Assembly (NCBI RefSeq): GCF_015482765.1
Contig: NZ_JADMLB010000027.1
Span: 1-61,119, forward strand
Direction of reading: 5' to 3'
Length of the DNA stretch: 61,119 bases
From: Halodesulfovibrio sp.
Lineage (GTDB): Bacteria; Desulfobacterota; Desulfovibrionia; Desulfovibrionales; Desulfovibrionaceae
Below the pieces are notes generated by a model. It ran no database searches, was not told the origin of the DNA, and saw only the letters and a program-made list of their open reading frames with translations. This document shows, piece by piece, positions 1-61,119 of the stretch. The position numbers and the translations under genes are program-made. Within the stretch, counting starts at the first letter, position 1, and each line of letters begins with the position of its first letter.

Positions 1-134
1 TATAGTTCATGTTTGTCTTCTTAATGTTCATAGGCTGCAATGTTGAACTAAACAGAGATGGCTCTGTTAAAATTTTAACACGACTCCTAAGTCGAAAAAG
101 TGAAAAACATCGCTTAGAATCGAAATGTGTAAGA

Positions 135-1904
135 TTATAGCTTGGATAATATGTCTTTTTTCTTGTTGAGCAAGTAGTGCAGGTCAACAGTATCGGCAAA
201 ATCAAGTTTTTTGATGAAGTCGTTATAACAGCGTGGAAGAGGGAAGCGACCTTCGTACCCTGCGGTTACATCTTTTCCCTTGCCAGAATCCTCATGTCCA
301 AGAGTTTCTTGAACAATAGCTCTGTTGATGTCGTTATGCTTCGCCCAAGTAAAGACTGTGTGACGGAAGGAGTGGAACACAAGTGAGCTTTGCTCGCCTT
401 CCATGCCTCCTACGCCGCAAGACCTTCGGTATTTTGTGAACCACTTGGTTACGTTGTTTCCCCATTTACCTGTAGACTTGTGGCGCTTAAGGTTTGAGAA
501 CAGCCTTGTCTCATTGCGCTTTCGCTGTAGCTCGACAAAGTCTAGTAGTCCCAAGTCTACCAAGAACGGATGTATAGGTGTTTGCCGTTTTCCTGCCTCA
601 GACTTGACGTGCTTTTCTCCAATCTCGTTAATATCAATGTAATGAATACCGTTGTCTTCTCGGATATCGGTTAGCTCAAGTTGGCAGATTTCACCTAAGC
701 GCATTCCTGTGAAGAGAGCTATTAACGGTGTCCAGAACTGATAGGAGTGCTTGAAGTCTAAGTCCTTGTAGACGCTACCATGGAATAGAGAACGAAGCTC
801 TTTAGTGCTGAAATACTCACGTGCTATAGCTTGCGGGGCTGATGCCTTGGCTTTTTTGGAAAGATGAAGTTGTGCTGTTAGATGACTAGCTTTTTCTAGA
901 TAGCCCTCTTTCTCGCACCAGTTGAGAAAGCCTACAGCGCATGTGCAGAAGTTTTTGATGGACTTCTGACTGTATCTGTCACAAGGCGGGATTTCTTGCT
1001 TTAAAAGCTGCGCTATCCTCTTGTTTTTATATTGCTTTTGGCTTTGTTTGTTTGCCCTTGGAGCTTTCTCAAGAACGCGCATGTAGTAACGAATATCATC
1101 CCGAGTGAGTTCGTTCATGAGCTTGCTTTCACCGATGCACTTGGCGAAGTAGTTCACACGCATGGTATTGTCTGGGATGCTGCCCGTAGACCAGTCCCCG
1201 CGTTCTGTCTTGATTTCAATATGCTTCGCTACCGCTTCACCAATGGTAAGGGAAGGTGTGGTGAAAGATTGCTGTTGAGTAGCTATAGGCGCTTGTTTTG
1301 GGGAGTATTCAGAAAGTAGCTCTTCTTCCATTTGACGGGCTTCTGAGACCTTGAAGTTGTCTTTAGCCATCTCTATGCGGTACAGCTGCATTTTTGCATG
1401 AGCAAGCTCATAACAAAGTTTTTTGAAGTCGTAGCTATTTCCATGGAGACTGACGTCACTGAGCTTTAATGCATATTCAGCAGCACGTTTAGCACTGTCA
1501 TATCTACCTGTAGCCATTTCTACACGAAGGTCATCTATGAAGTTCTGAAGTTCAAAATGCCACTCATGGTTGCCTTCAGCAATGGTTTCAAGAGAGCTAG
1601 TTTTATATACTCCCTTGTTTAACCGATGCTCTTCGTCTTCTTTGAGTATTTCTTGGATGTAGTTTCGAACTATCCTCTGTAGTTCTTCTTTTGGAAGTGA
1701 TTGCATGTTGGGTGACTCCCTGATGGTGTCAAAAAGAATGTTGGTTGCAGCCGCAAGGCTACGCGCTTTTTTCTTTGCCTCATGCTTACGCATAGTGCGA
1801 AGTGAATAGCGAAGTTCTTTAATTCCAACAAGTGGTTGTAGGTCAGAGGGGATTGCTCTGCGGAAGCAGTGTGAGTGAGGTGTTGTGACGAGATAATCTG
1901 CCAT
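135..1904 (-). CDS. Tyrosine recombinase / phage-type integrase
   Basis: This 589-residue site-specific tyrosine recombinase probably integrates and excises the mobile element lying to the left of the tRNA. The C-terminal catalytic domain shows the first active-site Arg in TGMRLGE (about residue 400), the HxxR box as HSFRH, the LGH motif, and the nucleophile Tyr in TAGYEG (about residue 550). The N-terminus (MADYLVTTPHSHCFRRAIPS) looks like the DUF6538 segment found on many island integrases, followed by a helical SAM-like core-binding region. ATG start with AAGGAAT four bases upstream. The gene lies 106 bp from the 3' end of tRNA-Leu and reads away from it, the usual layout at a tRNA-integrated island. 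Cargo genes would lie beyond base 1, outside the window. High confidence for family; specificity for this tRNA is inferred from position. Confidence 0.93.
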   Translation of the reverse strand: MADYLVTTPHSHCFRRAIPSDLQPLVGIKELRYSLRTMRKHEAKKKARSLAAATNILFDTIRESPNMQSLPKEELQRIVRNYIQEILKEDEEHRLNKGVYKTSSLETIAEGNHEWHFELQNFIDDLRVEMATGRYDSAKRAAEYALKLSDVSLHGNSYDFKKLCYELAHAKMQLYRIEMAKDNFKVSEARQMEEELLSEYSPKQAPIATQQQSFTTPSLTIGEAVAKHIEIKTERGDWSTGSIPDNTMRVNYFAKCIGESKLMNELTRDDIRYYMRVLEKAPRANKQSQKQYKNKRIAQLLKQEIPPCDRYSQKSIKNFCTCAVGFLNWCEKEGYLEKASHLTAQLHLSKKAKASAPQAIAREYFSTKELRSLFHGSVYKDLDFKHSYQFWTPLIALFTGMRLGEICQLELTDIREDNGIHYIDINEIGEKHVKSEAGKRQTPIHPFLVDLGLLDFVELQRKRNETRLFSNLKRHKSTGKWGNNVTKWFTKYRRSCGVGGMEGEQSSLVFHSFRHTVFTWAKHNDINRAIVQETLGHEDSGKGKDVTAGYEGRFPLPRCYNDFIKKLDFADTVDLHYLLNKKKDILSKL

Positions 1905-1917
1905 GACGATTCCTTAC

Positions 1918-1951
1918 TTTGTGTAGGAAATGTGTAGGAATGTGTAAGCGT
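1918..1951. repeat. Short direct repeats TGTGTAGGA at the integrase promoter
   Basis: Three near-identical units, TGTGTAGGA, TGTGTAGGA and TGTGTAAGC, follow each other at about 10-11 bp spacing just upstream of the integrase start. A further ATGTGTAAG lies at 125-133, past the integrase stop codon. Helical-turn spacing next to an integrase and its att site suits arm-type integrase or excisionase binding sites, or an autorepression site. This is inference. Confidence 0.4.
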
Positions 1952-1962
1952 CATGGCTATAA

Positions 1963-1998
1963 ACGAAAAAAACTCCTAACACATTAACATGTTAGGAG
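1963..1998 (-). terminator. Intrinsic terminator of tRNA-Leu
   Basis: Read on the minus strand, a 9-bp stem (CTCCTAACA/TGTTAGGAG) is followed by a run of seven T. It ends 12 bases beyond the tRNA CCA and separates the tRNA transcript from the integrase. Confidence 0.8.
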
Positions 1999-2009
1999 AA
2001 TATTTTCGA

Positions 2010-2096
2010 TGGTGCCGGGGGAGAGACTCGAACTCTCACGGAAATACATCCACTAGACCCTGAACCTAGCGTGTCTACCAATTCCACCACCTCGGC
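2010..2096 (-). tRNA. tRNA-Leu (CAG anticodon)
   Basis: Class II tRNA of 87 nt with the CCA end encoded. On the minus strand the anticodon stem-loop reads CTAGG-TTCAGGG-TCTAG, giving anticodon CAG. A long variable arm is present, and the T arm is GAGAG-TTCGAGT-CTCTC. The acceptor stem GCCGAGG/CCCCGGC has one mismatch, A5 against C68. The mismatch is in the 3' half, the part usually resupplied by an integrating element, so it may record integration. Adjacent to an integrase, the 3' end is the likely att site. Confidence 0.93.
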
Positions 2097-2418
2097 ACGT
2101 TTTCGTCGAAGCTTTTTATGCGCTTCGAGGAGTGGTGTTTAGCGATAATATGAAAACCTTGCAAGCTTTTTTTAGAAAAAAATAAAAAAAATGTCTTCTA
2201 TATCAAACTAAAAAACTGCAAACTCAAAATTGTTTTTCAGCAACCATCTGAATTTACATGCGACTGAAGAAAAAACAAAGTGCGTACTCCAAATACGTCG
2301 GGCGACGAACTGCTACTTGAAGCGCTACCTCTTTTGCTGTAACAATAATCGCCTTCGCGCAACAGGCAGCCTGTACGCGAAGATCTAATACGAAAATCAC
2401 ATGCTGCTGGTGGTACCC
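2097..2418. other. Spacer between tRNA-Leu and ribF with two hairpins
   Basis: AT-rich spacer without a convincing gene. Hairpin 1 at 2105-2127 (TCGAAGC/GCTTCGA) sits just 5' of the tRNA on its own strand and may be part of the precursor leader. Hairpin 2 at 2352-2381 pairs CTTCGCG with CGCGAAG and ACAGG with CCTGT, and lies 37 bp before the ribF start. No RFN (FMN riboswitch) core was recognised. A possible minus-strand tRNA promoter (TTGCAA, 17 bp, TAAACA) lies near 2132-2162, low confidence. Confidence 0.4.
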
Positions 2419-3363
2419 ATGCAAATAGCACGAAGTATACAGGAAATTTCAATTGATCTTTCCCAAGGTTGTTGCGTCACTATCGGAAACTTCGACGGTG
2501 TGCACAACGGACACAGAAAGTTAATTAACCGCACTAAGGAAAAAGCGGCTTCTATGGGCGTACCTAGTGTCGTAGTTACTTTTTGCCCGCATCCACTCAA
2601 GGTGCTTGCCGGTTCGCATGCCCCTGCCCTTATTACAGACTACGAAAAGAAGCTGGATTTGCTCGAAAAAATCGGTGTAGACCTCGTTCTGTTGCTCGAG
2701 TTTACACGGGATCTGGCATCTCTTGAACCAGAAGACTTTGTAAAAACTATCCTTGTAGATGAGCTTAATATGAAAGAGCTTGTTGTAGGGTACGATTACG
2801 CCTTTGGTAAAGGTCGTAAGGGTAATTATGAGTTGCTCTCCGCATTAGGAGAAAAACTCGGATACGGCATAGAACGCCTGAAACCTGTAATGATCAATGA
2901 CGCCATTGTCAGCTCCACACGCATTCGCGACCTGATTAAAGCAGGTAAAGTGTGGGATGTCCGGCCGCTCATGGATCGTTTTTACATTATCCGTGGCACA
3001 GTTATTCACGGAATGGATCGCGGTGGCAAACTGCTCGGCTTTCCGACAGCAAACATGCGGGTACGGGATGAATTGCATCCTAAACCCGGTGTATACGCCA
3101 CATGGGCAGAATTAGATGGAAAGGTCTATCAGGCTGTAACCAACATCGGCTACAACCCGACCTTCGGTAATGATGAAATCAGCGTTGAAACATTCATTCT
3201 CGACTTTGATGCAGATATCTACGGATGGGAACTGCGTCTTAACTTTGTTGCACGCATGCGGGATGAAAAAAAATTCAACGGGCTGGACGAGCTCATCGAA
3301 CAAATTACCAGCGACGTTTCTTTAGCTCGACAATTACTCGACGCCCCAGAAGCGCGCCTTTAG
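2419..3363 (+). CDS. ribF: Bifunctional riboflavin kinase / FAD synthetase
   Basis: RibF phosphorylates riboflavin to FMN and adenylylates FMN to FAD in the cytoplasm. The N-terminal nucleotidyltransferase domain carries GNFDGVHNGH (residues 23-32) and SSTRIR (near 165). The C-terminal riboflavin kinase domain carries GKLLGFPTANM (near 200). The length, 314 residues, is normal. The ATG at 2419 is chosen because GGTGG lies five bases upstream and the protein then begins as relatives do; an ATG at 2401 in frame has no ribosome binding site. A ClC channel gene follows after 24 bp and may be cotranscribed. The flavin supply suits a window rich in flavoenzymes (ROO, FMN oxidase, photolyase, FAD/Fe-S dehydrogenase). 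Confidence 0.94.
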   Translation: MQIARSIQEISIDLSQGCCVTIGNFDGVHNGHRKLINRTKEKAASMGVPSVVVTFCPHPLKVLAGSHAPALITDYEKKLDLLEKIGVDLVLLLEFTRDLASLEPEDFVKTILVDELNMKELVVGYDYAFGKGRKGNYELLSALGEKLGYGIERLKPVMINDAIVSSTRIRDLIKAGKVWDVRPLMDRFYIIRGTVIHGMDRGGKLLGFPTANMRVRDELHPKPGVYATWAELDGKVYQAVTNIGYNPTFGNDEISVETFILDFDADIYGWELRLNFVARMRDEKKFNGLDELIEQITSDVSLARQLLDAPEARL

Positions 3364-3387
3364 CACAACACATACTTGGAGCGCCCA

Positions 3388-5172
3388 ATGCTCGGTCCTT
3401 TTAAGAGAATTTGGCAGGAATACCTGCGCGTATACAACAGCGTAACATACGTTCGTATGTTGGTTCTCGGTATACTCGTCGGTATTTTTGCAGGATTAGT
3501 TGCAATTTTATTCCGCCTTGGGCTGGATTACTCCCAATACTTTATCCAAAACCACCTTGCCGGTCTTTCTGCACATGGAAGTAACGGCGAATACCGTCCT
3601 TGGGTTATCCCTGTAGCGCTTGTTTCTGTCGCCTTTATTACCGGCTTCCTTGTAAACAAATTTCTGCCGGACTCAATTCATGGTGTCACCGATGGCACTG
3701 ACGCTATGATTAAGGCATTTCACCAAAACAAAGGTGACATCAAGCCAAAGGCACCAATTATTAAAGGAATTACAGCTGTTTTAACCATCGCTTCAGGTGG
3801 CTCAGCAGGTCAGGAAGGACCTGTATCACAGCTCGGTGCCGGACTCGGTTGCTGGTTTGCTCACAAGTTCGGCCTCTCAACAAAAGAGCGACGAATTCTT
3901 ATGCTCACCGGTGCAGCCGGTGGTCTCGGTGCTATATTCCTCGCCCCTCTCGGCGGTGCGATGACTGCTATTGAAGTTATCTACAAAGAAGATTTTGAAT
4001 CTGAAGCTATTGTTTCTGCGGTTACTTCTTCTGTTGTAGCATACTCACTCTTTTTCATGGCATTCGGTTCTAAACCAATGTTTGAAATTCCTGAGTTCCA
4101 CTTTAATGACGCCCGAGAGCTGCTGTTCTACGCAATTCTTTCCGCAGCCTGTGCGCTCGCCGCATGGTTTTATGTTCGCACCTTCCACTTCCTCAAGTAC
4201 TCTGTATTTGAAAAACTTCGCCAACGCGTAGGGATTATGTGGACCATGGTAGCAGGCGGCCTCATCATGGGTGTATACGGCATGTTCTACCCGGAAGTAC
4301 TTTCAACGGGTCACCACGGTTTGGAACAAGCCATTAACGGCAACTTGCCAATACTCACCATGCTTGTGCTTCTTTTCGGAAAGACACTTGCCACATCACT
4401 CACACTCGGCTCGGGTATGAGTGGCGGTATGTTCGCACCTGCACTTTTTGTAGGCGGAATGACCGGCGGTGTTGTAGGTTTTACCGCAAACAGCTTCTAT
4501 CCGAACATTGTCACTCAGCCGGGCGGTTATGTTCTTGTAGGTATGGCGACCTTCTTTGCTGGTGTTGCAAACGCTCCTATCGGCCCGCTGATCATGGTTT
4601 GCGAACTTTCCAAAGGTTATGGTCTGCTTGCTCCGCTTATGCTTGCAGGTGCTGTCTGTGTTGTTATCAGCCGTAAAGTTTCTCTCTACGAAAATCAGGT
4701 CGAAAACAAATTTGAATCCCCTGCTCATATTGTTGACTCTACCGTAAACATCCTCGAAAATTTACAGGTTAAAGAGTTTTACCAGCGCGGACGCGTTACA
4801 ATCCTTGAGGAATCAATAACCCTTAAGGCACTTACGAACATTATTACAGGTACAAATGAATTCTTCTTCCCTGTTAAAAACATTGCAGGTGAAATCACGG
4901 GGATTCTTTCCATCAACGATGTTCGAAACATCCTTTACGAAGAAAGTCTGTTCGACCTTGTTGTCGTAGGCGACCTTGCCCGTAAAGGCGTTACGCTTCA
5001 GGAAGACGATGACCTATACACTGCACTCGTAAAGTTTGTAGACTCTGACCTTGGCCAAATTCCTGTTGTTCAGGACAATAGTCCTAATGAAATCCTTGGA
5101 TTGATCAACAGAGCAGACGTCTTTAGAGCTTACAAAAACCACTTGAGTAACATTCGGGAAAACGAAAAATAA
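3388..5172 (+). CDS. ClC-family chloride channel/antiporter with CBS pair
   Basis: Inner-membrane ClC protein of 594 residues, about 18 ClC helices followed by a cytoplasmic tandem CBS module (about residues 445-585). Signature segments are visible: GSAGQEGP (the G(K/R)EGP filter motif with Gln in place of Lys/Arg) and GSGMSGGMFAPALFVGG (GxFxP motif). The family includes Cl-/H+ antiporters and fluoride exporters; the CBS pair often binds adenine nucleotides. The ATG at 3388 is preferred over the TTG at 3376, because GGAG lies seven bases before it. The exact ion and mechanism cannot be told from sequence alone. Confidence 0.92.
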   Translation: MLGPFKRIWQEYLRVYNSVTYVRMLVLGILVGIFAGLVAILFRLGLDYSQYFIQNHLAGLSAHGSNGEYRPWVIPVALVSVAFITGFLVNKFLPDSIHGVTDGTDAMIKAFHQNKGDIKPKAPIIKGITAVLTIASGGSAGQEGPVSQLGAGLGCWFAHKFGLSTKERRILMLTGAAGGLGAIFLAPLGGAMTAIEVIYKEDFESEAIVSAVTSSVVAYSLFFMAFGSKPMFEIPEFHFNDARELLFYAILSAACALAAWFYVRTFHFLKYSVFEKLRQRVGIMWTMVAGGLIMGVYGMFYPEVLSTGHHGLEQAINGNLPILTMLVLLFGKTLATSLTLGSGMSGGMFAPALFVGGMTGGVVGFTANSFYPNIVTQPGGYVLVGMATFFAGVANAPIGPLIMVCELSKGYGLLAPLMLAGAVCVVISRKVSLYENQVENKFESPAHIVDSTVNILENLQVKEFYQRGRVTILEESITLKALTNIITGTNEFFFPVKNIAGEITGILSINDVRNILYEESLFDLVVVGDLARKGVTLQEDDDLYTALVKFVDSDLGQIPVVQDNSPNEILGLINRADVFRAYKNHLSNIRENEK

Positions 5173-5202
5173 CCGACACATTCAATACCCAGATGAAATA
5201 AT

Positions 5203-5238
5203 GAAAGCCCTCTGAGAATATTCAGAGGGCTTTCTTAC
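5203..5238 (+). terminator. Intrinsic terminator after the ClC gene
   Basis: Perfect 13-bp stem GAAAGCCCTCTGA/TCAGAGGGCTTTC followed by a short T-rich tail. Confidence 0.8.
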
Positions 5239-5284
5239 GTTTCTGTCCGTAATAAAATTCTTCAAAACTGATGTTCATTATGCT

Positions 5285-5315
5285 ATTGGTCAGACCAAAG
5301 TGATTGGTCAGACCA
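5285..5315 (+). promoter_or_regulatory. Duplicated GntR/FadR-type operator
   Basis: Two copies of the perfect palindrome TGGTCAGACCA, at 5287-5297 and 5305-5315, with centres 18 bp apart. TGGT-N3-ACCA is the known core of FadR-family operators (PdhR, LldR, GlcC). They end 24 bp before the regulator's start codon, so they most likely mediate autoregulation and control of the downstream FMN oxidoreductase. Confidence 0.82.
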
Positions 5316-5339
5316 CCATTCTGATCATAGAAGGATTAC

Positions 5340-6035
5340 ATGAACAAAATGACATCCGCACAACCAAATGATCAGCTGAAAATTTACGAACAGGTCGTGC
5401 TCCGCATCGAAGAAATGCTGCACAAAGGCACTCTTACTGTCGGAGACAGACTGCCTCCCGAGCGTGATTTAGCAACTACGTTTCAGGTATCCCGAAGCTC
5501 TATTCGCGAAGCAATTCGCTCTCTTCAGGAAAAGGGAATTGTTGAAAGCAAACGCGGAAACGGCACCTTTATCGTTAACACAGGCGATATCCTTGAACCG
5601 CTTGCCGAAGCAGTTACAGAGCAACGAATTTACCTGTTACAAATTATGGAATTCAGGCAAGCTATTGAGCCTCCAATGGCAGGCCTAGCTGCCAAAAATG
5701 CAACAAAAGAGCAGTTACAAGCTATAGCCGCAATCATTGATGAAAAGGCACCGGAGCCACCAAAGGGCAATCCGTGGGAAAAAGATATACGTTTTCACAC
5801 TGCCATAGCAAAAGCCTCCGGCAACCCTCTCTTTGAACAGGCACTGTTCAATGCCAGCACGGCACTTGAAGAGACACGTCAAGCGCCGCTGCAAAGCCCT
5901 GAACGTATGGCTGCTTCATGCGCAATGCATAAAGAAATTTTCAACGCTATTGCCGCCGGAAACGAATCTTTGGCGACAGAAACCATGCACAGACATCTTG
6001 AACAAGTGCACGGCATGTTGTTTTCCGAAAAATAA
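5340..6035 (+). CDS. FadR-subfamily GntR regulator (LldR/PdhR-like)
   Basis: Transcription factor of 231 residues. The N-terminal winged helix (about 10-80) shows LTVGDRLPPERDLA and SRSSIREAIRSL, followed by the GNGTFIV wing. The C-terminal FCD domain (about 95-220) binds a small carboxylate; its metal/ligand side chains include Asp (EKDIRFH), His in FHTAIA and His of the last helices. RBS AGAAGGA before ATG. It lies 57 bp before an FMN-dependent 2-hydroxy-acid oxidoreductase and directly behind two TGGTCAGACCA operators, so a lactate-type 2-hydroxy acid is the most likely effector. The ligand is inferred from context. Confidence 0.9.
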   Translation: MNKMTSAQPNDQLKIYEQVVLRIEEMLHKGTLTVGDRLPPERDLATTFQVSRSSIREAIRSLQEKGIVESKRGNGTFIVNTGDILEPLAEAVTEQRIYLLQIMEFRQAIEPPMAGLAAKNATKEQLQAIAAIIDEKAPEPPKGNPWEKDIRFHTAIAKASGNPLFEQALFNASTALEETRQAPLQSPERMAASCAMHKEIFNAIAAGNESLATETMHRHLEQVHGMLFSEK

Positions 6036-6092
6036 ACAGCGCAACGCCTTGCAATAAATAAATTAACCACAACAACCCTGTAAGGAAATGTT

Positions 6093-7115
6093 ATGCAAGA
6101 AGTTCGTAAAGAAGCCCGTGAACGTATGAAAGGCTTTTGTCGAGTCTGTAAAGAATGTGACGGACGCGCCTGTGCAGGTGAAGTCCCCGGCATGGGCGGT
6201 CTTGGAACCGCTTCCTCCTTTAAAGGCAACGTTGAAGCCTTGGCAGACTACAAACTGCGCATGCGCACTATTCATGATGTTTCTGAGCCTGATACCAACT
6301 GTACAGTCCTTGGTTACAACCTCTCTATTCCGGTATTCGCAGCGCCAATCGGGGGTGTTTCCTTCAACATGGGCGGTAAAGTTACCGAAGATGAATACAT
6401 CACCTCAAAACTTAAAGCATGCGATGCTAACGGTATTGTAGGCTGTACTGGTGACGGAGTTCCGCCTTTTATCTCAGAAGCAGGATTTGACGCACTTAGA
6501 GCTGTAAGCGGTAACGGCATCCCGTTCATTAAGCCATGGGAAGGCGATGAGTTCTTTGAAAAGATTGAAAAGGCTGCAGCTACAGGCTGTACTACTTTTG
6601 GTATTGATATTGATGCAATCGGCCTTATTACGCTCGCGAAAATGGGTCGCCCTGTCGCACCTCGCGGCGTTGAACGTTTGAAAGCACTTATCGAGCGTAT
6701 TCCGGGTAAAGTTCTTCTTAAAGGCGTTATGACGGAAGAAGACGCACTTGCAGCAGTAGAGGCCGGAGCAGCAGGCATTGTTGTCTCTAACCACGGCGGA
6801 CGCGTTCTGGATCATACTCCGGGCACAGCCCATGTTCTTCAGGGTATTGCAGAAGCAGTAAACGGTGAAATTGCCGTTCTTGTTGATGGAGGTATCCGTA
6901 CTGGCGCCGACATTCTCAAAATGATCGCACTTGGTGCAGATGCTGTTATGATTGGACGTCCTTTCTCAATCGCAACAGTTGGCGGCCTTGAAGAAGGTGC
7001 CTCAAAATATATTCAGCAACTCACAGGTGAATTGAAATCTGCGATGGTACTAACAGGCTGTGAATCTATTGAAGATGCAAATCTGAATATTATTACTGAC
7101 GTTCTGGGACAATAA
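6093..7115 (+). CDS. FMN-dependent alpha-hydroxy-acid oxidoreductase (LldD-like)
   Basis: Cytoplasmic TIM-barrel flavoenzyme, 340 residues, of the short bacterial alpha-hydroxy-acid oxidase group. Family features seen: Ala-Pro-Ile-Gly in the FMN pocket (VFAAPIGG), KGVMTEEDA with the FMN-contacting Lys, the catalytic His-Gly-Gly-Arg segment SNHGGR, and the phosphate loop DGGIRTGADILKM followed by GADAVMIGRP. The N-terminus has four Cys within about 20 residues (FCRVCKECDGRACAG), unlike classical LldD, and may hold an Fe-S cluster or zinc. RBS AAGGAAA. With the LldR-like regulator upstream, L-lactate or a related 2-hydroxy acid is the probable substrate, but this is not shown by the sequence. 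Confidence 0.87.
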   Translation: MQEVRKEARERMKGFCRVCKECDGRACAGEVPGMGGLGTASSFKGNVEALADYKLRMRTIHDVSEPDTNCTVLGYNLSIPVFAAPIGGVSFNMGGKVTEDEYITSKLKACDANGIVGCTGDGVPPFISEAGFDALRAVSGNGIPFIKPWEGDEFFEKIEKAAATGCTTFGIDIDAIGLITLAKMGRPVAPRGVERLKALIERIPGKVLLKGVMTEEDALAAVEAGAAGIVVSNHGGRVLDHTPGTAHVLQGIAEAVNGEIAVLVDGGIRTGADILKMIALGADAVMIGRPFSIATVGGLEEGASKYIQQLTGELKSAMVLTGCESIEDANLNIITDVLGQ

Positions 7116-7120
7116 AAACT

Positions 7121-7235
7121 CATCACAACGCCATCCAACGGTAAGCGAATTCGCCTTATCTGCATGCATCCCCCGCTGTCTGCTTCCAACAACAGCCAGT
7201 GGAACTGATAACGGCACGCTTACGGCGTTGTGATG
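7121..7235. other. 115-bp structured element with 12-bp perfect terminal inverted repeats
   Basis: CATCACAACGCC (7122-7133, allowing one base for the exact edge) pairs with GGCGTTGTGATG (7224-7235). A second stem, GTAAGCG (7141-7147) with CGCTTAC (7217-7223), continues the helix after a bulge, and inner arms such as CAGT/ACTG are possible. It starts within about 6 bp of the lldD-like stop codon. It could be a structured 3' UTR or small RNA, or a decayed mobile unit; no target duplication is seen. Confidence 0.45.
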
Positions 7236-7311
7236 CCTTATAAAATATGCCTAGCTAGAGGGGGGCAATGCCCCTCCCTCCTTGAGATCAAATACTCTCA
7301 ACTGGCATAGA

Positions 7312-7370
7312 AAAACGCCTGTCGTTTACTGAACTTCTCTAGTTCAGCAAACAACAGGCGTTTCTTTTTA
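7312..7370 (+). terminator. Long intrinsic terminator, probably bidirectional
   Basis: AAACGCCTGT pairs with ACAGGCGTTT, with an inner CTGAAC/GTTCAG stem, followed by CTTTTT on the plus strand and by Ts on the minus strand. It lies between convergent transcription units: the lldD-like gene and the PEBP/MoeA pair. A GC-rich hairpin (GGGGGCAATGCCCC) precedes it at 7259-7274. Confidence 0.8.
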
Positions 7371-7484
7371 CTCAATACTGTTTTCACCAAACGAAAAATT
7401 CAAAAGGAACCATTTCCCCTTCTCGCCGGTCTCAAAAAACATGAACACCATAAATATCATGCTCAGATACAATGTTTTTTTACG

Positions 7485-7946
7485 TTATACACTCTCTCGA
7501 GAATACACGCCGTAAAAATGAGCTTTCTCTAAAATATGACCTTCCATAGCGCGCAAAAGTCCAGCTTTTGCTGTCCCCGGCTTAATCTTTAACCGGCTAT
7601 CAAGCGCATAGAGCTTAAAGTAATATCTATGCTCACCGGAAGGAGGACAAGGGCCGCCATAATACGCATTCTGCCAGCTGTTTAAGCCATGTCCAACCCC
7701 ACGGAAAGGATCAAACTGCTTGGGCGTATTCTCCTCAAGTCCAGAAAGCTCTGGGCTGATATTAAAGATCAGCCAATGATCCCAAACTCCTGAAGGAGCA
7801 TCTGGATCATCGCAAATAACAGCAAGGCTTTTCGTTCCTTCCGGTAGATCTGCCCACTCGAGAGGAGGAGAAACATCCTCTCCATCACATGTATATTTTT
7901 GCGGAATGCGCTCTGTAGCGGCAAACGCAGGACTAGAGAACTTCAC
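7485..7946 (-). CDS. YbhB/YbcL-type phosphatidylethanolamine-binding (Raf-kinase-inhibitor-like) protein
   Basis: Small PEBP-fold protein of 153 residues. The family signature is clear: YTCDGEDVSPPLEW near the N-terminus, then CDDPDAPSG and DHWLIFNI, which line the anion-binding pocket, and GPCPPSGEHRYYFKLYALD in the second half. The biochemical role of bacterial members is unsettled. GTG start, with AGGAG lying inside the end of the upstream MoeA gene, whose stop codon is one base away; the two are translationally coupled. Family certain, function unknown. Confidence 0.9.
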   Translation of the reverse strand: MKFSSPAFAATERIPQKYTCDGEDVSPPLEWADLPEGTKSLAVICDDPDAPSGVWDHWLIFNISPELSGLEENTPKQFDPFRGVGHGLNSWQNAYYGGPCPPSGEHRYYFKLYALDSRLKIKPGTAKAGLLRAMEGHILEKAHFYGVYSRESV

Positions 7947-7947
7947 A

Positions 7948-9894
7948 CTACTCTCCTAAGCCGATGCCCGGCTCCATAACTGTACCAGTCAAAGAAGTTT
8001 CATACCCACCCAAAGCCTCAATTCGAGCTTTAAAAGTCGGGGATTTTAAGAGCTCAAGAACAGCCTGTACCTGTGGAGTGTCAAGGTATTCTGTTGGAAT
8101 AATCAAATCATACCGTTCACGAGCAAGCGGAACAAAATCTAAGTTCAGCGCCTTTGCAGCAGCATAAATTCCAAGCCCTGTATCTGCAGCGCCTGTTAAG
8201 ACATTTACTGCCACCGCCATATGGGTGAACTCTTCCTTATCATACCCTGTTACGGCATTCGGGGCTATCCCCGCTTTCTTTAAGTGGTAGTCGAAAAGAA
8301 TGCGTGTGCCGGCTCCGCGTTGCCGGTTAAGGAACTTGATAGAGCTACCAGCAAGATCAGTAATAGACTGAATATTTTTAGGATTCCCTTTTGGGACAAT
8401 AAATCCCTGATGACGGATAGCGAGGTTTACAAGCGTAACATCTGTATGTGGAAGATACTTTTCAACAAACGGGAAGTTATAATCATTTGTTTCCGGATCA
8501 AACAGGTGCGCTCCAGCAAGATGACAGGAACCGTTCTTGATCGCTAAAATTCCACCCATCGACCCCACATGACTTGAGGCAAGGCGCATTGGAGTATCAA
8601 GCCCCATAAGCTCATCAGACAAAATATCCAACGTATTGTCATGACTGCCGACAGTAACAAGGACTTCATCCAAACGCTTTTCTTCAACAAGCAACTCTGT
8701 GTGAACAATGGAATGCTGATCAACACCTTCAGCCTGAGCAGGAATCCGCCCTACGCCCTGAGCACGGGACATTGTTGTAATACAACCAGCCCCTCTGGCG
8801 AGAGGAGTCGCTACGTATTTATCACCAACCTTACCAACAGAAAGGCGTAAAAATTCTTCAATACCAAGCTTTGACGGAACTTTTCGGGTCAGTTCAGCAT
8901 TCACAACAGGGCGGGCTGGAACAGGCTTACGGCTAATCCACGAAATAAGCGGAGTGAGTAATTCTTCAAAGCAAATTACAGCACTTACAGGGTATCCCGG
9001 AGCACCGGCTACAAGCTTATCTTTACAAACTCCAAGCAGGGAAGGCTTACCTGGCATAGCAGCCACACCATGCACAACCACCTCGCCAAGTTTAGCAATC
9101 GTTGATCGGGTAAAATCTTTTGATCCTGCAGATGAACCCGCACAGATGATAATCAAATGGTACGGTTCATTCAGCTTCTGAGCTACCGTTTTCTCAAGCA
9201 GCTCTGGCACGTCAGGCACCGGCGGGATACGATCAACAACACAATCAAGATTACGAGCCATTGCTCCCAATACCTGAGAGTTACTTTCTATAACCTGCCC
9301 CGGTTTCGGTTCTGGACGATTTTCAAAGTCGAGAACCTCATCTCCTGTAGGAATAATACACACACGAACCTTTTCCCACACACGTACTTCCCAGATACCG
9401 GCACTCAACAATGCCCCGATATCATAAGGGGAAACTTGCTGATTCTGTGGGAACAGTAACTCCGTTGCAACGATATCCTCACCGATACGGCGAACATGTT
9501 GCCAAGGAAACGCGGGGGTTTCAATTTCTACGTGCTCTTCATCAACTGAGATTACATTCTCAATCATAACAACGGCATCACACCCTTCAGGAAGTGGATT
9601 GCCGGTATTTACAGGCTCATATGATTCACCTTTTTTTAAGCGTAAAGGTGCGCCTTCCCGAGCGGTAAAGGTCTCTTTTGCGGTAACAGCAATGCCGTCC
9701 ATTGCTGCGCTATGAAATGTCGGCGAGGAGTATTGAGCAAACACTGCTTCAGACAAAACCCGACCGGCAGCTTCATGTGTCGGTACAACTTCAGTCCGTA
9801 AAAGCACTTCCCTATCCAGCGCAGCCTGCATTTTAGCCACAGCTTCAGTAAGCGGGATTGTTTTCAAATATACGTTTCGTTTAGATGCAGTCAT
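7948..9894 (-). CDS. MoeA-like molybdopterin molybdotransferase fused to a periplasmic-binding-protein-like domain
   Basis: A 648-residue two-domain protein. Residues 1-410 are MoeA-like, inserting molybdate (or tungstate) into adenylylated molybdopterin: MDGIAV, PTGDEV, CAGSSAGSKDFT, MPGKPSLLG and GAPGYPVSA are recognisable. Residues 430-640 are a PBP-like domain of the LysR-effector/ModA kind (VGSHDNTLDILSDEL, HVGSMGGILAIKNG, FLNRQRGAGTRILFD). This fusion is known in anaerobes; the second domain is usually presumed to sense or deliver an oxyanion or cofactor. No signal peptide, so cytoplasmic. RBS GAGGGG. Molybdo- and tungsto-enzymes such as formate dehydrogenase are typical of sulfate reducers. 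Confidence 0.9.
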   Translation of the reverse strand: MTASKRNVYLKTIPLTEAVAKMQAALDREVLLRTEVVPTHEAAGRVLSEAVFAQYSSPTFHSAAMDGIAVTAKETFTAREGAPLRLKKGESYEPVNTGNPLPEGCDAVVMIENVISVDEEHVEIETPAFPWQHVRRIGEDIVATELLFPQNQQVSPYDIGALLSAGIWEVRVWEKVRVCIIPTGDEVLDFENRPEPKPGQVIESNSQVLGAMARNLDCVVDRIPPVPDVPELLEKTVAQKLNEPYHLIIICAGSSAGSKDFTRSTIAKLGEVVVHGVAAMPGKPSLLGVCKDKLVAGAPGYPVSAVICFEELLTPLISWISRKPVPARPVVNAELTRKVPSKLGIEEFLRLSVGKVGDKYVATPLARGAGCITTMSRAQGVGRIPAQAEGVDQHSIVHTELLVEEKRLDEVLVTVGSHDNTLDILSDELMGLDTPMRLASSHVGSMGGILAIKNGSCHLAGAHLFDPETNDYNFPFVEKYLPHTDVTLVNLAIRHQGFIVPKGNPKNIQSITDLAGSSIKFLNRQRGAGTRILFDYHLKKAGIAPNAVTGYDKEEFTHMAVAVNVLTGAADTGLGIYAAAKALNLDFVPLARERYDLIIPTEYLDTPQVQAVLELLKSPTFKARIEALGGYETSLTGTVMEPGIGLGE

Positions 9895-10054
9895 AAGCCC
9901 CTCGCGGTATTTTTTTTAGTCGGCGAGCATAATACATGTTTTAGAACGGTAATAAAAGAGCCTGAACCTCATTTATATTCAGGCACAGAGCTTTCTATTT
10001 TAACGTGACAGTAAATAGAATGTATATACTGTGAACACATCCTTACTTTGCAGT

Positions 10055-10108
10055 AAAGTTGCTTTTTACAATCACTGTTAAACAGCACTGTAAGCAACTT
10101 TCAGGAGG
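10055..10108 (+). promoter_or_regulatory. Leader hairpin abutting the GNAT Shine-Dalgarno
   Basis: AAAGTTGCT (10055-10063) pairs perfectly with AGCAACTTT (10093-10101), extended by TACA/TGTA and capped by CTGTT/AACAG. The stem ends one base before the AGGAGG ribosome binding site (10103-10108). Its position suggests control of initiation or protection of the messenger end; this is inference. Confidence 0.55.
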
Positions 10109-10113
10109 CACGT

Positions 10114-10617
10114 ATGCGCATCCGCCCCGAAAAAAAATATGATGCAAATGCAATACGTAAGGTTCACTATTACGCATTTAATGACCACCCATATACTCTT
10201 AAAGAAGATTATAAACTGATTGATTTATTACGAGAAAAAAATGCACTTGTCGCCTCTCTCGTAGCAGAGGAGCCACCGCTCGGCATTATAGGACACCTTA
10301 CAATCTCTCCGATACGAATTAACAAAGAAAAAACGAACTGGTTTTATCTTGGGCCGATCGGAGTTTTACCAGAAGAGCAAAGAAAAGGAGTCGGAAAGCA
10401 ACTCGTAAAAGAAGCAATACGGACAATGGCTGCACTGGGCGCTGAAGGACTTGTTTCCAGAGGTGATCCAAAATTCTTCACACAAGTTGGTTTTAGAAAC
10501 GACTCAAGACTTATCTTTAGCAAAATTCAACCAGAACACAGCGTCCTTCTTCCACTCAGCTCCAATGTACCGGAAGGAATCATTACACTCGACCCTGTAT
10601 TTTCCAGAGAACTCTAA
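10114..10617 (+). CDS. GNAT-family N-acetyltransferase (YhbS-like)
   Basis: A 167-residue GNAT-fold acyl-CoA transferase. It starts RIRPEKKYDANAIRKVHYYAF and has the acetyl-CoA pyrophosphate loop in LPEEQRKGVGKQLVKEAI (R/Q-x-x-G-x-G/A type), followed by GAEGLVSRGDPKFFTQVGF, typical of the YhbS group. The substrate is unknown. Strong AGGAGG five bases before ATG. It stands alone, divergent from the moeA-like gene, with a structured leader before it and a candidate small RNA gene after it. Confidence 0.88.
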   Translation: MRIRPEKKYDANAIRKVHYYAFNDHPYTLKEDYKLIDLLREKNALVASLVAEEPPLGIIGHLTISPIRINKEKTNWFYLGPIGVLPEEQRKGVGKQLVKEAIRTMAALGAEGLVSRGDPKFFTQVGFRNDSRLIFSKIQPEHSVLLPLSSNVPEGIITLDPVFSREL

Positions 10618-10714
10618 GTAATACAATGCATTTTCGAAATAAGTACTCATATGGTTGTTCACTGAACCACACGTCATTCAAAAAAAACTTATGAATTACA
10701 TAAAATTTATTAAG

Positions 10715-10742
10715 TTGCTTACTTGCACTGCTTCGGTATGAT
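10715..10742 (+). promoter_or_regulatory. Candidate sigma-70 promoter of a small RNA
   Basis: TTGCTT, 16 bp, TATGAT. It lies about 100 bp after the GNAT stop codon and about 15 bp before three consecutive hairpins ending in a terminator. Confidence 0.4.
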
Positions 10743-10747
10743 GCACC

Positions 10748-10894
10748 TTCCTCGCATAACGCGTGATCTTTACGCGTTGATGCTGCGTTTTCCGAACACG
10801 AATGTTCCGTAAAATGTGTTCGGAAAACACGGCAACAGCTCTGACAAGCCTGAATGATTAAAAAAAGGTCTCAATGTAAATTGAGACCTTTTTT
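10748..10894 (+). ncRNA. Candidate small RNA with three stem-loops
   Basis: Three hairpins in series: AACGCGT/ACGCGTT (10758-10779), TTTTCCGAACAC/GTGTTCGGAAAA (10788-10827, 12 bp perfect), and AAAAAAGGTCTCAAT/ATTGAGACCTTTTTT (10861-10894), the last a textbook intrinsic terminator with loop GTAA. No open reading frame fits. A plausible promoter lies just upstream. The hairpins begin 140 bp after the nearest gene, more than a simple 3' terminator needs. The alternative is an extended 3' UTR of the GNAT gene. Confidence 0.45.
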
Positions 10895-11067
10895 GCGTCC
10901 ACCAAAACACCCTATCCACTCTGTATAATTGATTAAAAAGGCCTTTAACTTTCTTAGTAAGGCCTGTTACTATATGGACATTTTCTTGTGATATTTTTCA
11001 TTTTCTTTACACAAAAATAAAACTTCATTATTTCTATTAATAATGCTCACTCTTTTAAAGAATTTAT

Positions 11068-11181
11068 ATGAGCAACATACTGTATAAACGCATCATCCAT
11101 GATTACTCAAACTACGCCAAAGAGTACATGGGTCTATACAGTATATCCCTACCCAGGAATTCTTCGGTTTTCCTACCCTAA
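11068..11181 (+). CDS. Possible 37-residue small protein
   Basis: ATG to TAA frame beginning MSNILYKRIIHDYSNY and ending NSSVFLP; its stop codon overlaps the first bases of a perfect terminator stem. Tyr- and Ile-rich, no signal peptide or known motif. The upstream AAAGAA is a weak ribosome binding site. It would explain why a strong terminator stands at 11180 with no other gene before it, but a second small RNA would explain this equally well. Confidence 0.25.
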   Translation: MSNILYKRIIHDYSNYAKEYMGLYSISLPRNSSVFLP

Positions 11182-11226
11182 AAGACTAATTCTCGACGAC
11201 ATCCGAGAATTAGTCTTTTTATTTTA
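11180..11226 (+). terminator. Strong intrinsic terminator
   Basis: A perfect 16-bp stem, AAAAGACTAATTCTCG/CGAGAATTAGTCTTTT, with an 8-base loop, then TTATTTT. It ends a transcript that begins somewhere after 10895. Confidence 0.85.
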
Positions 11227-11446
11227 GTATGTATTATATCTTTTTTATCCAATTGCTACACTCTTGCCTGCACGCTATGCTGAAGATCATATGCCAAAAA
11301 ACTGATTTTATCGGTGCTGGTAAAAGAACATGTGTCATCTTATTGCAAAATAAAAACAAAAGATGTTCTTTTATTGTCCGTATAAAGTATGCTAGCATCG
11401 ATACAGGACTTTTACATAACCTCTGCTGTTACATGGGAGTTAGTCT

Positions 11447-11869
11447 ATGGACATTAAAAAAATATTGTTACCGGTAGATGGATCGGAATATTCTCTCAAT
11501 GCTGCTGCAGAAGCTATTGATCTTGCACAAAAATTCAGCGCAGAAATCATGTTGCTCTATTGCAGTGAAACCTTTCAGAACCTGAAGCAGTTTAAAGATT
11601 TTTCAGTTGAATCTCTGGAGTATGCTAACCTCGTACTCACACCGGTACGTGAACTTCTCGAGAAAACTGAAGTAAAGTACACAGAGCATGTTATAGACAA
11701 TTCACCAAGCGAAGAGATTCCGCGCATGGCTGAACGTGAAAACGTCGATGTAATTATTATGGCACCACGCGGAACTAACCCGCTGGCTTCCATTCTGCTG
11801 GGCAGCGTGACCACCAGAGTGCTCAAACAAGCTCCCTGTAACGTCCTTGTCGTGCATCAAAAGCCGTAA
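11447..11869 (+). CDS. UspA-family universal stress protein
   Basis: A single-domain 140-residue Usp protein. The N-terminus KKILLPVDGSEYS contains the conserved Asp of the nucleotide pocket; the C-terminal loop RGTNPLASILLGSVTTRVL matches G-x9-G-(S/T), except that the first Gly of G-x2-G is Ala (MAPRG). The last strand, PCNVLVVH, is typical. ATP-binding Usp proteins act in stress survival, but no partner is visible. GGGAG eight bases before ATG. It is monocistronic, with its own terminator. Confidence 0.9.
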   Translation: MDIKKILLPVDGSEYSLNAAAEAIDLAQKFSAEIMLLYCSETFQNLKQFKDFSVESLEYANLVLTPVRELLEKTEVKYTEHVIDNSPSEEIPRMAERENVDVIIMAPRGTNPLASILLGSVTTRVLKQAPCNVLVVHQKP

Positions 11870-11880
11870 CTAAAAAAAAG

Positions 11881-11925
11881 AAAAAAGGTCGGTGAAACTT
11901 CTGATGAAGTCCACCGACCTTTTTT
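11881..11925 (+). terminator. Intrinsic terminator after uspA-like gene
   Basis: GGTCGGTG pairs with CACCGACC, with an inner ACTT/AAGT, and a T run follows. Confidence 0.8.
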
Positions 11926-11952
11926 ATGTCGTAATTTTCATACGCTGAACGC

Positions 11953-12006
11953 AAAAGAGTCCGGAGTTCAGAACTAGTAACCATCGGCTGAACCCCGGAC
12001 TCTTTT
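11953..12006. other. Long hairpin in the usp-Na/Pi spacer
   Basis: AAAAGAGTCCGG pairs with CCGGACTCTTTT and, after one mismatch, GTTCAG pairs with CTGAAC. No clear T tail follows on the plus strand. The rest of the spacer up to 12322 shows a smaller hairpin at 12132-12161 (GATGG/CCATC with TTGTAC/GTACAA) but no gene. It may be a structured non-coding transcript or a second terminator. Confidence 0.4.
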
Positions 12007-12322
12007 GAGGAGCTCCGGCAGCATTTCGCCCATTGAATGCTACCGAAGATGTGCAATACGCAGCGCTAAACCGCTAAAAAGAACGGTTTATTACCAGATA
12101 AGGTTTGTGTCAGATTCATCCGGTAAACTGCGATGGAAGCTTGTACGGGGGTACAACCATCCATCATTCATTTCCCGGAAGCGGTTACACTCTACAAATA
12201 CAGCGCATACTCGCCCTGTCACTCTTTTCAGAGTATTTTTGTAGAAATTATCTGAATCCATTCTGTAAACGGTTTCAGGATGACTGTAAAGCTATCTGTG
12301 ACATTTGGGAAGTACAAAATTA

Positions 12323-12370
12323 CAAAAAAAAGTGCCGTGGCGTTTTTTCAACAAAAAACACTACGGCACT
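12323..12370 (-). terminator. Terminator of the Na/Pi symporter gene
   Basis: AGTGCCGT/ACGGCACT, extended by a GTTTTTT/AAAAAAC inner stem, followed on the minus strand by eight T. Confidence 0.8.
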
Positions 12371-12449
12371 CCGTTTATCTTTATGAAATATCAATCAATG
12401 CGCTGATATTTTTTTATCCTGACTAGCTTACATTGGAAGCCTGAAGTCA

Positions 12450-13628
12450 TTATTGAGCGAACACAATAAAAGTAGCAGGCAAAAGGAAGAATACTCCCAG
12501 CACGTAGCACGCTGCATAACGTTTCTTGCGTCCTGCAAAGTCAGCAAGCCACTCTGCGCAACGTGGCGGAATTTCGCGCATGAACGGAATGCCGAAAATG
12601 AGCAGCACACCTGATATATTGAACAGCAAATGCACAATAGCAATTTGCAGTGCAAAAAGGCTGTTTCCACCAATCACAGCAGTTGCTGCAAGCAAAGCTG
12701 TCACGCAGGTTCCAATGTTGCTGCCTAATGTGAACGGGTAAATTTGACGCATGCTGAAAATACCGGAACCCACAAGCGGAATCATCAAACTGGTTGTCGT
12801 AGAAGAAGACTGAACAAGCACGGTAACAACCATGCCGGAAGTAATACCAGCTAACGGTCCGCGTCCAATGGCAGTATGAAGCATGTTCTTAGCGCGCCCC
12901 ACCATCAGCACTTTAAGAAGTTTGCCCATAAGAGTAATCGCACAGAAAATAAGTCCGATTCCGATGACAACAAGAAGGGCACCCTGAACCTCAGCAGGAA
13001 AACCACCGAATGAACCTTTTACGCTGCCGATAATCGGCTTGGTAATCGGCTTAATAAAGTTCATGCCTTTCATGCTCATAGAGCTGCCGCCAGCAAACAT
13101 AGATGCTATGGCGTAACTTGATTTTTCCAGAAAACCTGTTGCCATCTCCAAAGGAAGGAAGATGCCTACAGCCATCAGGTTAAAGAAGTCGTGAACCGTG
13201 GCAGCGGAAAACGCACGTTTAAATTCTGTGCTGCAACGCATATGACCTGCGCTGACAATAGTGTTTGTAATAGTAGTACCGATGTTTGCGCCCATAATCA
13301 TAGGAATGGCAATAGAGACCGGTAGGCCACCGGCGACCAGACCAACTATGATGGAAGTTACAGTACTGGAAGATTGGATAAGGGCTGTACAAACTGTACC
13401 GATGATAAGTCCGAGAAATGGATTGGAAGCAAAAGCAAACAATGTTTTTGCCTGCCCTGCTGTGGCAGTTTTGAATCCGGCACCGATCATACCTACTGCG
13501 AGCAGCATACAGTAAATAAGAGCAACTACAGCCAGCCAGCGACCAACGGTCTTCAGGCTGAACTGTTCAGATTCCATCACAGAAGCAGCTTCATGTGCTG
13601 CTTCAGGAGAGTAAGTCATCTCAGGCAT
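12450..13628 (-). CDS. Na+/phosphate symporter (NptA/PNaS family)
   Basis: Inner-membrane protein of 392 residues with the inverted-repeat architecture of type II Na/Pi cotransporters. The hallmark motif occurs once per half: QSSSTVTS at residues 85-92 and QSSSTTTS near 272. About eight to nine hydrophobic segments. There is no C-terminal PhoU-like domain, unlike the longer YjbB form. ATG start, with GGAG before it. It presumably couples Na+ influx to phosphate movement (import, or export as in YjbB; direction cannot be told). A Pho box about 90 bp upstream points to induction under phosphate starvation, which favours import. Confidence 0.9.
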   Translation of the reverse strand: MPEMTYSPEAAHEAASVMESEQFSLKTVGRWLAVVALIYCMLLAVGMIGAGFKTATAGQAKTLFAFASNPFLGLIIGTVCTALIQSSSTVTSIIVGLVAGGLPVSIAIPMIMGANIGTTITNTIVSAGHMRCSTEFKRAFSAATVHDFFNLMAVGIFLPLEMATGFLEKSSYAIASMFAGGSSMSMKGMNFIKPITKPIIGSVKGSFGGFPAEVQGALLVVIGIGLIFCAITLMGKLLKVLMVGRAKNMLHTAIGRGPLAGITSGMVVTVLVQSSSTTTSLMIPLVGSGIFSMRQIYPFTLGSNIGTCVTALLAATAVIGGNSLFALQIAIVHLLFNISGVLLIFGIPFMREIPPRCAEWLADFAGRKKRYAACYVLGVFFLLPATFIVFAQ

Positions 13629-13706
13629 ACAAGCTCCATAACGTGTCTATCTAGGTGAACGACCCGAACTGTCAGACACCCATGCCTGCTTCCTCGAGCC
13701 GTGCTT

Positions 13707-13740
13707 TTGATAGTCACACTTTGTGACAGTTCTGTTACAG
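13707..13740 (-). promoter_or_regulatory. Pho box and -10 of the Na/Pi symporter
   Basis: On the minus strand, two 11-bp direct repeats, CTGTAACAGAA and CTGTCACAAAG (13740-13719), match the PhoB consensus CTGTCATA-N4. Six bases on is TATCAA, a -10 at the same distance as in E. coli phoA. A third CTGTCACAA lies at 13759-13751, out of the 11-bp phase. The Pho box takes the place of the -35 element, as usual for PhoB-activated promoters. Confidence 0.72.
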
Positions 13741-13961
13741 TTTTGCTTCATTGTGACAGCAATACTGATGAACACTTATATCATGTTAAAAAACCATGTT
13801 TTTTTGATGCTCTTGGCGTCTGTAAATAATATCGTTCTTTATCCTCAATCTTTTTTACCGTATTGTACCTTGGCACAGCACGACATACGTTTATCCCCCG
13901 ATAAATCCTGTCTTCTTTCAATCAATAAAATCCCCTCACAGCAGTGACGTAAGGAGAATAT

Positions 13962-14786
13962 ATGCTGGATTTCACCGTCGATACCGAAAAATGCATCCAA
14001 TGCAAGCAGTGCGTAACAGACTGTCCGGTTTCGATTATCCGCTTTGAAGATGGCTACCCTGCCATTGCCCCATCACGAGAGGCACGCTGTCTGAAATGCC
14101 AACACTGTTTGGCAGTTTGTCCTACAGCAGCAATTTCTATTCTAGGTATTCAGCCTGAAAACTGTATTCCACTTAAAAACAACCTGCCCTCCTCTGATCA
14201 GCTTGAAACCTTAATGCGCGGACGCCGCTCGGTTCGACGCTTCAAAAGCGAGAATGTAGATACCGCGCTAATAGATAGACTCATCAAGGTATCAGCCAAT
14301 GCTCCAACAGCAAAAAACGCCATGCCTCTACAATTTTCAGTTGTAGACAACATGGACGTAATGAAAAAAATCTCCGAAAGAACATACAACTACATTAATT
14401 ACGCCATCAGTGAGCACCGTGTGCCAGATGAAATGTCACACTTCTATGGCATGAGCAAAGCACACGCCAAAGGTGCTGATATCATTTTCAGAGAAGCACC
14501 GCACATGCTGGTTGTTTCTTCGCCAACCTCAGGTTCTTCACCAATGATTGATATTGCCATTGCGCTGACTCACTTTGATTTAGCTGCAACAAATGCCGGA
14601 CTCGGCAGCCTGTGGTGCGGATTTGCCTTACAAGCATTTATCCATTTTGTTCCAGACTACAAAGAACTTCTCGGAATTCCCCAAGATCATGAGGCAGCAT
14701 ATGTTCTTATGTTCGGTAAGCCTGCAGTAAAATACTTCCGCACTGTCGACCGAAACCAACAAAAGATTCACAAAATTACTGTGTAA
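13962..14786 (+). CDS. Nitroreductase-family protein with N-terminal 2x[4Fe-4S] ferredoxin domain
   Basis: A 274-residue fusion. Residues 8-60 form a bacterial ferredoxin with two CxxCxxCxxxC sets (Cys 11, 14, 17, 21 and 43, 46, 49, 53). The rest is an FMN nitroreductase fold: RGRRSVRRF at the FMN phosphate, ANAPTAKNAMPLQF, and LAATNAGLGSLWCGF, with PQDHEAAYVLMFGKP at the end. Members of this anaerobe family are thought to reduce quinone-like or nitro compounds using ferredoxin-level electrons. The physiological substrate is unknown. RBS AAGGAG. Monocistronic, ended by a shared terminator. Confidence 0.9.
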   Translation: MLDFTVDTEKCIQCKQCVTDCPVSIIRFEDGYPAIAPSREARCLKCQHCLAVCPTAAISILGIQPENCIPLKNNLPSSDQLETLMRGRRSVRRFKSENVDTALIDRLIKVSANAPTAKNAMPLQFSVVDNMDVMKKISERTYNYINYAISEHRVPDEMSHFYGMSKAHAKGADIIFREAPHMLVVSSPTSGSSPMIDIAIALTHFDLAATNAGLGSLWCGFALQAFIHFVPDYKELLGIPQDHEAAYVLMFGKPAVKYFRTVDRNQQKIHKITV

Positions 14787-14803
14787 TCATCGTGATAGAT
14801 AAA

Positions 14804-14839
14804 AAAAGAGCTGATTCGCACATACGAATCAGCTCTTTT
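14804..14839. terminator. Bidirectional intrinsic terminator
   Basis: A perfect 15-bp stem AAAAGAGCTGATTCG/CGAATCAGCTCTTTT between the convergent nitroreductase and yjbQ-like genes. Confidence 0.85.
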
Positions 14840-14848
14840 CTACTTACA

Positions 14849-15241
14849 TCAGCCCAAGAATTTAACCCACAGCTTACGATTTCGAGCGCCGTCAAACTCG
14901 CAAAAGTAAATGGATTGCCATGTTCCCAGTTGTACCCGCCCATCTTCAACAATCAACATTTGATCCGGGCCGAACATGCTTGCCTTAATGTGTGCATCAC
15001 TGTTCCCTTCCATGTGACGATAATCGCCTTTATATGGAACTATGCGACGCATATTAACCGTAATATCTCGCGCCACATCGGGGTCAGCTCCCTCGTTTAC
15101 GGTTACCGCCCCTGTAGTATGAGGGCAAAACAATAACAATGCGCCGCCCTGCCAGTTTTTTTCACTTACTAACGCCTGCACTCTGGATGTAATATCAATA
15201 AGTTCTTCACGTGTTGAAGTATGAATTTCAAGTAATTCCAT
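14849..15241 (-). CDS. YjbQ/UPF0047 family protein
   Basis: A 130-residue protein matching the YjbQ family over its full length: LLFCPHTTGAVTVNEGADPDV in the middle, YRHMEGNSDAHIKASMFG with the conserved histidines, and LGTWQSIYFCEFDGAR near the end. Members show weak thiamine-phosphate synthase activity in genetic tests, but their main role is uncertain. RBS GAGG. It stands alone between a terminator and the divergent selB. Confidence 0.92.
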   Translation of the reverse strand: MELLEIHTSTREELIDITSRVQALVSEKNWQGGALLLFCPHTTGAVTVNEGADPDVARDITVNMRRIVPYKGDYRHMEGNSDAHIKASMFGPDQMLIVEDGRVQLGTWQSIYFCEFDGARNRKLWVKFLG

Positions 15242-15466
15242 GACAGCCTCTTTTTTATAATCAGTTTATCCTGTGACAGAGGATATAGCACGTACGTGCC
15301 ATATCTGCCATTAGCGGGGAACAGTTGAGGTGTTGAGTTTTTTTCAATACAACAGACAATCTTTACGTGGCAATGCTACCTAAAGACCACCATACTGAAT
15401 AATGCGCTGCAGTTACCGTGAATGGCGGCAACCAGCACCAGATAGGAATTATGCCAAGGAGTATCT

Positions 15467-17392
15467 ATGCCTGTAGTAATGGGCACTGCCGGACATATCG
15501 ATCACGGTAAAACCACACTTGTAAAAACTCTTACCGGAATCGATTGCGATAGACTGGAAGAAGAAAAAAAACGTGGAATTACCATTGAGCTGGGATTTGC
15601 TTTTTTTGATCTGCCTGACGGCGGTAAAATGGGAATTGTTGACGTTCCTGGGCACGAAAAATTTGTAAAAAACATGGTTGCGGGCGCATCCGGCATCGAT
15701 TTTGTTATGCTGGTTATTGCTGCTGATGAAGGCGTCATGCCTCAAACCAGAGAACATCTGGAAATCTGCTCCCTTCTTGGTATTCCTACAGGTTTTGTTG
15801 CGCTTACAAAAACAGATATGGTGGATGAAGAATGGCTTGAGTTGGTTCAGGAAGACGTAAAAACGTTCCTCCAAGGCTCCTTTCTTGAAGATGCGCCCCT
15901 TTTCCCCGTTTCATCTCAAACTGGAGAAGGTTTGGATACCATTCGGGCGCATATTGCTAAAATGGAAAAAGAACTCAAACCACAGCGTCGCTCTGACCTT
16001 TTCAGAATGCCTGTGGATAGATCATTCACCATGCACGGTCACGGCACAGTTGTTACCGGCACCATGGTTTCCGGTTCACTTTCAGTTGGTGACGATGTTC
16101 GTTTCTACCCGAACGACCTACTGGGGAAAGTTCGTGGCCTTCAAAGTCATGGCAGTGCTGTTGAAAAAGCTCCGGCAGGAAAACGCACCGCAATCAACAT
16201 CGCCGGTGTCGATGTAAGCGACGTTCATAGAGGTGACGTTCTGGCACGCCCAGACACCCTTTTCCCGTCCGACACTTGGCACATTGAACTTACATGCCTT
16301 TCATCATCTCCATCGCCTCTCAAAAATCGTACAGAAATACATTTTCATCATGGCGCACGTGACGTACTTGCACGCCTCTATTTTCCAGACAGAGACAAAC
16401 TCATGCCTGGCGAAACAGCAATATGTGAAGTTCGTTTCCCAGAACCGATGGTCGGAGTTGCCAATGACCGCTGTGTAATTCGATCTTTTTCTCCATTACG
16501 AACGGTTGCAGGCGGAAAACTTCTTCATCCCGAAGCAGAACGTTTACGCAAAAAAAATCCGCATTACGATATTATCTGGAATAGCCTGCAAGAGCTGCCA
16601 AAAGCTGAACCGGAAGATAGAGTTCGCCTACATTTAGCCATGGCAGCGGAGAAAGGCTTATCCTTCACTCGCCTTTGCATTTTCACCGACATAGAAACCA
16701 AAAAGCTTGAAAAAATACTCAATCTTTTCGGTGGAAAGCAGGAAGCACTTTGTTTTGACAAAGAAGAACGCTTATATGTTTACGGCAACACACTCACAGA
16801 ACTATCTGAAAGTTGCCTTGAATTCATGGCAGACTTCCATAAAAACGAGCCTATGAAAGCAGGCCTCGCGCGTGGCATTCTTGCATCCGGCTGGGGAAAA
16901 CACCTTTCTCCAAAACTCGTTCACTTTCTAGTAGAGCGCCTCATTAAAGCAAAATCAATTGCTATTGAAGGGGATGTTCTTAAACTTCCTGCTCATAAAG
17001 TTTCCATGGCGGCAGATCAGGAAGGCTTACGCAAAACCATTCTTGAAGCCTACGAAAAAGGCGGCATTACGCCACCAAATTTAAAAGAAGTGCTTGAACC
17101 TCTTGAAGTTGAAGTAAAGGAAGCACTGCCTGTCCTCAAACTTATGGAAGAGAACGGCGAGATGGTGAAAGTAAAAGACACCTTGTACTACCACACTCCA
17201 GCGCTTGAGAAGCTTAAAGAAATGGTACGAGACTATCTTTCTAACCATGATGATATGGGGCCGGGCCAACTAAGAGAACTTGCCGGCCTTTCCCGTAAAT
17301 ACGCTATCCCGCTTCTTGAATACTTTGACCGAATCCGTTTAACCATGCGCATTGGTGACAAACGTCAGCTTAGAGGTACTGGCAGCGTATAA
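15467..17392 (+). CDS. selB: Selenocysteine-specific elongation factor SelB
   Basis: SelB brings Sec-tRNA(Sec) to UGA codons by binding the SECIS hairpin. The EF-Tu-like G domain has GHIDHGKTT (residues 8-16), the switch region [20 protein letters not shown] (57-64) and TKTD. Domains II-III follow, and four winged helices occupy the C-terminal 270 residues, ending [15 protein letters not shown]. At 641 residues it is of normal length. RBS AAGGAG. Its presence means the organism makes selenoproteins; neither selA, selD nor a tRNA-Sec gene was recognised in this window, so the system is dispersed. It is followed by a terminator shared with tolC. Confidence 0.96.
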
Positions 17393-17414
17393 GCTGTTAT
17401 ACTTACCATACATA

Positions 17415-17450
17415 CAAAAAAAGGCTGTCCCCTTTGGGGACAGCCTTTTT
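17415..17450. terminator. Bidirectional terminator between selB and tolC
   Basis: AAAAAAGGCTGTCCCC/GGGGACAGCCTTTTT hairpin between convergent genes. Confidence 0.85.
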
Positions 17451-17470
17451 ATTATACATAAAAACAAACG

Positions 17471-19027
17471 CTAATTTAAAGCAGCAGGGTCGTCGTTTCG
17501 CTCTGCTTCCATGTCTTTCTGAACATCTTTGGCAAGGTCAGCTTCAAGACCACGACCAGTTTCATTAATAACATCGCTGGTTGTAAGTCCCGGAACTTTA
17601 CTACCGGTTGCGTTATACAAAGAAGCTACAGAAATCATGTAATCACCACGAGCCGCAATCAAAGAAGCTTCCGCTGAAGAAAGGTCAGCCTGTGCATCAA
17701 GTACGTCGGTGTTAGTACCCACCTGAGCTTGGTATCGGGCTACAGCCATACGATAGGCTTCTTCGGCAGCAGCAACAGTTTTTTCTGCCACTTTGATACG
17801 TTTTGCTGCGTTAATGATGTTCAAGTAACGAGACTTAACTTCGAACGCTGCTTCCTGCCATGTGTTAGCTTCAGATGCTTTATTGGAAAGTACTGTCTGC
17901 TTTGCACTGGTTGTTGCAAAGTAGGTTGTACCCCATGTAAACAAGCTCCACTCTGCTGTGGCACCAATAGTAGTACGTGAGAGAGGGGTTGTGTTATCGT
18001 CATTATCAAAGCCGTTTACAGTAAATCCGTCACCGTTCTTAACCCATTCAACGGTACCATACACTTGCGGGTAAAACTCGCTCGCTGCAATAGTTACCTG
18101 TTCCTGTGAAACTTCTGTTGCTTTACGGGCAATCAGGATGTCCGGACGGTAGCGGGATGCAGTATCAAGACTTACTTCAAGAGGCTGTTCAAACGGGAAA
18201 TATGCCAGCTCACCTTCGTAATTGATATGTGCGTTTACTGGAAGGTTGAGCAGGGTATTCAGTCGGGCTTCCTGAATAACAACAGTGTTCTGAGCAGAAA
18301 TCAACGTATCTTCAGCTTCAGAAAGCTGAGCTTCAGCACGAAGTACGTCAATACGAGGTTTCAAACCAACATCATAAAATGCCTGAGCAACTTTAAGCTG
18401 AGAAGCAAGACGCTCTACAGAGTCTTTAGCAGACTCAACATTTTCACGTGCTGAAAGCAGGTTAATGAAGTTCTGCTGTACAAGAAAAATCAAGTTCAAT
18501 TCTGCTAAATTAAGTGCAAGTTCCTGACTCTGAGCAGTAAGAGATGCACTGTTGTATGTAGCAAGAATATTAAAACCGGTGAAAATCGGCTGTGAAACTT
18601 CCACAACCCACTGGTAGGTGTTGTGGTTGTTAAAAGAGCTCACATCAGAATGTGATGCTGTGTATGAAGTGCTTAAAGCTGGACCAAAAGCACCGCGAGC
18701 AGCTTTTCTGCTTTCTTCGGCACTGGTTGCGCCTCTACGGGCTGCTTCAATTGAAGGGTTGTCAGCAAGTGCTTTAAGAACCGCTTCTTTCAGGTTGTAT
18801 GTACCTGAATATAAAATACCTTTGGTAGATTCCGGCTCAACTGCTTCAGCAGCCTGTTTAATTTCTGTTGCCACAGCAGAACGCTCTTCCGGTGATGCTT
18901 CGCGGTCTATCTTTACATCCGTGGAAAGGTCTTCCTGTGAGGTCATCTGTTCAGCATACGCTGGTGCTGCTATCATAACACTCAGTAAAATGAGCATAAG
19001 CAGCGACTGCCAATGGCGGCATCTCAT
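17471..19027 (-). CDS. tolC: TolC-family outer membrane efflux protein
   Basis: An outer-membrane channel of 518 residues that would link an inner-membrane export pump to the outside. The ATG at 19027 is chosen because AAGGAGA precedes it and gives a signal peptide (MRCRHWQSLLMLILLSVMIA, cut after AYA); the in-frame ATG at 19054 has no ribosome binding site. Two OEP repeats are visible: LKEAVLKALADNPSIEAAR (near 70) with VGLKPRIDVLRAEAQLSEAE, and later NIINAAKRIKVAEK with VGTNTDVLDAQADLSSAEAS, the coiled-coil hairpins of TolC. No pump or membrane fusion gene adjoins. It is divergent from tolQ across a 459-bp spacer with a perfect palindrome. Confidence 0.9.
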   Translation of the reverse strand: MRCRHWQSLLMLILLSVMIAAPAYAEQMTSQEDLSTDVKIDREASPEERSAVATEIKQAAEAVEPESTKGILYSGTYNLKEAVLKALADNPSIEAARRGATSAEESRKAARGAFGPALSTSYTASHSDVSSFNNHNTYQWVVEVSQPIFTGFNILATYNSASLTAQSQELALNLAELNLIFLVQQNFINLLSARENVESAKDSVERLASQLKVAQAFYDVGLKPRIDVLRAEAQLSEAEDTLISAQNTVVIQEARLNTLLNLPVNAHINYEGELAYFPFEQPLEVSLDTASRYRPDILIARKATEVSQEQVTIAASEFYPQVYGTVEWVKNGDGFTVNGFDNDDNTTPLSRTTIGATAEWSLFTWGTTYFATTSAKQTVLSNKASEANTWQEAAFEVKSRYLNIINAAKRIKVAEKTVAAAEEAYRMAVARYQAQVGTNTDVLDAQADLSSAEASLIAARGDYMISVASLYNATGSKVPGLTTSDVINETGRGLEADLAKDVQKDMEAERNDDPAALN

Positions 19028-19235
19028 GGTCGGGTCTCCTTGCGTTTGTCTCATCGACTTGCAGCTGGCACCGTAAACAATATTTCTAAAGAATACATAC
19101 TTTTACGGACCGTTTCAAGGGTAAGGGGATAAAAACACTGATCTATACGCAATATAACGCTGTGTTTCAGGTATGCTTCCGTGTGTGAGGAGAAGCACTG
19201 AATGATCAGGATAATTCCTAAGTAGTTATGCATCA

Positions 19236-19252
19236 TTCAAACACTGTTTGAA
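19236..19252. promoter_or_regulatory. Perfect palindrome TTCAAACACTGTTTGAA in the tolC-tolQ spacer
   Basis: A 7-3-7 perfect palindrome, about 209 bp from the tolC start and 234 bp from the tolQ start. Size and symmetry suit a TetR- or MarR-type operator. The rest of the 459-bp spacer is AT-rich with no gene seen. Confidence 0.45.
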
Positions 19253-19486
19253 AAGAGCTGGTTTCTACTCAAAAATTCGTACTACCGCAAGGCACTTCCC
19301 GATACAAGGAAAAACACCCAGTAGGAGATGGTGTTGCGGTTTTCTTTCAACAAAAGAATATGTTTTTTTACTCTATAACTTAAAAAATATTAAATGGATA
19401 TGGAAGAACTTTAAACCGTAACTTATTTAGGGTACAACGCATCAAACTTAGAATAAATACATCCGCAACATCAACCGGAGAAATAT

Positions 19487-20179
19487 ATGGGCGATACCAA
19501 CATCTTCATGCTCATCGGGCAAGCAACAATTGTTGTAAAAATTGTTCTAGGAATGCTTGCAGCTATGTCCCTTATCAGCTGGACAATTATGTTTAATAAA
19601 TGGCTGACGCTCTCCTCTGCGAAGAAACGTGCCACTAAAGGCATTGATGATTTTCAAAATGCAAAATCACTGCGTGAAGCAGTTCAAGCTGTCGGTACAG
19701 ACTCTTCTTCCCCTCTTTATTTTGTAGCGCAGCAGGGTGTTGACGAATACACCCGCCTTAGAGACAACGTTAACTCCTCATCTGTCATTGCTGAAAACGT
19801 ACAGCGTTCCCTAACCCAAGGCGTTTCCATGCAATCATCCTCTTTGGCCTCATCTCTTCCATTTTTAGCTACCTGCGCCAACTCTGCACCGTTTATCGGT
19901 CTGTTCGGTACTGTTTGGGGTATTATGCATGCCTTCCAGACTATCGGGCAAATGAAGTCTGCGGCTCTGGCTGCTGTTGCACCGGGTATTTCTGAAGCAC
20001 TTGTAGCAACTGCAATCGGCCTTGCTGTCGCAATTCCTGCCGCAATCGGCTACAACATGTTCCTTGGCAAACTTCAGGATATTGAAGTCCAACTTAACTC
20101 ATTTTCCGGTGTATTTTTAAACCGTGTTCAGCGTGAACTCCACGCACAGCGTCCAAAACGCACCACCGGCGAGGGGTAG
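19487..20179 (+). CDS. tolQ: TolQ, MotA/TolQ/ExbB proton channel
   Basis: Inner-membrane subunit (230 residues) that with TolR uses the proton gradient to energise the Tol-Pal system during outer-membrane constriction. Three membrane helices: about 10-38, 118-145 (LPFLATCANSAPFIGLFGTVWG, the conserved pore helix) and 160-190 (ISEALVATAIGLAVAIPA, with the conserved Thr). RBS GGAG. First gene of tolQ-tolR-tolA-tolB, with 5 bp to tolR. The complete downstream set marks it as TolQ and not ExbB. Confidence 0.93.
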   Translation: MGDTNIFMLIGQATIVVKIVLGMLAAMSLISWTIMFNKWLTLSSAKKRATKGIDDFQNAKSLREAVQAVGTDSSSPLYFVAQQGVDEYTRLRDNVNSSSVIAENVQRSLTQGVSMQSSSLASSLPFLATCANSAPFIGLFGTVWGIMHAFQTIGQMKSAALAAVAPGISEALVATAIGLAVAIPAAIGYNMFLGKLQDIEVQLNSFSGVFLNRVQRELHAQRPKRTTGEG

Positions 20180-20184
20180 CATTC

Positions 20185-20610
20185 ATGGCAATATCTGTCG
20201 GAAATAAAAAAGGCTTTGTTGCCGAAATCAACGTAACACCGTTTGTTGATGTTATGCTTGTACTTCTCATCATTTTTATGGTGACAGCACCGCTCATGAC
20301 ACAAGGGCTGGACGTTGAGCTGCCCCAAACAGAAACTGTTTCCGCCCTGCCTTCTGATAAAGATCATTTAATACTTACCATTGATAAGAATGGTAAAATG
20401 ATGCTTGATGACTACGCTGTGACAGAAAAAGACCTTCCGGGTCATCTGGAGCGGCTTGTAAAGAAACAGAACAAGCAATTGTTTCTCAGGGCAGACAAAC
20501 ACGTAGCATACGGAAGCGTCGTAAAAGCTATGGGCATCATAAAAGGTGCGGGCATTAATAATTTGGGTGTTCTTGCTGAAAACCCAGAAACCGCGACCGC
20601 AAAAAAATAG
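20185..20610 (+). CDS. tolR: TolR, ExbD/TolR-type subunit
   Basis: A 141-residue protein with one N-terminal membrane helix holding the essential Asp (INVTPFVDVMLVLLIIFMV, Asp at about 24) and a periplasmic ExbD-like domain with a conserved GSVVKAMGIIKGAGINNLGV segment. It works in the proton channel with TolQ. RBS GAGGGG. It lies 11 bp before tolA. Confidence 0.93.
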   Translation: MAISVGNKKGFVAEINVTPFVDVMLVLLIIFMVTAPLMTQGLDVELPQTETVSALPSDKDHLILTIDKNGKMMLDDYAVTEKDLPGHLERLVKKQNKQLFLRADKHVAYGSVVKAMGIIKGAGINNLGVLAENPETATAKK

Positions 20611-20621
20611 GTACTCGTAGC

Positions 20622-21533
20622 ATGCGCTTTTTGAGTATGTTCCTATCCCTATGCCTTCACTTAGGGCTTATTGCCACAATCCTTTACTGGCCTGTTTCAA
20701 CAATGAAGGTGCGACTGGATGTACCGGTTTACAAGGTAAAACTTGTACAACTGGCACAAAAAGCACCAAACCCGCTCCCTAAACAGTCAAAGCCGGTAGT
20801 AAAAGAGACCAAGGCCAAAAAAGAAACACCAGCAAAACCAACCCCTAAGAAAGAAGCCCAAAAAAAAGAGGCTCCTAAAAAAGAAGCCGTAACGAAGAAG
20901 GCACCGGCAAAGGCAAAACCTAAAGCAAAACCCGTCAGTACCAAAAAGAAAGATCTTCCTAAAAAAGCGGTAAGTAAGAAAAAGAAGCCGCAAAAGAAAA
21001 AAGCTGTAAAAAAAGAAAATACAAAGAAAAAGGCTGTGAAAAAAAAGGCAAAAAAGAAAACGCCTCCTAAGCCAACACCAGAAGATCTTTTACAAAAAGC
21101 TCTGGCATCAACTAAGGCTACTGTAAAAAAAGATGACCAAAAGAAAGTTCAAAACATTGAAAATGAGCTTGCAGCATTACAAAAAGCAGTAGCAAAGGAA
21201 GATGCAAAAAAAGCAGAGCAAGGTATTGAAGGTACACCACAAGATGGTATTATCGGTAGCATTGAAGATTTGTACGCGTTAACAGTTATGGACGCTATCA
21301 GACCAAATTGGCGCTATCCAAAACTTGCCACACGTACCATTCTTGTTGCACAGGTACGAATTATGATTTCGAATGCAGGGGAAATTCTCGACGCCAAGCT
21401 TGTAAACTCTTCCGGCCGTCCTGATTTTGATTCATCCACTTTGCGCGCAATTGCCGACACAGAGCATCTGCCGACGCCACCAAGCCCTGACCTGACCGAA
21501 ATCACCCTGAACTTTAACAGTCAGGAACAATAA
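20622..21533 (+). CDS. tolA: TolA-like protein with Lys/Ala/Pro-rich linker and TonB-type C-terminus
   Basis: A 303-residue periplasm-spanning linker between the TolQR motor and Pal/outer membrane. It has one N-terminal membrane anchor (residues 5-23), a very basic stretch of about 120 residues (50-170) made of Lys, Ala and Pro with many KKK and KKEA runs, a helical stretch, then a TonB/TolA C-terminal fold (MDAIRPNWRYPKLA, VRIMISNAGEILDAKLVNSSG). TolA from position in the operon; the C-terminal domain alone could be called TonB-like. The lysine tract is AAA/AAG-rich DNA and should not be mistaken for a repeat element. Confidence 0.88.
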   Translation: MRFLSMFLSLCLHLGLIATILYWPVSTMKVRLDVPVYKVKLVQLAQKAPNPLPKQSKPVVKETKAKKETPAKPTPKKEAQKKEAPKKEAVTKKAPAKAKPKAKPVSTKKKDLPKKAVSKKKKPQKKKAVKKENTKKKAVKKKAKKKTPPKPTPEDLLQKALASTKATVKKDDQKKVQNIENELAALQKAVAKEDAKKAEQGIEGTPQDGIIGSIEDLYALTVMDAIRPNWRYPKLATRTILVAQVRIMISNAGEILDAKLVNSSGRPDFDSSTLRAIADTEHLPTPPSPDLTEITLNFNSQEQ

Positions 21534-21549
21534 CTGACACAACGTCTGG

Positions 21550-22902
21550 ATGGAAAGAATGAAGCGTAGTTATATACTGACATTACTGGTCTGCATGGTC
21601 TTTGCCTCAGCAACATCCGTAACCGCCCGATCTTTAGAAATTGATATCTACGGGCCGGGGCAAAACAGCATTAACCTCATCCAGTCTAAGCCGGTTCTTG
21701 CTCCGCAGGCACAAACGAGCCCGCAAACTGTTCAAAGTGCAGCAGCACTAACAAAACTTATTAACAACAACCTGTATTATTTACCGTTTATGAACCTTGT
21801 AAAAGGTCACACTATCCTCGGTGGAAATACAGCCGCTGGTGGAACCGGTAAAACCATTGATTTCAAAAAATTCCAACTCGCGAATGTTGACCTCCTCATT
21901 ACAGAAGTATGGCCAGCTGTTCCAAACGGTGCCCGTCCACGGGTAGAGCTGCGAGCATTTGAAGTATTTACAGGAAAACTCGTTCTGGGTAAGGCATACT
22001 CTGAACTTACACCGGAAAATCTTCCTAATGTTGCAGACAGATTCTGTTCTGCACTCATGAAAAAATTAACAGGGCGTGGAGAATTTTTCCTCTCCACACT
22101 TGCTTTTGTTCGAAAAGCAAATCCTGAAAAAAAAGATATCTGGACAGTCCGACCTACCGGTCGCGACCTGAACAGACTGACGAATATGTCCGGCCTTGCC
22201 ATGTCACCTACATGGTCTCCAGACGGCCGGTATATCTTATTCAGTCACATCGGCAAAAGATACCACTCTCTGGGCATCTGGGATCGCCTGACCCAGCGAG
22301 TACAAAAGGTAAAATTCCCTGGTAACACCATCATCGGCCCTGCTTTCCTGCCTGACAACAAAGTTGCAGTGAGCCTTGCTGCCGGTGGTAATCCGGACAT
22401 TTACCTTTTGAACCACCTCTTTAAACGCGAAAAAACTCTTGTTAAGAACTGGGCTATCGACGTTTCTCCAAGCTTCGATGCCACAGGCAAGAAGATGGTG
22501 TTTGTTTCCAGCAGACGCGGTAACCCGCACATCTTCCTCAAAAACCTGGTAACAGGTAAAGAGACCCGTATTACTCGAAATGGCAAATACAACACCAGCC
22601 CGTCAATTTCACCTGATGGAGAACTGGTAGTGTTCGCACGCAGGACACCGCAAGGACACAGAATTTTTGCTCTGGACCTTGTAACAGGCAAAGAAAAGCA
22701 GATTACCTTTGGACCGGGCAGCGATGAAATGCCAGCCTTTGGCCCTGACGGCTTTTTTGTAGCCTTTGCGTCTAATAGAAGCGGCGAATACAAAATATAT
22801 CTTACCACCCGCCACGGGGGGACTCCAAGGATTGTGAAAACCGGCCCGGGAGAAGCAACTCTGCCTTCATGGGGCATGGTTCCGGCTGCGTCAACACGAT
22901 GA
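21550..22902 (+). CDS. tolB: TolB beta-propeller protein
   Basis: A periplasmic protein (450 residues) that binds Pal and TolA. Signal peptide at the start (RSYILTLLVCMVFASAT, cut near TARS), an N-terminal anticodon-binding-like domain (about 30-170), then a propeller with repeated SPTWSPDGRYILFSH, SPSFDATGKKMVFVSSRRG, SPSISPDGELVVFAR and PAFGPDGFFVAFASNRSG blades. The start at 21550 or the ATG at 21559 (MKRSYILT) is possible; neither has a strong ribosome binding site. It lies 16 bp after tolA and 210 bp before pal. Confidence 0.94.
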   Translation: MERMKRSYILTLLVCMVFASATSVTARSLEIDIYGPGQNSINLIQSKPVLAPQAQTSPQTVQSAAALTKLINNNLYYLPFMNLVKGHTILGGNTAAGGTGKTIDFKKFQLANVDLLITEVWPAVPNGARPRVELRAFEVFTGKLVLGKAYSELTPENLPNVADRFCSALMKKLTGRGEFFLSTLAFVRKANPEKKDIWTVRPTGRDLNRLTNMSGLAMSPTWSPDGRYILFSHIGKRYHSLGIWDRLTQRVQKVKFPGNTIIGPAFLPDNKVAVSLAAGGNPDIYLLNHLFKREKTLVKNWAIDVSPSFDATGKKMVFVSSRRGNPHIFLKNLVTGKETRITRNGKYNTSPSISPDGELVVFARRTPQGHRIFALDLVTGKEKQITFGPGSDEMPAFGPDGFFVAFASNRSGEYKIYLTTRHGGTPRIVKTGPGEATLPSWGMVPAASTR

Positions 22903-22966
22903 CATTTGTGTTCTAAGTGTCATCGCACTTGCCAACAGCCTGAAACCGTGTAAGAAATGGACGGAG

Positions 22967-22994
22967 TTTTTTGAATTTTTTGAGAATATATAAT
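22967..22994 (+). promoter_or_regulatory. Possible separate promoter for pal
   Basis: TATAAT at 22989-22994 in an AT-rich stretch after tolB, with a poor T-rich -35. A separate promoter is plausible because pal lies 210 bp from tolB and Pal is needed in far larger amounts. Confidence 0.35.
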
Positions 22995-23112
22995 ATTGTG
23001 ACACATTGTCGTAATTTACATATATTCGCGTTATTCAAATCGGTTTTTAAATGCTTGTTATAAAAGCGATTCTATCGCCAGAGTCCTTTTTTGCAAACTT
23101 TAGGAGGATGCA

Positions 23113-23667
23113 ATGATGAAACGTTTAGGTATGGCACTGCTGCTCGTTATGGTTATGGCCATGAGCTTTGGTTGTGCTAAAAAACAGGTAGCTGTTACCC
23201 CTGAAAATGCCTCTGGCTCCACTGCTGTTGTTGAAGCTCCTGCTGATAACAACTACAACGGTGGCTCCATGGACATGGATTCTCAGGCAACTGAAGGTCA
23301 GCTTGCTGAAGAAATTGCAGCTGCAGCAGTTGTTATGGCTGACGCTCCAATTTACTTTGATTTCGATAAATTTGACATCAAGCCTGAGTACCGCACAGTA
23401 CTCAAGCACAACGCTATGATGCTTAAAAAGTACCCTATGATGCGTGTTCTTCTCGAAGGCCACACAGACTCCCGCGGTACTTCCGAATACAACCTTGCAC
23501 TTGGTGAACGCCGTGCCCGCACTGTTCAGGAATACCTGATCGTTCTCGGCGTACCTGCTACTCAGCTTGAAATCGTATCTTACGGTGAAGAGCGCCCAGC
23601 AGTTCAGGGCTCCAGCGAAGCAGCTTGGGCTAAGAACCGTCGTGCTGAGTTCAAACTCATCAAGTAA
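23113..23667 (+). CDS. pal: Peptidoglycan-associated lipoprotein Pal
   Basis: An outer-membrane lipoprotein of 184 residues tethering the membrane to peptidoglycan. Signal peptide with lipobox MSFGC (lipidated Cys near residue 21), a low-complexity linker, then an OmpA-like domain: IYFDFDKFDIKPEYR, LLEGHTDSRGTSEYNLALGERRA with the diaminopimelate-binding Asp and Arg, and WAKNRRAEFKL. AGGAGG upstream; two adjacent ATGs (23113, 23116) are both usable. It completes the tol-pal set. Confidence 0.96.
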   Translation: MMKRLGMALLLVMVMAMSFGCAKKQVAVTPENASGSTAVVEAPADNNYNGGSMDMDSQATEGQLAEEIAAAAVVMADAPIYFDFDKFDIKPEYRTVLKHNAMMLKKYPMMRVLLEGHTDSRGTSEYNLALGERRARTVQEYLIVLGVPATQLEIVSYGEERPAVQGSSEAAWAKNRRAEFKLIK

Positions 23668-23695
23668 TACAGCTTAGTTTTAGCGTATGCTTTTT

Positions 23696-23727
23696 AAGGC
23701 GTTTCCTTTTGGAAACGCCTTTTTTAT
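23696..23727 (+). terminator. Intrinsic terminator after pal
   Basis: AAGGCGTTTCC/GGAAACGCCTT with loop TTTT, then TTTTTT. Confidence 0.85.
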
Positions 23728-23750
23728 TATCCAGCCCACTCTTTCCCCAC

Positions 23751-23793
23751 AAAAAAAGCAGGCAATGGAAATCTCTGTTCCATTACCTGCTTT
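23751..23793 (-). terminator. Terminator of the 171-residue unknown gene
   Basis: GCAGG and AATGGAA pair with TTCCATT and CCTGC, followed on the minus strand by seven T. It faces the pal terminator. Confidence 0.8.
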
Positions 23794-23821
23794 CTGCGCT
23801 AAAAATATGGAGAAGGTATAA

Positions 23822-24337
23822 CTACTGCTTTGTTGCTGTTGTATCAGTCGCAGTAGCAGCTTCAGCAGCCTTCATTTTCTCACGGGTCTCTTCAATGTAA
23901 GTCTTAACTTTATCAGACTGCTTCCATTCTGAGTACATGGAGAGCCAGTTGCCAAAGTCTAAGAAGCTCTGATCGAGCTGGGATTCATGCCCTTCGACCC
24001 ACATACTGAATAGGTGCATTTCAAACTGGAAGGTGTTGCTGTTAAAAACACGCTCTGCCATGCCTGCTTTCATCGCATTACCATCAAGTTCGTTAGAAAC
24101 ATGGACAACAATGGCTTCCCGAGAGGTGTCAGGAGTAATTTCCTTATTGTTAAGCTCATCAGCAAGCGAATGGATATGTGGCCAGTTCTCACGAATACGC
24201 ATATCTGCTTTTTCGGGGATTCGAATGAAGAGTTTTCCGTCTTCCTCTTCGCTGATGAAGTAGAAGCGTAGCCAGTTCTCAAAAATAAGAACTTCGCTGA
24301 TAGATTTAACTGCCTTAGAAAATTCTGTAACCGCCAT
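23822..24337 (-). CDS. Unknown protein, 171 residues
   Basis: Not recognised. The ATG at 24337 has AAGGAG before it and begins MAVTEFSKAVKSISEV; an upstream in-frame ATG at 24379 has none. Soluble, no signal peptide or membrane segment. It is rich in aromatic residues (FENWLRFYFI, HLFSMWVEGHE, FGNWLSMYSEWKQ) and ends in a charged helix followed by an Ala/Thr-rich tail (AAEAATATDTTATKQ), probably disordered. Own terminator; it and the ABC ATPase gene run in the same direction, 97 bp apart. The regular composition and good ribosome binding site support a real gene. Confidence 0.7.
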   Translation of the reverse strand: MAVTEFSKAVKSISEVLIFENWLRFYFISEEEDGKLFIRIPEKADMRIRENWPHIHSLADELNNKEITPDTSREAIVVHVSNELDGNAMKAGMAERVFNSNTFQFEMHLFSMWVEGHESQLDQSFLDFGNWLSMYSEWKQSDKVKTYIEETREKMKAAEAATATDTTATKQ

Positions 24338-24434
24338 GTGGCACTCCTTTCTCTGTTTCTCCCGCGGAATGGGGTACAACTAACTATGGTCACTGAATGC
24401 CCATACGTCAAGTTACTTTTTTCACAATCAGTAC

Positions 24435-25406
24435 TTATGAATATAAGTGGCACAATACATGATGATTTTGGCCTACTTCCAACCAGTCAGGAACAACTTC
24501 CCTACAAATTTGCATCGCATGTTTACAGCGCGGGTGGAAGGGACATCCGACGGGTGGAGTCAACGGACTCGGCAAGTCACCCTTTTGCCCAATTCCGACA
24601 CTACGCCTGCCCGGAACAGGCACCGGAACAGCTTCAAGCAACATCTGGGTATACGGATGTAGTGCGTTATCAAAAAGCTTCTGGGCACTTGTAAGCTCAA
24701 CAAGACGCCCAAGGTACATAACGGCGATAACATCGCTTACGTGCCCCACAACAGCTAAGTCATGAGATATGAACATGTAAGTAAGACTAAAGTCATTTTG
24801 TAAATCCGAAAGCAAATTTAACACTTGAGCCTGTACTGATACATCCAGAGCAGAAACCGCTTCATCACAAACAATAAAGTCCGGATTCAAAACCAGAGAA
24901 CGGGCGATAGCAATTCTCTGACGCTGCCCCCCAGAAAACTCATGAGGATAGCGCCCATAATGCTCGGCGCGCATTCCAACACGCTCCAGCAACTCTGTTA
25001 CAACCTTCTTTCGGTCAGAAGATGTACCTACACCGTGTACATCCAGTGCTTCCTGAATACTTTTCCCGATGCTTTTTCGAGGGTTCAATGAGGAAACAGG
25101 ATCTTGAAAAATCATTTGGATGCGACGCGGCAAGGATTTCAACGTTTCCTTACTTCCCTGCCACAGTGACTCCCCTTCCAACAACACATCCCCGGAAGAA
25201 GGCGCCAATAAATGGGCTACAATTTTTGCAAGAGTCGACTTACCGCAGCCGCTTTCCCCAACCAAACCCAACGTCGTGCCTTTTTCTATGCTGAAACTGA
25301 CATTGTTAACTGCCAAAAGCTCTCTGGGAGCAGCTGAAAATAATGGCTGATCAACAGAAAAACGTCGGGTAACATTTTTGAGTTCTAAAAAAGTTGTAAT
25401 GCTCAT
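24435..25406 (-). CDS. Oligopeptide/dipeptide-type ABC transporter ATPase (OppF/DppF-like), without its partners
   Basis: A 323-residue ATPase. Walker A GESGCGKST (about 52-60), Q loop, signature SGGQRQRIAIARSL, Walker B FIVCDEAVSALD, and the H loop in FISHDLAVVGH. The C-terminal oligo_HPY extension CPFHPRCKHAMQICREVVP, with its conserved cysteines, assigns it to the peptide/nickel subfamily. Such ATPases normally sit beside OppD, two permeases and a binding protein; here the neighbours are an unknown protein and a divergent DUF4911 gene. It may serve a transporter encoded elsewhere. Family certain, substrate unknown. Confidence 0.9.
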   Translation of the reverse strand: MSITTFLELKNVTRRFSVDQPLFSAAPRELLAVNNVSFSIEKGTTLGLVGESGCGKSTLAKIVAHLLAPSSGDVLLEGESLWQGSKETLKSLPRRIQMIFQDPVSSLNPRKSIGKSIQEALDVHGVGTSSDRKKVVTELLERVGMRAEHYGRYPHEFSGGQRQRIAIARSLVLNPDFIVCDEAVSALDVSVQAQVLNLLSDLQNDFSLTYMFISHDLAVVGHVSDVIAVMYLGRLVELTSAQKLFDNALHPYTQMLLEAVPVPVPGRRSVGIGQKGDLPSPLTPPVGCPFHPRCKHAMQICREVVPDWLEVGQNHHVLCHLYS

Positions 25407-25559
25407 CTCTCCAGTACGTTAGTGTCCAACATTGCCATATTACCAAAGTGTACGCAGGTTAGCAAAAACCTATCGATGTGCTTCATGATTACCAACGCAA
25501 TAGTACACTTCATTGACAAGGGGTTTGAAATGAGCCACTTTCCACCCCGAGGAATAACT

Positions 25560-25832
25560 ATGGCAAAAAAACGTACGAGAAAACCACGTCCACCGTTACC
25601 TGCACCAAGCTGGTCCAGCACGCTCTATGCGAAGATCGAAAAGAAATATATCGGCATGTTCCGTTTCTTGCTCGAAGCGCAGGATAATCTTGGCTACGCA
25701 TCCGTTGTTGATAACTACGACTGCGTGCTCAAAATCACCTTTTCTCCACATCAGGAAAGGGAAATGCGTGCCTTCTTAAAAGGAATGCAACAAACAATTC
25801 CATTTGAAATATTTGAACGCCCTGCCGACTAA
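25560..25832 (+). CDS. DUF4911 domain protein
   Basis: A 90-residue protein. ATG at 25560 with GAGGAA seven bases upstream. A basic Pro-rich N-terminus (KKRTRKPRPPLPAP) precedes a compact domain: YIGMFRFLLEAQDNLGYASV, NYDCVLKITFSPHQE, and IPFEIFE. This matches the DUF4911 pattern as remembered (small ferredoxin-like fold, function unknown). A longer frame begins at 25422 without ribosome binding site. Divergent from the OppF-like gene. Confidence 0.75.
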   Translation: MAKKRTRKPRPPLPAPSWSSTLYAKIEKKYIGMFRFLLEAQDNLGYASVVDNYDCVLKITFSPHQEREMRAFLKGMQQTIPFEIFERPAD

Positions 25833-25883
25833 CGTCTACAGGGCGTTTTCACTTTCAGCATTCAAGGAAACCTAAAGCAGCAG

Positions 25884-27239
25884 TTATGTAAGCAGCCGGC
25901 CTGAGGCCATCGCTATTTTTTGAATGTATACATCAACCTTAAACTTTCTTTTGGCACCAGCGTAATTCATATAACGCACTGTCCCAAAAATGGCTCGTTC
26001 CCGCCACGGCCTGTCATGAACCCCGCCAATGGACCACGCCACTCCAGTGTAGCCATTCGCATCTACACCATCGAGCGAATAAGTATCATTCAAATAAATG
26101 GCATAGCGCATGGCATCTTCAGGAGTCGCTGTCCATTCCAAAATCTTTTTCGCCCAGTACATGCGCATATATCCATGCATTTTCCCTTGATGAACTAATT
26201 CCCACTGAGCGGCGTTCCATAGAGAATCATGCGTATTCCCTTCTTCAAATTCTTTAAGCGAGTAGACATGCTCCCGTGGATCAGCCCGATGCTTGGCAAG
26301 AGTCTTTTGCGCCCACTGAGGAAAACACTGCGGAGAGTCATAATGAGGATTAAAAAAGCAAAAATTATCTGCTAATTCTCTTCGTACAACTAATTCTTCC
26401 AGAAAAACTTCCTTTGCCTCCACAGGCACCTGCTTATTTTCCAGCATATCAAGAACAATTCGTTGCGCCGAAATCATACCGAAATGCAGATACGGAGAAA
26501 GATTGGATAACGCATCCTTTGTTGGATCATTTCTTTCTAAGTATTGATGAACCTTCTCTTTCACGAATGTGGAGAAAATAGTCCGCGCAGCCTTCTCACC
26601 AGGCACAAATGAACTCACCGCGGTAGAAGCATCCTTCCCAGCTAAAGGGGCTGTAAGCGGGTCAGAAAAAAAAGAAGCAGCATGGCCTTCAAGCTTAGAA
26701 AGCGAAGGAAATGGAACCAAAAACTGCTCTAACATCCGATGAATCTTTGGACGGATTGTTCGTGCAGCATATTCCTGTTTATCAGAGACAGCACGTAACG
26801 GAACAACATTTCTCCCATCGACCTCTACCACTGAACAGAGGGTGTGATAGGCTACCGTTTCAAGCCATTTCCGCTGAGGTTTAAGAGAAGAATGGTCTGT
26901 TACCAAAAGGTGAGGAGACATTTCCTTTATTCGTTCTGCCAATTCCTCCGGTGTCTCTACGTCAGCATTTACAAAAAAAACACCGTGCTTTTCCAAGCTA
27001 CGCTTAAGCTCTTCAAGCCCATCAAAAAGAAATTTTTTCTGCCGGTATGAACAATTCGGTGTCGAAGCAGCAAGACTAAAAAGCACGACAAAAGGCAGTT
27101 TCTTTTCATCTGCCTTCTGCAATGCATACAATAACGCCCAATTATCTTGAGACCTATGCTCACAACGCATCCAATAAACAACACTTTCAGACAATGGAGC
27201 ATTAACTTCTTTCACAACATGTATTCGTTCTATCTGCAT
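25884..27239 (-). CDS. Class II CPD photolyase
   Basis: A deoxyribodipyrimidine photolyase of 451 residues that splits cyclobutane pyrimidine dimers with blue light using FADH-. The N-terminal Rossmann-like domain starts SVVYWMRCEHRSQDNWAL, typical of class II; the C-terminal FAD domain has NLSPYLHFGMISAQR, ELVVRRELADNFCF, LWNAAQWELVHQGKMHGYMRMYWAKKILEW and YLNDTYSLDGVDANGYTG, then WSIGG-HDRPW. The ATG at 27239 is preferred (AGGAG eight bases upstream). A photolyase implies exposure to sunlight, unusual for a strict anaerobe but expected for a surface-sediment or marine one. Confidence 0.92.
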   Translation of the reverse strand: MQIERIHVVKEVNAPLSESVVYWMRCEHRSQDNWALLYALQKADEKKLPFVVLFSLAASTPNCSYRQKKFLFDGLEELKRSLEKHGVFFVNADVETPEELAERIKEMSPHLLVTDHSSLKPQRKWLETVAYHTLCSVVEVDGRNVVPLRAVSDKQEYAARTIRPKIHRMLEQFLVPFPSLSKLEGHAASFFSDPLTAPLAGKDASTAVSSFVPGEKAARTIFSTFVKEKVHQYLERNDPTKDALSNLSPYLHFGMISAQRIVLDMLENKQVPVEAKEVFLEELVVRRELADNFCFFNPHYDSPQCFPQWAQKTLAKHRADPREHVYSLKEFEEGNTHDSLWNAAQWELVHQGKMHGYMRMYWAKKILEWTATPEDAMRYAIYLNDTYSLDGVDANGYTGVAWSIGGVHDRPWRERAIFGTVRYMNYAGAKRKFKVDVYIQKIAMASGRLLT

Positions 27240-27463
27240 AACAGATCTCCTCATCTATACAATGTCATATCAATATATCAAAAGTACTGAGTCATGAACA
27301 TGCTTGTCTACCAGTACGACAAAACAGTACATATCAATCCCGCCCAAAGTTTGCGGTTATACCGCTCTGTCTTCTTTCTTGACCAAAGCGGGTTCTTTAT
27401 GGAATAGGCAGTCATCAACAGCGTAGGATGTAAATTTTTACGCTTACAAATCAGCACATACAG

Positions 27464-27489
27464 CAGCGCGGTCATACGCGCTGTTTTTT
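27464..27489 (+). promoter_or_regulatory. Terminator-like hairpin in the prfC leader
   Basis: CAGCGCG, six-base loop, CGCGCTG, then TTTTTT: a complete intrinsic terminator 50 bp before the prfC start codon. The next gene upstream (photolyase) points the other way, so it is not needed to end an upstream transcript; attenuation of prfC is a possibility. Confidence 0.55.
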
Positions 27490-27538
27490 GCGAGATCGCA
27501 CCGTTTTTATTAACAAAACGGAATACAGAGGAATAACC

Positions 27539-29125
27539 ATGAGTAAAGCTTTAGCACGCGAAGTTGATAAACGCCGCACATTCGGCATTATCAGTCACCC
27601 GGATGCCGGTAAAACCACCCTTACAGAAAAACTGCTCTTATACGGTGGTGCAATTCAGATGGCGGGATCAGTTAAATCCCGTAAAGCGGCTCGTCACGCC
27701 ACTTCTGACTGGATGGCAATGGAACAGGAACGTGGTATTTCTGTTACTTCTTCCGTAATGAAGTTTGAATACAAAGGACACGAAGTTAACCTTCTCGATA
27801 CCCCGGGTCACCAAGACTTTTCTGAGGATACATATCGAGTTCTTACTGCTGTTGACTCCGGCCTTCTTGTTATTGACTCTGCAAAAGGTGTTGAAGCACA
27901 GACCCTGAAACTTATGGATGTTTGTCGCCTTCGTAACACTCCTATTGTTACGTTTATCAACAAACTTGACCGCGATGGCCTTGATCCGCTGGACGTAATG
28001 GCTGACATCGAAGAGCATCTCAAAATTGAATGTGCTCCGCTGACTTGGCCAATCGGTATGGGACAGGATTTTAAAGGCACGTGGAACATCTATAAAAATG
28101 AACTGCATCTTTTCAGTGCAGTACATGAAGGCAAAACTCAAGAGGGTCTTGTTTTTAACGATGTAAATGACCCACGCCTTGAAGAATACCTCGGCGAATA
28201 TGCAGCACAGCTTCGTGATGAACTTGAGCTGCTTGAAGGTGCAGGTAACCCTTTTGATAAAGAACGTTACCTTAAGGGTGAGCAGACTCCTGTCTTTTTT
28301 GGCTCTGCAATCAACAACTTCGGCGTGAATGAAATGCTTGATGCTTTCGTAGATCTTGCTCCTGCACCTAAAAGCCGCCCTACTACCACGCGTGAAGTTT
28401 CCCCATATGAAACCGATTTTTCCGGTGTTGTGTTCAAAATTCAGGCAAACATGGATAAAAACCACCGTGACCGAATCGCATTCATGCGTATTTGTTCCGG
28501 CAAATTTACACGCGGTATGAAAGTTAAGCACCACCGTGTGGGTAAAGACTTTACCATTGCCAACGCAACCATCTTTATGGCGCAGGATAGAACTGGCGTT
28601 GAAGAAGCATACGCCGGTGATATCATCGGTATCCACAACCACGGCACCATTAAAATCGGTGACACTTTTACAACAAAAGAAGAACTCAAGTTCGTGGGTA
28701 TTCCAAGCTTCTCTCCAGAACATTTCAGAAGAGTACAGCTTAAAGACCCTATGAAGCGTAAGCAGCTACAAAAGGGTCTTGAGCAATTAGCCGAAGAAGG
28801 CGCGGTACAGCTGTTCCGTCCTATTTCAAATAGTGACTACATTCTTGGAGCCGTTGGCATTTTGCAGTTTGATGTAATCGTACACCGCTTAAAAGAAGAA
28901 TACAGTGTAAACGCCCTGTATGAACCATGTATGATTACAACCGCACGCTGGATAAGCAGTGAAGATGAAGCAGTTTTAGCAGATTTTAAAGACTACTATC
29001 GTAGCGACCTTGCTATTGATGCAGAAGGCTGCCTCGCATATCTCGCACCAAACCCTTGGAAGCTTGAATCTGCTCAGGAACGGTATCCTAAGGTGGTATT
29101 CAGTACCACGCGTGAAATCCGATAA
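27539..29125 (+). CDS. prfC: Peptide chain release factor 3
   Basis: RF3 is a GTPase that removes RF1/RF2 from the ribosome after termination. It is 528 residues long, almost the same as E. coli RF3 (529). G domain: [15 protein letters not shown] (about 20-34), [18 protein letters not shown] and NKLDRDG; then domain II ([22 protein letters not shown]) and the RF3 C-terminal domain ([18 protein letters not shown]). The ATG at 27539 has GAGGAA upstream; a longer frame from 27488 lacks a ribosome binding site and overlaps a terminator-like hairpin. A terminator follows. Confidence 0.97.
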
Positions 29126-29144
29126 TTCCTACCATTACAGACAT

Positions 29145-29180
29145 AAAAAACCGCATTGAAGATTTCAATGCGGTTTTTTT
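29145..29180 (+). terminator. Intrinsic terminator after prfC
   Basis: AAAAAACCGCATTGAA, loop GAT, TTCAATGCGGTTTTTT. Confidence 0.9.
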
Positions 29181-29249
29181 CTTTTTAAAAGACTATGATG
29201 CCACTCCGTCGCTAAACATAGCGGCTCTGTTGGTGTGGCAGCATATCAC

Positions 29250-29642
29250 TTACGCTTTCTTTTTACGTTTTTCCCACAAGCGCATATCTTTCATTTTCTT
29301 TCTGCGCTCACGCTGAAGTGATTTACAAACAAGCGGCATACCTTTTTTGTAGCCATATTTTTCACGATACTCTTGCATGGTCAGATCATGAGAAAGCAAG
29401 TGCTTGCGGGTAAGAATTTTAAATGACTTTCCGCATTCAAGGCAGGTTATGGACTTTTCTTTGATAGCTTTTGCTGGTTCCATAATTGGTTCTTGCTCAA
29501 TTTCTTCCTGTGCACCTTCAGCAATCTGCTTAATGCCGAAAGCTAACTTCTGCATCATGGAACCAATTTCATCTTCGGTCATAGTACGAACACTGGCCTG
29601 TGCCTTAACAATATCTAAAGCCTGCTTCAGATATTCTTCCAT
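29250..29642 (-). CDS. MucR/Ros-family zinc-finger regulator
   Basis: A 130-residue regulator. The Ros/MucR zinc finger CLECGKSFKILTRKHLLSH (Cys 67 and 70, His 81 and 85) is followed by the family's LTMQEYREKYGYKKGMPLV. The N-terminal 60 residues are acidic and helical, the part that drives oligomerisation in alpha-proteobacterial MucR. Known members bind AT-rich DNA in an H-NS-like way. RBS GGAGG. It lies next to a very AT-rich 600-bp spacer, which could be its own target. Confidence 0.92.
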   Translation of the reverse strand: MEEYLKQALDIVKAQASVRTMTEDEIGSMMQKLAFGIKQIAEGAQEEIEQEPIMEPAKAIKEKSITCLECGKSFKILTRKHLLSHDLTMQEYREKYGYKKGMPLVCKSLQRERRKKMKDMRLWEKRKKKA

Positions 29643-29991
29643 TATTTCCTCCTTCCGTTACGCCACGTATTTCATTGCATCATATTCCACACGTATTAAC
29701 CGTCTTTAATAGAACATCGGCACTGTCCAGACCTTAATACTTTCTTCTCAAATTCTAAAATGAAGCTACGTAGTAAAATATAACATTTCCATTATATTAT
29801 GTTGGAATAATATTTTTGCGATTAGATTCTCACAACTTTGTTGCTTAAAAAACCTGTTGCAATATTAAATGGAATGTTGCTTACGTTGTTATCTTAGAGA
29901 GTTTCTTTACTACGGGATTTGTATAGTCTCCGACATTATTCAGAACCCAATCAACATACAGTGAAGAGTCTTGTGCTTTTCTTACGTCCTA

Positions 29992-30041
29992 ACTCATTTT
30001 TGATAAGTCAGTCTCAAAATGTAATGAGTAATTCTTATCAA
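29992..30041 (+). promoter_or_regulatory. Interleaved inverted repeats upstream of the HyuA-like gene
   Basis: ACTCATT (29992-29998) pairs with AATGAGT (30023-30029), while TTGATAAG (30000-30007) pairs with CTTATCAA (30034-30041). The order 1-2-1'-2' means a pseudoknot or two alternative stems. The surrounding 29643-30252 spacer holds no gene and is very AT-rich. Confidence 0.35.
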
Positions 30042-30102
30042 GAAAGTAAAGTTTGATTTACTGTAGTTACTCTTAAATACAGTTTTGAGCAAAGCTTTCG
30101 TA

Positions 30103-30176
30103 TTAGATCCAATTATAATAGCATTATATTTTGCACATTTTTTAATTAGATACAGTTATAATTGCATTATATTGCC
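30103..30176 (+). repeat. Two imperfect direct repeats before the HyuA-like gene
   Basis: TTAGATCCAATTATAATAGC (30103 on) and TTAGATACAGTTATAATTGC (30146 on), both continuing ATTATATT, start 43 bp apart. They contain TATAAT-like steps and end about 75 bp before the start codon. They could be tandem regulator sites, perhaps for the neighbouring MucR-type protein. Confidence 0.45.
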
Positions 30177-30252
30177 TATGTTCTGCACTCGGTTGCCAAA
30201 CAGCCTGTTCGAGCGGTAGGCTGTGGCTCTTTCATGTACGGGAGTATGCGCA

Positions 30253-31902
30253 ATGAAAAATAGTAAACGGTATTGTATTGGTATTGATACCGGTGGCACA
30301 TATACAGACGCAGTCATTGTCGAGGCAGACACTGGAAATGTTGTAACTACAGCAAAAAGTCCTACCACACACTATGACATCCAAAAAGGAATCCAAGCTG
30401 TTATCGAAAAGGTATTGGCAGTATCTCAAGTAGCAGCATCAGACATCATCAAAACTTCCGTTTCAACAACGTTAGCAACTAACGCATTGGTAGAAAATAA
30501 AGGTGCTGACGTAGCACTTTTTGTCATCGGTTTTAATCAACGGCTGGAAGTCCCTGCAGTCGCAGCCCGCTTTGTTCCAGGTGGGCATACCATTAAAGGG
30601 GACGAAGTTGAGCCGCTAGGAATTCAATATATCGTAGACGGGGTAAATGAACTTAAGAAAGACGTCGAGGCATGGGCAGTATGCAGCTCAATGGCGTTTA
30701 TGAACCCCGTTCATGAACTTGTAGCAGCAAAAGCCGTAAAGCTTGTCAGCGATGCTCCTGTATTCTGCTCACATGAAGCCAGCTCAAAAGCAGGGATGAA
30801 AGAACGAGCATCAACCGCCTGCCTTAACGCTCAACTTCTTCCGGTTATGCAAAAGTTCCTTTCCGGTATAAGCAACGCCCTTTCTGAATGTGGAATTTCA
30901 GGAGAAGTTCTTGTCGTCAGAGGAGATGCAACGGCAATGCAAATGCAGGAAGCACTCACCCATGCGGCATCGACAATCGCAAGCGGTCCCGCTGCAACCG
31001 CACTTTTCGGTGCAAAAAGGACTAACTCTACCCACGCACTGATTCTAGATGTGGGAGGCACCACAACAGATATTACACTCATTAAAGATGGCAATCCCGT
31101 TATTGATACTGCAGGGATGTCTATTGGAAAATGGGAAACCCATGTCGAAGCTGTAGAAATGTTTACAGTTGGAGTAGGCGGAGACAGTCTTGTTCAATTA
31201 TCACAAGGAAAGCCTATGACTGTTGGACCTGCAAGAGTAACTCCCGTCTGTATGGCGCGGGCTATCCCCGCTCCGGACGAATGGATTGGACAAGGACGGT
31301 TATCCCGTTGCATTTCAATGGCACCGGACATTTCACAGGATACGATTAACGCCTCTGCAATACTCTCCTGTTTGAAAGAATACGGATCAATGACCCCGAG
31401 TGCTCTACTTGAACAACTCGGAATTGCGGAAATCACGTTTGAGCAAGACCTAACCAAGTTGCTCCATAAACAGTACGTACACGAGATAGGATTTACTCCT
31501 ACAGACGCATTACATGTCCTTGGAAAACTAACAATTGGTAACAGTAAATATGCACAGCAAGCAGCAAAAAAGCTGGCGATCATAGATGGCTGTTCAGAAA
31601 AAGAATTCGCTCAGAAAGTACTAACCAACGCAGAAAGAACTATTGAAGAAACTGTTCTTAAGCACCTTTCCAAGCGTGAAATAGGCGGCAACCTTGCAAG
31701 CTACCTCACGTCTCGAGAACGTCACCAGCTGTTAGAAATTTCAGTATCCCTGAATGTACCAATGATTGGCATCGGTGCAGCTGCACCGTATTTGCTTACC
31801 AACGTTGCAAAACGACTGAATACAACTATCTGTTTTCCTGAACACTATTCTGTAGGAAATGCACTTGGTTCAGTCTTCATGGCAGAGCGCAACTGCTTAT
31901 AG
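30253..31902 (+). CDS. Hydantoinase/oxoprolinase (HyuA-like) family protein
   Basis: A 549-residue protein of the actin-fold hydantoinase A/oxoprolinase family. GIDTGGTYTDAVI (about 9-21) is the first phosphate loop; SVSTTLATNALVENKGADVALF and a second phosphate motif, ALILDVGGTTTDITLI (about 265-280), follow. Known members use ATP to open hydantoin-type or oxoproline rings, usually with a HyuB partner; no HyuB is present here. A 110-residue unknown protein follows after 24 bp and is probably cotranscribed. ATG at 30253 with GGGAG eight bases before. Substrate unknown. Confidence 0.85.
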   Translation: MKNSKRYCIGIDTGGTYTDAVIVEADTGNVVTTAKSPTTHYDIQKGIQAVIEKVLAVSQVAASDIIKTSVSTTLATNALVENKGADVALFVIGFNQRLEVPAVAARFVPGGHTIKGDEVEPLGIQYIVDGVNELKKDVEAWAVCSSMAFMNPVHELVAAKAVKLVSDAPVFCSHEASSKAGMKERASTACLNAQLLPVMQKFLSGISNALSECGISGEVLVVRGDATAMQMQEALTHAASTIASGPAATALFGAKRTNSTHALILDVGGTTTDITLIKDGNPVIDTAGMSIGKWETHVEAVEMFTVGVGGDSLVQLSQGKPMTVGPARVTPVCMARAIPAPDEWIGQGRLSRCISMAPDISQDTINASAILSCLKEYGSMTPSALLEQLGIAEITFEQDLTKLLHKQYVHEIGFTPTDALHVLGKLTIGNSKYAQQAAKKLAIIDGCSEKEFAQKVLTNAERTIEETVLKHLSKREIGGNLASYLTSRERHQLLEISVSLNVPMIGIGAAAPYLLTNVAKRLNTTICFPEHYSVGNALGSVFMAERNCL

Positions 31903-31926
31903 CAACATGCAAAAAAGGAAGATAAT

Positions 31927-32259
31927 ATGGAATATAAAGAACAAAGTTTTGAGGCAGTTATTGAAGTAGGAAGCGAGTGTGAAGATTGCACAATCGTACA
32001 TGGCTGGCTTTATGACGGTGAAAAATGGGTACTTCATGCATGGGGCGAGACTCCGGAAGCAGTATATGACCTCACTGAATCCCGCGATCCGCAGCACCGT
32101 GAAGAATACTACAAAACACACGGAATTACAGAAGAGCGTCTTAAAAGATATTCCCGTGTCGAATTCTTTACCCTTTTAGGGGACACAAAACATTTTGGGC
32201 CGTACGACACTGAGCTTTTCTTTGCCACGACCTCAGCAGTAGATCCTCTTTCCAAGTAA
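31927..32259 (+). CDS. Unknown 110-residue protein after the HyuA-like gene
   Basis: Not recognised. Acidic soluble protein, starting MEYKEQSFEAVIEVGSECED; CEDCTIVHGWLYDGEKWVLHAW resembles a small beta-sheet domain with two Cys close together, followed by a charged helical region (HREEYYKTHGITEERLKRYS). RBS AAGGAAG before ATG. Twenty-four bp after the HyuA-like gene, with a terminator directly behind it, so a two-gene operon is likely. Confidence 0.7.
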   Translation: MEYKEQSFEAVIEVGSECEDCTIVHGWLYDGEKWVLHAWGETPEAVYDLTESRDPQHREEYYKTHGITEERLKRYSRVEFFTLLGDTKHFGPYDTELFFATTSAVDPLSK

Positions 32260-32264
32260 TACAG

Positions 32265-32310
32265 AAAAAGGCTTCAACACGCTGGGATATCCCGATGTTG
32301 AAGCCTTTTA
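32265..32310 (+). terminator. Intrinsic terminator after the HyuA-like operon
   Basis: AAAAGGCTTCAACA pairs with TGTTGAAGCCTTTT, with inner GGGAT/ATCCC. Confidence 0.85.
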
Positions 32311-32337
32311 TAATATGATAATACGCTAACGAGATAC

Positions 32338-32601
32338 TTACTTTCGTCTCGTCACTATATTTAGCAAAAGGCGGGCAATAAACCACGCGCTGCCAAAAAG
32401 AACAGCTAACGATAAAAAATAAAGCGGAGTACTGGCAGCTAATTCTGAATTACGAAGCATTGTTATTCCGCTGAAGATAATAGCAGCACTGATTATAAGC
32501 TGTAGCAGATGATTCGAATCACGAATCACCTTTCGACGCTTGCTCATAAACAAGCTCATGATCCAAACGACCACAAAAAACAGTACAGCTATTTTAAACA
32601 T
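32338..32601 (-). CDS. Small membrane protein, 87 residues
   Basis: Not recognised. Three hydrophobic segments: 4-19 (IAVLFFVVVWIMSLFM), 34-50 (LIISAAIIFSGITML) and 60-82 (LYFLSLAVLFGSAWFIARLLL), with a basic loop SKRRKVIRD after the first and a basic C-terminus. Its start overlaps the end of the aldolase-like gene by eight bases, so the two are coupled. Confidence 0.65.
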   Translation of the reverse strand: MFKIAVLFFVVVWIMSLFMSKRRKVIRDSNHLLQLIISAAIIFSGITMLRNSELAASTPLYFLSLAVLFGSAWFIARLLLNIVTRRK

Positions 32602-33379
32602 CTTCTTTCGCAGGCTCCTCAGGTAATTTAGCTATGCTTTGAACGCGTTCTAAAGCTTCAATCTGCCCTTCAGCAGGAAGAACCTGAAACGGAACAATTA
32701 CGCCGTCAGCACCACAGCTAAGTCCATTTTCAATGGAAGAGCAATAGGCATCAAAGGATGTCGCCCCATGTGTCCCTGTTAACAACACCGGAGCTGTTGC
32801 TTCTCCAATGGCTTGAGCAAAACTTTCTTGGTGCCCGGAATACGGTACGGCAATAATATCTGCCCCCAGCTCGCTACCAAGAAGTATAGAGTCTGAGATA
32901 AGTGCCCGATCATATTCCTGAACAATACGGTCACCTTTAGCAAAAATTGAGAGTAAAACCGGCAAACCATATGAATGTGCTTCTTCACTGATTGTTCCAA
33001 AATCCTGAAGCATCTTTTCTTCGTACTCGTTGCCAATAGCTAAATGCAGTGCAACCCCTTCAGCACCGGAGCGCAATGCTTCCAACACAGAACAAACAAC
33101 CGTTCTATTCCATGATGGAACAGCATGCTTACTTGCTGATGAAAGCTGGACGATTAATGGCAGTGATGAAGGAAACGTCAATCCATATGTTCTGGCAAAA
33201 CCACTTGAAACAAGAAGTGAGTTGAGAGGATGTTTGCTGATGACTTCCGCACAACCCACTGCGGACGTGGAGGCACTGAAGCCACCATCCATTCGGGATT
33301 GTTCAAAGGAAACAAGCACTGGTCGCACATTGTTTTCAGCCGAAAGCAAACGTTCTCTTCTTCGATACATGCCAATCAT
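32594..33379 (-). CDS. Degenerate class I aldolase-fold (DhnA/DeoC/LacD-like) protein
   Basis: A 261-residue TIM-barrel protein whose order of motifs follows the DhnA/FbaB aldolases and ADH synthase: a barrel strand LIVQLSSASKH (about 74-84), SVLEALRSGAEGVALHLAIGNEYE (97-120), GLPVLLSIFAKGD (138-150), LGADIIAVPYSG (171-182) and GADGVIVPFQVL near 235. At the position of the Schiff-base Lys (usually GADIVK) it has Ala177, and the phosphate-binding GR of the last motif is VPF. A normal aldolase reaction is therefore unlikely. It lies 15 bp after the methyltransferase gene. Family assignment moderate; function unknown. Confidence 0.65.
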   Translation of the reverse strand: MIGMYRRRERLLSAENNVRPVLVSFEQSRMDGGFSASTSAVGCAEVISKHPLNSLLVSSGFARTYGLTFPSSLPLIVQLSSASKHAVPSWNRTVVCSVLEALRSGAEGVALHLAIGNEYEEKMLQDFGTISEEAHSYGLPVLLSIFAKGDRIVQEYDRALISDSILLGSELGADIIAVPYSGHQESFAQAIGEATAPVLLTGTHGATSFDAYCSSIENGLSCGADGVIVPFQVLPAEGQIEALERVQSIAKLPEEPAKEDV

Positions 33380-33394
33380 AGACTCTCCAGTGGA

Positions 33395-34159
33395 CTAGCG
33401 TCCGCGTGCATTACATTCCAAATACGGACAATATTCCAACGCCCCGTCCGTAAGGGCTGTATCATTCCCTGTACCACTATACATAACAAGCGGAGGTTCA
33501 ACTACTATTCCGCAATTACCGTTTTTTCGTGCTTCAAGCAATACCAGCGTGCTATTTTGATCTGCCTTACTCTGTATAAATTTCAAACGCTTAGGGGTGA
33601 GTCTGTTCTGCGAACAAAGAGTTAATAACTCTTCAAGACGTTCTGAAGGAAAAATACAGCAGAATGTTCCTTTATTCTTCACAAGAAAAGCCGCACCTTG
33701 GATGAAAGCCTCTAGCGCTCCTTCAGTCTCAAACAAGGCACATGTACGCTCCTGAGTAGCAGCATGTCTCCCCTGATTCGTTTTTCTATACGGAGGGTTA
33801 GACACAACAAGGTCGGCACTTTCTGCTCCAAGCCCACTTGCCCGCAGTGCACCAACATCTGATAAAATTCCTTGAAAGCGCTCTGAAACTCCCAAGTGGA
33901 CAGCATTACGCAACGCAGCCTCAAGTAATACAGGCTGCAACTCAACTCCTGTAACTGAAAGTCGCTCATTTTCAAGCAGCAAAGTAAGGCCGATAACCCC
34001 GCATCCAGTACCTAAATCAACCGCCGTTCTGTATTTGGCAGCGCCTGCAAAACGCGCCAATATCAACGCATCCATAGAAAAACGGAATGTTCCTTCAGGC
34101 TGAAAAAGACCTCGAGGAAAATACTCGCGGGCTGTGATAATATCCTGCTCTTTGCTCAT
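33395..34159 (-). CDS. tRNA1(Val) A37 N6-methyltransferase-like (YfiC/TrmN6)
   Basis: A 254-residue SAM-dependent methyltransferase: AVDLGTGCGVIGLTLL (SAM loop, about 49-64), GVELQPVLLEAALRNA, then the N6-adenine catalytic motif SNPPYRK (about 120). The start EYFPRGLFQPEGTFRFSMDALILA fits the YfiC family, which methylates A37 of tRNA(Val). The ATG at 34159 (AAGGA upstream) is preferred over 34228. First gene of a three-gene minus-strand operon with the degenerate aldolase and small membrane protein. Related enzymes modify rRNA or proteins (N5-glutamine), so the target is probable, not certain. Confidence 0.83.
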   Translation of the reverse strand: MSKEQDIITAREYFPRGLFQPEGTFRFSMDALILARFAGAAKYRTAVDLGTGCGVIGLTLLLENERLSVTGVELQPVLLEAALRNAVHLGVSERFQGILSDVGALRASGLGAESADLVVSNPPYRKTNQGRHAATQERTCALFETEGALEAFIQGAAFLVKNKGTFCCIFPSERLEELLTLCSQNRLTPKRLKFIQSKADQNSTLVLLEARKNGNCGIVVEPPLVMYSGTGNDTALTDGALEYCPYLECNARGR

Positions 34160-34228
34160 TAATAATCCTTTGCAAATGTTGGTATCGCCATCACTACAGG
34201 TACCGTATAACATATGCTTACAATCCAT

Positions 34229-34268
34229 AAAAAAAGGGTGGGGATATGTCCCACCCTTTCTTTTTTTC
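34229..34268. terminator. Bidirectional terminator-like hairpin
   Basis: AAAGGGTGGG/CCCACCCTTT with T runs on both strands. It lies 317 bp downstream of roo and 70 bp before the methyltransferase start. Confidence 0.75.
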
Positions 34269-34540
34269 AGTCAATAGTACACACACTGCATGTTTATTAG
34301 GTCAGCATTTCATACTTATAATACCAGCATGGTATGCTCATCACATCATGAACGTATCACCTTTAAGGCGATCCTGAACACTGTGCTACTGGATGAACTA
34401 GTTAACGATGTTTTAATTCAACGTTCAGTCAATTATGGTCACATCACATGTTTATTGGATCAGTATTGTATACTCATCATGATAGCATGAACTACTCATG
34501 CGAATAAAACCACAGACTTTTTTCAATGAACCCACGTAAC
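34268..34540. repeat. Degenerate duplicated sequence downstream of roo
   Basis: 34268-34319 and 34426-34477 align without gaps over 52 bp at roughly 73% identity, both with CATGTTTATT in the middle; weaker similarity runs on for about 20 bp (AGCATG, CTCAT). The offset is 158 bp. No coding sequence is apparent in this spacer. Confidence 0.5.
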
Positions 34541-34585
34541 GGTTACTAAGTCATCCAGTTATGATGTACATTTTGAACGAGAATA

Positions 34586-35794
34586 CTACTCGCCGCATTT
34601 CTCTTTGAGAGCTTTTGCAAGCTCAACACCCATCTCGTAGCATTTTTTATAAGAATCATGAGTTGGGACGAACTGATTTTTCACACCGTCTACCGGCATT
34701 TCAAAACCCATATCAACGAGGCTTTCAGTAAGAGATTTTACACACTCACCGGACCAGCCGAAGGAACCGAAGGAACCACCGATACGATTCTGCGGACGAA
34801 GGCCTTTCATGTATGTGATCATTTTAGCAACTTCCGGCAAAATACCGTTGTTGTGTGTCGGAGAACCGAGCACAACTGCGGATGCACGACCAAGTTCTGT
34901 CATAACTGCGCTATGGTGATCAGATTTCAAGTGCATAATGCGTACTGGTACGCCTTCACTTTCAAAGCCTTCAGCAATAGCATACGCCATTTTTTCTGTG
35001 GAATGCCACATGGTATCGTACACAATAACAGCACGTTTTTTCCATGCCTGCTCTGCGAATTCGCGGTACTTATCAAGGCACCACTGAACATCTTCTTTGC
35101 CACGGAAAATAAGACCATGGTCAGGGGCAAGCATATCAATTTCAATACCCATTTCTGCAATAGCATCAAGGGTTTTGAGAACCAGCGGGGAGAAAGGAAG
35201 AACGATGTTATGGTAGTATTCGATCATGTCATGTTCAACAACAGTACGGTCTACTTCATCAACAAAACGTTCTGTGCTGGAAATGTTCTGTCCGAAAATA
35301 TCGTTGCAGATAAGAAGCTTGTCCTGAGGAATGTAGGACACCATGGAATCAGGCCAGTGAAGCATACGAGTTTCAATAAACTGAATGTCACGTGAACCGA
35401 TGTTAATGGAGTCGCCTGTTTTTACAACTTCAATTGGCCAGCCTTCGGTGTTGTAATGCGCCTGCATGGAGCGCTTACCGAGAGGAGAGCAGAAGATTTT
35501 TTCAGGCTTACAAAGTTCTACCAGCTTAGGAAGACAACCGGAGTGGTCTGGCTCAAGATGGTTACAAACGATGTAATCTACTTTTTCAAGCTCAGTCACA
35601 TTGGACATGCGGCAAAGCATGGTTTCAAGAAAATTACTTTTAACTGTATCAAAAAGAACAGTTTTTTCGTCTTTTACAAGATAGGTATTGTATGTGGTGC
35701 CCTGTGGAGAAAGGGAGTAACCGTGGAAGTCACGGCTTGTGTAATCAACAGCACCAACCCAAAATACGTCTTTTTTAATTTCAACAGGATGCAT
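34586..35794 (-). CDS. roo: Rubredoxin:oxygen oxidoreductase (flavodiiron protein)
   Basis: A cytoplasmic flavodiiron enzyme of 402 residues, the same length as D. gigas ROO, reducing O2 to water (or NO to N2O) with electrons from rubredoxin. The beta-lactamase-like diiron domain has H79-x-E81-x-D83-H84 (NHLEPDHSG), the same numbers as ROO, then HWPDSMVSYI and the later His in DHGLIFRG. The flavodoxin domain (about 255-400) has YDTMWHSTEKMA for FMN phosphate, GSPTHNNGILP and GSFGWSGE. Two ATGs, 35797 and 35794, follow AAGGA; the second has better spacing. It is the third gene of a dfx-rub-roo neighbourhood for oxygen defence. Confidence 0.97.
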   Translation of the reverse strand: MHPVEIKKDVFWVGAVDYTSRDFHGYSLSPQGTTYNTYLVKDEKTVLFDTVKSNFLETMLCRMSNVTELEKVDYIVCNHLEPDHSGCLPKLVELCKPEKIFCSPLGKRSMQAHYNTEGWPIEVVKTGDSINIGSRDIQFIETRMLHWPDSMVSYIPQDKLLICNDIFGQNISSTERFVDEVDRTVVEHDMIEYYHNIVLPFSPLVLKTLDAIAEMGIEIDMLAPDHGLIFRGKEDVQWCLDKYREFAEQAWKKRAVIVYDTMWHSTEKMAYAIAEGFESEGVPVRIMHLKSDHHSAVMTELGRASAVVLGSPTHNNGILPEVAKMITYMKGLRPQNRIGGSFGSFGWSGECVKSLTESLVDMGFEMPVDGVKNQFVPTHDSYKKCYEMGVELAKALKEKCGE

Positions 35795-35970
35795 CATGTT
35801 TTCCTTATTTACCTGCCCTCGCAATTTGCTAAAGGGTCTTTAAGAGAAATTTTGTAGCTTTTCAAAGTGCCCGACACCACAATCCGCTCCCAAGAGCATA
35901 GCGCAATGCCCTTTATTTACAGTGCCCTGGTACAAGACACGTAGGCAACATGCGGATATTTTTTGCAACA

Positions 35971-35986
35971 GATACGATACCGTATC
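35971..35986. promoter_or_regulatory. Palindrome GATACGATACCGTATC upstream of roo
   Basis: GATACG, four bases, CGTATC: a perfect 6-4-6 palindrome 177 bp before the roo start codon, between the rubredoxin terminator and roo. It suggests that roo has its own promoter and regulator site. The rest of 35795-36059 shows no gene. Confidence 0.4.
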
Positions 35987-36059
35987 GGGGCGCTAGAGCC
36001 AAGATTGCGATAGCATGTCGCCCTGCATCCTGTACAGAGTATGCTATACGCCAATTTAC

Positions 36060-36092
36060 AAAAAAAAGCCTCCCTGCGGTAGAGGGAGGCTT
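36060..36092 (-). terminator. Terminator of the dfx-rub operon
   Basis: AAGCCTCCCT/AGGGAGGCTT hairpin followed on the minus strand by eight T. Confidence 0.85.
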
Positions 36093-36103
36093 AAAACTTT
36101 TAC

Positions 36104-36262
36104 TTACGCTGGTTCAAATTCGCTTTTAGGAGCCCCGCAAACCGGACAGAGCCAGTCCTCAGGAATATCTTCGAATTTTGTGCCAGGCTCTACACCGTTA
36201 GCGGGATCGCCTTCAGCAGGATCATACTCATAGCCGCAAATTACACATACGTATTTTTCCAT
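36104..36262 (-). CDS. rub: Rubredoxin
   Basis: A 52-residue one-iron electron carrier, the size of desulfovibrio rubredoxins. The protein begins [19 protein letters not shown] and ends [17 protein letters not shown]; Cys 6, 9, 39 and 42 bind the iron. It is the known electron donor to ROO and to superoxide reductase. It lies 18 bp downstream of desulfoferrodoxin, with a terminator behind it; the roo gene follows in the same direction. The order matches the rbo-rub arrangement known in D. vulgaris. Confidence 0.97.
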
Positions 36263-36280
36263 CGTTCTTTTCCTCTTTGT

Positions 36281-36661
36281 TTACGCTTCTGCTTTCCAGT
36301 GACCGTGAAGGTTACAGTATTCACGTGCTGTAACTTTTTCTGCCTTAATACAGAATTCTGCTTCCGGAGCGTCACCAGGGTTGAGGAATTTAGTGTAACT
36401 TACACCGTCTGCTACAAGCTCAATCCACTGAATCCAATGCTTATCAACCATTGGGTGAGGGACTTCACCAACTTTTACGAGGTACCCGTTCGCAGTTTTT
36501 TCAATAACCGGAATATGCTTCTCGCGTGCTGCATCAACAGTACCTTCAACCTGAAGAACCATATCTTCACCACAGCAAACCAAAGATGGACCGCCACCTA
36601 CGAGAATTTCAGCCATATTTCCGCAGTGCTCACATTTGTAAACTTCGAGACGATTTGGCAT
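36281..36661 (-). CDS. dfx: Desulfoferrodoxin (superoxide reductase)
   Basis: Superoxide reductase of 126 residues that reduces superoxide to peroxide without making O2. Centre I, rubredoxin-like: Cys 10, 13, 29 and 30 (CEHCG and VCCGEDM). Centre II, the catalytic iron: His 49, 69, 75 and 119 with Cys 116 ([23 protein letters not shown]), with Glu47-Lys48 beside the active site. All match the known 2Fe-SOR. The ATG at 36661 has AGGAGG six bases upstream. First gene of dfx-rub. Confidence 0.98.
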
Positions 36662-36936
36662 CGGGAGCCTCCTGATCAACATTGTATTATTTGTATTCGG
36701 GGTAAATTTTTCCAATAACCATAAATTTGAGTGCAGCGCCACTATACACATAAAAGAGTATCAGTTCAACGCGTTAAGCAGGCATTTACTTCTTCTGCCC
36801 GCCGTTGAGGAAAGATATACGCACTTGAAAAAGAATAATCAAGTTAATAATAACCATTCCTATTAAGAAACTTTCAACTATCACCATAACACACTGATTT
36901 ACAAAATATTTTTATAGTAAAATTTTATACAAAAAA
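36662..36936. other. Spacer between dfx and mltG
   Basis: AT-rich region holding the dfx promoter on the minus strand (a possible TTGGAA lies near 36708) and, at its left-strand end, the mltG terminator. No gene or clear Fur/PerR box was recognised; AATAATCAAGTTAATAAT near 36834 is only loosely Fur-like. Confidence 0.3.
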
Positions 36937-36937
36937 T

Positions 36938-36970
36938 AAAAAGGCAGATAGTCGGAACTACCTGCCTTTC
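36938..36970 (-). terminator. Terminator of the ruvX-mltG unit
   Basis: AAAGGCAG and TAGT pair with ACTA and CTGCCTTT, followed by T-rich sequence on the minus strand. Confidence 0.8.
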
Positions 36971-37001
36971 AAGACAAAATATTAACGGGTGAGTCGCAAA
37001 A

Positions 37002-38033
37002 CTACTTTTTATGACGCCGTAACTGATACTTACGAACAGCTTTATTGTGCTCTTTCAGTGTCTTACTGAATTTATGCGATCCATCGCCCCGAGAAACAAA
37101 ATACAAGTAGTCTGTCTTCTCCGGATCAAGCGCTGCTTTAATCGCCTCTAATCCCGGAGAACAAATAGGCCCCGGAGGCAAACCTCTGTGCTGATACGTA
37201 TTGTACACATTCTTTTTATTACGAATATCAGCACGACGGATATTACCGTCAAACTTCGGGCCTAATCCATAAATAATGGTTGGATCAGCCTGAAGACGCA
37301 TTCCCTTTTCAAGTCGTCTTGCATAGACACCTGCAACAAGAGTACGTTCATCCGGAACAGCTGTTTCCTTTTCCACAAGCGAAGCCAAAATAAGAACCCG
37401 TTTAAGCTCTTTTACATCCGGCCTGCCGTCACCCCAGAGTGGTGCTGTCTTTTGCCAAAACATATGAACCAGCATAGAAGCGACATCTTCGGCGGACGCC
37501 ATATTCATCTCACGCGGTTTACTGAGTTTATATGTTTCGGGGAATAGGAATCCCTCTGCATCCGAAAACGGAATACTATGCTTTTTCAAAAATTCCGGAT
37601 CGTGGATAACTTTTGCAAAATCAGATGCTTTTGCAAATCCTTGCTGTTCAATTTTCTTAGCAACAATCCACCACGGGAGTCCCTCTTGAAAAGACAACGT
37701 GTACAGAACGCCTTTACCGCTTACGAGTTCCTGAAGCAGACGTTCCGGCGTCCAGCCTGTATTTAACAGGTATTCACCGGCTTTTAAATTTTGTTGTTGC
37801 TGGCGAACACGCACCAGCAAACGAAAGGCAAGCGGGTATGTAACAGCACCCTGTCGCGCCATATCATCAATGACCTGCGAAAAAGATGCCCCAGCCGGTA
37901 CTACCAACGGGATTTCCCGCAATTCTTTTTGCATTGGAGTTCTGGTGTACGTTTCAAACGCAAACCAGGCACCACCAGCGGCAAGAATTGCCAGCATCAA
38001 TACCGCTGTGCATATTTTGGAAAATGTACCCAT
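37002..38033 (-). CDS. mltG: Endolytic murein transglycosylase MltG
   Basis: An inner-membrane YceG-like protein of 343 residues that cuts nascent glycan strands and so limits their length. One N-terminal membrane helix (about 8-27), a LysM-like segment (VVPAGASFSQVIDDMARQGAV) and the catalytic domain with ILASLVEKETAVPDERTLVAGVYARRLEKGMRLQADPT style motifs (catalytic Glu in VEKE), YNTYQHRGLPPGPICSPG and KTDYLYFVSRGDGSH. Seven bp after ruvX, so cotranscribed. MltG-RuvX pairing is common in bacteria. Confidence 0.95.
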   Translation of the reverse strand: MGTFSKICTAVLMLAILAAGGAWFAFETYTRTPMQKELREIPLVVPAGASFSQVIDDMARQGAVTYPLAFRLLVRVRQQQQNLKAGEYLLNTGWTPERLLQELVSGKGVLYTLSFQEGLPWWIVAKKIEQQGFAKASDFAKVIHDPEFLKKHSIPFSDAEGFLFPETYKLSKPREMNMASAEDVASMLVHMFWQKTAPLWGDGRPDVKELKRVLILASLVEKETAVPDERTLVAGVYARRLEKGMRLQADPTIIYGLGPKFDGNIRRADIRNKKNVYNTYQHRGLPPGPICSPGLEAIKAALDPEKTDYLYFVSRGDGSHKFSKTLKEHNKAVRKYQLRRHKK

Positions 38034-38040
38034 AACATTG

Positions 38041-38472
38041 CTAATCGTATGTTTGTCTGTGTTCTTCGTGCAAATGCAAGAAAGACTCTAGAATGCGTAC
38101 TGCCGCCTGCTGGTCAACAACCTTATCGATTTCATGACCTTTTAAGCCGGCATCACGTAGTTCCAACTCAGCTTCAAACGAGCTTAGAGCCTCTTCAATA
38201 ATAAAAATCGGCAAATCACACCGGCGACGCAATCGGGCTAAAAAGTTGCGCACCTGACGCGACATCAGTGTTTCCTCTCCATCGAGAGATTTAGGCAACC
38301 CTACAACAATAGCAACAGGTTCTTCTGCTTCAATAAATTCAAGCAGTTCTGCAAAAAATTTATCGCGCGTCTTCATTACCAAGGTTTTTCTTGGAAATGC
38401 CATATTACCACCAGTATCACTGGCTGCCAAACCTGTACGCTTTGTTCCGTAGTCTATAGCAATATACTTCAT
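38041..38472 (-). CDS. ruvX: RuvX/YqgF Holliday-junction-resolvase-like nuclease
   Basis: A 143-residue RNase H-fold protein. [17 protein letters not shown] carries the first catalytic Asp (Asp7), [16 protein letters not shown] the second region, and [24 protein letters not shown] the last conserved Asp. In E. coli it acts in 16S rRNA 5' processing; a resolvase role was also proposed. No clear Shine-Dalgarno. It follows a terminator and forms a unit with mltG. Confidence 0.93.
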
Positions 38473-38496
38473 GAGGTAAATCTTTTGTCTTCAGTA

Positions 38497-38539
38497 AACA
38501 AAGCTCCCCCTCTGAACAGAAAGTGTTCAGAAGGGGAGC
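38497..38539 (-). terminator. Terminator after the FAD/Fe-S oxidoreductase gene
   Basis: GCTCCCC and TCTGAAC pair with GTTCAGA and GGGGAGC; on the minus strand TTTGTTT follows. It begins nine bases past the stop codon. Confidence 0.75.
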
Positions 38540-38547
38540 CTACATTC

Positions 38548-41500
38548 TTAAAGACTTTTTGTATCAACAATTCGCTTCGAATCTTTGGTGGAAGATTCCA
38601 CCGCCATTCGCTTCATCTGTTTTTTCCAGTCTGCACCGTACAACGCTTCAGCAATGTATTCTACCGTATGCAGTACCGGTCGCTTTTCATGCAGGTTCAA
38701 GAAGATTCGGGAAATACCGACCTTACACGAAGGGCAACCGACAACAACCGGCGTTTCCCTATTCATTGTAGGTAATACGCGGGTTAATCCCTCTTCCTTC
38801 TTTGCACGAAGCTTGTTGTAGATATCAGGACTGGTTAATGCACCCATTCCGGATTCACCACAACAGCCGGGATTAAGTGTCACATCAATACCGCACAGCT
38901 CGCCCAATGCTTTTGCATAAACACCGGCAGCCTTGGTTTTATGAACACCTGTCCATTCTGCGTGACATGAAGGATGGTATAGAACTGAATCACCCTGAAC
39001 AGCATCAGTAAAGGCGTCTTTGCCCATACGTTCAATCAGGAACTGAACTGCATCTTTATGTTCAAGCTTCAAGCCCAAAGCTTCCGCAAGGCCGTAGGAT
39101 TCAAGTCCCTCACGGCAAGAGCCGCAAGCCGTGATGGAGTGTGTAATTGTAAGCCCTGCGCGCACAGCATCAGCAAGAAATGCTTTCATTTCTTCGATGT
39201 TCGTCGCACGGTTTTTCTTGTACTCTTCATCCTTACCTGCTGCGAGCAGCGGATATCCACAACACATGTGGCGTGGCGGCATAATGACAGCCACACCGGA
39301 CTTCAACATCAGCATCAGTGATGCCAGACCGATATTTCTGTAGAACAGGGAGCCACCGCACCCCGGGAAGTAAAAGACTGCTTCGAGTTCTTTACCTTCC
39401 GACGCATTTTCCGGAACAAAGATTGAGCCTTTATCCAGACGCAATGCTTCATTAAGTCCACGATACCCCACTTCCGGCCCGAAACCGGAGAACAGAGGGC
39501 TATTGATACCGGAGCGCCATGAGCTTGGAACAAGACGCAACATCTTGTTCTGAACACGCTGTCCCATAGAAGCCATCTTAGCGGCACGAGGAACACGGTT
39601 AGCAACGTCCGCAACAAGGTAATCCAACACCTTGGACTTAATCGGATGGCCGCCGGCACCTTCATCTTCCACAAAAGCACGAAGCTCTAAAGCAACCTTG
39701 GAAGAGTCAATTTTAACAGGACATACGGCCATACACTTGCCGCACCCTGTACAATGCTCCATAAGCTTACGGAGCTGCGCCATCAGGTTGTCATCCGGCT
39801 TTCCTTTGTTCACCTGAGAATAGTACACAGCTTCAAGCAGCGCACCGAGGCTCAGGTTCTTGTTACGCGGATGATATAAAAGGTCGCCCTGCGGGTAGAA
39901 CATAGGACAAACCTGCTTACACTTACCGCAGCGAGTACATACCTGAACGTTTGTGAGCAGGTTGATAAGACGCTCTTTTTCAGGAAGACCGGACGCCTGA
40001 ATATCACGAATCAATCTGTTGAATGAGAACGTGAAAGGCTTAACCGGCGTATCGCGCTGGGTCAGTTTTGCAGGGTTCAAGATGGAAAGCGGGTCAACTC
40101 TGCGTTTAAACAGAGTAAGCTCATCCATTTTTTCTGCCGCAAGGAATTTAATTTTGGTAATGCCGATGCCGTGCTCACCCGTTACTTCACCGTCCATCTC
40201 CTGCGCCTTTGCCATAACCTCTTCTGCCACTTCTTCTGCATGGTGCAGCATGACAGGGTTGTTGGAATCAACAGGAATGTTCACATGACAGTTACCGTCA
40301 CCGGCATGCATGTGGTTTGCAACGATAATGCGGGTTGCCAGCATCTCATCAACGATGTTCTTCAGCTTTCGGCGCTGATTCGGGTATCTGTCCTGAGCGT
40401 GCTCAAAGTACGCAAGAGCCTGATCAAGCATCTCCTGATCGGAAAGGTCTGAAATCGGCACATCACCTTTGGCAACTTTAGAAGCAAAGGTAAAAGCACG
40501 GTTCAGTTCTTTATCTTCAAGCGGCATGCCGCTCAAACGACCACTTTCACCAAGGGCTGTACGGAATGCTCTACCCATGCAACGCTGGTTCAAATGCTCA
40601 ATAAAGTCAGAAAACTCAGGAATAACATCGATTGGAATAACGATATCTTCGTTGATTTTAAAGCCTGAAGTACGTCGGGCAATTGCAGACAGTTTATGTC
40701 TGTCATCCCAGAACAGTTCTGCTTCTGCTGCATCCTGCGCAACAAAAACATCAACACCCTCGTATGGCTCACAAATGTTCACGATATCCTGAACACTTTT
40801 ATCCACAGCAAGCATGTCGTTTGAGTTCAGCTCAATAATCAGAACTGAAATCGGACGTTCATCGTACTTTGCAGATTTGGTCTGGTATTCAATGGCTTCA
40901 ACATATTTAACGCCAAATTCTTCCAGAGCCGAAATTTTAACAAGGTCACCCTGCTCACGAATGGTATCACGCAAGCCGACAATGTCTTTAATAACGAGCA
41001 TTGCGTTACGCATGGAGCGTCCAAAAAACTCCAGAACAAGAACACGATCGTATTTTTGCTTAGGGTAACAAATGAAGGTTGCCTCAGTGATGATACCATC
41101 AGTGCCTTCTTTCTGTACCCCCGGCAACCCGCCGAGAAACTTGTTTGTAACGTCTTTACCAAGACCTGCTTTGCGGATTTGGTCGCCGCGAAGAGAGATA
41201 ACCGTACGGACACCACCTGAAACATCCTTAACCTCAAACACGGCTGTTTCATTTTCCATAATTTTATGGCGAGGGTGATTTACTCGTTCAACGTTAATAA
41301 TTTCACCTGTCGGTGTAACCATTGTGTAGTGAAGAATGTTGTCGAGAGTCGTTCCGTACTCAAAGGCAAAAGGGCCGCCGGAGTTTTCCGATACGTTCCC
41401 GCCAATGGTGGAAGCTGTCTTGGATGCAGGGTCAACAGTAAAGAGCATTCCCCCGTTATCAGCAGCTTTGATGGCATCAATAGTGATAACGCCAGCCTCG

Positions 41501-42120
41501 GCTGTGAGGGTCATGTCTTCATTGTTGATGGATTTGATAGCGCTCAACTTCTGCAAACTCATCACAACAGTACGTTTTCGCGCAGGGATAGCGCCACCGG
41601 TACAACCGGAAGCACCGCCGCGCGGGATGAGTGCAAATTTCATTTCATTCGCCAGACGAACGATAGCGCTGACTTGTTCTGTTGCAGAAGGAGCAACGAC
41701 AAGCAGCGGAAGTTCCATGCGTAAGTCAGTGGCGTCTGTGGAACATTCCACTAACGATGCAGGTCGCAGATCAATATTGTTTTTTGGAATGATCTGTCCA
41801 AGTCGACGTACCAGTTCACTCCGGAATGCCATATCTGCCTCATAAGCACTCCAGAACATGGTGATACCTTCGCTCAAGGTGTTTGCGTAATGATGAGCCA
41901 GGCCAGGTTCTGCCCTGTCGAAACGCTTTGTTACACTTGTGCGAACGGTTTCTGCATCGATAAAAGGATTGTAGCGGACAAGGAAGAGTTCTTCAGCAAG
42001 CGCAATAGCTAACTCGCGAACCGCTTCCGGCCAATCTTCAAATTCATCAAGATCAATCCGCAACACCCTATGGACAAGAAACTCGGAACCTATAGAAATA
42101 TGTGGGCCTTTGTGCGGCAT
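38548..42120 (-). CDS. Giant FAD-linked / Fe-S oxidoreductase (D-lactate dehydrogenase-like)
   Basis: A 1190-residue fusion of GlcD-type and GlpC-type modules. After about 130 N-terminal residues, an FAD-binding (PCMH) domain (LPLLVVAPSATEQVSAIVRLA, ALIPRGGASGCTGGAIP, SKTASTIGGNVSENSGG), an FAD-oxidase C domain (HMHAGDGNCHVNIP, GEHGIG), two [4Fe-4S] sets (CTRCGKCKQVCP, CTGCGKCMAVCP near residues 740 and 800) and two CCG domains (HMCCGYPL, NPGCCGESGMG). Such proteins oxidise D-lactate or another 2-hydroxy acid and pass electrons to the quinone pool. The ATG at 42120 with GGGAG is preferred over the TTG at 42126. No LldR-type operator was found upstream. Confidence 0.88.
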   Translation of the reverse strand: MPHKGPHISIGSEFLVHRVLRIDLDEFEDWPEAVRELAIALAEELFLVRYNPFIDAETVRTSVTKRFDRAEPGLAHHYANTLSEGITMFWSAYEADMAFRSELVRRLGQIIPKNNIDLRPASLVECSTDATDLRMELPLLVVAPSATEQVSAIVRLANEMKFALIPRGGASGCTGGAIPARKRTVVMSLQKLSAIKSINNEDMTLTAEAGVITIDAIKAADNGGMLFTVDPASKTASTIGGNVSENSGGPFAFEYGTTLDNILHYTMVTPTGEIINVERVNHPRHKIMENETAVFEVKDVSGGVRTVISLRGDQIRKAGLGKDVTNKFLGGLPGVQKEGTDGIITEATFICYPKQKYDRVLVLEFFGRSMRNAMLVIKDIVGLRDTIREQGDLVKISALEEFGVKYVEAIEYQTKSAKYDERPISVLIIELNSNDMLAVDKSVQDIVNICEPYEGVDVFVAQDAAEAELFWDDRHKLSAIARRTSGFKINEDIVIPIDVIPEFSDFIEHLNQRCMGRAFRTALGESGRLSGMPLEDKELNRAFTFASKVAKGDVPISDLSDQEMLDQALAYFEHAQDRYPNQRRKLKNIVDEMLATRIIVANHMHAGDGNCHVNIPVDSNNPVMLHHAEEVAEEVMAKAQEMDGEVTGEHGIGITKIKFLAAEKMDELTLFKRRVDPLSILNPAKLTQRDTPVKPFTFSFNRLIRDIQASGLPEKERLINLLTNVQVCTRCGKCKQVCPMFYPQGDLLYHPRNKNLSLGALLEAVYYSQVNKGKPDDNLMAQLRKLMEHCTGCGKCMAVCPVKIDSSKVALELRAFVEDEGAGGHPIKSKVLDYLVADVANRVPRAAKMASMGQRVQNKMLRLVPSSWRSGINSPLFSGFGPEVGYRGLNEALRLDKGSIFVPENASEGKELEAVFYFPGCGGSLFYRNIGLASLMLMLKSGVAVIMPPRHMCCGYPLLAAGKDEEYKKNRATNIEEMKAFLADAVRAGLTITHSITACGSCREGLESYGLAEALGLKLEHKDAVQFLIERMGKDAFTDAVQGDSVLYHPSCHAEWTGVHKTKAAGVYAKALGELCGIDVTLNPGCCGESGMGALTSPDIYNKLRAKKEEGLTRVLPTMNRETPVVVGCPSCKVGISRIFLNLHEKRPVLHTVEYIAEALYGADWKKQMKRMAVESSTKDSKRIVDTKSL

Positions 42121-42231
42121 GACCAATTCTCCCAGTAATTAAGAACGAAGCCTGTGAGTCTACTTTTTGTTCTCTAAGAATGCAAGAAGAGCATTGCCGC
42201 ACAATTTTCAGGCGCAACTTTCGTCACGAAA

Positions 42232-43269
42232 TTATTCGTCACACATTTTTTCTATATCATCTTCGGCAGGTTTTGCGCATTTGATGGAACGATTACGGGT
42301 AGGGGAAACGAGACGTTTAAACACAAACATCTCTACATCTTTTCCTTCAAGCGCTTCGATAGGAATTTCTGCACGCGCCAATGCTTTGTGTCCACCAGCA
42401 GAGCCGACATCGTTAAACTGGCAATAGGCAAAATGCCCAAGATCACGGTTTACACCGTCACCACGGAAAATAATGACTGCTTTATCCTGATAGACGCCGC
42501 ATACCGCCACCCAGCGCATTTCATGCACGCGCATGAAGAAATCTGCAATAACAACAAGAGCGTCAGGGTTCTCAACCATTCCGACAAAGGAGTAGCGACC
42601 GGAACCGACCTTATGCATCCCTGTGATGGCTCTGGAGAAATACTCCAGCCAGTCTGAATGCATTTCACTTCGTGCTATACGTGACAAAAGTGGATGGTTC
42701 GCAAATTTGCTCAGTACCTTAAAAGCACGGATATCAACTTCGTTGAAGTTTCTCTCAAAGTCGTTGGTATCTGTTTTGATGCCGTACATAAGGGCCGTTG
42801 CGAGCATTTTACCCGGTCTGATTTTCAGCTGGTACAGGTACTCCGTAAGAATTGTGCTGTTTGAACCATAGCCCGGTAAAATTTCCTGAAATTCTGAAGT
42901 AACAGGGTAATCTTCATTCAACGGGTGATGGTCGATAACAATGGAGTAGTCCAATTCACTGAACAGCGGGTGATGGTGCGGCTGTGAGTCGACAATTGCG
43001 AATCTGTCGTATTGCGCTGAAACCTGCGGAGTAAGTTTGACCATTGGAATGCGGAGCAAACGAACCATAGCAAGGTTGTCCGGACGGGTAATTTCGTTCA
43101 CACGGGCAATATCCACATCCGCGACCCGATGGCTCATGATGCGTTTAAGCGCAAGTGCAGAGCCCATTGCATCCGGATCGGCATTAATGGTGATAAGCCA
43201 GCGTTCATTACGTGAGAACATTCCCAGAAGCTGGTCAATCTGTGGTTTTACATTACGAAAGTACGACAT
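42232..43269 (-). CDS. DHH/DHHA1-family phosphoesterase
   Basis: A 345-residue DHH-fold phosphoesterase. N-terminal DHH domain: ITINADPDAMGSALAL (metal-binding Asp pair), FAIVDSQPHHHP, and the DHH motif itself IDHHPLNEDYP; then GIKTDTNDF. A C-terminal DHHA1 domain includes GRYSFVGMVENPDALVVIADFF and VGSAGGHKALARAEIP (the GGGH-type substrate loop). Relatives are nanoRNases, pAp phosphatases and c-di-AMP hydrolases. It starts one base after cobU stops and is therefore translationally coupled to cobU and cbiR, which raises the possibility of a cobamide-related substrate. RBS AAAGG. Confidence 0.87.
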   Translation of the reverse strand: MSYFRNVKPQIDQLLGMFSRNERWLITINADPDAMGSALALKRIMSHRVADVDIARVNEITRPDNLAMVRLLRIPMVKLTPQVSAQYDRFAIVDSQPHHHPLFSELDYSIVIDHHPLNEDYPVTSEFQEILPGYGSNSTILTEYLYQLKIRPGKMLATALMYGIKTDTNDFERNFNEVDIRAFKVLSKFANHPLLSRIARSEMHSDWLEYFSRAITGMHKVGSGRYSFVGMVENPDALVVIADFFMRVHEMRWVAVCGVYQDKAVIIFRGDGVNRDLGHFAYCQFNDVGSAGGHKALARAEIPIEALEGKDVEMFVFKRLVSPTRNRSIKCAKPAEDDIEKMCDE

Positions 43270-43270
43270 G

Positions 43271-43777
43271 TTACGCCTTTTTTACATAGAGCGGGATTCC
43301 CGCAATCATGAGGCAGACCTCATCACTCACGGCTGCAACAGCCTGATTCAGAGTGCCTAATCTGCGAATAAATTGACGAACCTGAGAACTTGCCGCGATT
43401 GGGCCGAGTCCTGCCTCACAAGAAACAATAGTAACCTGAACATCATCAGGAACCAATGAAAGGCTGTGGAGCAACGCATCCTGTGCCTGCTGCCACTGGT
43501 CTCCACAAGAGAATACCCAAAAGTCTAAACTGTCGATAAGAATAGACTGATACTCCAGTATGGACTTTTCCAGAAGGCGGGGCAATTCTATTCCTGTTTC
43601 TTTAACAGGAATTTCCGGTTTTCTTGCTAAGCGGTGATCCAGAATCTGGCGACCGAAAGAAAAATCCTGCGCCTGACCTGTTGCCAGTAACACGGAAGGA
43701 GAGTTTCCCTCGTACAAGCGTTGCAATCCAAAATCGGATTTGCCTGACTTGTCTCCCCCCAGAATAAGTCGGATCAT
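43271..43777 (-). CDS. cobU: CobU, adenosylcobinamide kinase/guanylyltransferase
   Basis: A 168-residue bifunctional enzyme that phosphorylates adenosylcobinamide and converts the product to AdoCbi-GDP, the activated form that receives the lower ligand. P-loop GGDKSGKS (8-15; the usual form is GGxRSGKS), then LLATGQAQD, ILDHRLARKP (conserved His-Arg), DSLDFW and the late VTIVSCEAGLGPIAAS. Its ATG overlaps the cbiR stop codon (TAATG). No other corrin genes lie in this window, consistent with salvage or remodelling. Confidence 0.9.
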   Translation of the reverse strand: MIRLILGGDKSGKSDFGLQRLYEGNSPSVLLATGQAQDFSFGRQILDHRLARKPEIPVKETGIELPRLLEKSILEYQSILIDSLDFWVFSCGDQWQQAQDALLHSLSLVPDDVQVTIVSCEAGLGPIAASSQVRQFIRRLGTLNQAVAAVSDEVCLMIAGIPLYVKKA

Positions 43778-44592
43778 TACTCTTGTCCTTCCATCAGAAG
43801 CAGTTCTTCAACAATCGGAATTGTTGATTCGATATGCTTCCAGTTAAACAGCTCGTACACAAGCGTGCAGTCCTTACCGCAAGCTTGTAATACCTTACGC
43901 GCTATCCGCTTTCCGGATGCATCAAGGTTCTCCAGACTTACATGCTTACTGCGCCCCTTCTGCGTTGTTATATCCGCGGGTGCGTTTATGTGAATCATGC
44001 GAAGTCGGGTAAAAATATCAGTACGATCAAGAAGTGCAGTATGCCCGTATGCAATGATATGCCCTATGTCAATGCATACACCAAGTCCTGAATCTGTAAT
44101 AACGGATGCAAGATCAACAAGATCTGCACCTTCAATATTCTCAATTAGTAAATCATTACAGTCAAATCCATGACTCTTCCATGCCCGCGCAACTGCCGTA
44201 AGTTTCTGTTGAGCCGCTTCTACAGAAAATGCATTTTCTCCCTGCGTAACCGGAGGATGTAACACCGCTTTTCGCACACCGAGAAAATGAACTTTTTCCA
44301 TTAATTGCAGAATAATCTGCGCTGTAACATCTGCGTTTTCCCATGGAAGATCGAGCGGCAAATGCACATGGTAGCTCAAATTTAATGTTGAGAGTTGGCT
44401 CGGTAAATCTTCCTCACCATATTCAAGGCACGATTGTGTTTCAAAGAACAATAGCGCAACTTCGTCTACCTTTCCTTCAAGAAACACACAGTTTTCATAG
44501 ACGGTTCCTGCCATAACCCATGACGGGGCGGCGCTCCTGTATGATTGAAGAGACTGAGGGTTACGATTATTTTGATTTTGGTTCTGCTGCAT
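43777..44592 (-). CDS. cbiR: CbiR-like cobamide-remodelling phosphodiesterase (xylose isomerase-like TIM barrel)
   Basis: A 271-residue AP-endonuclease-2/sugar-isomerase fold protein. APSWVMAGTVYENCVFLEGKV near the start, KVDEVALLFFETQ, HVHLPLDLPW (metal His), KAVLHPP, LLIENIEG (metal Glu), VCIDIGH and HINAPA match the metal-binding pattern. The N-terminus and proximity to cobU fit CbiR, the enzyme first described in Akkermansia that cuts the phosphoester of cobamides so that the lower ligand can be changed. This name rests on recall of the family plus context; otherwise it is a sugar-phosphate isomerase/epimerase-like protein. It overlaps cobU by one base and follows the EndoQ-UvrD gene by 25 bp. 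Confidence 0.78.
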   Translation of the reverse strand: MQQNQNQNNRNPQSLQSYRSAAPSWVMAGTVYENCVFLEGKVDEVALLFFETQSCLEYGEEDLPSQLSTLNLSYHVHLPLDLPWENADVTAQIILQLMEKVHFLGVRKAVLHPPVTQGENAFSVEAAQQKLTAVARAWKSHGFDCNDLLIENIEGADLVDLASVITDSGLGVCIDIGHIIAYGHTALLDRTDIFTRLRMIHINAPADITTQKGRSKHVSLENLDASGKRIARKVLQACGKDCTLVYELFNWKHIESTIPIVEELLLMEGQE

Positions 44593-44617
44593 ACGCTACT
44601 ATATATGACCTGCCGAA

Positions 44618-47600
44618 TTACAACAAACTCAATTGTGTTTCTTTGTGTTTTTTCTTTGCCTTAAGTGCAGAATGCATCAGGCCGTCATCCGGCAAATCTC
44701 TCAAAAAACGGGACGGTGAAAGATGCACAGTGTGACCATAAATCATACGTTTTCCGGAATGGCTGAGGAATAACAGCTGCTCTGCACGGGTCATTGCCAC
44801 ATAGAGCAGGCGGCGTTCTTCTGCTATATCAAACTGATCCGGAGCTGTGGACGCTGTTCCTGTTAACGTGTTCATACCGGAATAAGGCATAATGCCATCT
44901 TCAAGTGCCGGTAAGAACACGGCTTTGAACTCAAGTCCTTTTGAAGCATGCATGGACATGATCTGTACTTTTTCACTCTTCTGACGCACCAGATCAAGCT
45001 CAGTCTGTAAATTAATCCAGTTCAGTAAACCCGCCCATCCTTTGTGCTCTTTATAGTGAGTTACAAGCTGTTTGAATGCTGTGGACTTCCAGAAAAGACG
45101 ATCAAACGGCGGAAGATCTTCCATATACACAGCGATGCCTTGGGGTCCTTTAGCAAGAACAGCATCAGGACAATTAATCTGCTCTTCGCCTTCTTCACTG
45201 GAAATCCCCACAAATCGACCGGCAGCAGCCAAAATAAGCTCGATACGCGGATCAACCCAAAATGCTTCCTGTTCCGGCACAGCACATGGGATGCCCAGTC
45301 GATTAAGTGTCTGACTGATGACTGGAATGAGCGCTTTGAAGCGGACAAGAACAGCAATATCTCCCGGAGAAAGTTCGCCTCCGAGAAGCCGCTCCTGCCT
45401 GTTATCTTGTAACGAGTGGCTGGTTTGTCCCAGCAGACCGCGCACCTGCTCGCCTATCCACGATGCTTCAGCTTCCGATGTTGGTGCTTCGAACATCCTT
45501 ACTTCAGCTTCTACTGATTTCTTTGCTTCAATAGGTGCTGCTTCACGAGCAGGCAGCATAAGCGTGCTTGCGTAGTCCACTATCTGCTGTGATGAGCGAT
45601 AGTTTTCTGAAAGTTGAATTGTCTTAAGGGAAGGAAGCTCTTTCGCAAGATACTCCTGAACGCCTCCATGAGCGCCCCTGAATCCATAAATCGACTGATC
45701 CGGATCGCCGATTCCGAAAAATCCCTGCCCGTTCTGGTCATCCTGTGAAACAAGTTCACGAACAACCGCCAGCTGAAGCGGAGATAAGTCCTGAATTTCA
45801 TCAACAAGGACATGCGTCCAAGGACGAACAAAAACATTATTGCGCAGTGATTCAAGCCAGAACTCAAGCAGATCGGTATAGTCTGCCAGATTCCATGAAT
45901 TCTTCAGACCTGAATAGTTATCGTATGCTTGCTGCTCTTCTTCAGGGCACGGTTCCATACGTTCGCGACACAGTGAAATGACTTCCCATGATCTTTTGCA
46001 CTGCTGTTTGCTCGCCTCTGCGTTGGCTTCTGCAAACACACGTTTTGATCCTTCTTCAGAAAGCAAGGTCGGTGCGTCAGAATATGAGTTCTGCCAGTAT
46101 TCAAACGCAAGACCATGAAGAGTGTCCGCACGCGGAATAGACAATTCATTCTGGATAGAGTCTGCAAGGCGCGTTGTCAGCTCCTGTGCGGCACGACGAG
46201 TAAAGGTTAACGCCAGAATTTGACGCGCCTTAACGCCGGAGCCGAGCAGGTGCTCAATTCTGCCGATCAACGTACGGGTTTTCCCTGTTCCGGGTCCTGC
46301 CATAACAAGTACAGGGTCAGGAGACGAGGTAATCGCCTGCTGTTGGGCATCGTTATACGCTATTTCTTCCGGCTGTTCCTGCAACTGCTGAACTGCGGAA
46401 TCAAAAACAGGCATGATGGATGCTTCTTCTTGCGGAGTCAGTCCGGTTACTTTTTCCGGAATATCGATCAATGACTTGCCGTGCTTGAACTCGTTACGTT
46501 CCTTTTGTGAGAACACGCGAACCACGCCGTATTCGCCATCAAATCCAGGCTGGCGCAGCACTTCACCTTTACGCATTCTGCTGACTGCTTCTGCTAGGAT
46601 AGGGTGAACTTTCTTAATGTCCTCCTCAGGAACCTCTTTAAGAATCGCCATTTCTGAACCAAGCTTCTGGATGGTCTCAGAATAAAGCGTCATAACTTTC
46701 TTTGTCTTCGGCCCCACGCCAAGCACTTCGCTCATAAGCTCAGGAAGCGGAATCAATGAACTGTAATCACCGGCTTTAGTCGGTTGCTTAGGAGTGTCTC
46801 TATCTGCAAGAGTTAAGATCCTGTTGAGCACTCCCACGGTTAACGGCTTGCCACACACAGGGCAAATTCCGTCACGGGTCAAGGTCTCTCTCGGCTCCAT
46901 AACAACATTACACTTTCGATGACCGTCAAGGTGGTATTTGCCCTCTTCAGGGAAGAACTCCATCGTTCCTAAAAATTTATGACCAAGACCTTCACCGCGC
47001 AGACTGCGATACATGCCTTCAAAAGAGATATCACCGGCAAACAGGTTACACTCGCGTCCAAGCTTGTCACCGGAATGTGCATCGGAGTTTGAAACCAATG
47101 CAAAACGATCGAGAGCGCTCCAAAGCCAGTTCATTTCCGGATCGGAAGAAAGACCGGTTTCAAGCGCAAAAATTTCTGAAGTGTACTCGCCGTAACATTC
47201 TTCAATGGTATCAAAACCGGACTTTGAGCCGAACAGAGAGAACCACGGTGTCCAGATATGAGCAGGAATCAAAAATGCTAAGGGATGGGTATCTAGCACG
47301 AGATCAAGGATGTCCCGTGAGTCCATCCCAAGAATAGGACGGCCGTCTGATGTGATGTTACCGACTTCGCCGAGTCGGTTGCTGAATTTTCGGGCAGCCT
47401 CAAAGTTCGGCATGTAGACAAGGTTATGAACCTTCCTCACCTTGCCGCCACGTTTATAAATGGAGCTGATTTCGCCCTGAAGCATAAACAGAGAGCGTCC
47501 GTGCATTGGAGCATCACCGAACCGCGGTATTTCTTTCCCGAGATCCGATGTGTCTTTCAATCTGTACAATCCACTTTGACTGTCCTCTTCAAGCTGGTCT

Positions 47601-47761
47601 TCCAGCTCATCAAGCCATTCTGGATGTGTGCAGTCACCCGTCCCCAGAACATCAAGCCCTTTTACCTCTGCCCATGCTGCCAGATGGCGCGGGGTTAATT
47701 TCTTACTTGTGGCACGGGAAAATCTGGAGTGAATATGCAAATCGGCGCGAAACTGTTTCAT
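44618..47761 (-). CDS. EndoQ-like PHP endonuclease fused to a UvrD/Rep-type helicase
   Basis: A 1047-residue fusion. Residues 1-420 match endonuclease Q, a PHP nuclease that nicks 5' of deaminated bases: metal ligands H9 and H11 (DLHIH), D43 (GTGD), E97, H112, H168 and D227/H229 (SNSDAH); a zinc-finger-like part with C284 (HRKC) and C300/C303 (CPVCGK); a helix-hairpin-helix-like VLGVGPKTKK; and GFDGEYGVVRV near 410. Residues 465-1040 form an SF1A helicase: AGPGTGKT (488-495), LTFTRRAAQEL, VDEIQDLS, GDPDQSIYGFRG, SMHASKGLEF and YVAMTRA. All active residues appear intact, so both halves should work: nicking, then unwinding. Damaged-DNA repair is inferred. A 62-residue gene lies 7 bp upstream. 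Confidence 0.87.
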   Translation of the reverse strand: MKQFRADLHIHSRFSRATSKKLTPRHLAAWAEVKGLDVLGTGDCTHPEWLDELEDQLEEDSQSGLYRLKDTSDLGKEIPRFGDAPMHGRSLFMLQGEISSIYKRGGKVRKVHNLVYMPNFEAARKFSNRLGEVGNITSDGRPILGMDSRDILDLVLDTHPLAFLIPAHIWTPWFSLFGSKSGFDTIEECYGEYTSEIFALETGLSSDPEMNWLWSALDRFALVSNSDAHSGDKLGRECNLFAGDISFEGMYRSLRGEGLGHKFLGTMEFFPEEGKYHLDGHRKCNVVMEPRETLTRDGICPVCGKPLTVGVLNRILTLADRDTPKQPTKAGDYSSLIPLPELMSEVLGVGPKTKKVMTLYSETIQKLGSEMAILKEVPEEDIKKVHPILAEAVSRMRKGEVLRQPGFDGEYGVVRVFSQKERNEFKHGKSLIDIPEKVTGLTPQEEASIMPVFDSAVQQLQEQPEEIAYNDAQQQAITSSPDPVLVMAGPGTGKTRTLIGRIEHLLGSGVKARQILALTFTRRAAQELTTRLADSIQNELSIPRADTLHGLAFEYWQNSYSDAPTLLSEEGSKRVFAEANAEASKQQCKRSWEVISLCRERMEPCPEEEQQAYDNYSGLKNSWNLADYTDLLEFWLESLRNNVFVRPWTHVLVDEIQDLSPLQLAVVRELVSQDDQNGQGFFGIGDPDQSIYGFRGAHGGVQEYLAKELPSLKTIQLSENYRSSQQIVDYASTLMLPAREAAPIEAKKSVEAEVRMFEAPTSEAEASWIGEQVRGLLGQTSHSLQDNRQERLLGGELSPGDIAVLVRFKALIPVISQTLNRLGIPCAVPEQEAFWVDPRIELILAAAGRFVGISSEEGEEQINCPDAVLAKGPQGIAVYMEDLPPFDRLFWKSTAFKQLVTHYKEHKGWAGLLNWINLQTELDLVRQKSEKVQIMSMHASKGLEFKAVFLPALEDGIMPYSGMNTLTGTASTAPDQFDIAEERRLLYVAMTRAEQLLFLSHSGKRMIYGHTVHLSPSRFLRDLPDDGLMHSALKAKKKHKETQLSLL

Positions 47762-47768
47762 GGAGCAA

Positions 47769-47957
47769 TTATCCTAGCTTAAAGCCGTTGGCTGCGTAAC
47801 GCAGACAGTGAAATACATCTTTCCGTTCAATACCTGTATCAGAGGAATACTCCCTAGACAATTGCGTTACGATTTCGATTTTTATGCTCTTAAAATGGTG
47901 CAACCACTGCTCAAGCTCTCTTGTCATCAGCTCTTGAGGCAGTTGGTGTTTGTTCAC
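47769..47957 (-). CDS. Unknown 62-residue protein before the EndoQ-UvrD fusion
   Basis: A charged, helical protein starting MNKHQLPQELMTRELEQWLHH and ending CLRYAANGFKLG. GTG start with AAGG seven bases upstream; an internal ATG at 47927 is an alternative. Its stop codon is 7 bp before the large fusion gene, on the same strand, so it is probably the first gene of that operon. No motif was recognised. It could be a small partner or a regulator of the nuclease-helicase. Confidence 0.5.
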   Translation of the reverse strand: MNKHQLPQELMTRELEQWLHHFKSIKIEIVTQLSREYSSDTGIERKDVFHCLRYAANGFKLG

Positions 47958-48046
47958 AACACGCCTTTTTGCCTGATCACAAAATGATGCTTTATCGGTG
48001 CACGCTCCTTCAGCTCTTTCCCCAAAATTTACAGTGTCTAGATATC

Positions 48047-48081
48047 AAAAAAAACGGCTGCCCTATCAGGGACAGCCGTTT
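48047..48081 (-). terminator. Terminator of the glnHPQ operon
   Basis: AAACGGCTG/CAGCCGTTT with CCCT/AGGG inside, followed on the minus strand by T-rich sequence. Confidence 0.8.
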
Positions 48082-48129
48082 ATCTGACTATTTCGTACCA
48101 CTGCGATTGCAGCGACGTGAAAGCAAGTA

Positions 48130-48867
48130 TTACAACTTGCCAAGAAAGTCTTTAAGACGAGGGTTCTTAGGATTAGAGAAAAACTCATCAGGAGCTTCCT
48201 CTTCCTGAATAACGCCGTCTGCAATAAAGATTACACGGTCAGCAACTTCACGTGCAAATCCCATCTCATGCGTTACAACCACCATGGTCATACCTTCATC
48301 AGCAAGATTCTTCATTACATCGAGAACCTCACCTACCAACTCAGGGTCGAGTGCAGAGGTTGGTTCGTCAAAAAGAATAACTTTCGGGTTCATTGCCAAA
48401 GAACGGGCAATGGCAACACGCTGCTTCTGACCACCGGAAAGCTGATCAGGGTATGCTGCAGCTTTATCCGGAAGACCAACTTTATCGAGCAGGCTCAGAG
48501 CAATTTTATCCGCTTCTGCTTTATCCATCTTACGAACTTTAATCAGTCCGATGGTGATGTTCTGCAAAACAGAGAGGTGCGGGAACAGGTTAAACTGCTG
48601 GAACACCATACCTGCTTCTGAACGCACGTAGTTGATATCTGTTTCCTTGGCGTACAAGTCGTAGCCATCAACAACGATAGAACCGGATGTGATTTCTTCA
48701 AGGCGGTTGATACAGCGGAGCACTGTAGATTTACCGGAACCGGAAGGCCCCAGAATAACAACTACTTCCCCCTGCTTAACACTTAAATCAACACCCTTAA
48801 TTACTTCTATATCACCGTAATTTTTGTGCAGATTACGGATTTCAATCATATTTGATGTATCGCTCAT
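48130..48867 (-). CDS. glnQ: Polar amino acid ABC transporter ATPase (GlnQ-like)
   Basis: A 245-residue ATPase of the glutamine/polar amino acid family: Walker [10 protein letters not shown] (about 38-46), Q loop [12 protein letters not shown] (typical of this family), signature LSGGQKQR, Walker [15 protein letters not shown] and H loop [14 protein letters not shown] upstream. Third gene of the operon, 9 bp after the permease gene. The set resembles E. coli glnHPQ; a general polar amino acid specificity is safer than glutamine. Confidence 0.93.
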
Positions 48868-48876
48868 AACAAGCTC

Positions 48877-49548
48877 CTAGCGGCGGCTGCGTGCCATCAA
48901 TTTTTTCTCATACCAGCGAAGCCCTTTCGCAATGGAAAGAGTCATACAAAGGTATACGATCGCTACAGTCAGGTACACTTCGAATGAACGGAAGTTAACC
49001 GCAACAATCTCCTGACCGGAACGGGTAAGTTCTGCTACACCGATAACGGTAAGGAGTGAGGTATCTTTAAGCGAAATGATAAACTGGTTGCCAAGTGGCG
49101 GAATCATACGGCGGAACGCCTGAGGCCAAATGATAGAAAGCATGGTCTGGTTATGGGTAAGACCGATAGAGCGACCTGCTTCAAACTGTCCTGCATCAAT
49201 AGACTGAACAGCGCCACGTACAATTTCCGCAATATATGCACCGGAGTTCACAGCAATGGTGATAACACCCGCTGTAATCGGATCAATACGGACTCCGGAA
49301 ACAAGCGGTACACCGAAGTACAGGAACAACGCCTGAACAATCATCGGGGTACCACGGATAATTTCTATATAAATGCCCGCAAGGGAGCGATTAATTCTAT
49401 TTTGAGAAAGTCGACCTAAGCCTGCGACTGTGCCGATAATAAAGCCGAACGCAAGGCCAAGGAGAGTGATGTAGATTGTAAGCTCAAGCCCTTCTGCGAG
49501 AAGAGGAAGAGTGTCTACCATCACTTCTGGTTTAAACTGAAATGCCAT
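48877..49548 (-). CDS. glnP: Polar amino acid ABC transporter permease (GlnP-like)
   Basis: A 223-residue inner-membrane permease with about five helices. The EAA loop that contacts the ATPase reads EAGRSIGLTHNQTMLSIIWPQAFRR; IEIIRGTPMIVQALFLYFGVP and NSGAYIAEIVRGAVQSID are typical of the HisMQ/GlnP family. It lies between glnH and glnQ. A strong hairpin separates it from glnH. Confidence 0.93.
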   Translation of the reverse strand: MAFQFKPEVMVDTLPLLAEGLELTIYITLLGLAFGFIIGTVAGLGRLSQNRINRSLAGIYIEIIRGTPMIVQALFLYFGVPLVSGVRIDPITAGVITIAVNSGAYIAEIVRGAVQSIDAGQFEAGRSIGLTHNQTMLSIIWPQAFRRMIPPLGNQFIISLKDTSLLTVIGVAELTRSGQEIVAVNFRSFEVYLTVAIVYLCMTLSIAKGLRWYEKKLMARSRR

Positions 49549-49604
49549 GAGTGTATCTGCCTTTGGGGTAACTTAAGCTGAAAAAATTCAGCGTATAAAA
49601 TATA

Positions 49605-49633
49605 CATAGGGATGGCACAACGCCATCCCTATG
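49605..49633 (-). terminator. Strong hairpin between glnH and glnP
   Basis: CATAGGGATGGC pairs perfectly over 12 bp with GCCATCCCTATG (loop ACAAC). A T-rich tail follows on the minus strand. It probably protects the glnH message and partly stops transcription, keeping binding protein in excess of permease. Confidence 0.7.
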
Positions 49634-49663
49634 TTTTACTTTCTATGAGGAAAAAGAAGACTG

Positions 49664-50404
49664 CTATTTAGCAGGTGCGTAACCGAACCACTTCATGAAA
49701 ATGTCGTTGTATGTTCCGTCTGCTTTCATTTCTTTCAGCGCTTTGTTTACGCCGGAAACCAGTTTAGAACCTTTAGGGAATGCGATACCGTAAGCCTGAC
49801 CCTGATAGATAGGACCAACTACTTTAACCATGCCCTGACCTGCTTTTGCTTCGAAGTCTTTAACAACAGGCATATCGAAGATAACTGCGTCTGCGCCGCC
49901 GGTCATGAGTTCCATGAACATGTTGTCGTTGTTCGGGAAGAGTTTGATATTCTTTTTAGGAACGTACTGCTGAGCAAGGTCAACAGAAGAGGTAGCAAGC
50001 TTGGTAGCAACGATTTTGTCTTTCAAATCGTTGATGTCTTTGATGTCGTTGTTGTCAGAACGAACGAGGATAACAAGACCGGAATCGTAGTAGCCATCAG
50101 AGAAATCAACAACTTCAGCACGGGAAGGTTTGATTGTGATGCCAGCTACCGCTGCGTCAATAGAACCAGCCTGAAGGCCCGGGATAATACCGTTAAAGTC
50201 CATTGGCTGGAATTCGTAATCAAGGTCCATACGTTTCGCAACTTCTTTCCACATATCGATATCAAAACCAACGTATTCACCGTTCTGTTTAAATTCAAAC
50301 GGTTTGAAGTTGGTATCGTGAGCTACAACAAGCTTTTCAGCAAAAGCTGTAGAAGCCATTGTAATAACGAGTAAAGCTGCAAAGACTGCGATAAGACGTT
50401 TCAT
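49664..50404 (-). CDS. glnH: Polar amino acid ABC transporter binding protein (GlnH-like)
   Basis: A periplasmic substrate-binding protein of 246 residues. The ATG at 50404 (GGAGGG before it) gives a signal peptide MKRLIAVFAALLVITMASTA, cut after AFA. The mature part starts EKLVVAHDTNFKPFEFKQ and carries YVGFDIDMWKEVAKRM, GIIPGLQAGSIDAAVAGITI-type family features and GMVKVVGPIYQGQAYGIAFPK. First gene of the operon. The ligand is a polar amino acid, probably glutamine or similar. Confidence 0.93.
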   Translation of the reverse strand: MKRLIAVFAALLVITMASTAFAEKLVVAHDTNFKPFEFKQNGEYVGFDIDMWKEVAKRMDLDYEFQPMDFNGIIPGLQAGSIDAAVAGITIKPSRAEVVDFSDGYYDSGLVILVRSDNNDIKDINDLKDKIVATKLATSSVDLAQQYVPKKNIKLFPNNDNMFMELMTGGADAVIFDMPVVKDFEAKAGQGMVKVVGPIYQGQAYGIAFPKGSKLVSGVNKALKEMKADGTYNDIFMKWFGYAPAK

Positions 50405-50481
50405 AAAGAACCCTCCAAAAAAATGATTACGATAACTACTGTGTAAAATTCCTACTATTTCATTTTTCCGTTGCACAAAAG

Positions 50482-50675
50482 TTTAACGAAAATGTGTTCT
50501 CAAACCGAGAGAGTATTAGCAGATGGAATAAAAAAAATCAAACGAGCTGCATTTTTTTTCGTTTTTGTTAAATGTAAAAAATTTTTAACATATCACAACA
50601 TTTCGATTCAATTATTCCGCGGCAATACTCACCGTTTTGTAAACACTCCACGCCTTCTACTTTTAACAAAAACGT
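50482..50675. promoter_or_regulatory. Repeated TTTAAC(A/G)AAAA(C/T)G motif upstream of glnH
   Basis: Three copies in the 350-bp spacer before glnH: TTTAACGAAAATG (50482-50494), CGTTTTTGTTAAA (50570-50582, reverse orientation) and TTTAACAAAAACG (50663-50675). The last two are a perfect 13-bp inverted repeat about 80 bp apart. They may be binding sites of an unknown regulator, or structure in the leader. No gene is seen in the spacer. Confidence 0.45.
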
Positions 50676-50694
50676 AAGGTAATAGATAGGGATA

Positions 50695-50725
50695 AAAAAA
50701 ATCCGGCTTCAAAAAAGAAGCCGGA
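50695..50725 (-). terminator. Terminator of ald
   Basis: TCCGGCTTC/GAAGCCGGA with loop of A/T, then seven T on the minus strand. Confidence 0.85.
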
Positions 50726-50754
50726 CAGTAAATACGTCTCAAAATGAACAGAAA

Positions 50755-51858
50755 CTACAAGACATCTTCCGGTGACATTGAGAACAGTTCAAAGGCTTCA
50801 CCAACAGCAGGGCAAGTAAGTTTGCCTTTATAGGTATTCAAACCAAGAGCGAGAGAACGGTCAGCACGCAGCGCATCCATGCCCTTGTTAGCAAGCTGAA
50901 TAGCATACGGTAAGGTTTGGTTGCTCAGTGCAAAAGTAGAAGTACGCGGAACCGCACCCGGCATATTTGTAACGCCGTAATGAACAACGCCGTGCAGGTT
51001 AAAGACAGGATCATCATGCGTTGTCGGTTTGATTGTTTCGCAGCAACCACCTTGGTCGATGGCAACGTCGACGATAACGGCGCCTTCCTGCATGGTTTCA
51101 ACCATATCTTCTGTAACCAGGCTTGGGGCTTTTGCACCCGGAATAAGCACAGCACCGACAACAAGGTCTGCATTTGCAACCCATTCACGAATGTTCGGCT
51201 CTGTCGAGGTGATAGTACGGATACGGTTGCCAAACACATCATCGAGGTACTGAAGGCGCTGATGGCTTACATCAAGAATAGTAACATCTGCACCGAGACC
51301 GATTGCCATTTTTGCAGCGTTAGTTCCTACAATACCACCACCAACAACGGTTACGCGCCCCGGAGCTACCCCCGGAGTACCGCCGAGAAGAACACCGCGG
51401 CCGCCGTTGGCTTTTTTCAAGAAATTTGCGCCTTCCTGCGTTGCCATACGACCGGCAACTTCAGACATAGGCATCAACAACGGCAGACAACCGTTAGGAA
51501 GTTGAACTGTTTCATATGCAATAGCTGTTGTTCCGCCCTCAAGCAGCGCAGTTGTTAAATCACGTTCAGCAGCAAGGTGAAGATAGGTAAACAGCAACAG
51601 CCCGTCGCGAAGATACTGGTACTCAGAAGCAACAGGTTCTTTAACCTTAATAACCATTTCAGCACCCCATGCTTCCTCAGCAGAAACCATGGTAGCACCG
51701 GCAGCAATGTATTCCTCATCAAACAAGCCGCTTCCGCGACCTGCATCCGTTTCCACAAGAACAGTATGACCTTGACGAACTAAGGTTGCAGCGCCACCCG
51801 GAGTAAGGGCGACTCGATTTTCCAAAGTTTTAATCTCTTTAGGTACACCAACAATCAT
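50755..51858 (-). CDS. ald: Alanine dehydrogenase
   Basis: Ald interconverts L-alanine and pyruvate with NAD+ and ammonium; 367 residues, normal length. The start [20 protein letters not shown] is diagnostic, with the substrate Arg15-like residue; KVKEP (catalytic Lys), TYLHLAAE (catalytic His), the NAD loop [15 protein letters not shown] (about 172-186) and [21 protein letters not shown] and [12 protein letters not shown] follow. The ATG at 51858 has AAGGAG upstream. Divergent from the M48 protease gene across a 604-bp spacer with repeated TGCATTTTT motifs. In desulfovibrios it feeds alanine to the pyruvate pathway. Confidence 0.96.
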
Positions 51859-52084
51859 AACTTTCTCCTTGTACACTCAGAGGAAATGACCTGCCTGCGA
51901 AACGCCATGGCACGTTGCGCCCCTGATTGTAAGCATTGAATCTATGGTAGTATTTCACGTTAGAACGTGTGCCATTTGGGTTACCTCCCCCTGTACAACC
52001 ACCACAGTTTTGCGACAAGAAAAAAACAATTTTTTGAATGAAAACATGTAAATTTACTGAGATTTGCGAAAACAGAAAGACATA

Positions 52085-52228
52085 TTGCATTTTTGCAACA
52101 TAAAGACATTCTCATACCATTTCAGCGAGTTAACTGTTTAAACAATCACCTACAAAAAGCAGACACAATCCAGCTTCCCCCAAACTGCGAAAAATGCAGT
52201 ATCCATCAAGCACGTTGCATTTTTGCCA
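52085..52228. promoter_or_regulatory. Three TTGCATTTTTGCAA-like sites upstream of ald
   Basis: TTGCATTTTTGCAA (52085-52098, perfect palindromic arms), ACTGCGAAAAATGCAGT (52184-52200, same core reversed) and TTGCATTTTTGCCA (52215-52228). All show TGC-N6/7-GCA with an A/T core. Lrp/AsnC-type regulators of ald genes bind degenerate arrays of this kind; the identity of the regulator is inferred. Related TTTGCGA words occur near 52009 and 52062. Confidence 0.5.
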
Positions 52229-52462
52229 CAAATGATTTTTTCATTAATTTTTTTGAATTTTTTACTCTAATCTTCAGTTTTTTAGAAAAAAAGATATGAG
52301 AACACCAGTTGTTCCGCAGACAATAAAGGCTTTTTTACTATAGCAAATAAATAGCGTATACATTTGCCTCAAAAAATAGCTTACTTATTCGTAAAAAAAT
52401 TCCATGAGAAAGCTAGCTTTAACAGTATATTGCACACATAAAATCTGTCGTAAGGAAACACC

Positions 52463-53701
52463 ATGACTATGCTAACTGCACTTATCCTGTTTTTCATTAT
52501 CGGTGCCTGGGCTCTTGAAACATGGGTAAGCAGGCTGAATATTCAACACCTTGATCAGCCAATTCCCGAAGTGTTTGAGCATGCATTAGACGAAAAAAAG
52601 TATGCCCGCTCTCAAGCGTATACAAAGAGAAACGACCAGCTCGCCTTTGTTTCCGGTTTTATATCTTGTATAGCTGTCGTGCTTTGTCTGTTACTCGGTA
52701 TCTTTAATATATTTAACGAATGGGCCAGTGCGTTGTTCACAAACAGCATTCTGCAGGGGCTGGCGTTTTTTGGTATTGTATCTCTTGCCTCTATGCTCTT
52801 ATCATTACCTTTTTCTATCTACCACACTTTTGTTATTGAAGAAGAATACGGCTTTAACCGTACCACTCCGAAGCTCTTTTTGGCTGACCGCCTCAAAGGA
52901 ATACTGCTTGGTGTTTTGATAGGTGCTCCACTTGCCGCAGGTGTTCTCTGGTTTTTTGAAACATTCGAGACGTTCGGCTGGCTCATAGCATGGGGATTTG
53001 CAACAGCGTTTATCTTTGCGGTACAATATGTTGCTCCAATCTGGATTATGCCTCTATTCAACAAATTTACTCCCCTTGAAGACGGCGAGTTGCGACAGGC
53101 AATTGAAGCATTTGCCCATAAAAACGGATTTCATATCTCTGGAATCTACATCATCGACGGTTCAAAACGCTCAAACAAAGCAAATGCATTCTTCACTGGC
53201 TTCGGAAAACAAAAGCGAATTGCGCTTTTTGACACACTGGTTAACACCATGAGCACCGAAGAAATCGTCGGCGTTCTTGCTCATGAAATAGGGCACTGCA
53301 AACTGAACCACATCAAACGAATGTTTGTCACAAGTATCGCGACAACAGGAATCACCTTCTTTTGTCTTTCACTCGTGCTCAGCTATGCTCCTTTGTACAG
53401 AGTATTTCACGTAGAAAATATGACTGTTGCCGTCGGTATTGTACTTTTCAGTTTCCTGTACACACCGCTTTCAATGATCATGTCAGTTTTTGCATCATAC
53501 CTTTCACGCAAGTATGAATTTGAAGCCGATGCCTTTGCAGCAAAAACCACTGGAACACCGGATGCTCTCGCAAGTGCACTTATAAAGCTTTCGGTTAACA
53601 GTCTTTCAAACCTGACACCTCACCCTGCATATGTTGTTATGCACTATTCACACCCTCCCGTTGTTGAACGACTGAATGCACTGGAGAAAGCAGCGCAGTA
53701 A
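52463..53701 (+). CDS. M48-family (Ste24/HtpX-like) membrane metalloprotease
   Basis: A 412-residue zinc protease with several membrane helices. An N-terminal M48_N domain (about 25-195, four to five hydrophobic segments), then the active site LAHEIGHCKLNH (HEIGH at 274-278) and the third zinc ligand Glu in YEFEADAFA (about 355). FSIYHTFVIEEEYGFNRTTPKLF is typical of Ste24-type members. It probably clips or clears misfolded membrane proteins; bacterial members need not act on prenylated substrates. RBS AAGGAA. Terminator follows. Confidence 0.92.
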   Translation: MTMLTALILFFIIGAWALETWVSRLNIQHLDQPIPEVFEHALDEKKYARSQAYTKRNDQLAFVSGFISCIAVVLCLLLGIFNIFNEWASALFTNSILQGLAFFGIVSLASMLLSLPFSIYHTFVIEEEYGFNRTTPKLFLADRLKGILLGVLIGAPLAAGVLWFFETFETFGWLIAWGFATAFIFAVQYVAPIWIMPLFNKFTPLEDGELRQAIEAFAHKNGFHISGIYIIDGSKRSNKANAFFTGFGKQKRIALFDTLVNTMSTEEIVGVLAHEIGHCKLNHIKRMFVTSIATTGITFFCLSLVLSYAPLYRVFHVENMTVAVGIVLFSFLYTPLSMIMSVFASYLSRKYEFEADAFAAKTTGTPDALASALIKLSVNSLSNLTPHPAYVVMHYSHPPVVERLNALEKAAQ

Positions 53702-53727
53702 TGCTCAGTTAAAAGAAATATGACAGC

Positions 53728-53764
53728 AAAAAAGCGGCTCAATATATTGAGCCGCTTTTTTTAT
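53728..53764 (+). terminator. Intrinsic terminator after the M48 protease gene
   Basis: AAAAGCGGCTCAAT/ATTGAGCCGCTTTT followed by further T. Confidence 0.85.
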
Positions 53765-54010
53765 TTCAACAAATTACCATACACAATATATATCAAAACC
53801 ATAATGAAGAGTTGCTGCAATGGGCATATCTCTTTTTTCTATACAACAATGATATCCAAAATTCACTCCAAAGTGTTTTTTTGAATAGTCTAAAAACTAA
53901 AGCAACACGAATCCCCCGTATAAACAAAAACATGTACTAAATGAGCGTTCAAACAATGTAATACACTAGAAATAAACATTTATTTTACATCTTTTTTCGC
54001 ACTCAAGCAT

Positions 54011-54031
54011 TGACCTTCCCCTTAGGGGGAG
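54011..54031 (+). other. C/G-rich hairpin in the alkaline phosphatase upstream region
   Basis: CCTTCCCC, loop TTA, GGGGGAGG at roughly 54012-54030, about 55 bp before the nested hairpin leader. It may be part of the same leader or an earlier terminator without a T tail. The remainder of 53765-54010 shows no gene. Confidence 0.35.
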
Positions 54032-54083
54032 GGGCTAGGGTATCACGCAGGCACAACCTTTATTGTGACGACAAGCCCCCGAA

Positions 54084-54176
54084 GTCAGTTCCGCTTTCTG
54101 AAGCCTAACGTGATGAATGTATAAAAGGCATTGTGTGGATAGTCTTGCATTCATCAGTCAGTAAACGGGAACTGAC
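54084..54176 (+). promoter_or_regulatory. Nested-hairpin leader of the alkaline phosphatase gene
   Basis: Outer stem: GTCAGTTCC (54084-54092) with GGAACTGAC (54168-54176), nine perfect pairs. Inner stem: TGATGAATG (54111-54119) with CATTCATCA (54148-54156), again nine perfect pairs. The internal loops are about 18 and 11 nt and the apical loop 28 nt. The element ends 55 bp before the ATG. It resembles no riboswitch class that I recognise; a cis-regulatory RNA is a reasonable hypothesis. Confidence 0.5.
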
Positions 54177-54231
54177 TCTTTAGCAGTTGAAGAGTTGTAT
54201 CGCGACTGTAACCTTTAATGGAGAGAGATGT

Positions 54232-55830
54232 ATGACTTTGTTCCGACATAGTAAGAAAACGGGATTTAGCTCCCTGATCATTCTGGCTGTTACATTACTT
54301 ATGGCTTCCAGTGTATTTGCAGCCACCGCGCCTAAATATGTGTTCTACTTCATTGGCGACGGAATGGGCCCAGCTCAACGCCAGTCTGCTCAATATTTCT
54401 ACAAAATTCAGACACAAAACCCAGATGCGAAGCTGGTTATGAATACCTTTCCGGTTTCTGCACTGGTTACCACCCATTCCGACAACACCATGATTACAGA
54501 TTCCGCAGCAGGCGGAACCGCATTGGCTACTGGTTTTAAGACCACAAACGGTGCTGTCTCCAAGTTGCCGGACGGTACCAGCATCAAAACAATTGCTGAA
54601 GCTGCACGCGATGCCGGTTACGCTGTAGGTATTGCCACTACAACCCGCATCACCCACGCGACTCCTGCGTCTTTTTCCGCTCATAATATGAGCCGTGGTA
54701 ACGAAAACGATATTGCAGTTGATCAGCTTTCCACTGGATTTGATTACTTTGCGGGTGGCGGTTTCCGTCATTTTGTAGCGAAAAGCAACAAAGACGGTCT
54801 TAAATCAAAACGCAAAGATAACCGCGATCTCGTGGCTGAATTTGCGTCTAAAGGATACACCACCTTCATTGGTAATGATGCTCGTGACACGTTCCGCAGC
54901 TACCAGCCTAAAAAAGGGGATAAAGTTCTCGCTCCTCTCGCATACAGCGCACTCGGCATGGAAATCGACCGTCGCAACAGCAAAGAAACCGTAAACGCTA
55001 TGCCTTCGCTTGCAGAGTTAACCTCTAAAGGCATTGAAGTATTAGCTGCTCAGGAAAAACCATTCTTTATGATGGTAGAAGGCGGCCGTATTGACTACGC
55101 AGCTCACTGTAACGACGCCTCCGGTACTATTTACGATACTCTGGCTCTTGATGAAGCTATTGCCAAAGCATACGCCTTCTACAAAAAACACCCTGAAGAA
55201 ACCCTTATAGTTGTTGCTGCTGACCACGAAACCGGTGGTATGGCTATGGGCATCAGCCTTGATTCAAAAGGATATTTCTTGAAGCTTAACGAGTTATTCA
55301 AAGTAAAAGCTTCTGTTGAAGACACACTTGCGTATGTGTACCCTGAAATGCTCAAAAAATACGCAGATCCGGCTACTCGCCACCAGAAATACCGTAACTA
55401 TGTTGGTGAGAACTTTGGCCTGACCAACTTAAACAAACGTGAAAGTGCCAAACTTGAATCTGCCATGACCACTGAAGATAAAAACCAGACTCTCAGTGCA
55501 GCAGAACAGACAACATATGGATACGCGTACACTCCAACCATGATTGCCGTTGCGCATCTGGTTTCCGAACGCGCACGCATCAGCTGGACTTCATACGTCC
55601 ACACGTCCGGTGTTATTGCATTATCTGCAATCGGTGCTCAGTCACAAGAATTCAGCGGCTTCAAAGACAATACAGATATTCCTCGCTTAATGGCAAAAGC
55701 CATGGGGGCACAGTTATCTACATTTGACCGTACTCCTTCCAAAGCTCTGCTGGGCAACACTACCGGTCCTAACGAAAAATACTCCAAGATCCCATACGGC
55801 AATACCGAGAACGTTGCCGGTAAAAACTAA
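54232..55830 (+). CDS. PhoA-type alkaline phosphatase
   Basis: A secreted alkaline phosphatase of 532 residues that frees phosphate from organic esters in the periplasm. Signal peptide from the ATG at 54232: MTLFRHSKKTGFSSLIILAV, cut after VFA. YVFYFIGDGMG holds the metal Asp, TDSAAGGTALATG the nucleophile Ser91, IATTTRITHATPASFSAH metal ligands, MMVEGGRIDYAAHCND a Glu/Asp/His set, and AADHETGGMA the Asp-His pair. The 54187 frame start is not favoured. GGAGAGA lies upstream. No Pho box was found, unlike the Na/Pi symporter; a nested hairpin leader precedes it. Confidence 0.93.
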   Translation: MTLFRHSKKTGFSSLIILAVTLLMASSVFAATAPKYVFYFIGDGMGPAQRQSAQYFYKIQTQNPDAKLVMNTFPVSALVTTHSDNTMITDSAAGGTALATGFKTTNGAVSKLPDGTSIKTIAEAARDAGYAVGIATTTRITHATPASFSAHNMSRGNENDIAVDQLSTGFDYFAGGGFRHFVAKSNKDGLKSKRKDNRDLVAEFASKGYTTFIGNDARDTFRSYQPKKGDKVLAPLAYSALGMEIDRRNSKETVNAMPSLAELTSKGIEVLAAQEKPFFMMVEGGRIDYAAHCNDASGTIYDTLALDEAIAKAYAFYKKHPEETLIVVAADHETGGMAMGISLDSKGYFLKLNELFKVKASVEDTLAYVYPEMLKKYADPATRHQKYRNYVGENFGLTNLNKRESAKLESAMTTEDKNQTLSAAEQTTYGYAYTPTMIAVAHLVSERARISWTSYVHTSGVIALSAIGAQSQEFSGFKDNTDIPRLMAKAMGAQLSTFDRTPSKALLGNTTGPNEKYSKIPYGNTENVAGKN

Positions 55831-55851
55831 CTCCTGAAATAATGTACGAAT

Positions 55852-55898
55852 AAAGCAAGGCACCTCAAGCCGTGGGGACCTCCTGCCATGCTTTTGCG
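55852..55898 (+). terminator. Hairpin after the alkaline phosphatase gene
   Basis: AAAGCA and GGCA pair with TGCC and TGCTTT, separated by an A-A mismatch, around a 21-nt loop, with TTTTGCG after. Probably a terminator. Confidence 0.5.
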
Positions 55899-55909
55899 TT
55901 TATTATAAT

Positions 55910-55940
55910 GAAGAGCAGGGAAACCTGCTCTTCTTCTATT
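55910..55940 (+). terminator. GNRA-capped hairpin before the yibE/F-like gene
   Basis: GAAGAGCAGG, GAAA tetraloop, CCTGCTCTTC, then TTCTATT. A perfect 10-bp stem ending 18 bp before the next start codon; it may be a terminator or a leader element of that gene. Confidence 0.55.
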
Positions 55941-55951
55941 CGAGGTTATCA

Positions 55952-57130
55952 ATGCCGAGACACGCTATCACCGCGATCTGTTTATCAGCGACATTGCTTC
56001 TCTGTTTCTACGTTGTATCCAATTGGCAAAATGATTCCGTTACTGCATGTAACATCTATGAAGTCAGCGGAACTGTGATTTCTGTTGATAACAGTGAAAT
56101 TATTCAGGCGGGAGCTGGAACCGTCGGGATTCAATCTGTTGAAACGGTTATACGGGAAGGGGATTGGAAAGGTGAACGGGTTGTTGCAATTAACCACCTC
56201 AATGGTCAGTTGGACTTAGATGAAATTTACTCGGCAGGGGATACTATTCTTCTCGCAATTCAAACGGAAAACCAGAAAGTGGCTTTTGCCAAAGCCATCA
56301 ACACGTATCGCCAGCATTGGGAGCTAGCACTTTTTGTTCTCTTTGCAGGAGCGCTTGTTCTGTATTCAGGCGTTGTAGGTATTAAAGCGTTATTCTCCTT
56401 TGTAGCCTCTCTAATCATTCTTTGGTGCTACTACATACCCAGCCTGCTCAACGGAGCAGCCCCGTTACCACTGAGCCTCAGTGTGCTCATTCTATTGTCC
56501 ATGGTGATAATACTCACAGTTGCCGGGCTCACACGCCAAGGCTTTTCGGCTTTTTTAGGAACGGTCAGCGGCTTAGGGGTAACGTTACTGCTCACACTCT
56601 TTTTCGGCGAAAAGCTTCAGCTCTGCGGGATGACAGCCCCATTTGCACAAACACTCCTTATGCAAGGCAACTACGGACTGAATCTTCAACACATTTTCTA
56701 CTCAGCAGTTCTGCTCGGAGCATCCGGTGCGGCTATGGATATAGCCATGGATGTGAGCGTTTCTATGAATGAAGTAAAATGCAAAAAACCGGACATATCC
56801 ATGCGCGAGCTGATTCAATCCGGCTTTACTGTGGGAAGGATGGTAATCGGGACAATGGCAACAACTCTGCTCCTTGCCTACTCGGGTGGATATCTAACCA
56901 TGTTGATGGTTTTTGTATCCCAAGGAACCAGTTTTACGAGAATTGTAAATATGAAGCTCGTTGCCGCAGAAATTTTTAGAATTCTTATTGGGAGTATCGG
57001 ACTCTTAATGGTTGCTCCTGTAACTGCCCTGATTACGGGAATTTTACTCAGTACCTGCACAACAAAAATCCCCGAAACACCTTGCGGCTCAAGCACTTCC
57101 CCGCCAACAGACAAAATTATTGAAAATTAG
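55952..57130 (+). CDS. YibE/F-family membrane protein
   Basis: A 392-residue inner-membrane protein. A signal-anchor-like N-terminus (MPRHAITAICLSATLLLCFY) leads to an extracytoplasmic domain (about 35-115, including GTVISVDNSEIIQAGAG), then seven or so membrane segments; HIFYSAVLLGASGAAMDIAMDVSVSMNEV is the family's hallmark, followed by SGFTVGRMVIGTMATTLLLAYSGG. The family's function is unknown; some members are fused or linked to transport genes. RBS GAGG. Eighteen bp after a tetraloop hairpin. Confidence 0.88.
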   Translation: MPRHAITAICLSATLLLCFYVVSNWQNDSVTACNIYEVSGTVISVDNSEIIQAGAGTVGIQSVETVIREGDWKGERVVAINHLNGQLDLDEIYSAGDTILLAIQTENQKVAFAKAINTYRQHWELALFVLFAGALVLYSGVVGIKALFSFVASLIILWCYYIPSLLNGAAPLPLSLSVLILLSMVIILTVAGLTRQGFSAFLGTVSGLGVTLLLTLFFGEKLQLCGMTAPFAQTLLMQGNYGLNLQHIFYSAVLLGASGAAMDIAMDVSVSMNEVKCKKPDISMRELIQSGFTVGRMVIGTMATTLLLAYSGGYLTMLMVFVSQGTSFTRIVNMKLVAAEIFRILIGSIGLLMVAPVTALITGILLSTCTTKIPETPCGSSTSPPTDKIIEN

Positions 57131-57138
57131 TTTTCCAT

Positions 57139-57170
57139 AAAAAAGCCGAAGCAATGCTTCGGCTTTTTTT
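57139..57170. terminator. Terminator after the yibE/F-like gene
   Basis: AAAAGCCGAAGC, AAT, GCTTCGGCTTTT with further T. It lies between convergent genes. Confidence 0.85.
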
Positions 57171-57229
57171 AGTTGTAAATCAAAATTATAGAGAATCAAT
57201 CTAATGTAAAAAAATTGAAATAACTCATT

Positions 57230-57649
57230 TTAACGATTAAGCAATGAATTCGGATCGTCAGCAACGGTTTTTCCGATAGGTGCAAGGCAAATTACTGCAA
57301 GTTTGAGGTGCTGGAAACCGAACGGAATGCCAATAATGGTAATAAAGTTCGCAAAGGCAAAAAACAAGTGTCCGATGGCAAGCCATAATCCTGCAACGAC
57401 AAACCAGATAATATTGCCGACTACACCTAAACAGCCGGTTCCAATGTCGTGGCAACCATTTATATCATAACGGTTTACGACTTCTTTACCGAACGGCCAG
57501 AGGGTAAATTTGGCAATAACAAAGCAGGATCGCGCCCACGGAATCCCTACAATTGAGATAATCATGATGATTCCGGCAATCAGCCATCCCAGCGCCATTT
57601 GCAACCCTCCGAGGAATAACCAGAGGATGTTCATAATAATTTTAAGCAT
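57230..57649 (-). CDS. YccF-domain inner membrane protein
   Basis: A 139-residue protein with two YccF repeats, each a hydrophobic pair: MNILWLFLGGLQMALGWLIA, MIISIVGIPWARSCFVIAKF, then GNIIWFVVAGLWLAIGHLFF and ITIIGIPFGFQHLKLA. Four membrane segments, with a short soluble loop holding NRYDINGCHDIGTGC. Function unknown. Start at 57649 is preferred on family grounds; the ribosome binding site (GGTAG) is weak. Confidence 0.85.
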   Translation of the reverse strand: MLKIIMNILWLFLGGLQMALGWLIAGIIMIISIVGIPWARSCFVIAKFTLWPFGKEVVNRYDINGCHDIGTGCLGVVGNIIWFVVAGLWLAIGHLFFAFANFITIIGIPFGFQHLKLAVICLAPIGKTVADDPNSLLNR

Positions 57650-57893
57650 ATTTTTTCTACCATTTTCTATTTCCGTCATATAACATGCCGGACTGTTTAA
57701 CATTTTTGTAAGGAGACATGTAGTTTTTCTGAACTTTTAATAATAAGTATGAATTGAATTAAAAAGCAAGTTTGTCCAGTTTACAATATTTTTTGCCTTT
57801 GTATTCCAACATTGCAAAAAAAAGTGCAGTATGTCGCCACTAATCTGTACATGAATTTAACGTTGTTTTTGCTGCGCGTCGCTGCAGCCCTAA

Positions 57894-59252
<1,359 letters not shown>

Positions 59253-59304
59253 CGCACCAAACGTACAGATTACACAGTACACAGTTAGATCATATTGATC
59301 CCTC

Positions 59305-59340
59305 AAGAGGCACACATATTTTCATGTGTGCCTCTTTTTT
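59305..59340 (+). terminator. Intrinsic terminator after gdhA
   Basis: AAGAGGCACACAT, ATTTTC, ATGTGTGCCTCTTTTTT. The rest of the spacer up to 59586 shows no gene. Confidence 0.9.
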
Positions 59341-59586
59341 CTGTCTTCCATACTACCTCCGTTCTTTATTCAATCAAGCCACTCCATTCTTTGAGGTGAG
59401 TCATTGCTCTAAGAGCTTGCAGGTGCTACAAATTGTACAACAGCATCTTTTTTTCAGGGCAGCAGTTCCGCTTAGCACAGTCATACTTCTTATTTAAGAA
59501 ACAAAAAAGAATCACGCGGAAGCCTGGACTGCCCGTCGCTGCTCATAGAGAACTTTTCTGATTCACCCTCAAAAGAGCGGGGCACT

Positions 59587-61119
59587 ATGGTACGTTCTGA
59601 TTTTTGTCATCGAATTACAGCTGAAAACAAATTCACCGTATACCACGACCTCATGCGCCTGAAGGTTAAACATATTCTTCTTGTTTCTTCTCCTTACGAT
59701 GCGTGGGTGATGGAAGAAGATTGCAACCTTTCCGCACGCCTTGCCAGTGAATACCGAGGACTGAATTTAAGTTCTCCGCCACGACTCTCGTGGATATCTT
59801 CCCCTGAAGATATTCCCGCAGCATTAGAAAGACGTCCGGCAGACATGGTTATACTCATGTCCGGTCTCGCTGAGCCGGAGCTTATCGATCTCAAACAACG
59901 GATCGATGCGTTTGTACCTGATCTGCCAGTCGTTGTTCTTACCCATAGAGAAATACGCCAAAGCTCCAAGCTTAAGCGCAAGAATCTGGATCATTGCTTC
60001 CTGTGGACCGGCGATGCCGAGCTTCTCATGGCTATTGTTAAGCTTACAGAAGATAAACTTAACCTTGAGTCCGATACCCGCGAAGCCGGTATTCGCAACA
60101 TTATTCTCGTAGAAGACTCTCCAAGCTATATATCCTCGTTTCTGCCGATTCTGTACCGCGCGTTAGTGCAACAGGCACAGGCTGTTATTCAGGAAGGGCT
60201 GAATCAGGAACATCGTCTGCTTGTTATGCGCGCCCGCCCTAAAATTCTGGTTGCGGAAACATATGAAGAAGCAATGGAATACTTTCGCGAATATGAACAA
60301 TATGTTCTCGGGGTTATTTCTGATGTTCGATACCCGCGAAACGGCATGATCGACCCTTCCGCCGGAGTTACACTGCTTTCCGAAATCAAGCAGGAAAGAA
60401 AAGATATTCCGCTTCTGCTTGCGAGCAGTGAATCTGTGAACCAATGGTATTCCAAAGAGATACCATGTGAATTCATTGATAAAAACTCACCGCTTCTCTT
60501 GGCAGAACTTCATCGCTTTGTGAGCGAGCATTTAGGGTTTGGAGATTTTATCTTCAGAAACAAAGACGGGGTAGAAATAGACCGTGCCCATACCATGTTC
60601 CAACTCAAGGAGAAGCTGGATCAGGTGCCGGATGATGTTTTTCTGATGCATTGCCTGAACAATGACTTTTCCCGATGGTTTTTTGCGCGGACAGAAACAG
60701 AACTTGCCTGTGTTATGCGCCCGCTCACAGCCGAAGATTTCGAAAACAGCGTTGATGCCATGCGCACCTTTGTTGTTCAGCAAATCCACAACAGGCTCCA
60801 ACAACGACAACGCGGAATTGTTGTGAGCTTCAAAGAAAATGATTTTGACCCGCAGACCGATTTTCTCAAAATAGGAGAGGGATCAATCGGCGGGAAGGCT
60901 CGCAGTCTGGCCTTTATGTTCCGGCTTATAGAACAAAGCGGCTGGCTTAACAAAAAATACCCTAATATCGACATCATTCCGCCCAAAGTACTTAGCATTG
61001 CAACAGAAGGATTCGACAGCTTCCTTCGGCTTAATGACCTCGGCTATCTTGCAGATGAAGACTTTAAAGACGAAGAAGTTGTCAAAATATGTCTGGAAGC
61101 CAAGCTTCCCGACTGGCTG
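59587..61119 (+). CDS. Receiver-domain / PEP-pyruvate-binding (PEP synthase-like) fusion, 3' end beyond window
   Basis: The first 511 codons of a gene that runs off the window. Residues 1-165 form a poorly conserved N-terminal receiver-like part; residues 168-310 look like a complete receiver domain: VEDSP (acidic pair), SDVRYPRNG with the phosphoacceptor Asp, and FIDKNS with the conserved Lys. From about 415, FKENDFDPQTDFLKIGEG and SIGGKARSLAFM is the start of a PEP synthase/PPDK ATP-binding domain. Such proteins transfer phosphate between ATP, a histidine and PEP/pyruvate; the receiver would link it to a two-component signal. The start ATG follows GCGGGG; the C-terminal domains are not visible. 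Confidence 0.83.
   Translation, partial: MVRSDFCHRITAENKFTVYHDLMRLKVKHILLVSSPYDAWVMEEDCNLSARLASEYRGLNLSSPPRLSWISSPEDIPAALERRPADMVILMSGLAEPELIDLKQRIDAFVPDLPVVVLTHREIRQSSKLKRKNLDHCFLWTGDAELLMAIVKLTEDKLNLESDTREAGIRNIILVEDSPSYISSFLPILYRALVQQAQAVIQEGLNQEHRLLVMRARPKILVAETYEEAMEYFREYEQYVLGVISDVRYPRNGMIDPSAGVTLLSEIKQERKDIPLLLASSESVNQWYSKEIPCEFIDKNSPLLLAELHRFVSEHLGFGDFIFRNKDGVEIDRAHTMFQLKEKLDQVPDDVFLMHCLNNDFSRWFFARTETELACVMRPLTAEDFENSVDAMRTFVVQQIHNRLQQRQRGIVVSFKENDFDPQTDFLKIGEGSIGGKARSLAFMFRLIEQSGWLNKKYPNIDIIPPKVLSIATEGFDSFLRLNDLGYLADEDFKDEEVVKICLEAKLPDWL

Follow-up and report, generated by a model that had tools for sequence, protein, structure and literature searches.

Known relatives of the fusion protein

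Endonuclease Q (EndoQ) is known from the literature as an enzyme of archaea and a few bacteria, and the helicase that follows its incision is unnamed there. The described members, PfuEndoQ (PDB 5zb8 and 7k30), TkoEndoQ, MacEndoQ and Bacillus pumilus EndoQ, have the same fold, metal ligands and lesion-pocket residues as the fusion protein analyzed here. In PfuEndoQ, E76, H84 and H139 belong to the catalytic site, while G169 and S171 contribute to the pocket (PMC8307549). A C-terminal clamp motif is a further likeness: archaeal EndoQ bears a PIP box, and a beta-clamp consensus was remarked in bacterial homologues (PMC4858679). Unlike EndoQ, the fusion carries a helicase, places its clamp motif at the helicase end, has an H-C-C-C rather than a C-C-C-C zinc ribbon, and falls below the TIGR00375 cut-off. 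Published repair models make room for such a partner. The EndoQ-plus-EndoV branch in Fig. 10 of PMC4357722 requires a helicase, none being named in the figure, and the model passage of PMC8438529 likewise invokes an unnamed helicase; the other branch of Fig. 10 employs polymerase strand displacement only, with no helicase.

Two further systems invite comparison. UVDE-type alternative excision repair also opens with a single nick 5′ of the lesion (PMC4357722). Its nuclease and its lesions differ from those of the fusion. We know of no fused helicase in UVDE-type repair. In Gabija, a nuclease works with a UvrD-like helicase; GajA is, however, a TOPRIM/OLD nuclease, and GajA and GajB are two proteins devoted to defense, whereas the fusion is a single chain encoded by a core gene of its family. 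Each half has been described before, as has a bacterial clamp motif, but searches of an open-access library of papers returned no description of an EndoQ–UvrD fusion.

Architecture of the fusion

The window, that is, the whole 61,119-nt stretch of DNA analyzed, contains one gene that joins the two modules:

44618..47761, minus strand: EndoQ-UvrD fusion gene, 1047 aa, ATG start at 47761 (ORF, homology, AlphaFold2)
46511..47746, minus strand: EndoQ-type nuclease module, residues 6–417, with PHP metal site, zinc ribbon and C-terminal region
46373..46474, minus strand: disordered linker, residues 430–463 (pLDDT <50 in the AlphaFold2 model)
44672..46357, minus strand: SF1A UvrD/Rep/PcrA-like helicase module, residues 469–1030, with shortened motif I–II and IV–V spacing (1B/2B regions)
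44621..44635, minus strand: C-terminal QLSLL, a beta-clamp-binding-type motif, residues 1043–1047 (loose motif counts)

The preliminary description read this gene as a single 1047-residue chain uniting PHP ligands with helicase motifs, an EndoQ-like nuclease fused to a UvrD/Rep helicase. That reading is correct: the minus-strand frame runs without interruption over all 1047 residues, and sequence, fold and active-site conservation each bear out the identity of the two modules, and the matches lie far beyond chance. The AlphaFold2 model has a mean pLDDT of 86.2 and a pTM of 0.78.

The N-terminal half matches PfuEndoQ in sequence with E = 4.1e-55 and about 35% identity (133/375 aligned positions), and Foldseek aligns the AlphaFold2 model to PfuEndoQ (5zb8) chains with target-normalized TM-scores of 0.88–0.90. 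All eight PHP ligands named beforehand (H9, H11, D43, E97, H112, H168, D227, H229) are found, aligning with PfuEndoQ H8, H10, D42, E76, H84, H139, D193 and H195; across 100 fusions, H9 is present in 99 and the remaining seven in every one. In PfuEndoQ numbering, the catalytic-site residues E76, H84 and H139 are kept in 99–100 of the 100 fusions, and the lesion-pocket residues H139, G169 and S171 in 100/100. The CPVCGK segment, previously called zinc-finger-like, starts at residue 300, within a ribbon composed of H281, C284, C300 and C303. Here, the first cysteine has become histidine while the other three are kept, and the same substitution recurs in 24/24 unfused or split bacterial EndoQ rows. 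Against TIGR00375, an NCBIfam hypothetical equivalog, the half scores 182.4 bits and misses the curated cut-off of 326.6 bits, so it is not filed under that model; the cut-off is reached by 0/247 genomes of the phylum versus 2/14 control genomes. Nor does the domain group with other PHP families, the outcome that would have spoken against EndoQ: its best sequence and fold matches are EndoQ, and its pocket residues are those of EndoQ.

The C-terminal half contains all SF1A motifs, I to VI, at residues 489–997, as first described, and their cores are kept across the 100 fusions. It scores 148.6 bits for PF00580 and 121.6 bits for PF13361, and UvrD (E = 7.6e-38), PcrA and Rep are the top Foldseek matches of the whole model. 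Unlike these helicases, the fusion possesses an N-terminal nuclease and a clamp-motif end, and it misses the NCBIfam equivalog cut-offs for DNA helicase PcrA (216.5/911.2 bits), Rep (203/951.45) and UvrD (199.1/1144.45), which sets its helicase half apart as a separate UvrD-like branch. Its motif I–II and IV–V spacings, 166 and 218, are also shorter than the 196 and 254 of the host's own UvrD, and than the 182–194 and 277–287 of three helicases from split pairs (see below). Such shortened 1B/2B regions could change unwinding.

Clients of the beta clamp share a QL[SD]LF-type consensus. The QLSLL terminus of the window protein, a point missed by the preliminary description, fits the loose form of the motif only. 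Counted over the 97 fusions with a natural stop, the loose form occurs in 77, versus 0/383 neighboring control ORFs, and the strict form in 45; most of the 20 lacking the loose motif have degenerate forms, and two (L021 and L033) are clearly divergent. The tail is predicted to bind the replication clamp.

Leader and neighborhood

Three features lie on the upstream side of the gene:

47769..47957, minus strand: 62-codon GTG ORF, judged non-coding 5′ leader (no family; stops in same-genus loci)
47831..47864, minus strand: DNA block CAATTGTCTAGGGAGTATTCCTCTGATACAGGTA, largely conserved in six same-genus leaders
48052..48081, minus strand: terminator-like hairpin that separates the leader of the fusion gene from the upstream ABC transporter genes

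A 62-residue accessory or regulatory partner had been suggested here. The reading frame exists, with a GTG start and 7 nt upstream of the fusion gene, but it is not a conserved gene. Neither NCBIfam nor Pfam assigns it to a family. Among the five closest loci of the genus, whose fusion proteins are 87–92% identical, the region aligns only partially and with stop codons in four (L085, L086, L087, L088; 88–92% identical in the fusion) and yields no match at E ≤ 10 in the fifth (L089). The partner is rejected for want of a family and because of these stops; judged by comparative sequence, the frame is a chance ORF in non-coding leader DNA with no part in the mechanism. A promoter in the leader was also considered, and dropped after a sigma-70 consensus scan, block CAATTGTCTAGGGAGTATTCCTCTGATACAGGTA included, gave no match.

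Downstream, an NCBIfam/Pfam scan identifies three neighbors, CbiR, a CobU-like protein and a DHH protein; the neighbors of the fusion gene are maintained within Desulfovibrionales. The DHH protein was considered as a flap nuclease. Its fold model is only middling (pLDDT 74.3), and among the Foldseek matches listed (TM ≤ 0.47) it is closest to the phosphodiesterases TM1595, GdpP, DhhP and NrnA, with RecJ-like entries lower.

Distribution and ancestry

The fusion is widespread rather than local, which the first reading overlooked: it is found in all 80 best GTDB loci, under 14 phylum labels, a few of them doubtful. With relatives across many bacterial phyla, it looks like a widespread, little-noticed one-protein DNA-repair tool. 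Of 20 loci retrieved as carrying EndoQ alone, three are in fact split pairs, with a separate UvrD-family helicase gene directly downstream. The two frames overlap by 8 nt in L113, are separated only by the EndoQ stop codon in L120, and lie about 200 nt apart in L118; in all three pairs, both proteins have clamp motifs. The large ORF beside the unfused EndoQ of L114 encodes an unrelated PreP-type peptidase.

In the EndoQ-domain tree, fused forms fall in one clade (SH-aLRT 98) that includes nine unfused rows, and in the helicase tree, the fused helicases share the same side of a 98% branch. Helicase-free EndoQ lineages (genus g39, G019, G033, G267, G347 and G269) are nested among fused forms, so the helicase is sometimes dispensable. 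Searches of 72,556 plasmid and 50,697 phage records gave no match to the EndoQ domain, and six exact-peptide patterns, which detect close relatives only, found none in viral contigs. The 50 BFVD fold matches listed comprise helicases, viral polyproteins and proteins without a name, and their TM-scores account for no more than the helicase half. A phage, plasmid or viral origin is rejected at the sensitivity of these searches.

A proposed nick-and-unwind mechanism and its alternatives

The fusion is probably a clamp-tethered alternative excision-repair enzyme, predicted to nick 5′ of a lesion and peel off the damaged strand; such a one-protein nick-and-unwind route is the activity that we best infer. 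The EndoQ module would accommodate in its pocket a flipped-out uracil, hypoxanthine, xanthine or AP site and cleave the phosphodiester bond 5′ of it, leaving a 3′-OH and a 5′-phosphate on the damaged strand. This chemistry is transferred from PfuEndoQ, whose active-site and pocket residues are observed in the fusions. The flexible linker would then bring the UvrD-like motor to the nick, where it presumably loads. UvrD translocates 3′→5′. Moving in that direction along the intact strand, the motor would peel away the downstream strand that starts with the lesion. Meanwhile, the observed QLSLL-type motif may, by analogy with the published EndoQ–PCNA interaction, tether the fusion to the beta sliding clamp and thereby let polymerase, flap nuclease and ligase fill and seal.

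Since each protein of the three split pairs has its own clamp motif, clamp co-recruitment alone could link nuclease and helicase. EndoQ would still nick the lesion, but the main task of the helicase would be to remove long tracts or roadblocks of protein at the fork, and the halves would be joined more for shared recruitment than for a single-lesion hand-off. The persistence of EndoQ without a helicase in some lineages fits this account, which we nonetheless consider unlikely, as the fused form across many phyla suggests a gain from one-to-one hand-off. More radically, the PHP half might have ceased to be a lesion nuclease and serve as a structural or other phosphoesterase module, as the missed TIGR00375 cut-off, the limited identity to PfuEndoQ and the altered zinc ligand might hint. 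A dead domain would not, however, show metal ligands and pocket residues kept almost without exception over divergent phyla, and the histidine is common to unfused and split bacterial EndoQ; we give this idea very little credence.

It is also highly improbable that the fusion is a Gabija-type anti-phage nuclease-helicase attacking modified or deaminated invader DNA. The nuclease-plus-UvrD make-up is common to both, the helicase half matches PADLOC GajB models (best 3.4e-62, 208.8 bits), and according to a review bacterial EndoQ may act in antiviral defense as well as repair (PMC8307549). Yet this score is no higher than that for PcrA, the nuclease is PHP rather than TOPRIM/OLD, nearly every genome of the family has the gene, its neighbors are kept in Desulfovibrionales, and the searches of plasmids, phages and viral contigs did not find the EndoQ part at their sensitivity. 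A defense system is rejected, the PADLOC likeness being at the helicase level only.

Relation to UDG and EndoV

Scored by TIGR00375 at E ≤ 1e-10, EndoQ is present in 187/199 genomes of the host family and in 147/149 of the high-quality ones. Within the latter, UDG occurs in 41/149 and EndoV in 2/149. All 108 high-quality genomes without a recognized UDG have an EndoQ match (in G152, as pieces on two contigs), a match-level call rather than one of gene-by-gene intactness. With EndoV nearly absent from the family as well, the fusion might be what protects it from uracil and hypoxanthine alike. The family-wide EndoQ by UDG table (47, 140, 5, 7) is not significant as scored (Fisher p 0.31); p falls to 0.043 only when G039 and G125 are recoded as broken and G152 is scored as present, a choice made after the data were seen, and this value ignores kinship.

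The host and its genus have a UDG-superfamily gene (10/10 sampled), as do 45/50 fusion-bearing genomes outside the host family, so uracil is not generally left to the fusion alone; a general replacement of UDG is rejected outside the family. Weak UDG scores were briefly taken to mark doubtful UDGs, a notion dropped when the host's gene proved a true Ung. It is conceivable, though we advance it tentatively, that the fusion is a self-contained alternative-excision-repair enzyme, a single chain that cuts, displaces the strand and tethers itself to the clamp, and that it took over deaminated-base repair in much of Desulfovibrionaceae.

Significance

EndoQ is far commoner in bacteria than the literature describes, and the fusion suggests the kind of helicase that acts after EndoQ incision. 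An enzyme combining incision at deaminated bases with strand displacement could also prove useful in the laboratory. Species that possess EndoQ-UvrD but lack both UDG and EndoV should rely on the fusion to keep C-to-T and A-to-G mutation low.

Architecture and fold of the fusion

The region holds a gene whose product joins an EndoQ-type nuclease to a UvrD-like SF1A helicase in a single chain:

44618-47761, minus strand: fusion gene, 1047 residues in an uninterrupted open reading frame

The preliminary description had assigned the two halves to EndoQ and to UvrD/Rep, and both assignments hold. By sequence comparison, residues 6-417 give a full-length alignment to Pyrococcus furiosus endonuclease Q (PfuEndoQ; E = 4.1e-55), with identity at 133 of 375 aligned positions. 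Family model searches match the second half, residues 469-1030, to UvrD, Rep and PcrA. An AlphaFold2 model, computed from an alignment of 60 of 100 fusions, has a mean pLDDT of 86.2 and a pTM of 0.78, and leaves the linker (residues 430-463) disordered. Its top Foldseek matches include UvrD (E = 7.6e-38) and PfuEndoQ (TM 0.88-0.90, normalised by the EndoQ chain).

Across those 100 fusions (the window protein, 80 GTDB loci and 19 same-family loci), metal ligand H9 is kept in 99 and the seven remaining ligands in all. The helicase motif cores are conserved, and the pocket residues that PMC8307549 describes as shutting thymine and adenine out of PfuEndoQ are invariant. In the zinc ribbon, the first cysteine is histidine in 99 of 100 fusions, as it is in each of the 24 bacterial EndoQ rows examined that are unfused or split.

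The preliminary description had also proposed a 62-residue accessory partner encoded just upstream. This proposal fell: the ORF has no family match, and the equivalent region in the nearest relatives contains stops or lacks similarity. Inside it lies a largely conserved stretch of DNA:

47831-47864, minus strand: non-coding 34-bp block upstream of the fusion, largely kept in six same-genus leaders

A sigma-70 scan found no promoter at this block.

The C-terminal tail

The window protein ends in QLSLL. A loose motif, Q[LIM]x[LF][FLIM] inside the last 12 residues, which corresponds to the bacterial beta-clamp motif, occurs in 77 of the 97 fusions with a natural stop (three others run off contig ends), whereas 0 of 383 neighbouring ORFs of 250 aa or more have it. 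Of the same 97, 45 carry a stricter version with LF as its last two residues, the window protein not being one of them. The 20 fusions lacking the loose motif mostly carry degenerate forms instead, loci L021 and L033 excepted. Among 20 loci fetched as possible standalone EndoQs, seven have their own QLxLF clamp-type ending (L105-L107, L113, L116, L118, L120), and several more (L108-L112, L114, L115) end in related sequences. As to precedent, the sections of PMC4858679 (2016) on the C-terminus report that archaeal EndoQ binds PCNA through it, and point out that bacterial homologues, that of Desulfovibrio included, have a beta-clamp consensus in their C-terminal region.

Distribution and origin

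A GTDB scan found at least 584 relatives. Every one of the best 80 is a fusion, although in three a contig end truncates the protein near its C-terminus; because taking the best 80 favours fusions, the fused share cannot be read from them. Going by record titles, they span 14 phylum labels, with nine loci lacking a phylum and a few labels looking wrong (L030 and L061 group elsewhere in the tree). Some come from cultured isolates, among them Geobacter argillaceus, Actinopolyspora mortivallis and Chelativorans intermedius. In a phylum sample, EndoQ occurs in 159 of 247 genomes; among 150 matches listed, the reading frame is 850 aa or longer in 60 (fused), 380-600 aa in 87 (unfused or contig-cut) and of another kind in 3. 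In the host family, Desulfovibrionaceae, EndoQ occurs in 187 of 199 genomes, and 141 of the 150 matches listed there have a frame of 850 aa or longer. Scans of 72,556 plasmid and 50,697 phage records gave no match to the EndoQ domain, and a pattern scan of viral contigs likewise gave none.

When the stretch downstream of the 20 standalone candidates was scanned for UvrD, a UvrD-family gene directly followed EndoQ in three. The two frames overlap by 8 nt in L113, are separated only by the EndoQ stop codon in L120, and lie about 200 nt apart in L118; in each pair, both proteins terminate in a clamp motif. A UvrD match was absent from the stretch fetched at 14 loci, a count that excludes L112, L116 and L124, where the contig ends shortly after EndoQ.

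A tree was built from 126 EndoQ domains by a quick search, with the archaeal row on a very long branch. Unfused forms branch first in it, followed by a zone mixing split pairs and unfused forms. Then comes a clade (SH-aLRT 98) in which 101 rows are fused and 9 are not; L124, among these 9, is cut by a contig end. The nesting of unfused rows within the fused clade suggests that the helicase part was lost later in those lineages. A helicase tree comprised 52 of the 100 fusions, three split partners and three canonical helicases, four further loci being left out for want of a usable ORF; the fused helicases fall on one side of a 98% branch. Their motif IV-V spacing has a median of 211 (87 scorable of 97), shorter than in split partners (277-287) or host UvrD (254), consistent with a trimmed 2B region. 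The 2B region of Rep is autoinhibitory, and the fused motor may be more active.

Repair background and neighbouring genes

Proteins of the UDG superfamily occur in 52 of 199 host-family genomes (41 of 149 high-quality ones, leaving 108 without by subtraction) and EndoV in 2 of 199; among 14 control genomes, the UDG model matched 13 and the EndoV model 6. In the phylum sample, by comparison, UDG occurs in 220 of 247 genomes, nine host-family genomes included. Only two high-quality family genomes scored EndoQ-negative: the UDG-bearing G086, and G152, where the EndoQ gene is in pieces on two contigs. All 108 UDG-less genomes therefore have an EndoQ match, intact or otherwise.

In genus g39 of the family, EndoQ lacks both the helicase and the clamp tail (L125, L126, L127, L133, L144). 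Among its six sampled genomes, G067, G101 and G113 have an intact unfused EndoQ and lack UDG; the UDG-bearing ones are exactly G039 and G125, with truncated EndoQ, and G086, where EndoQ was not found. This alternation is only suggestive (two-sided Fisher 0.10), given three genomes versus three, two incomplete assemblies and shared ancestry. A general replacement of UDG by the fusion is argued against by the host's own Ung, which is a true Ung, by UDG scored in 10 of 10 sampled genomes of the host genus, and by UDG in 45 of 50 fusion-bearing genomes, mostly of other groups.

Downstream of the fusion lie cobamide-remodelling genes and a DHH gene:

42232-44592, minus strand: CbiR, CobU-like and DHH genes
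43777-44592, minus strand: CbiR, a TIM barrel (NCBIfam NF041277, 176.7 bits, cut-off 105)
42232-43269, minus strand: DHH protein, 345 aa (NCBIfam matches all below cut-offs)

Among 103 loci, CbiR lies within the flank in 27, CobU in 25 and DHH in 14, many flanks being short. In L008 and L010 (Desulfohalobiaceae), with neither CbiR nor CobU present, DHH follows the fusion at a distance of about 100 nt. CbiR could be misread as endonuclease IV because it also matches the AP_endonuc_2 Pfam model and adjoins a repair gene; its NF041277 score, above the cut-off, identifies it as a cobamide-remodelling protein. The DHH protein shows 51-59% identity across ten loci, and its fold model resembles the phosphodiesterases TM1595, GdpP, DhhP and NrnA; it could break down excised oligonucleotides.

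A proposed repair route

In its account of the reaction, PMC4357722 states that EndoQ cuts 5′ of the lesion, giving a 3′-OH and a 5′-phosphate. The models in its Fig. 10 legend invoke strand displacement by a polymerase or, where EndoV takes part, a helicase, left unnamed, that does the removal, and a DNA helicase is likewise listed for EndoQ repair in the relevant section of a 2021 review (PMC8438529). PMC4357722 also names a Desulfovibrio homologue and gives domain structures with lengths in Fig. 9A, where a long Desulfovibrio protein may be drawn. Searches of open-access PMC turned up no description of an EndoQ–helicase fusion.

The proposal starts from the observed parts of the fusion, their conservation and the operon link; its activities, namely nicking, strand displacement and clamp tethering, are all predicted. 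The EndoQ module would nick 5′ of the lesion, leaving a 3′-OH and a 5′-phosphate. UvrD has 3′→5′ polarity; running along the intact strand, a motor of this polarity would peel off precisely the strand with the lesion at its start. The fusion would provide the helicase in cis, and its C-terminal tail would tie the whole to the clamp.
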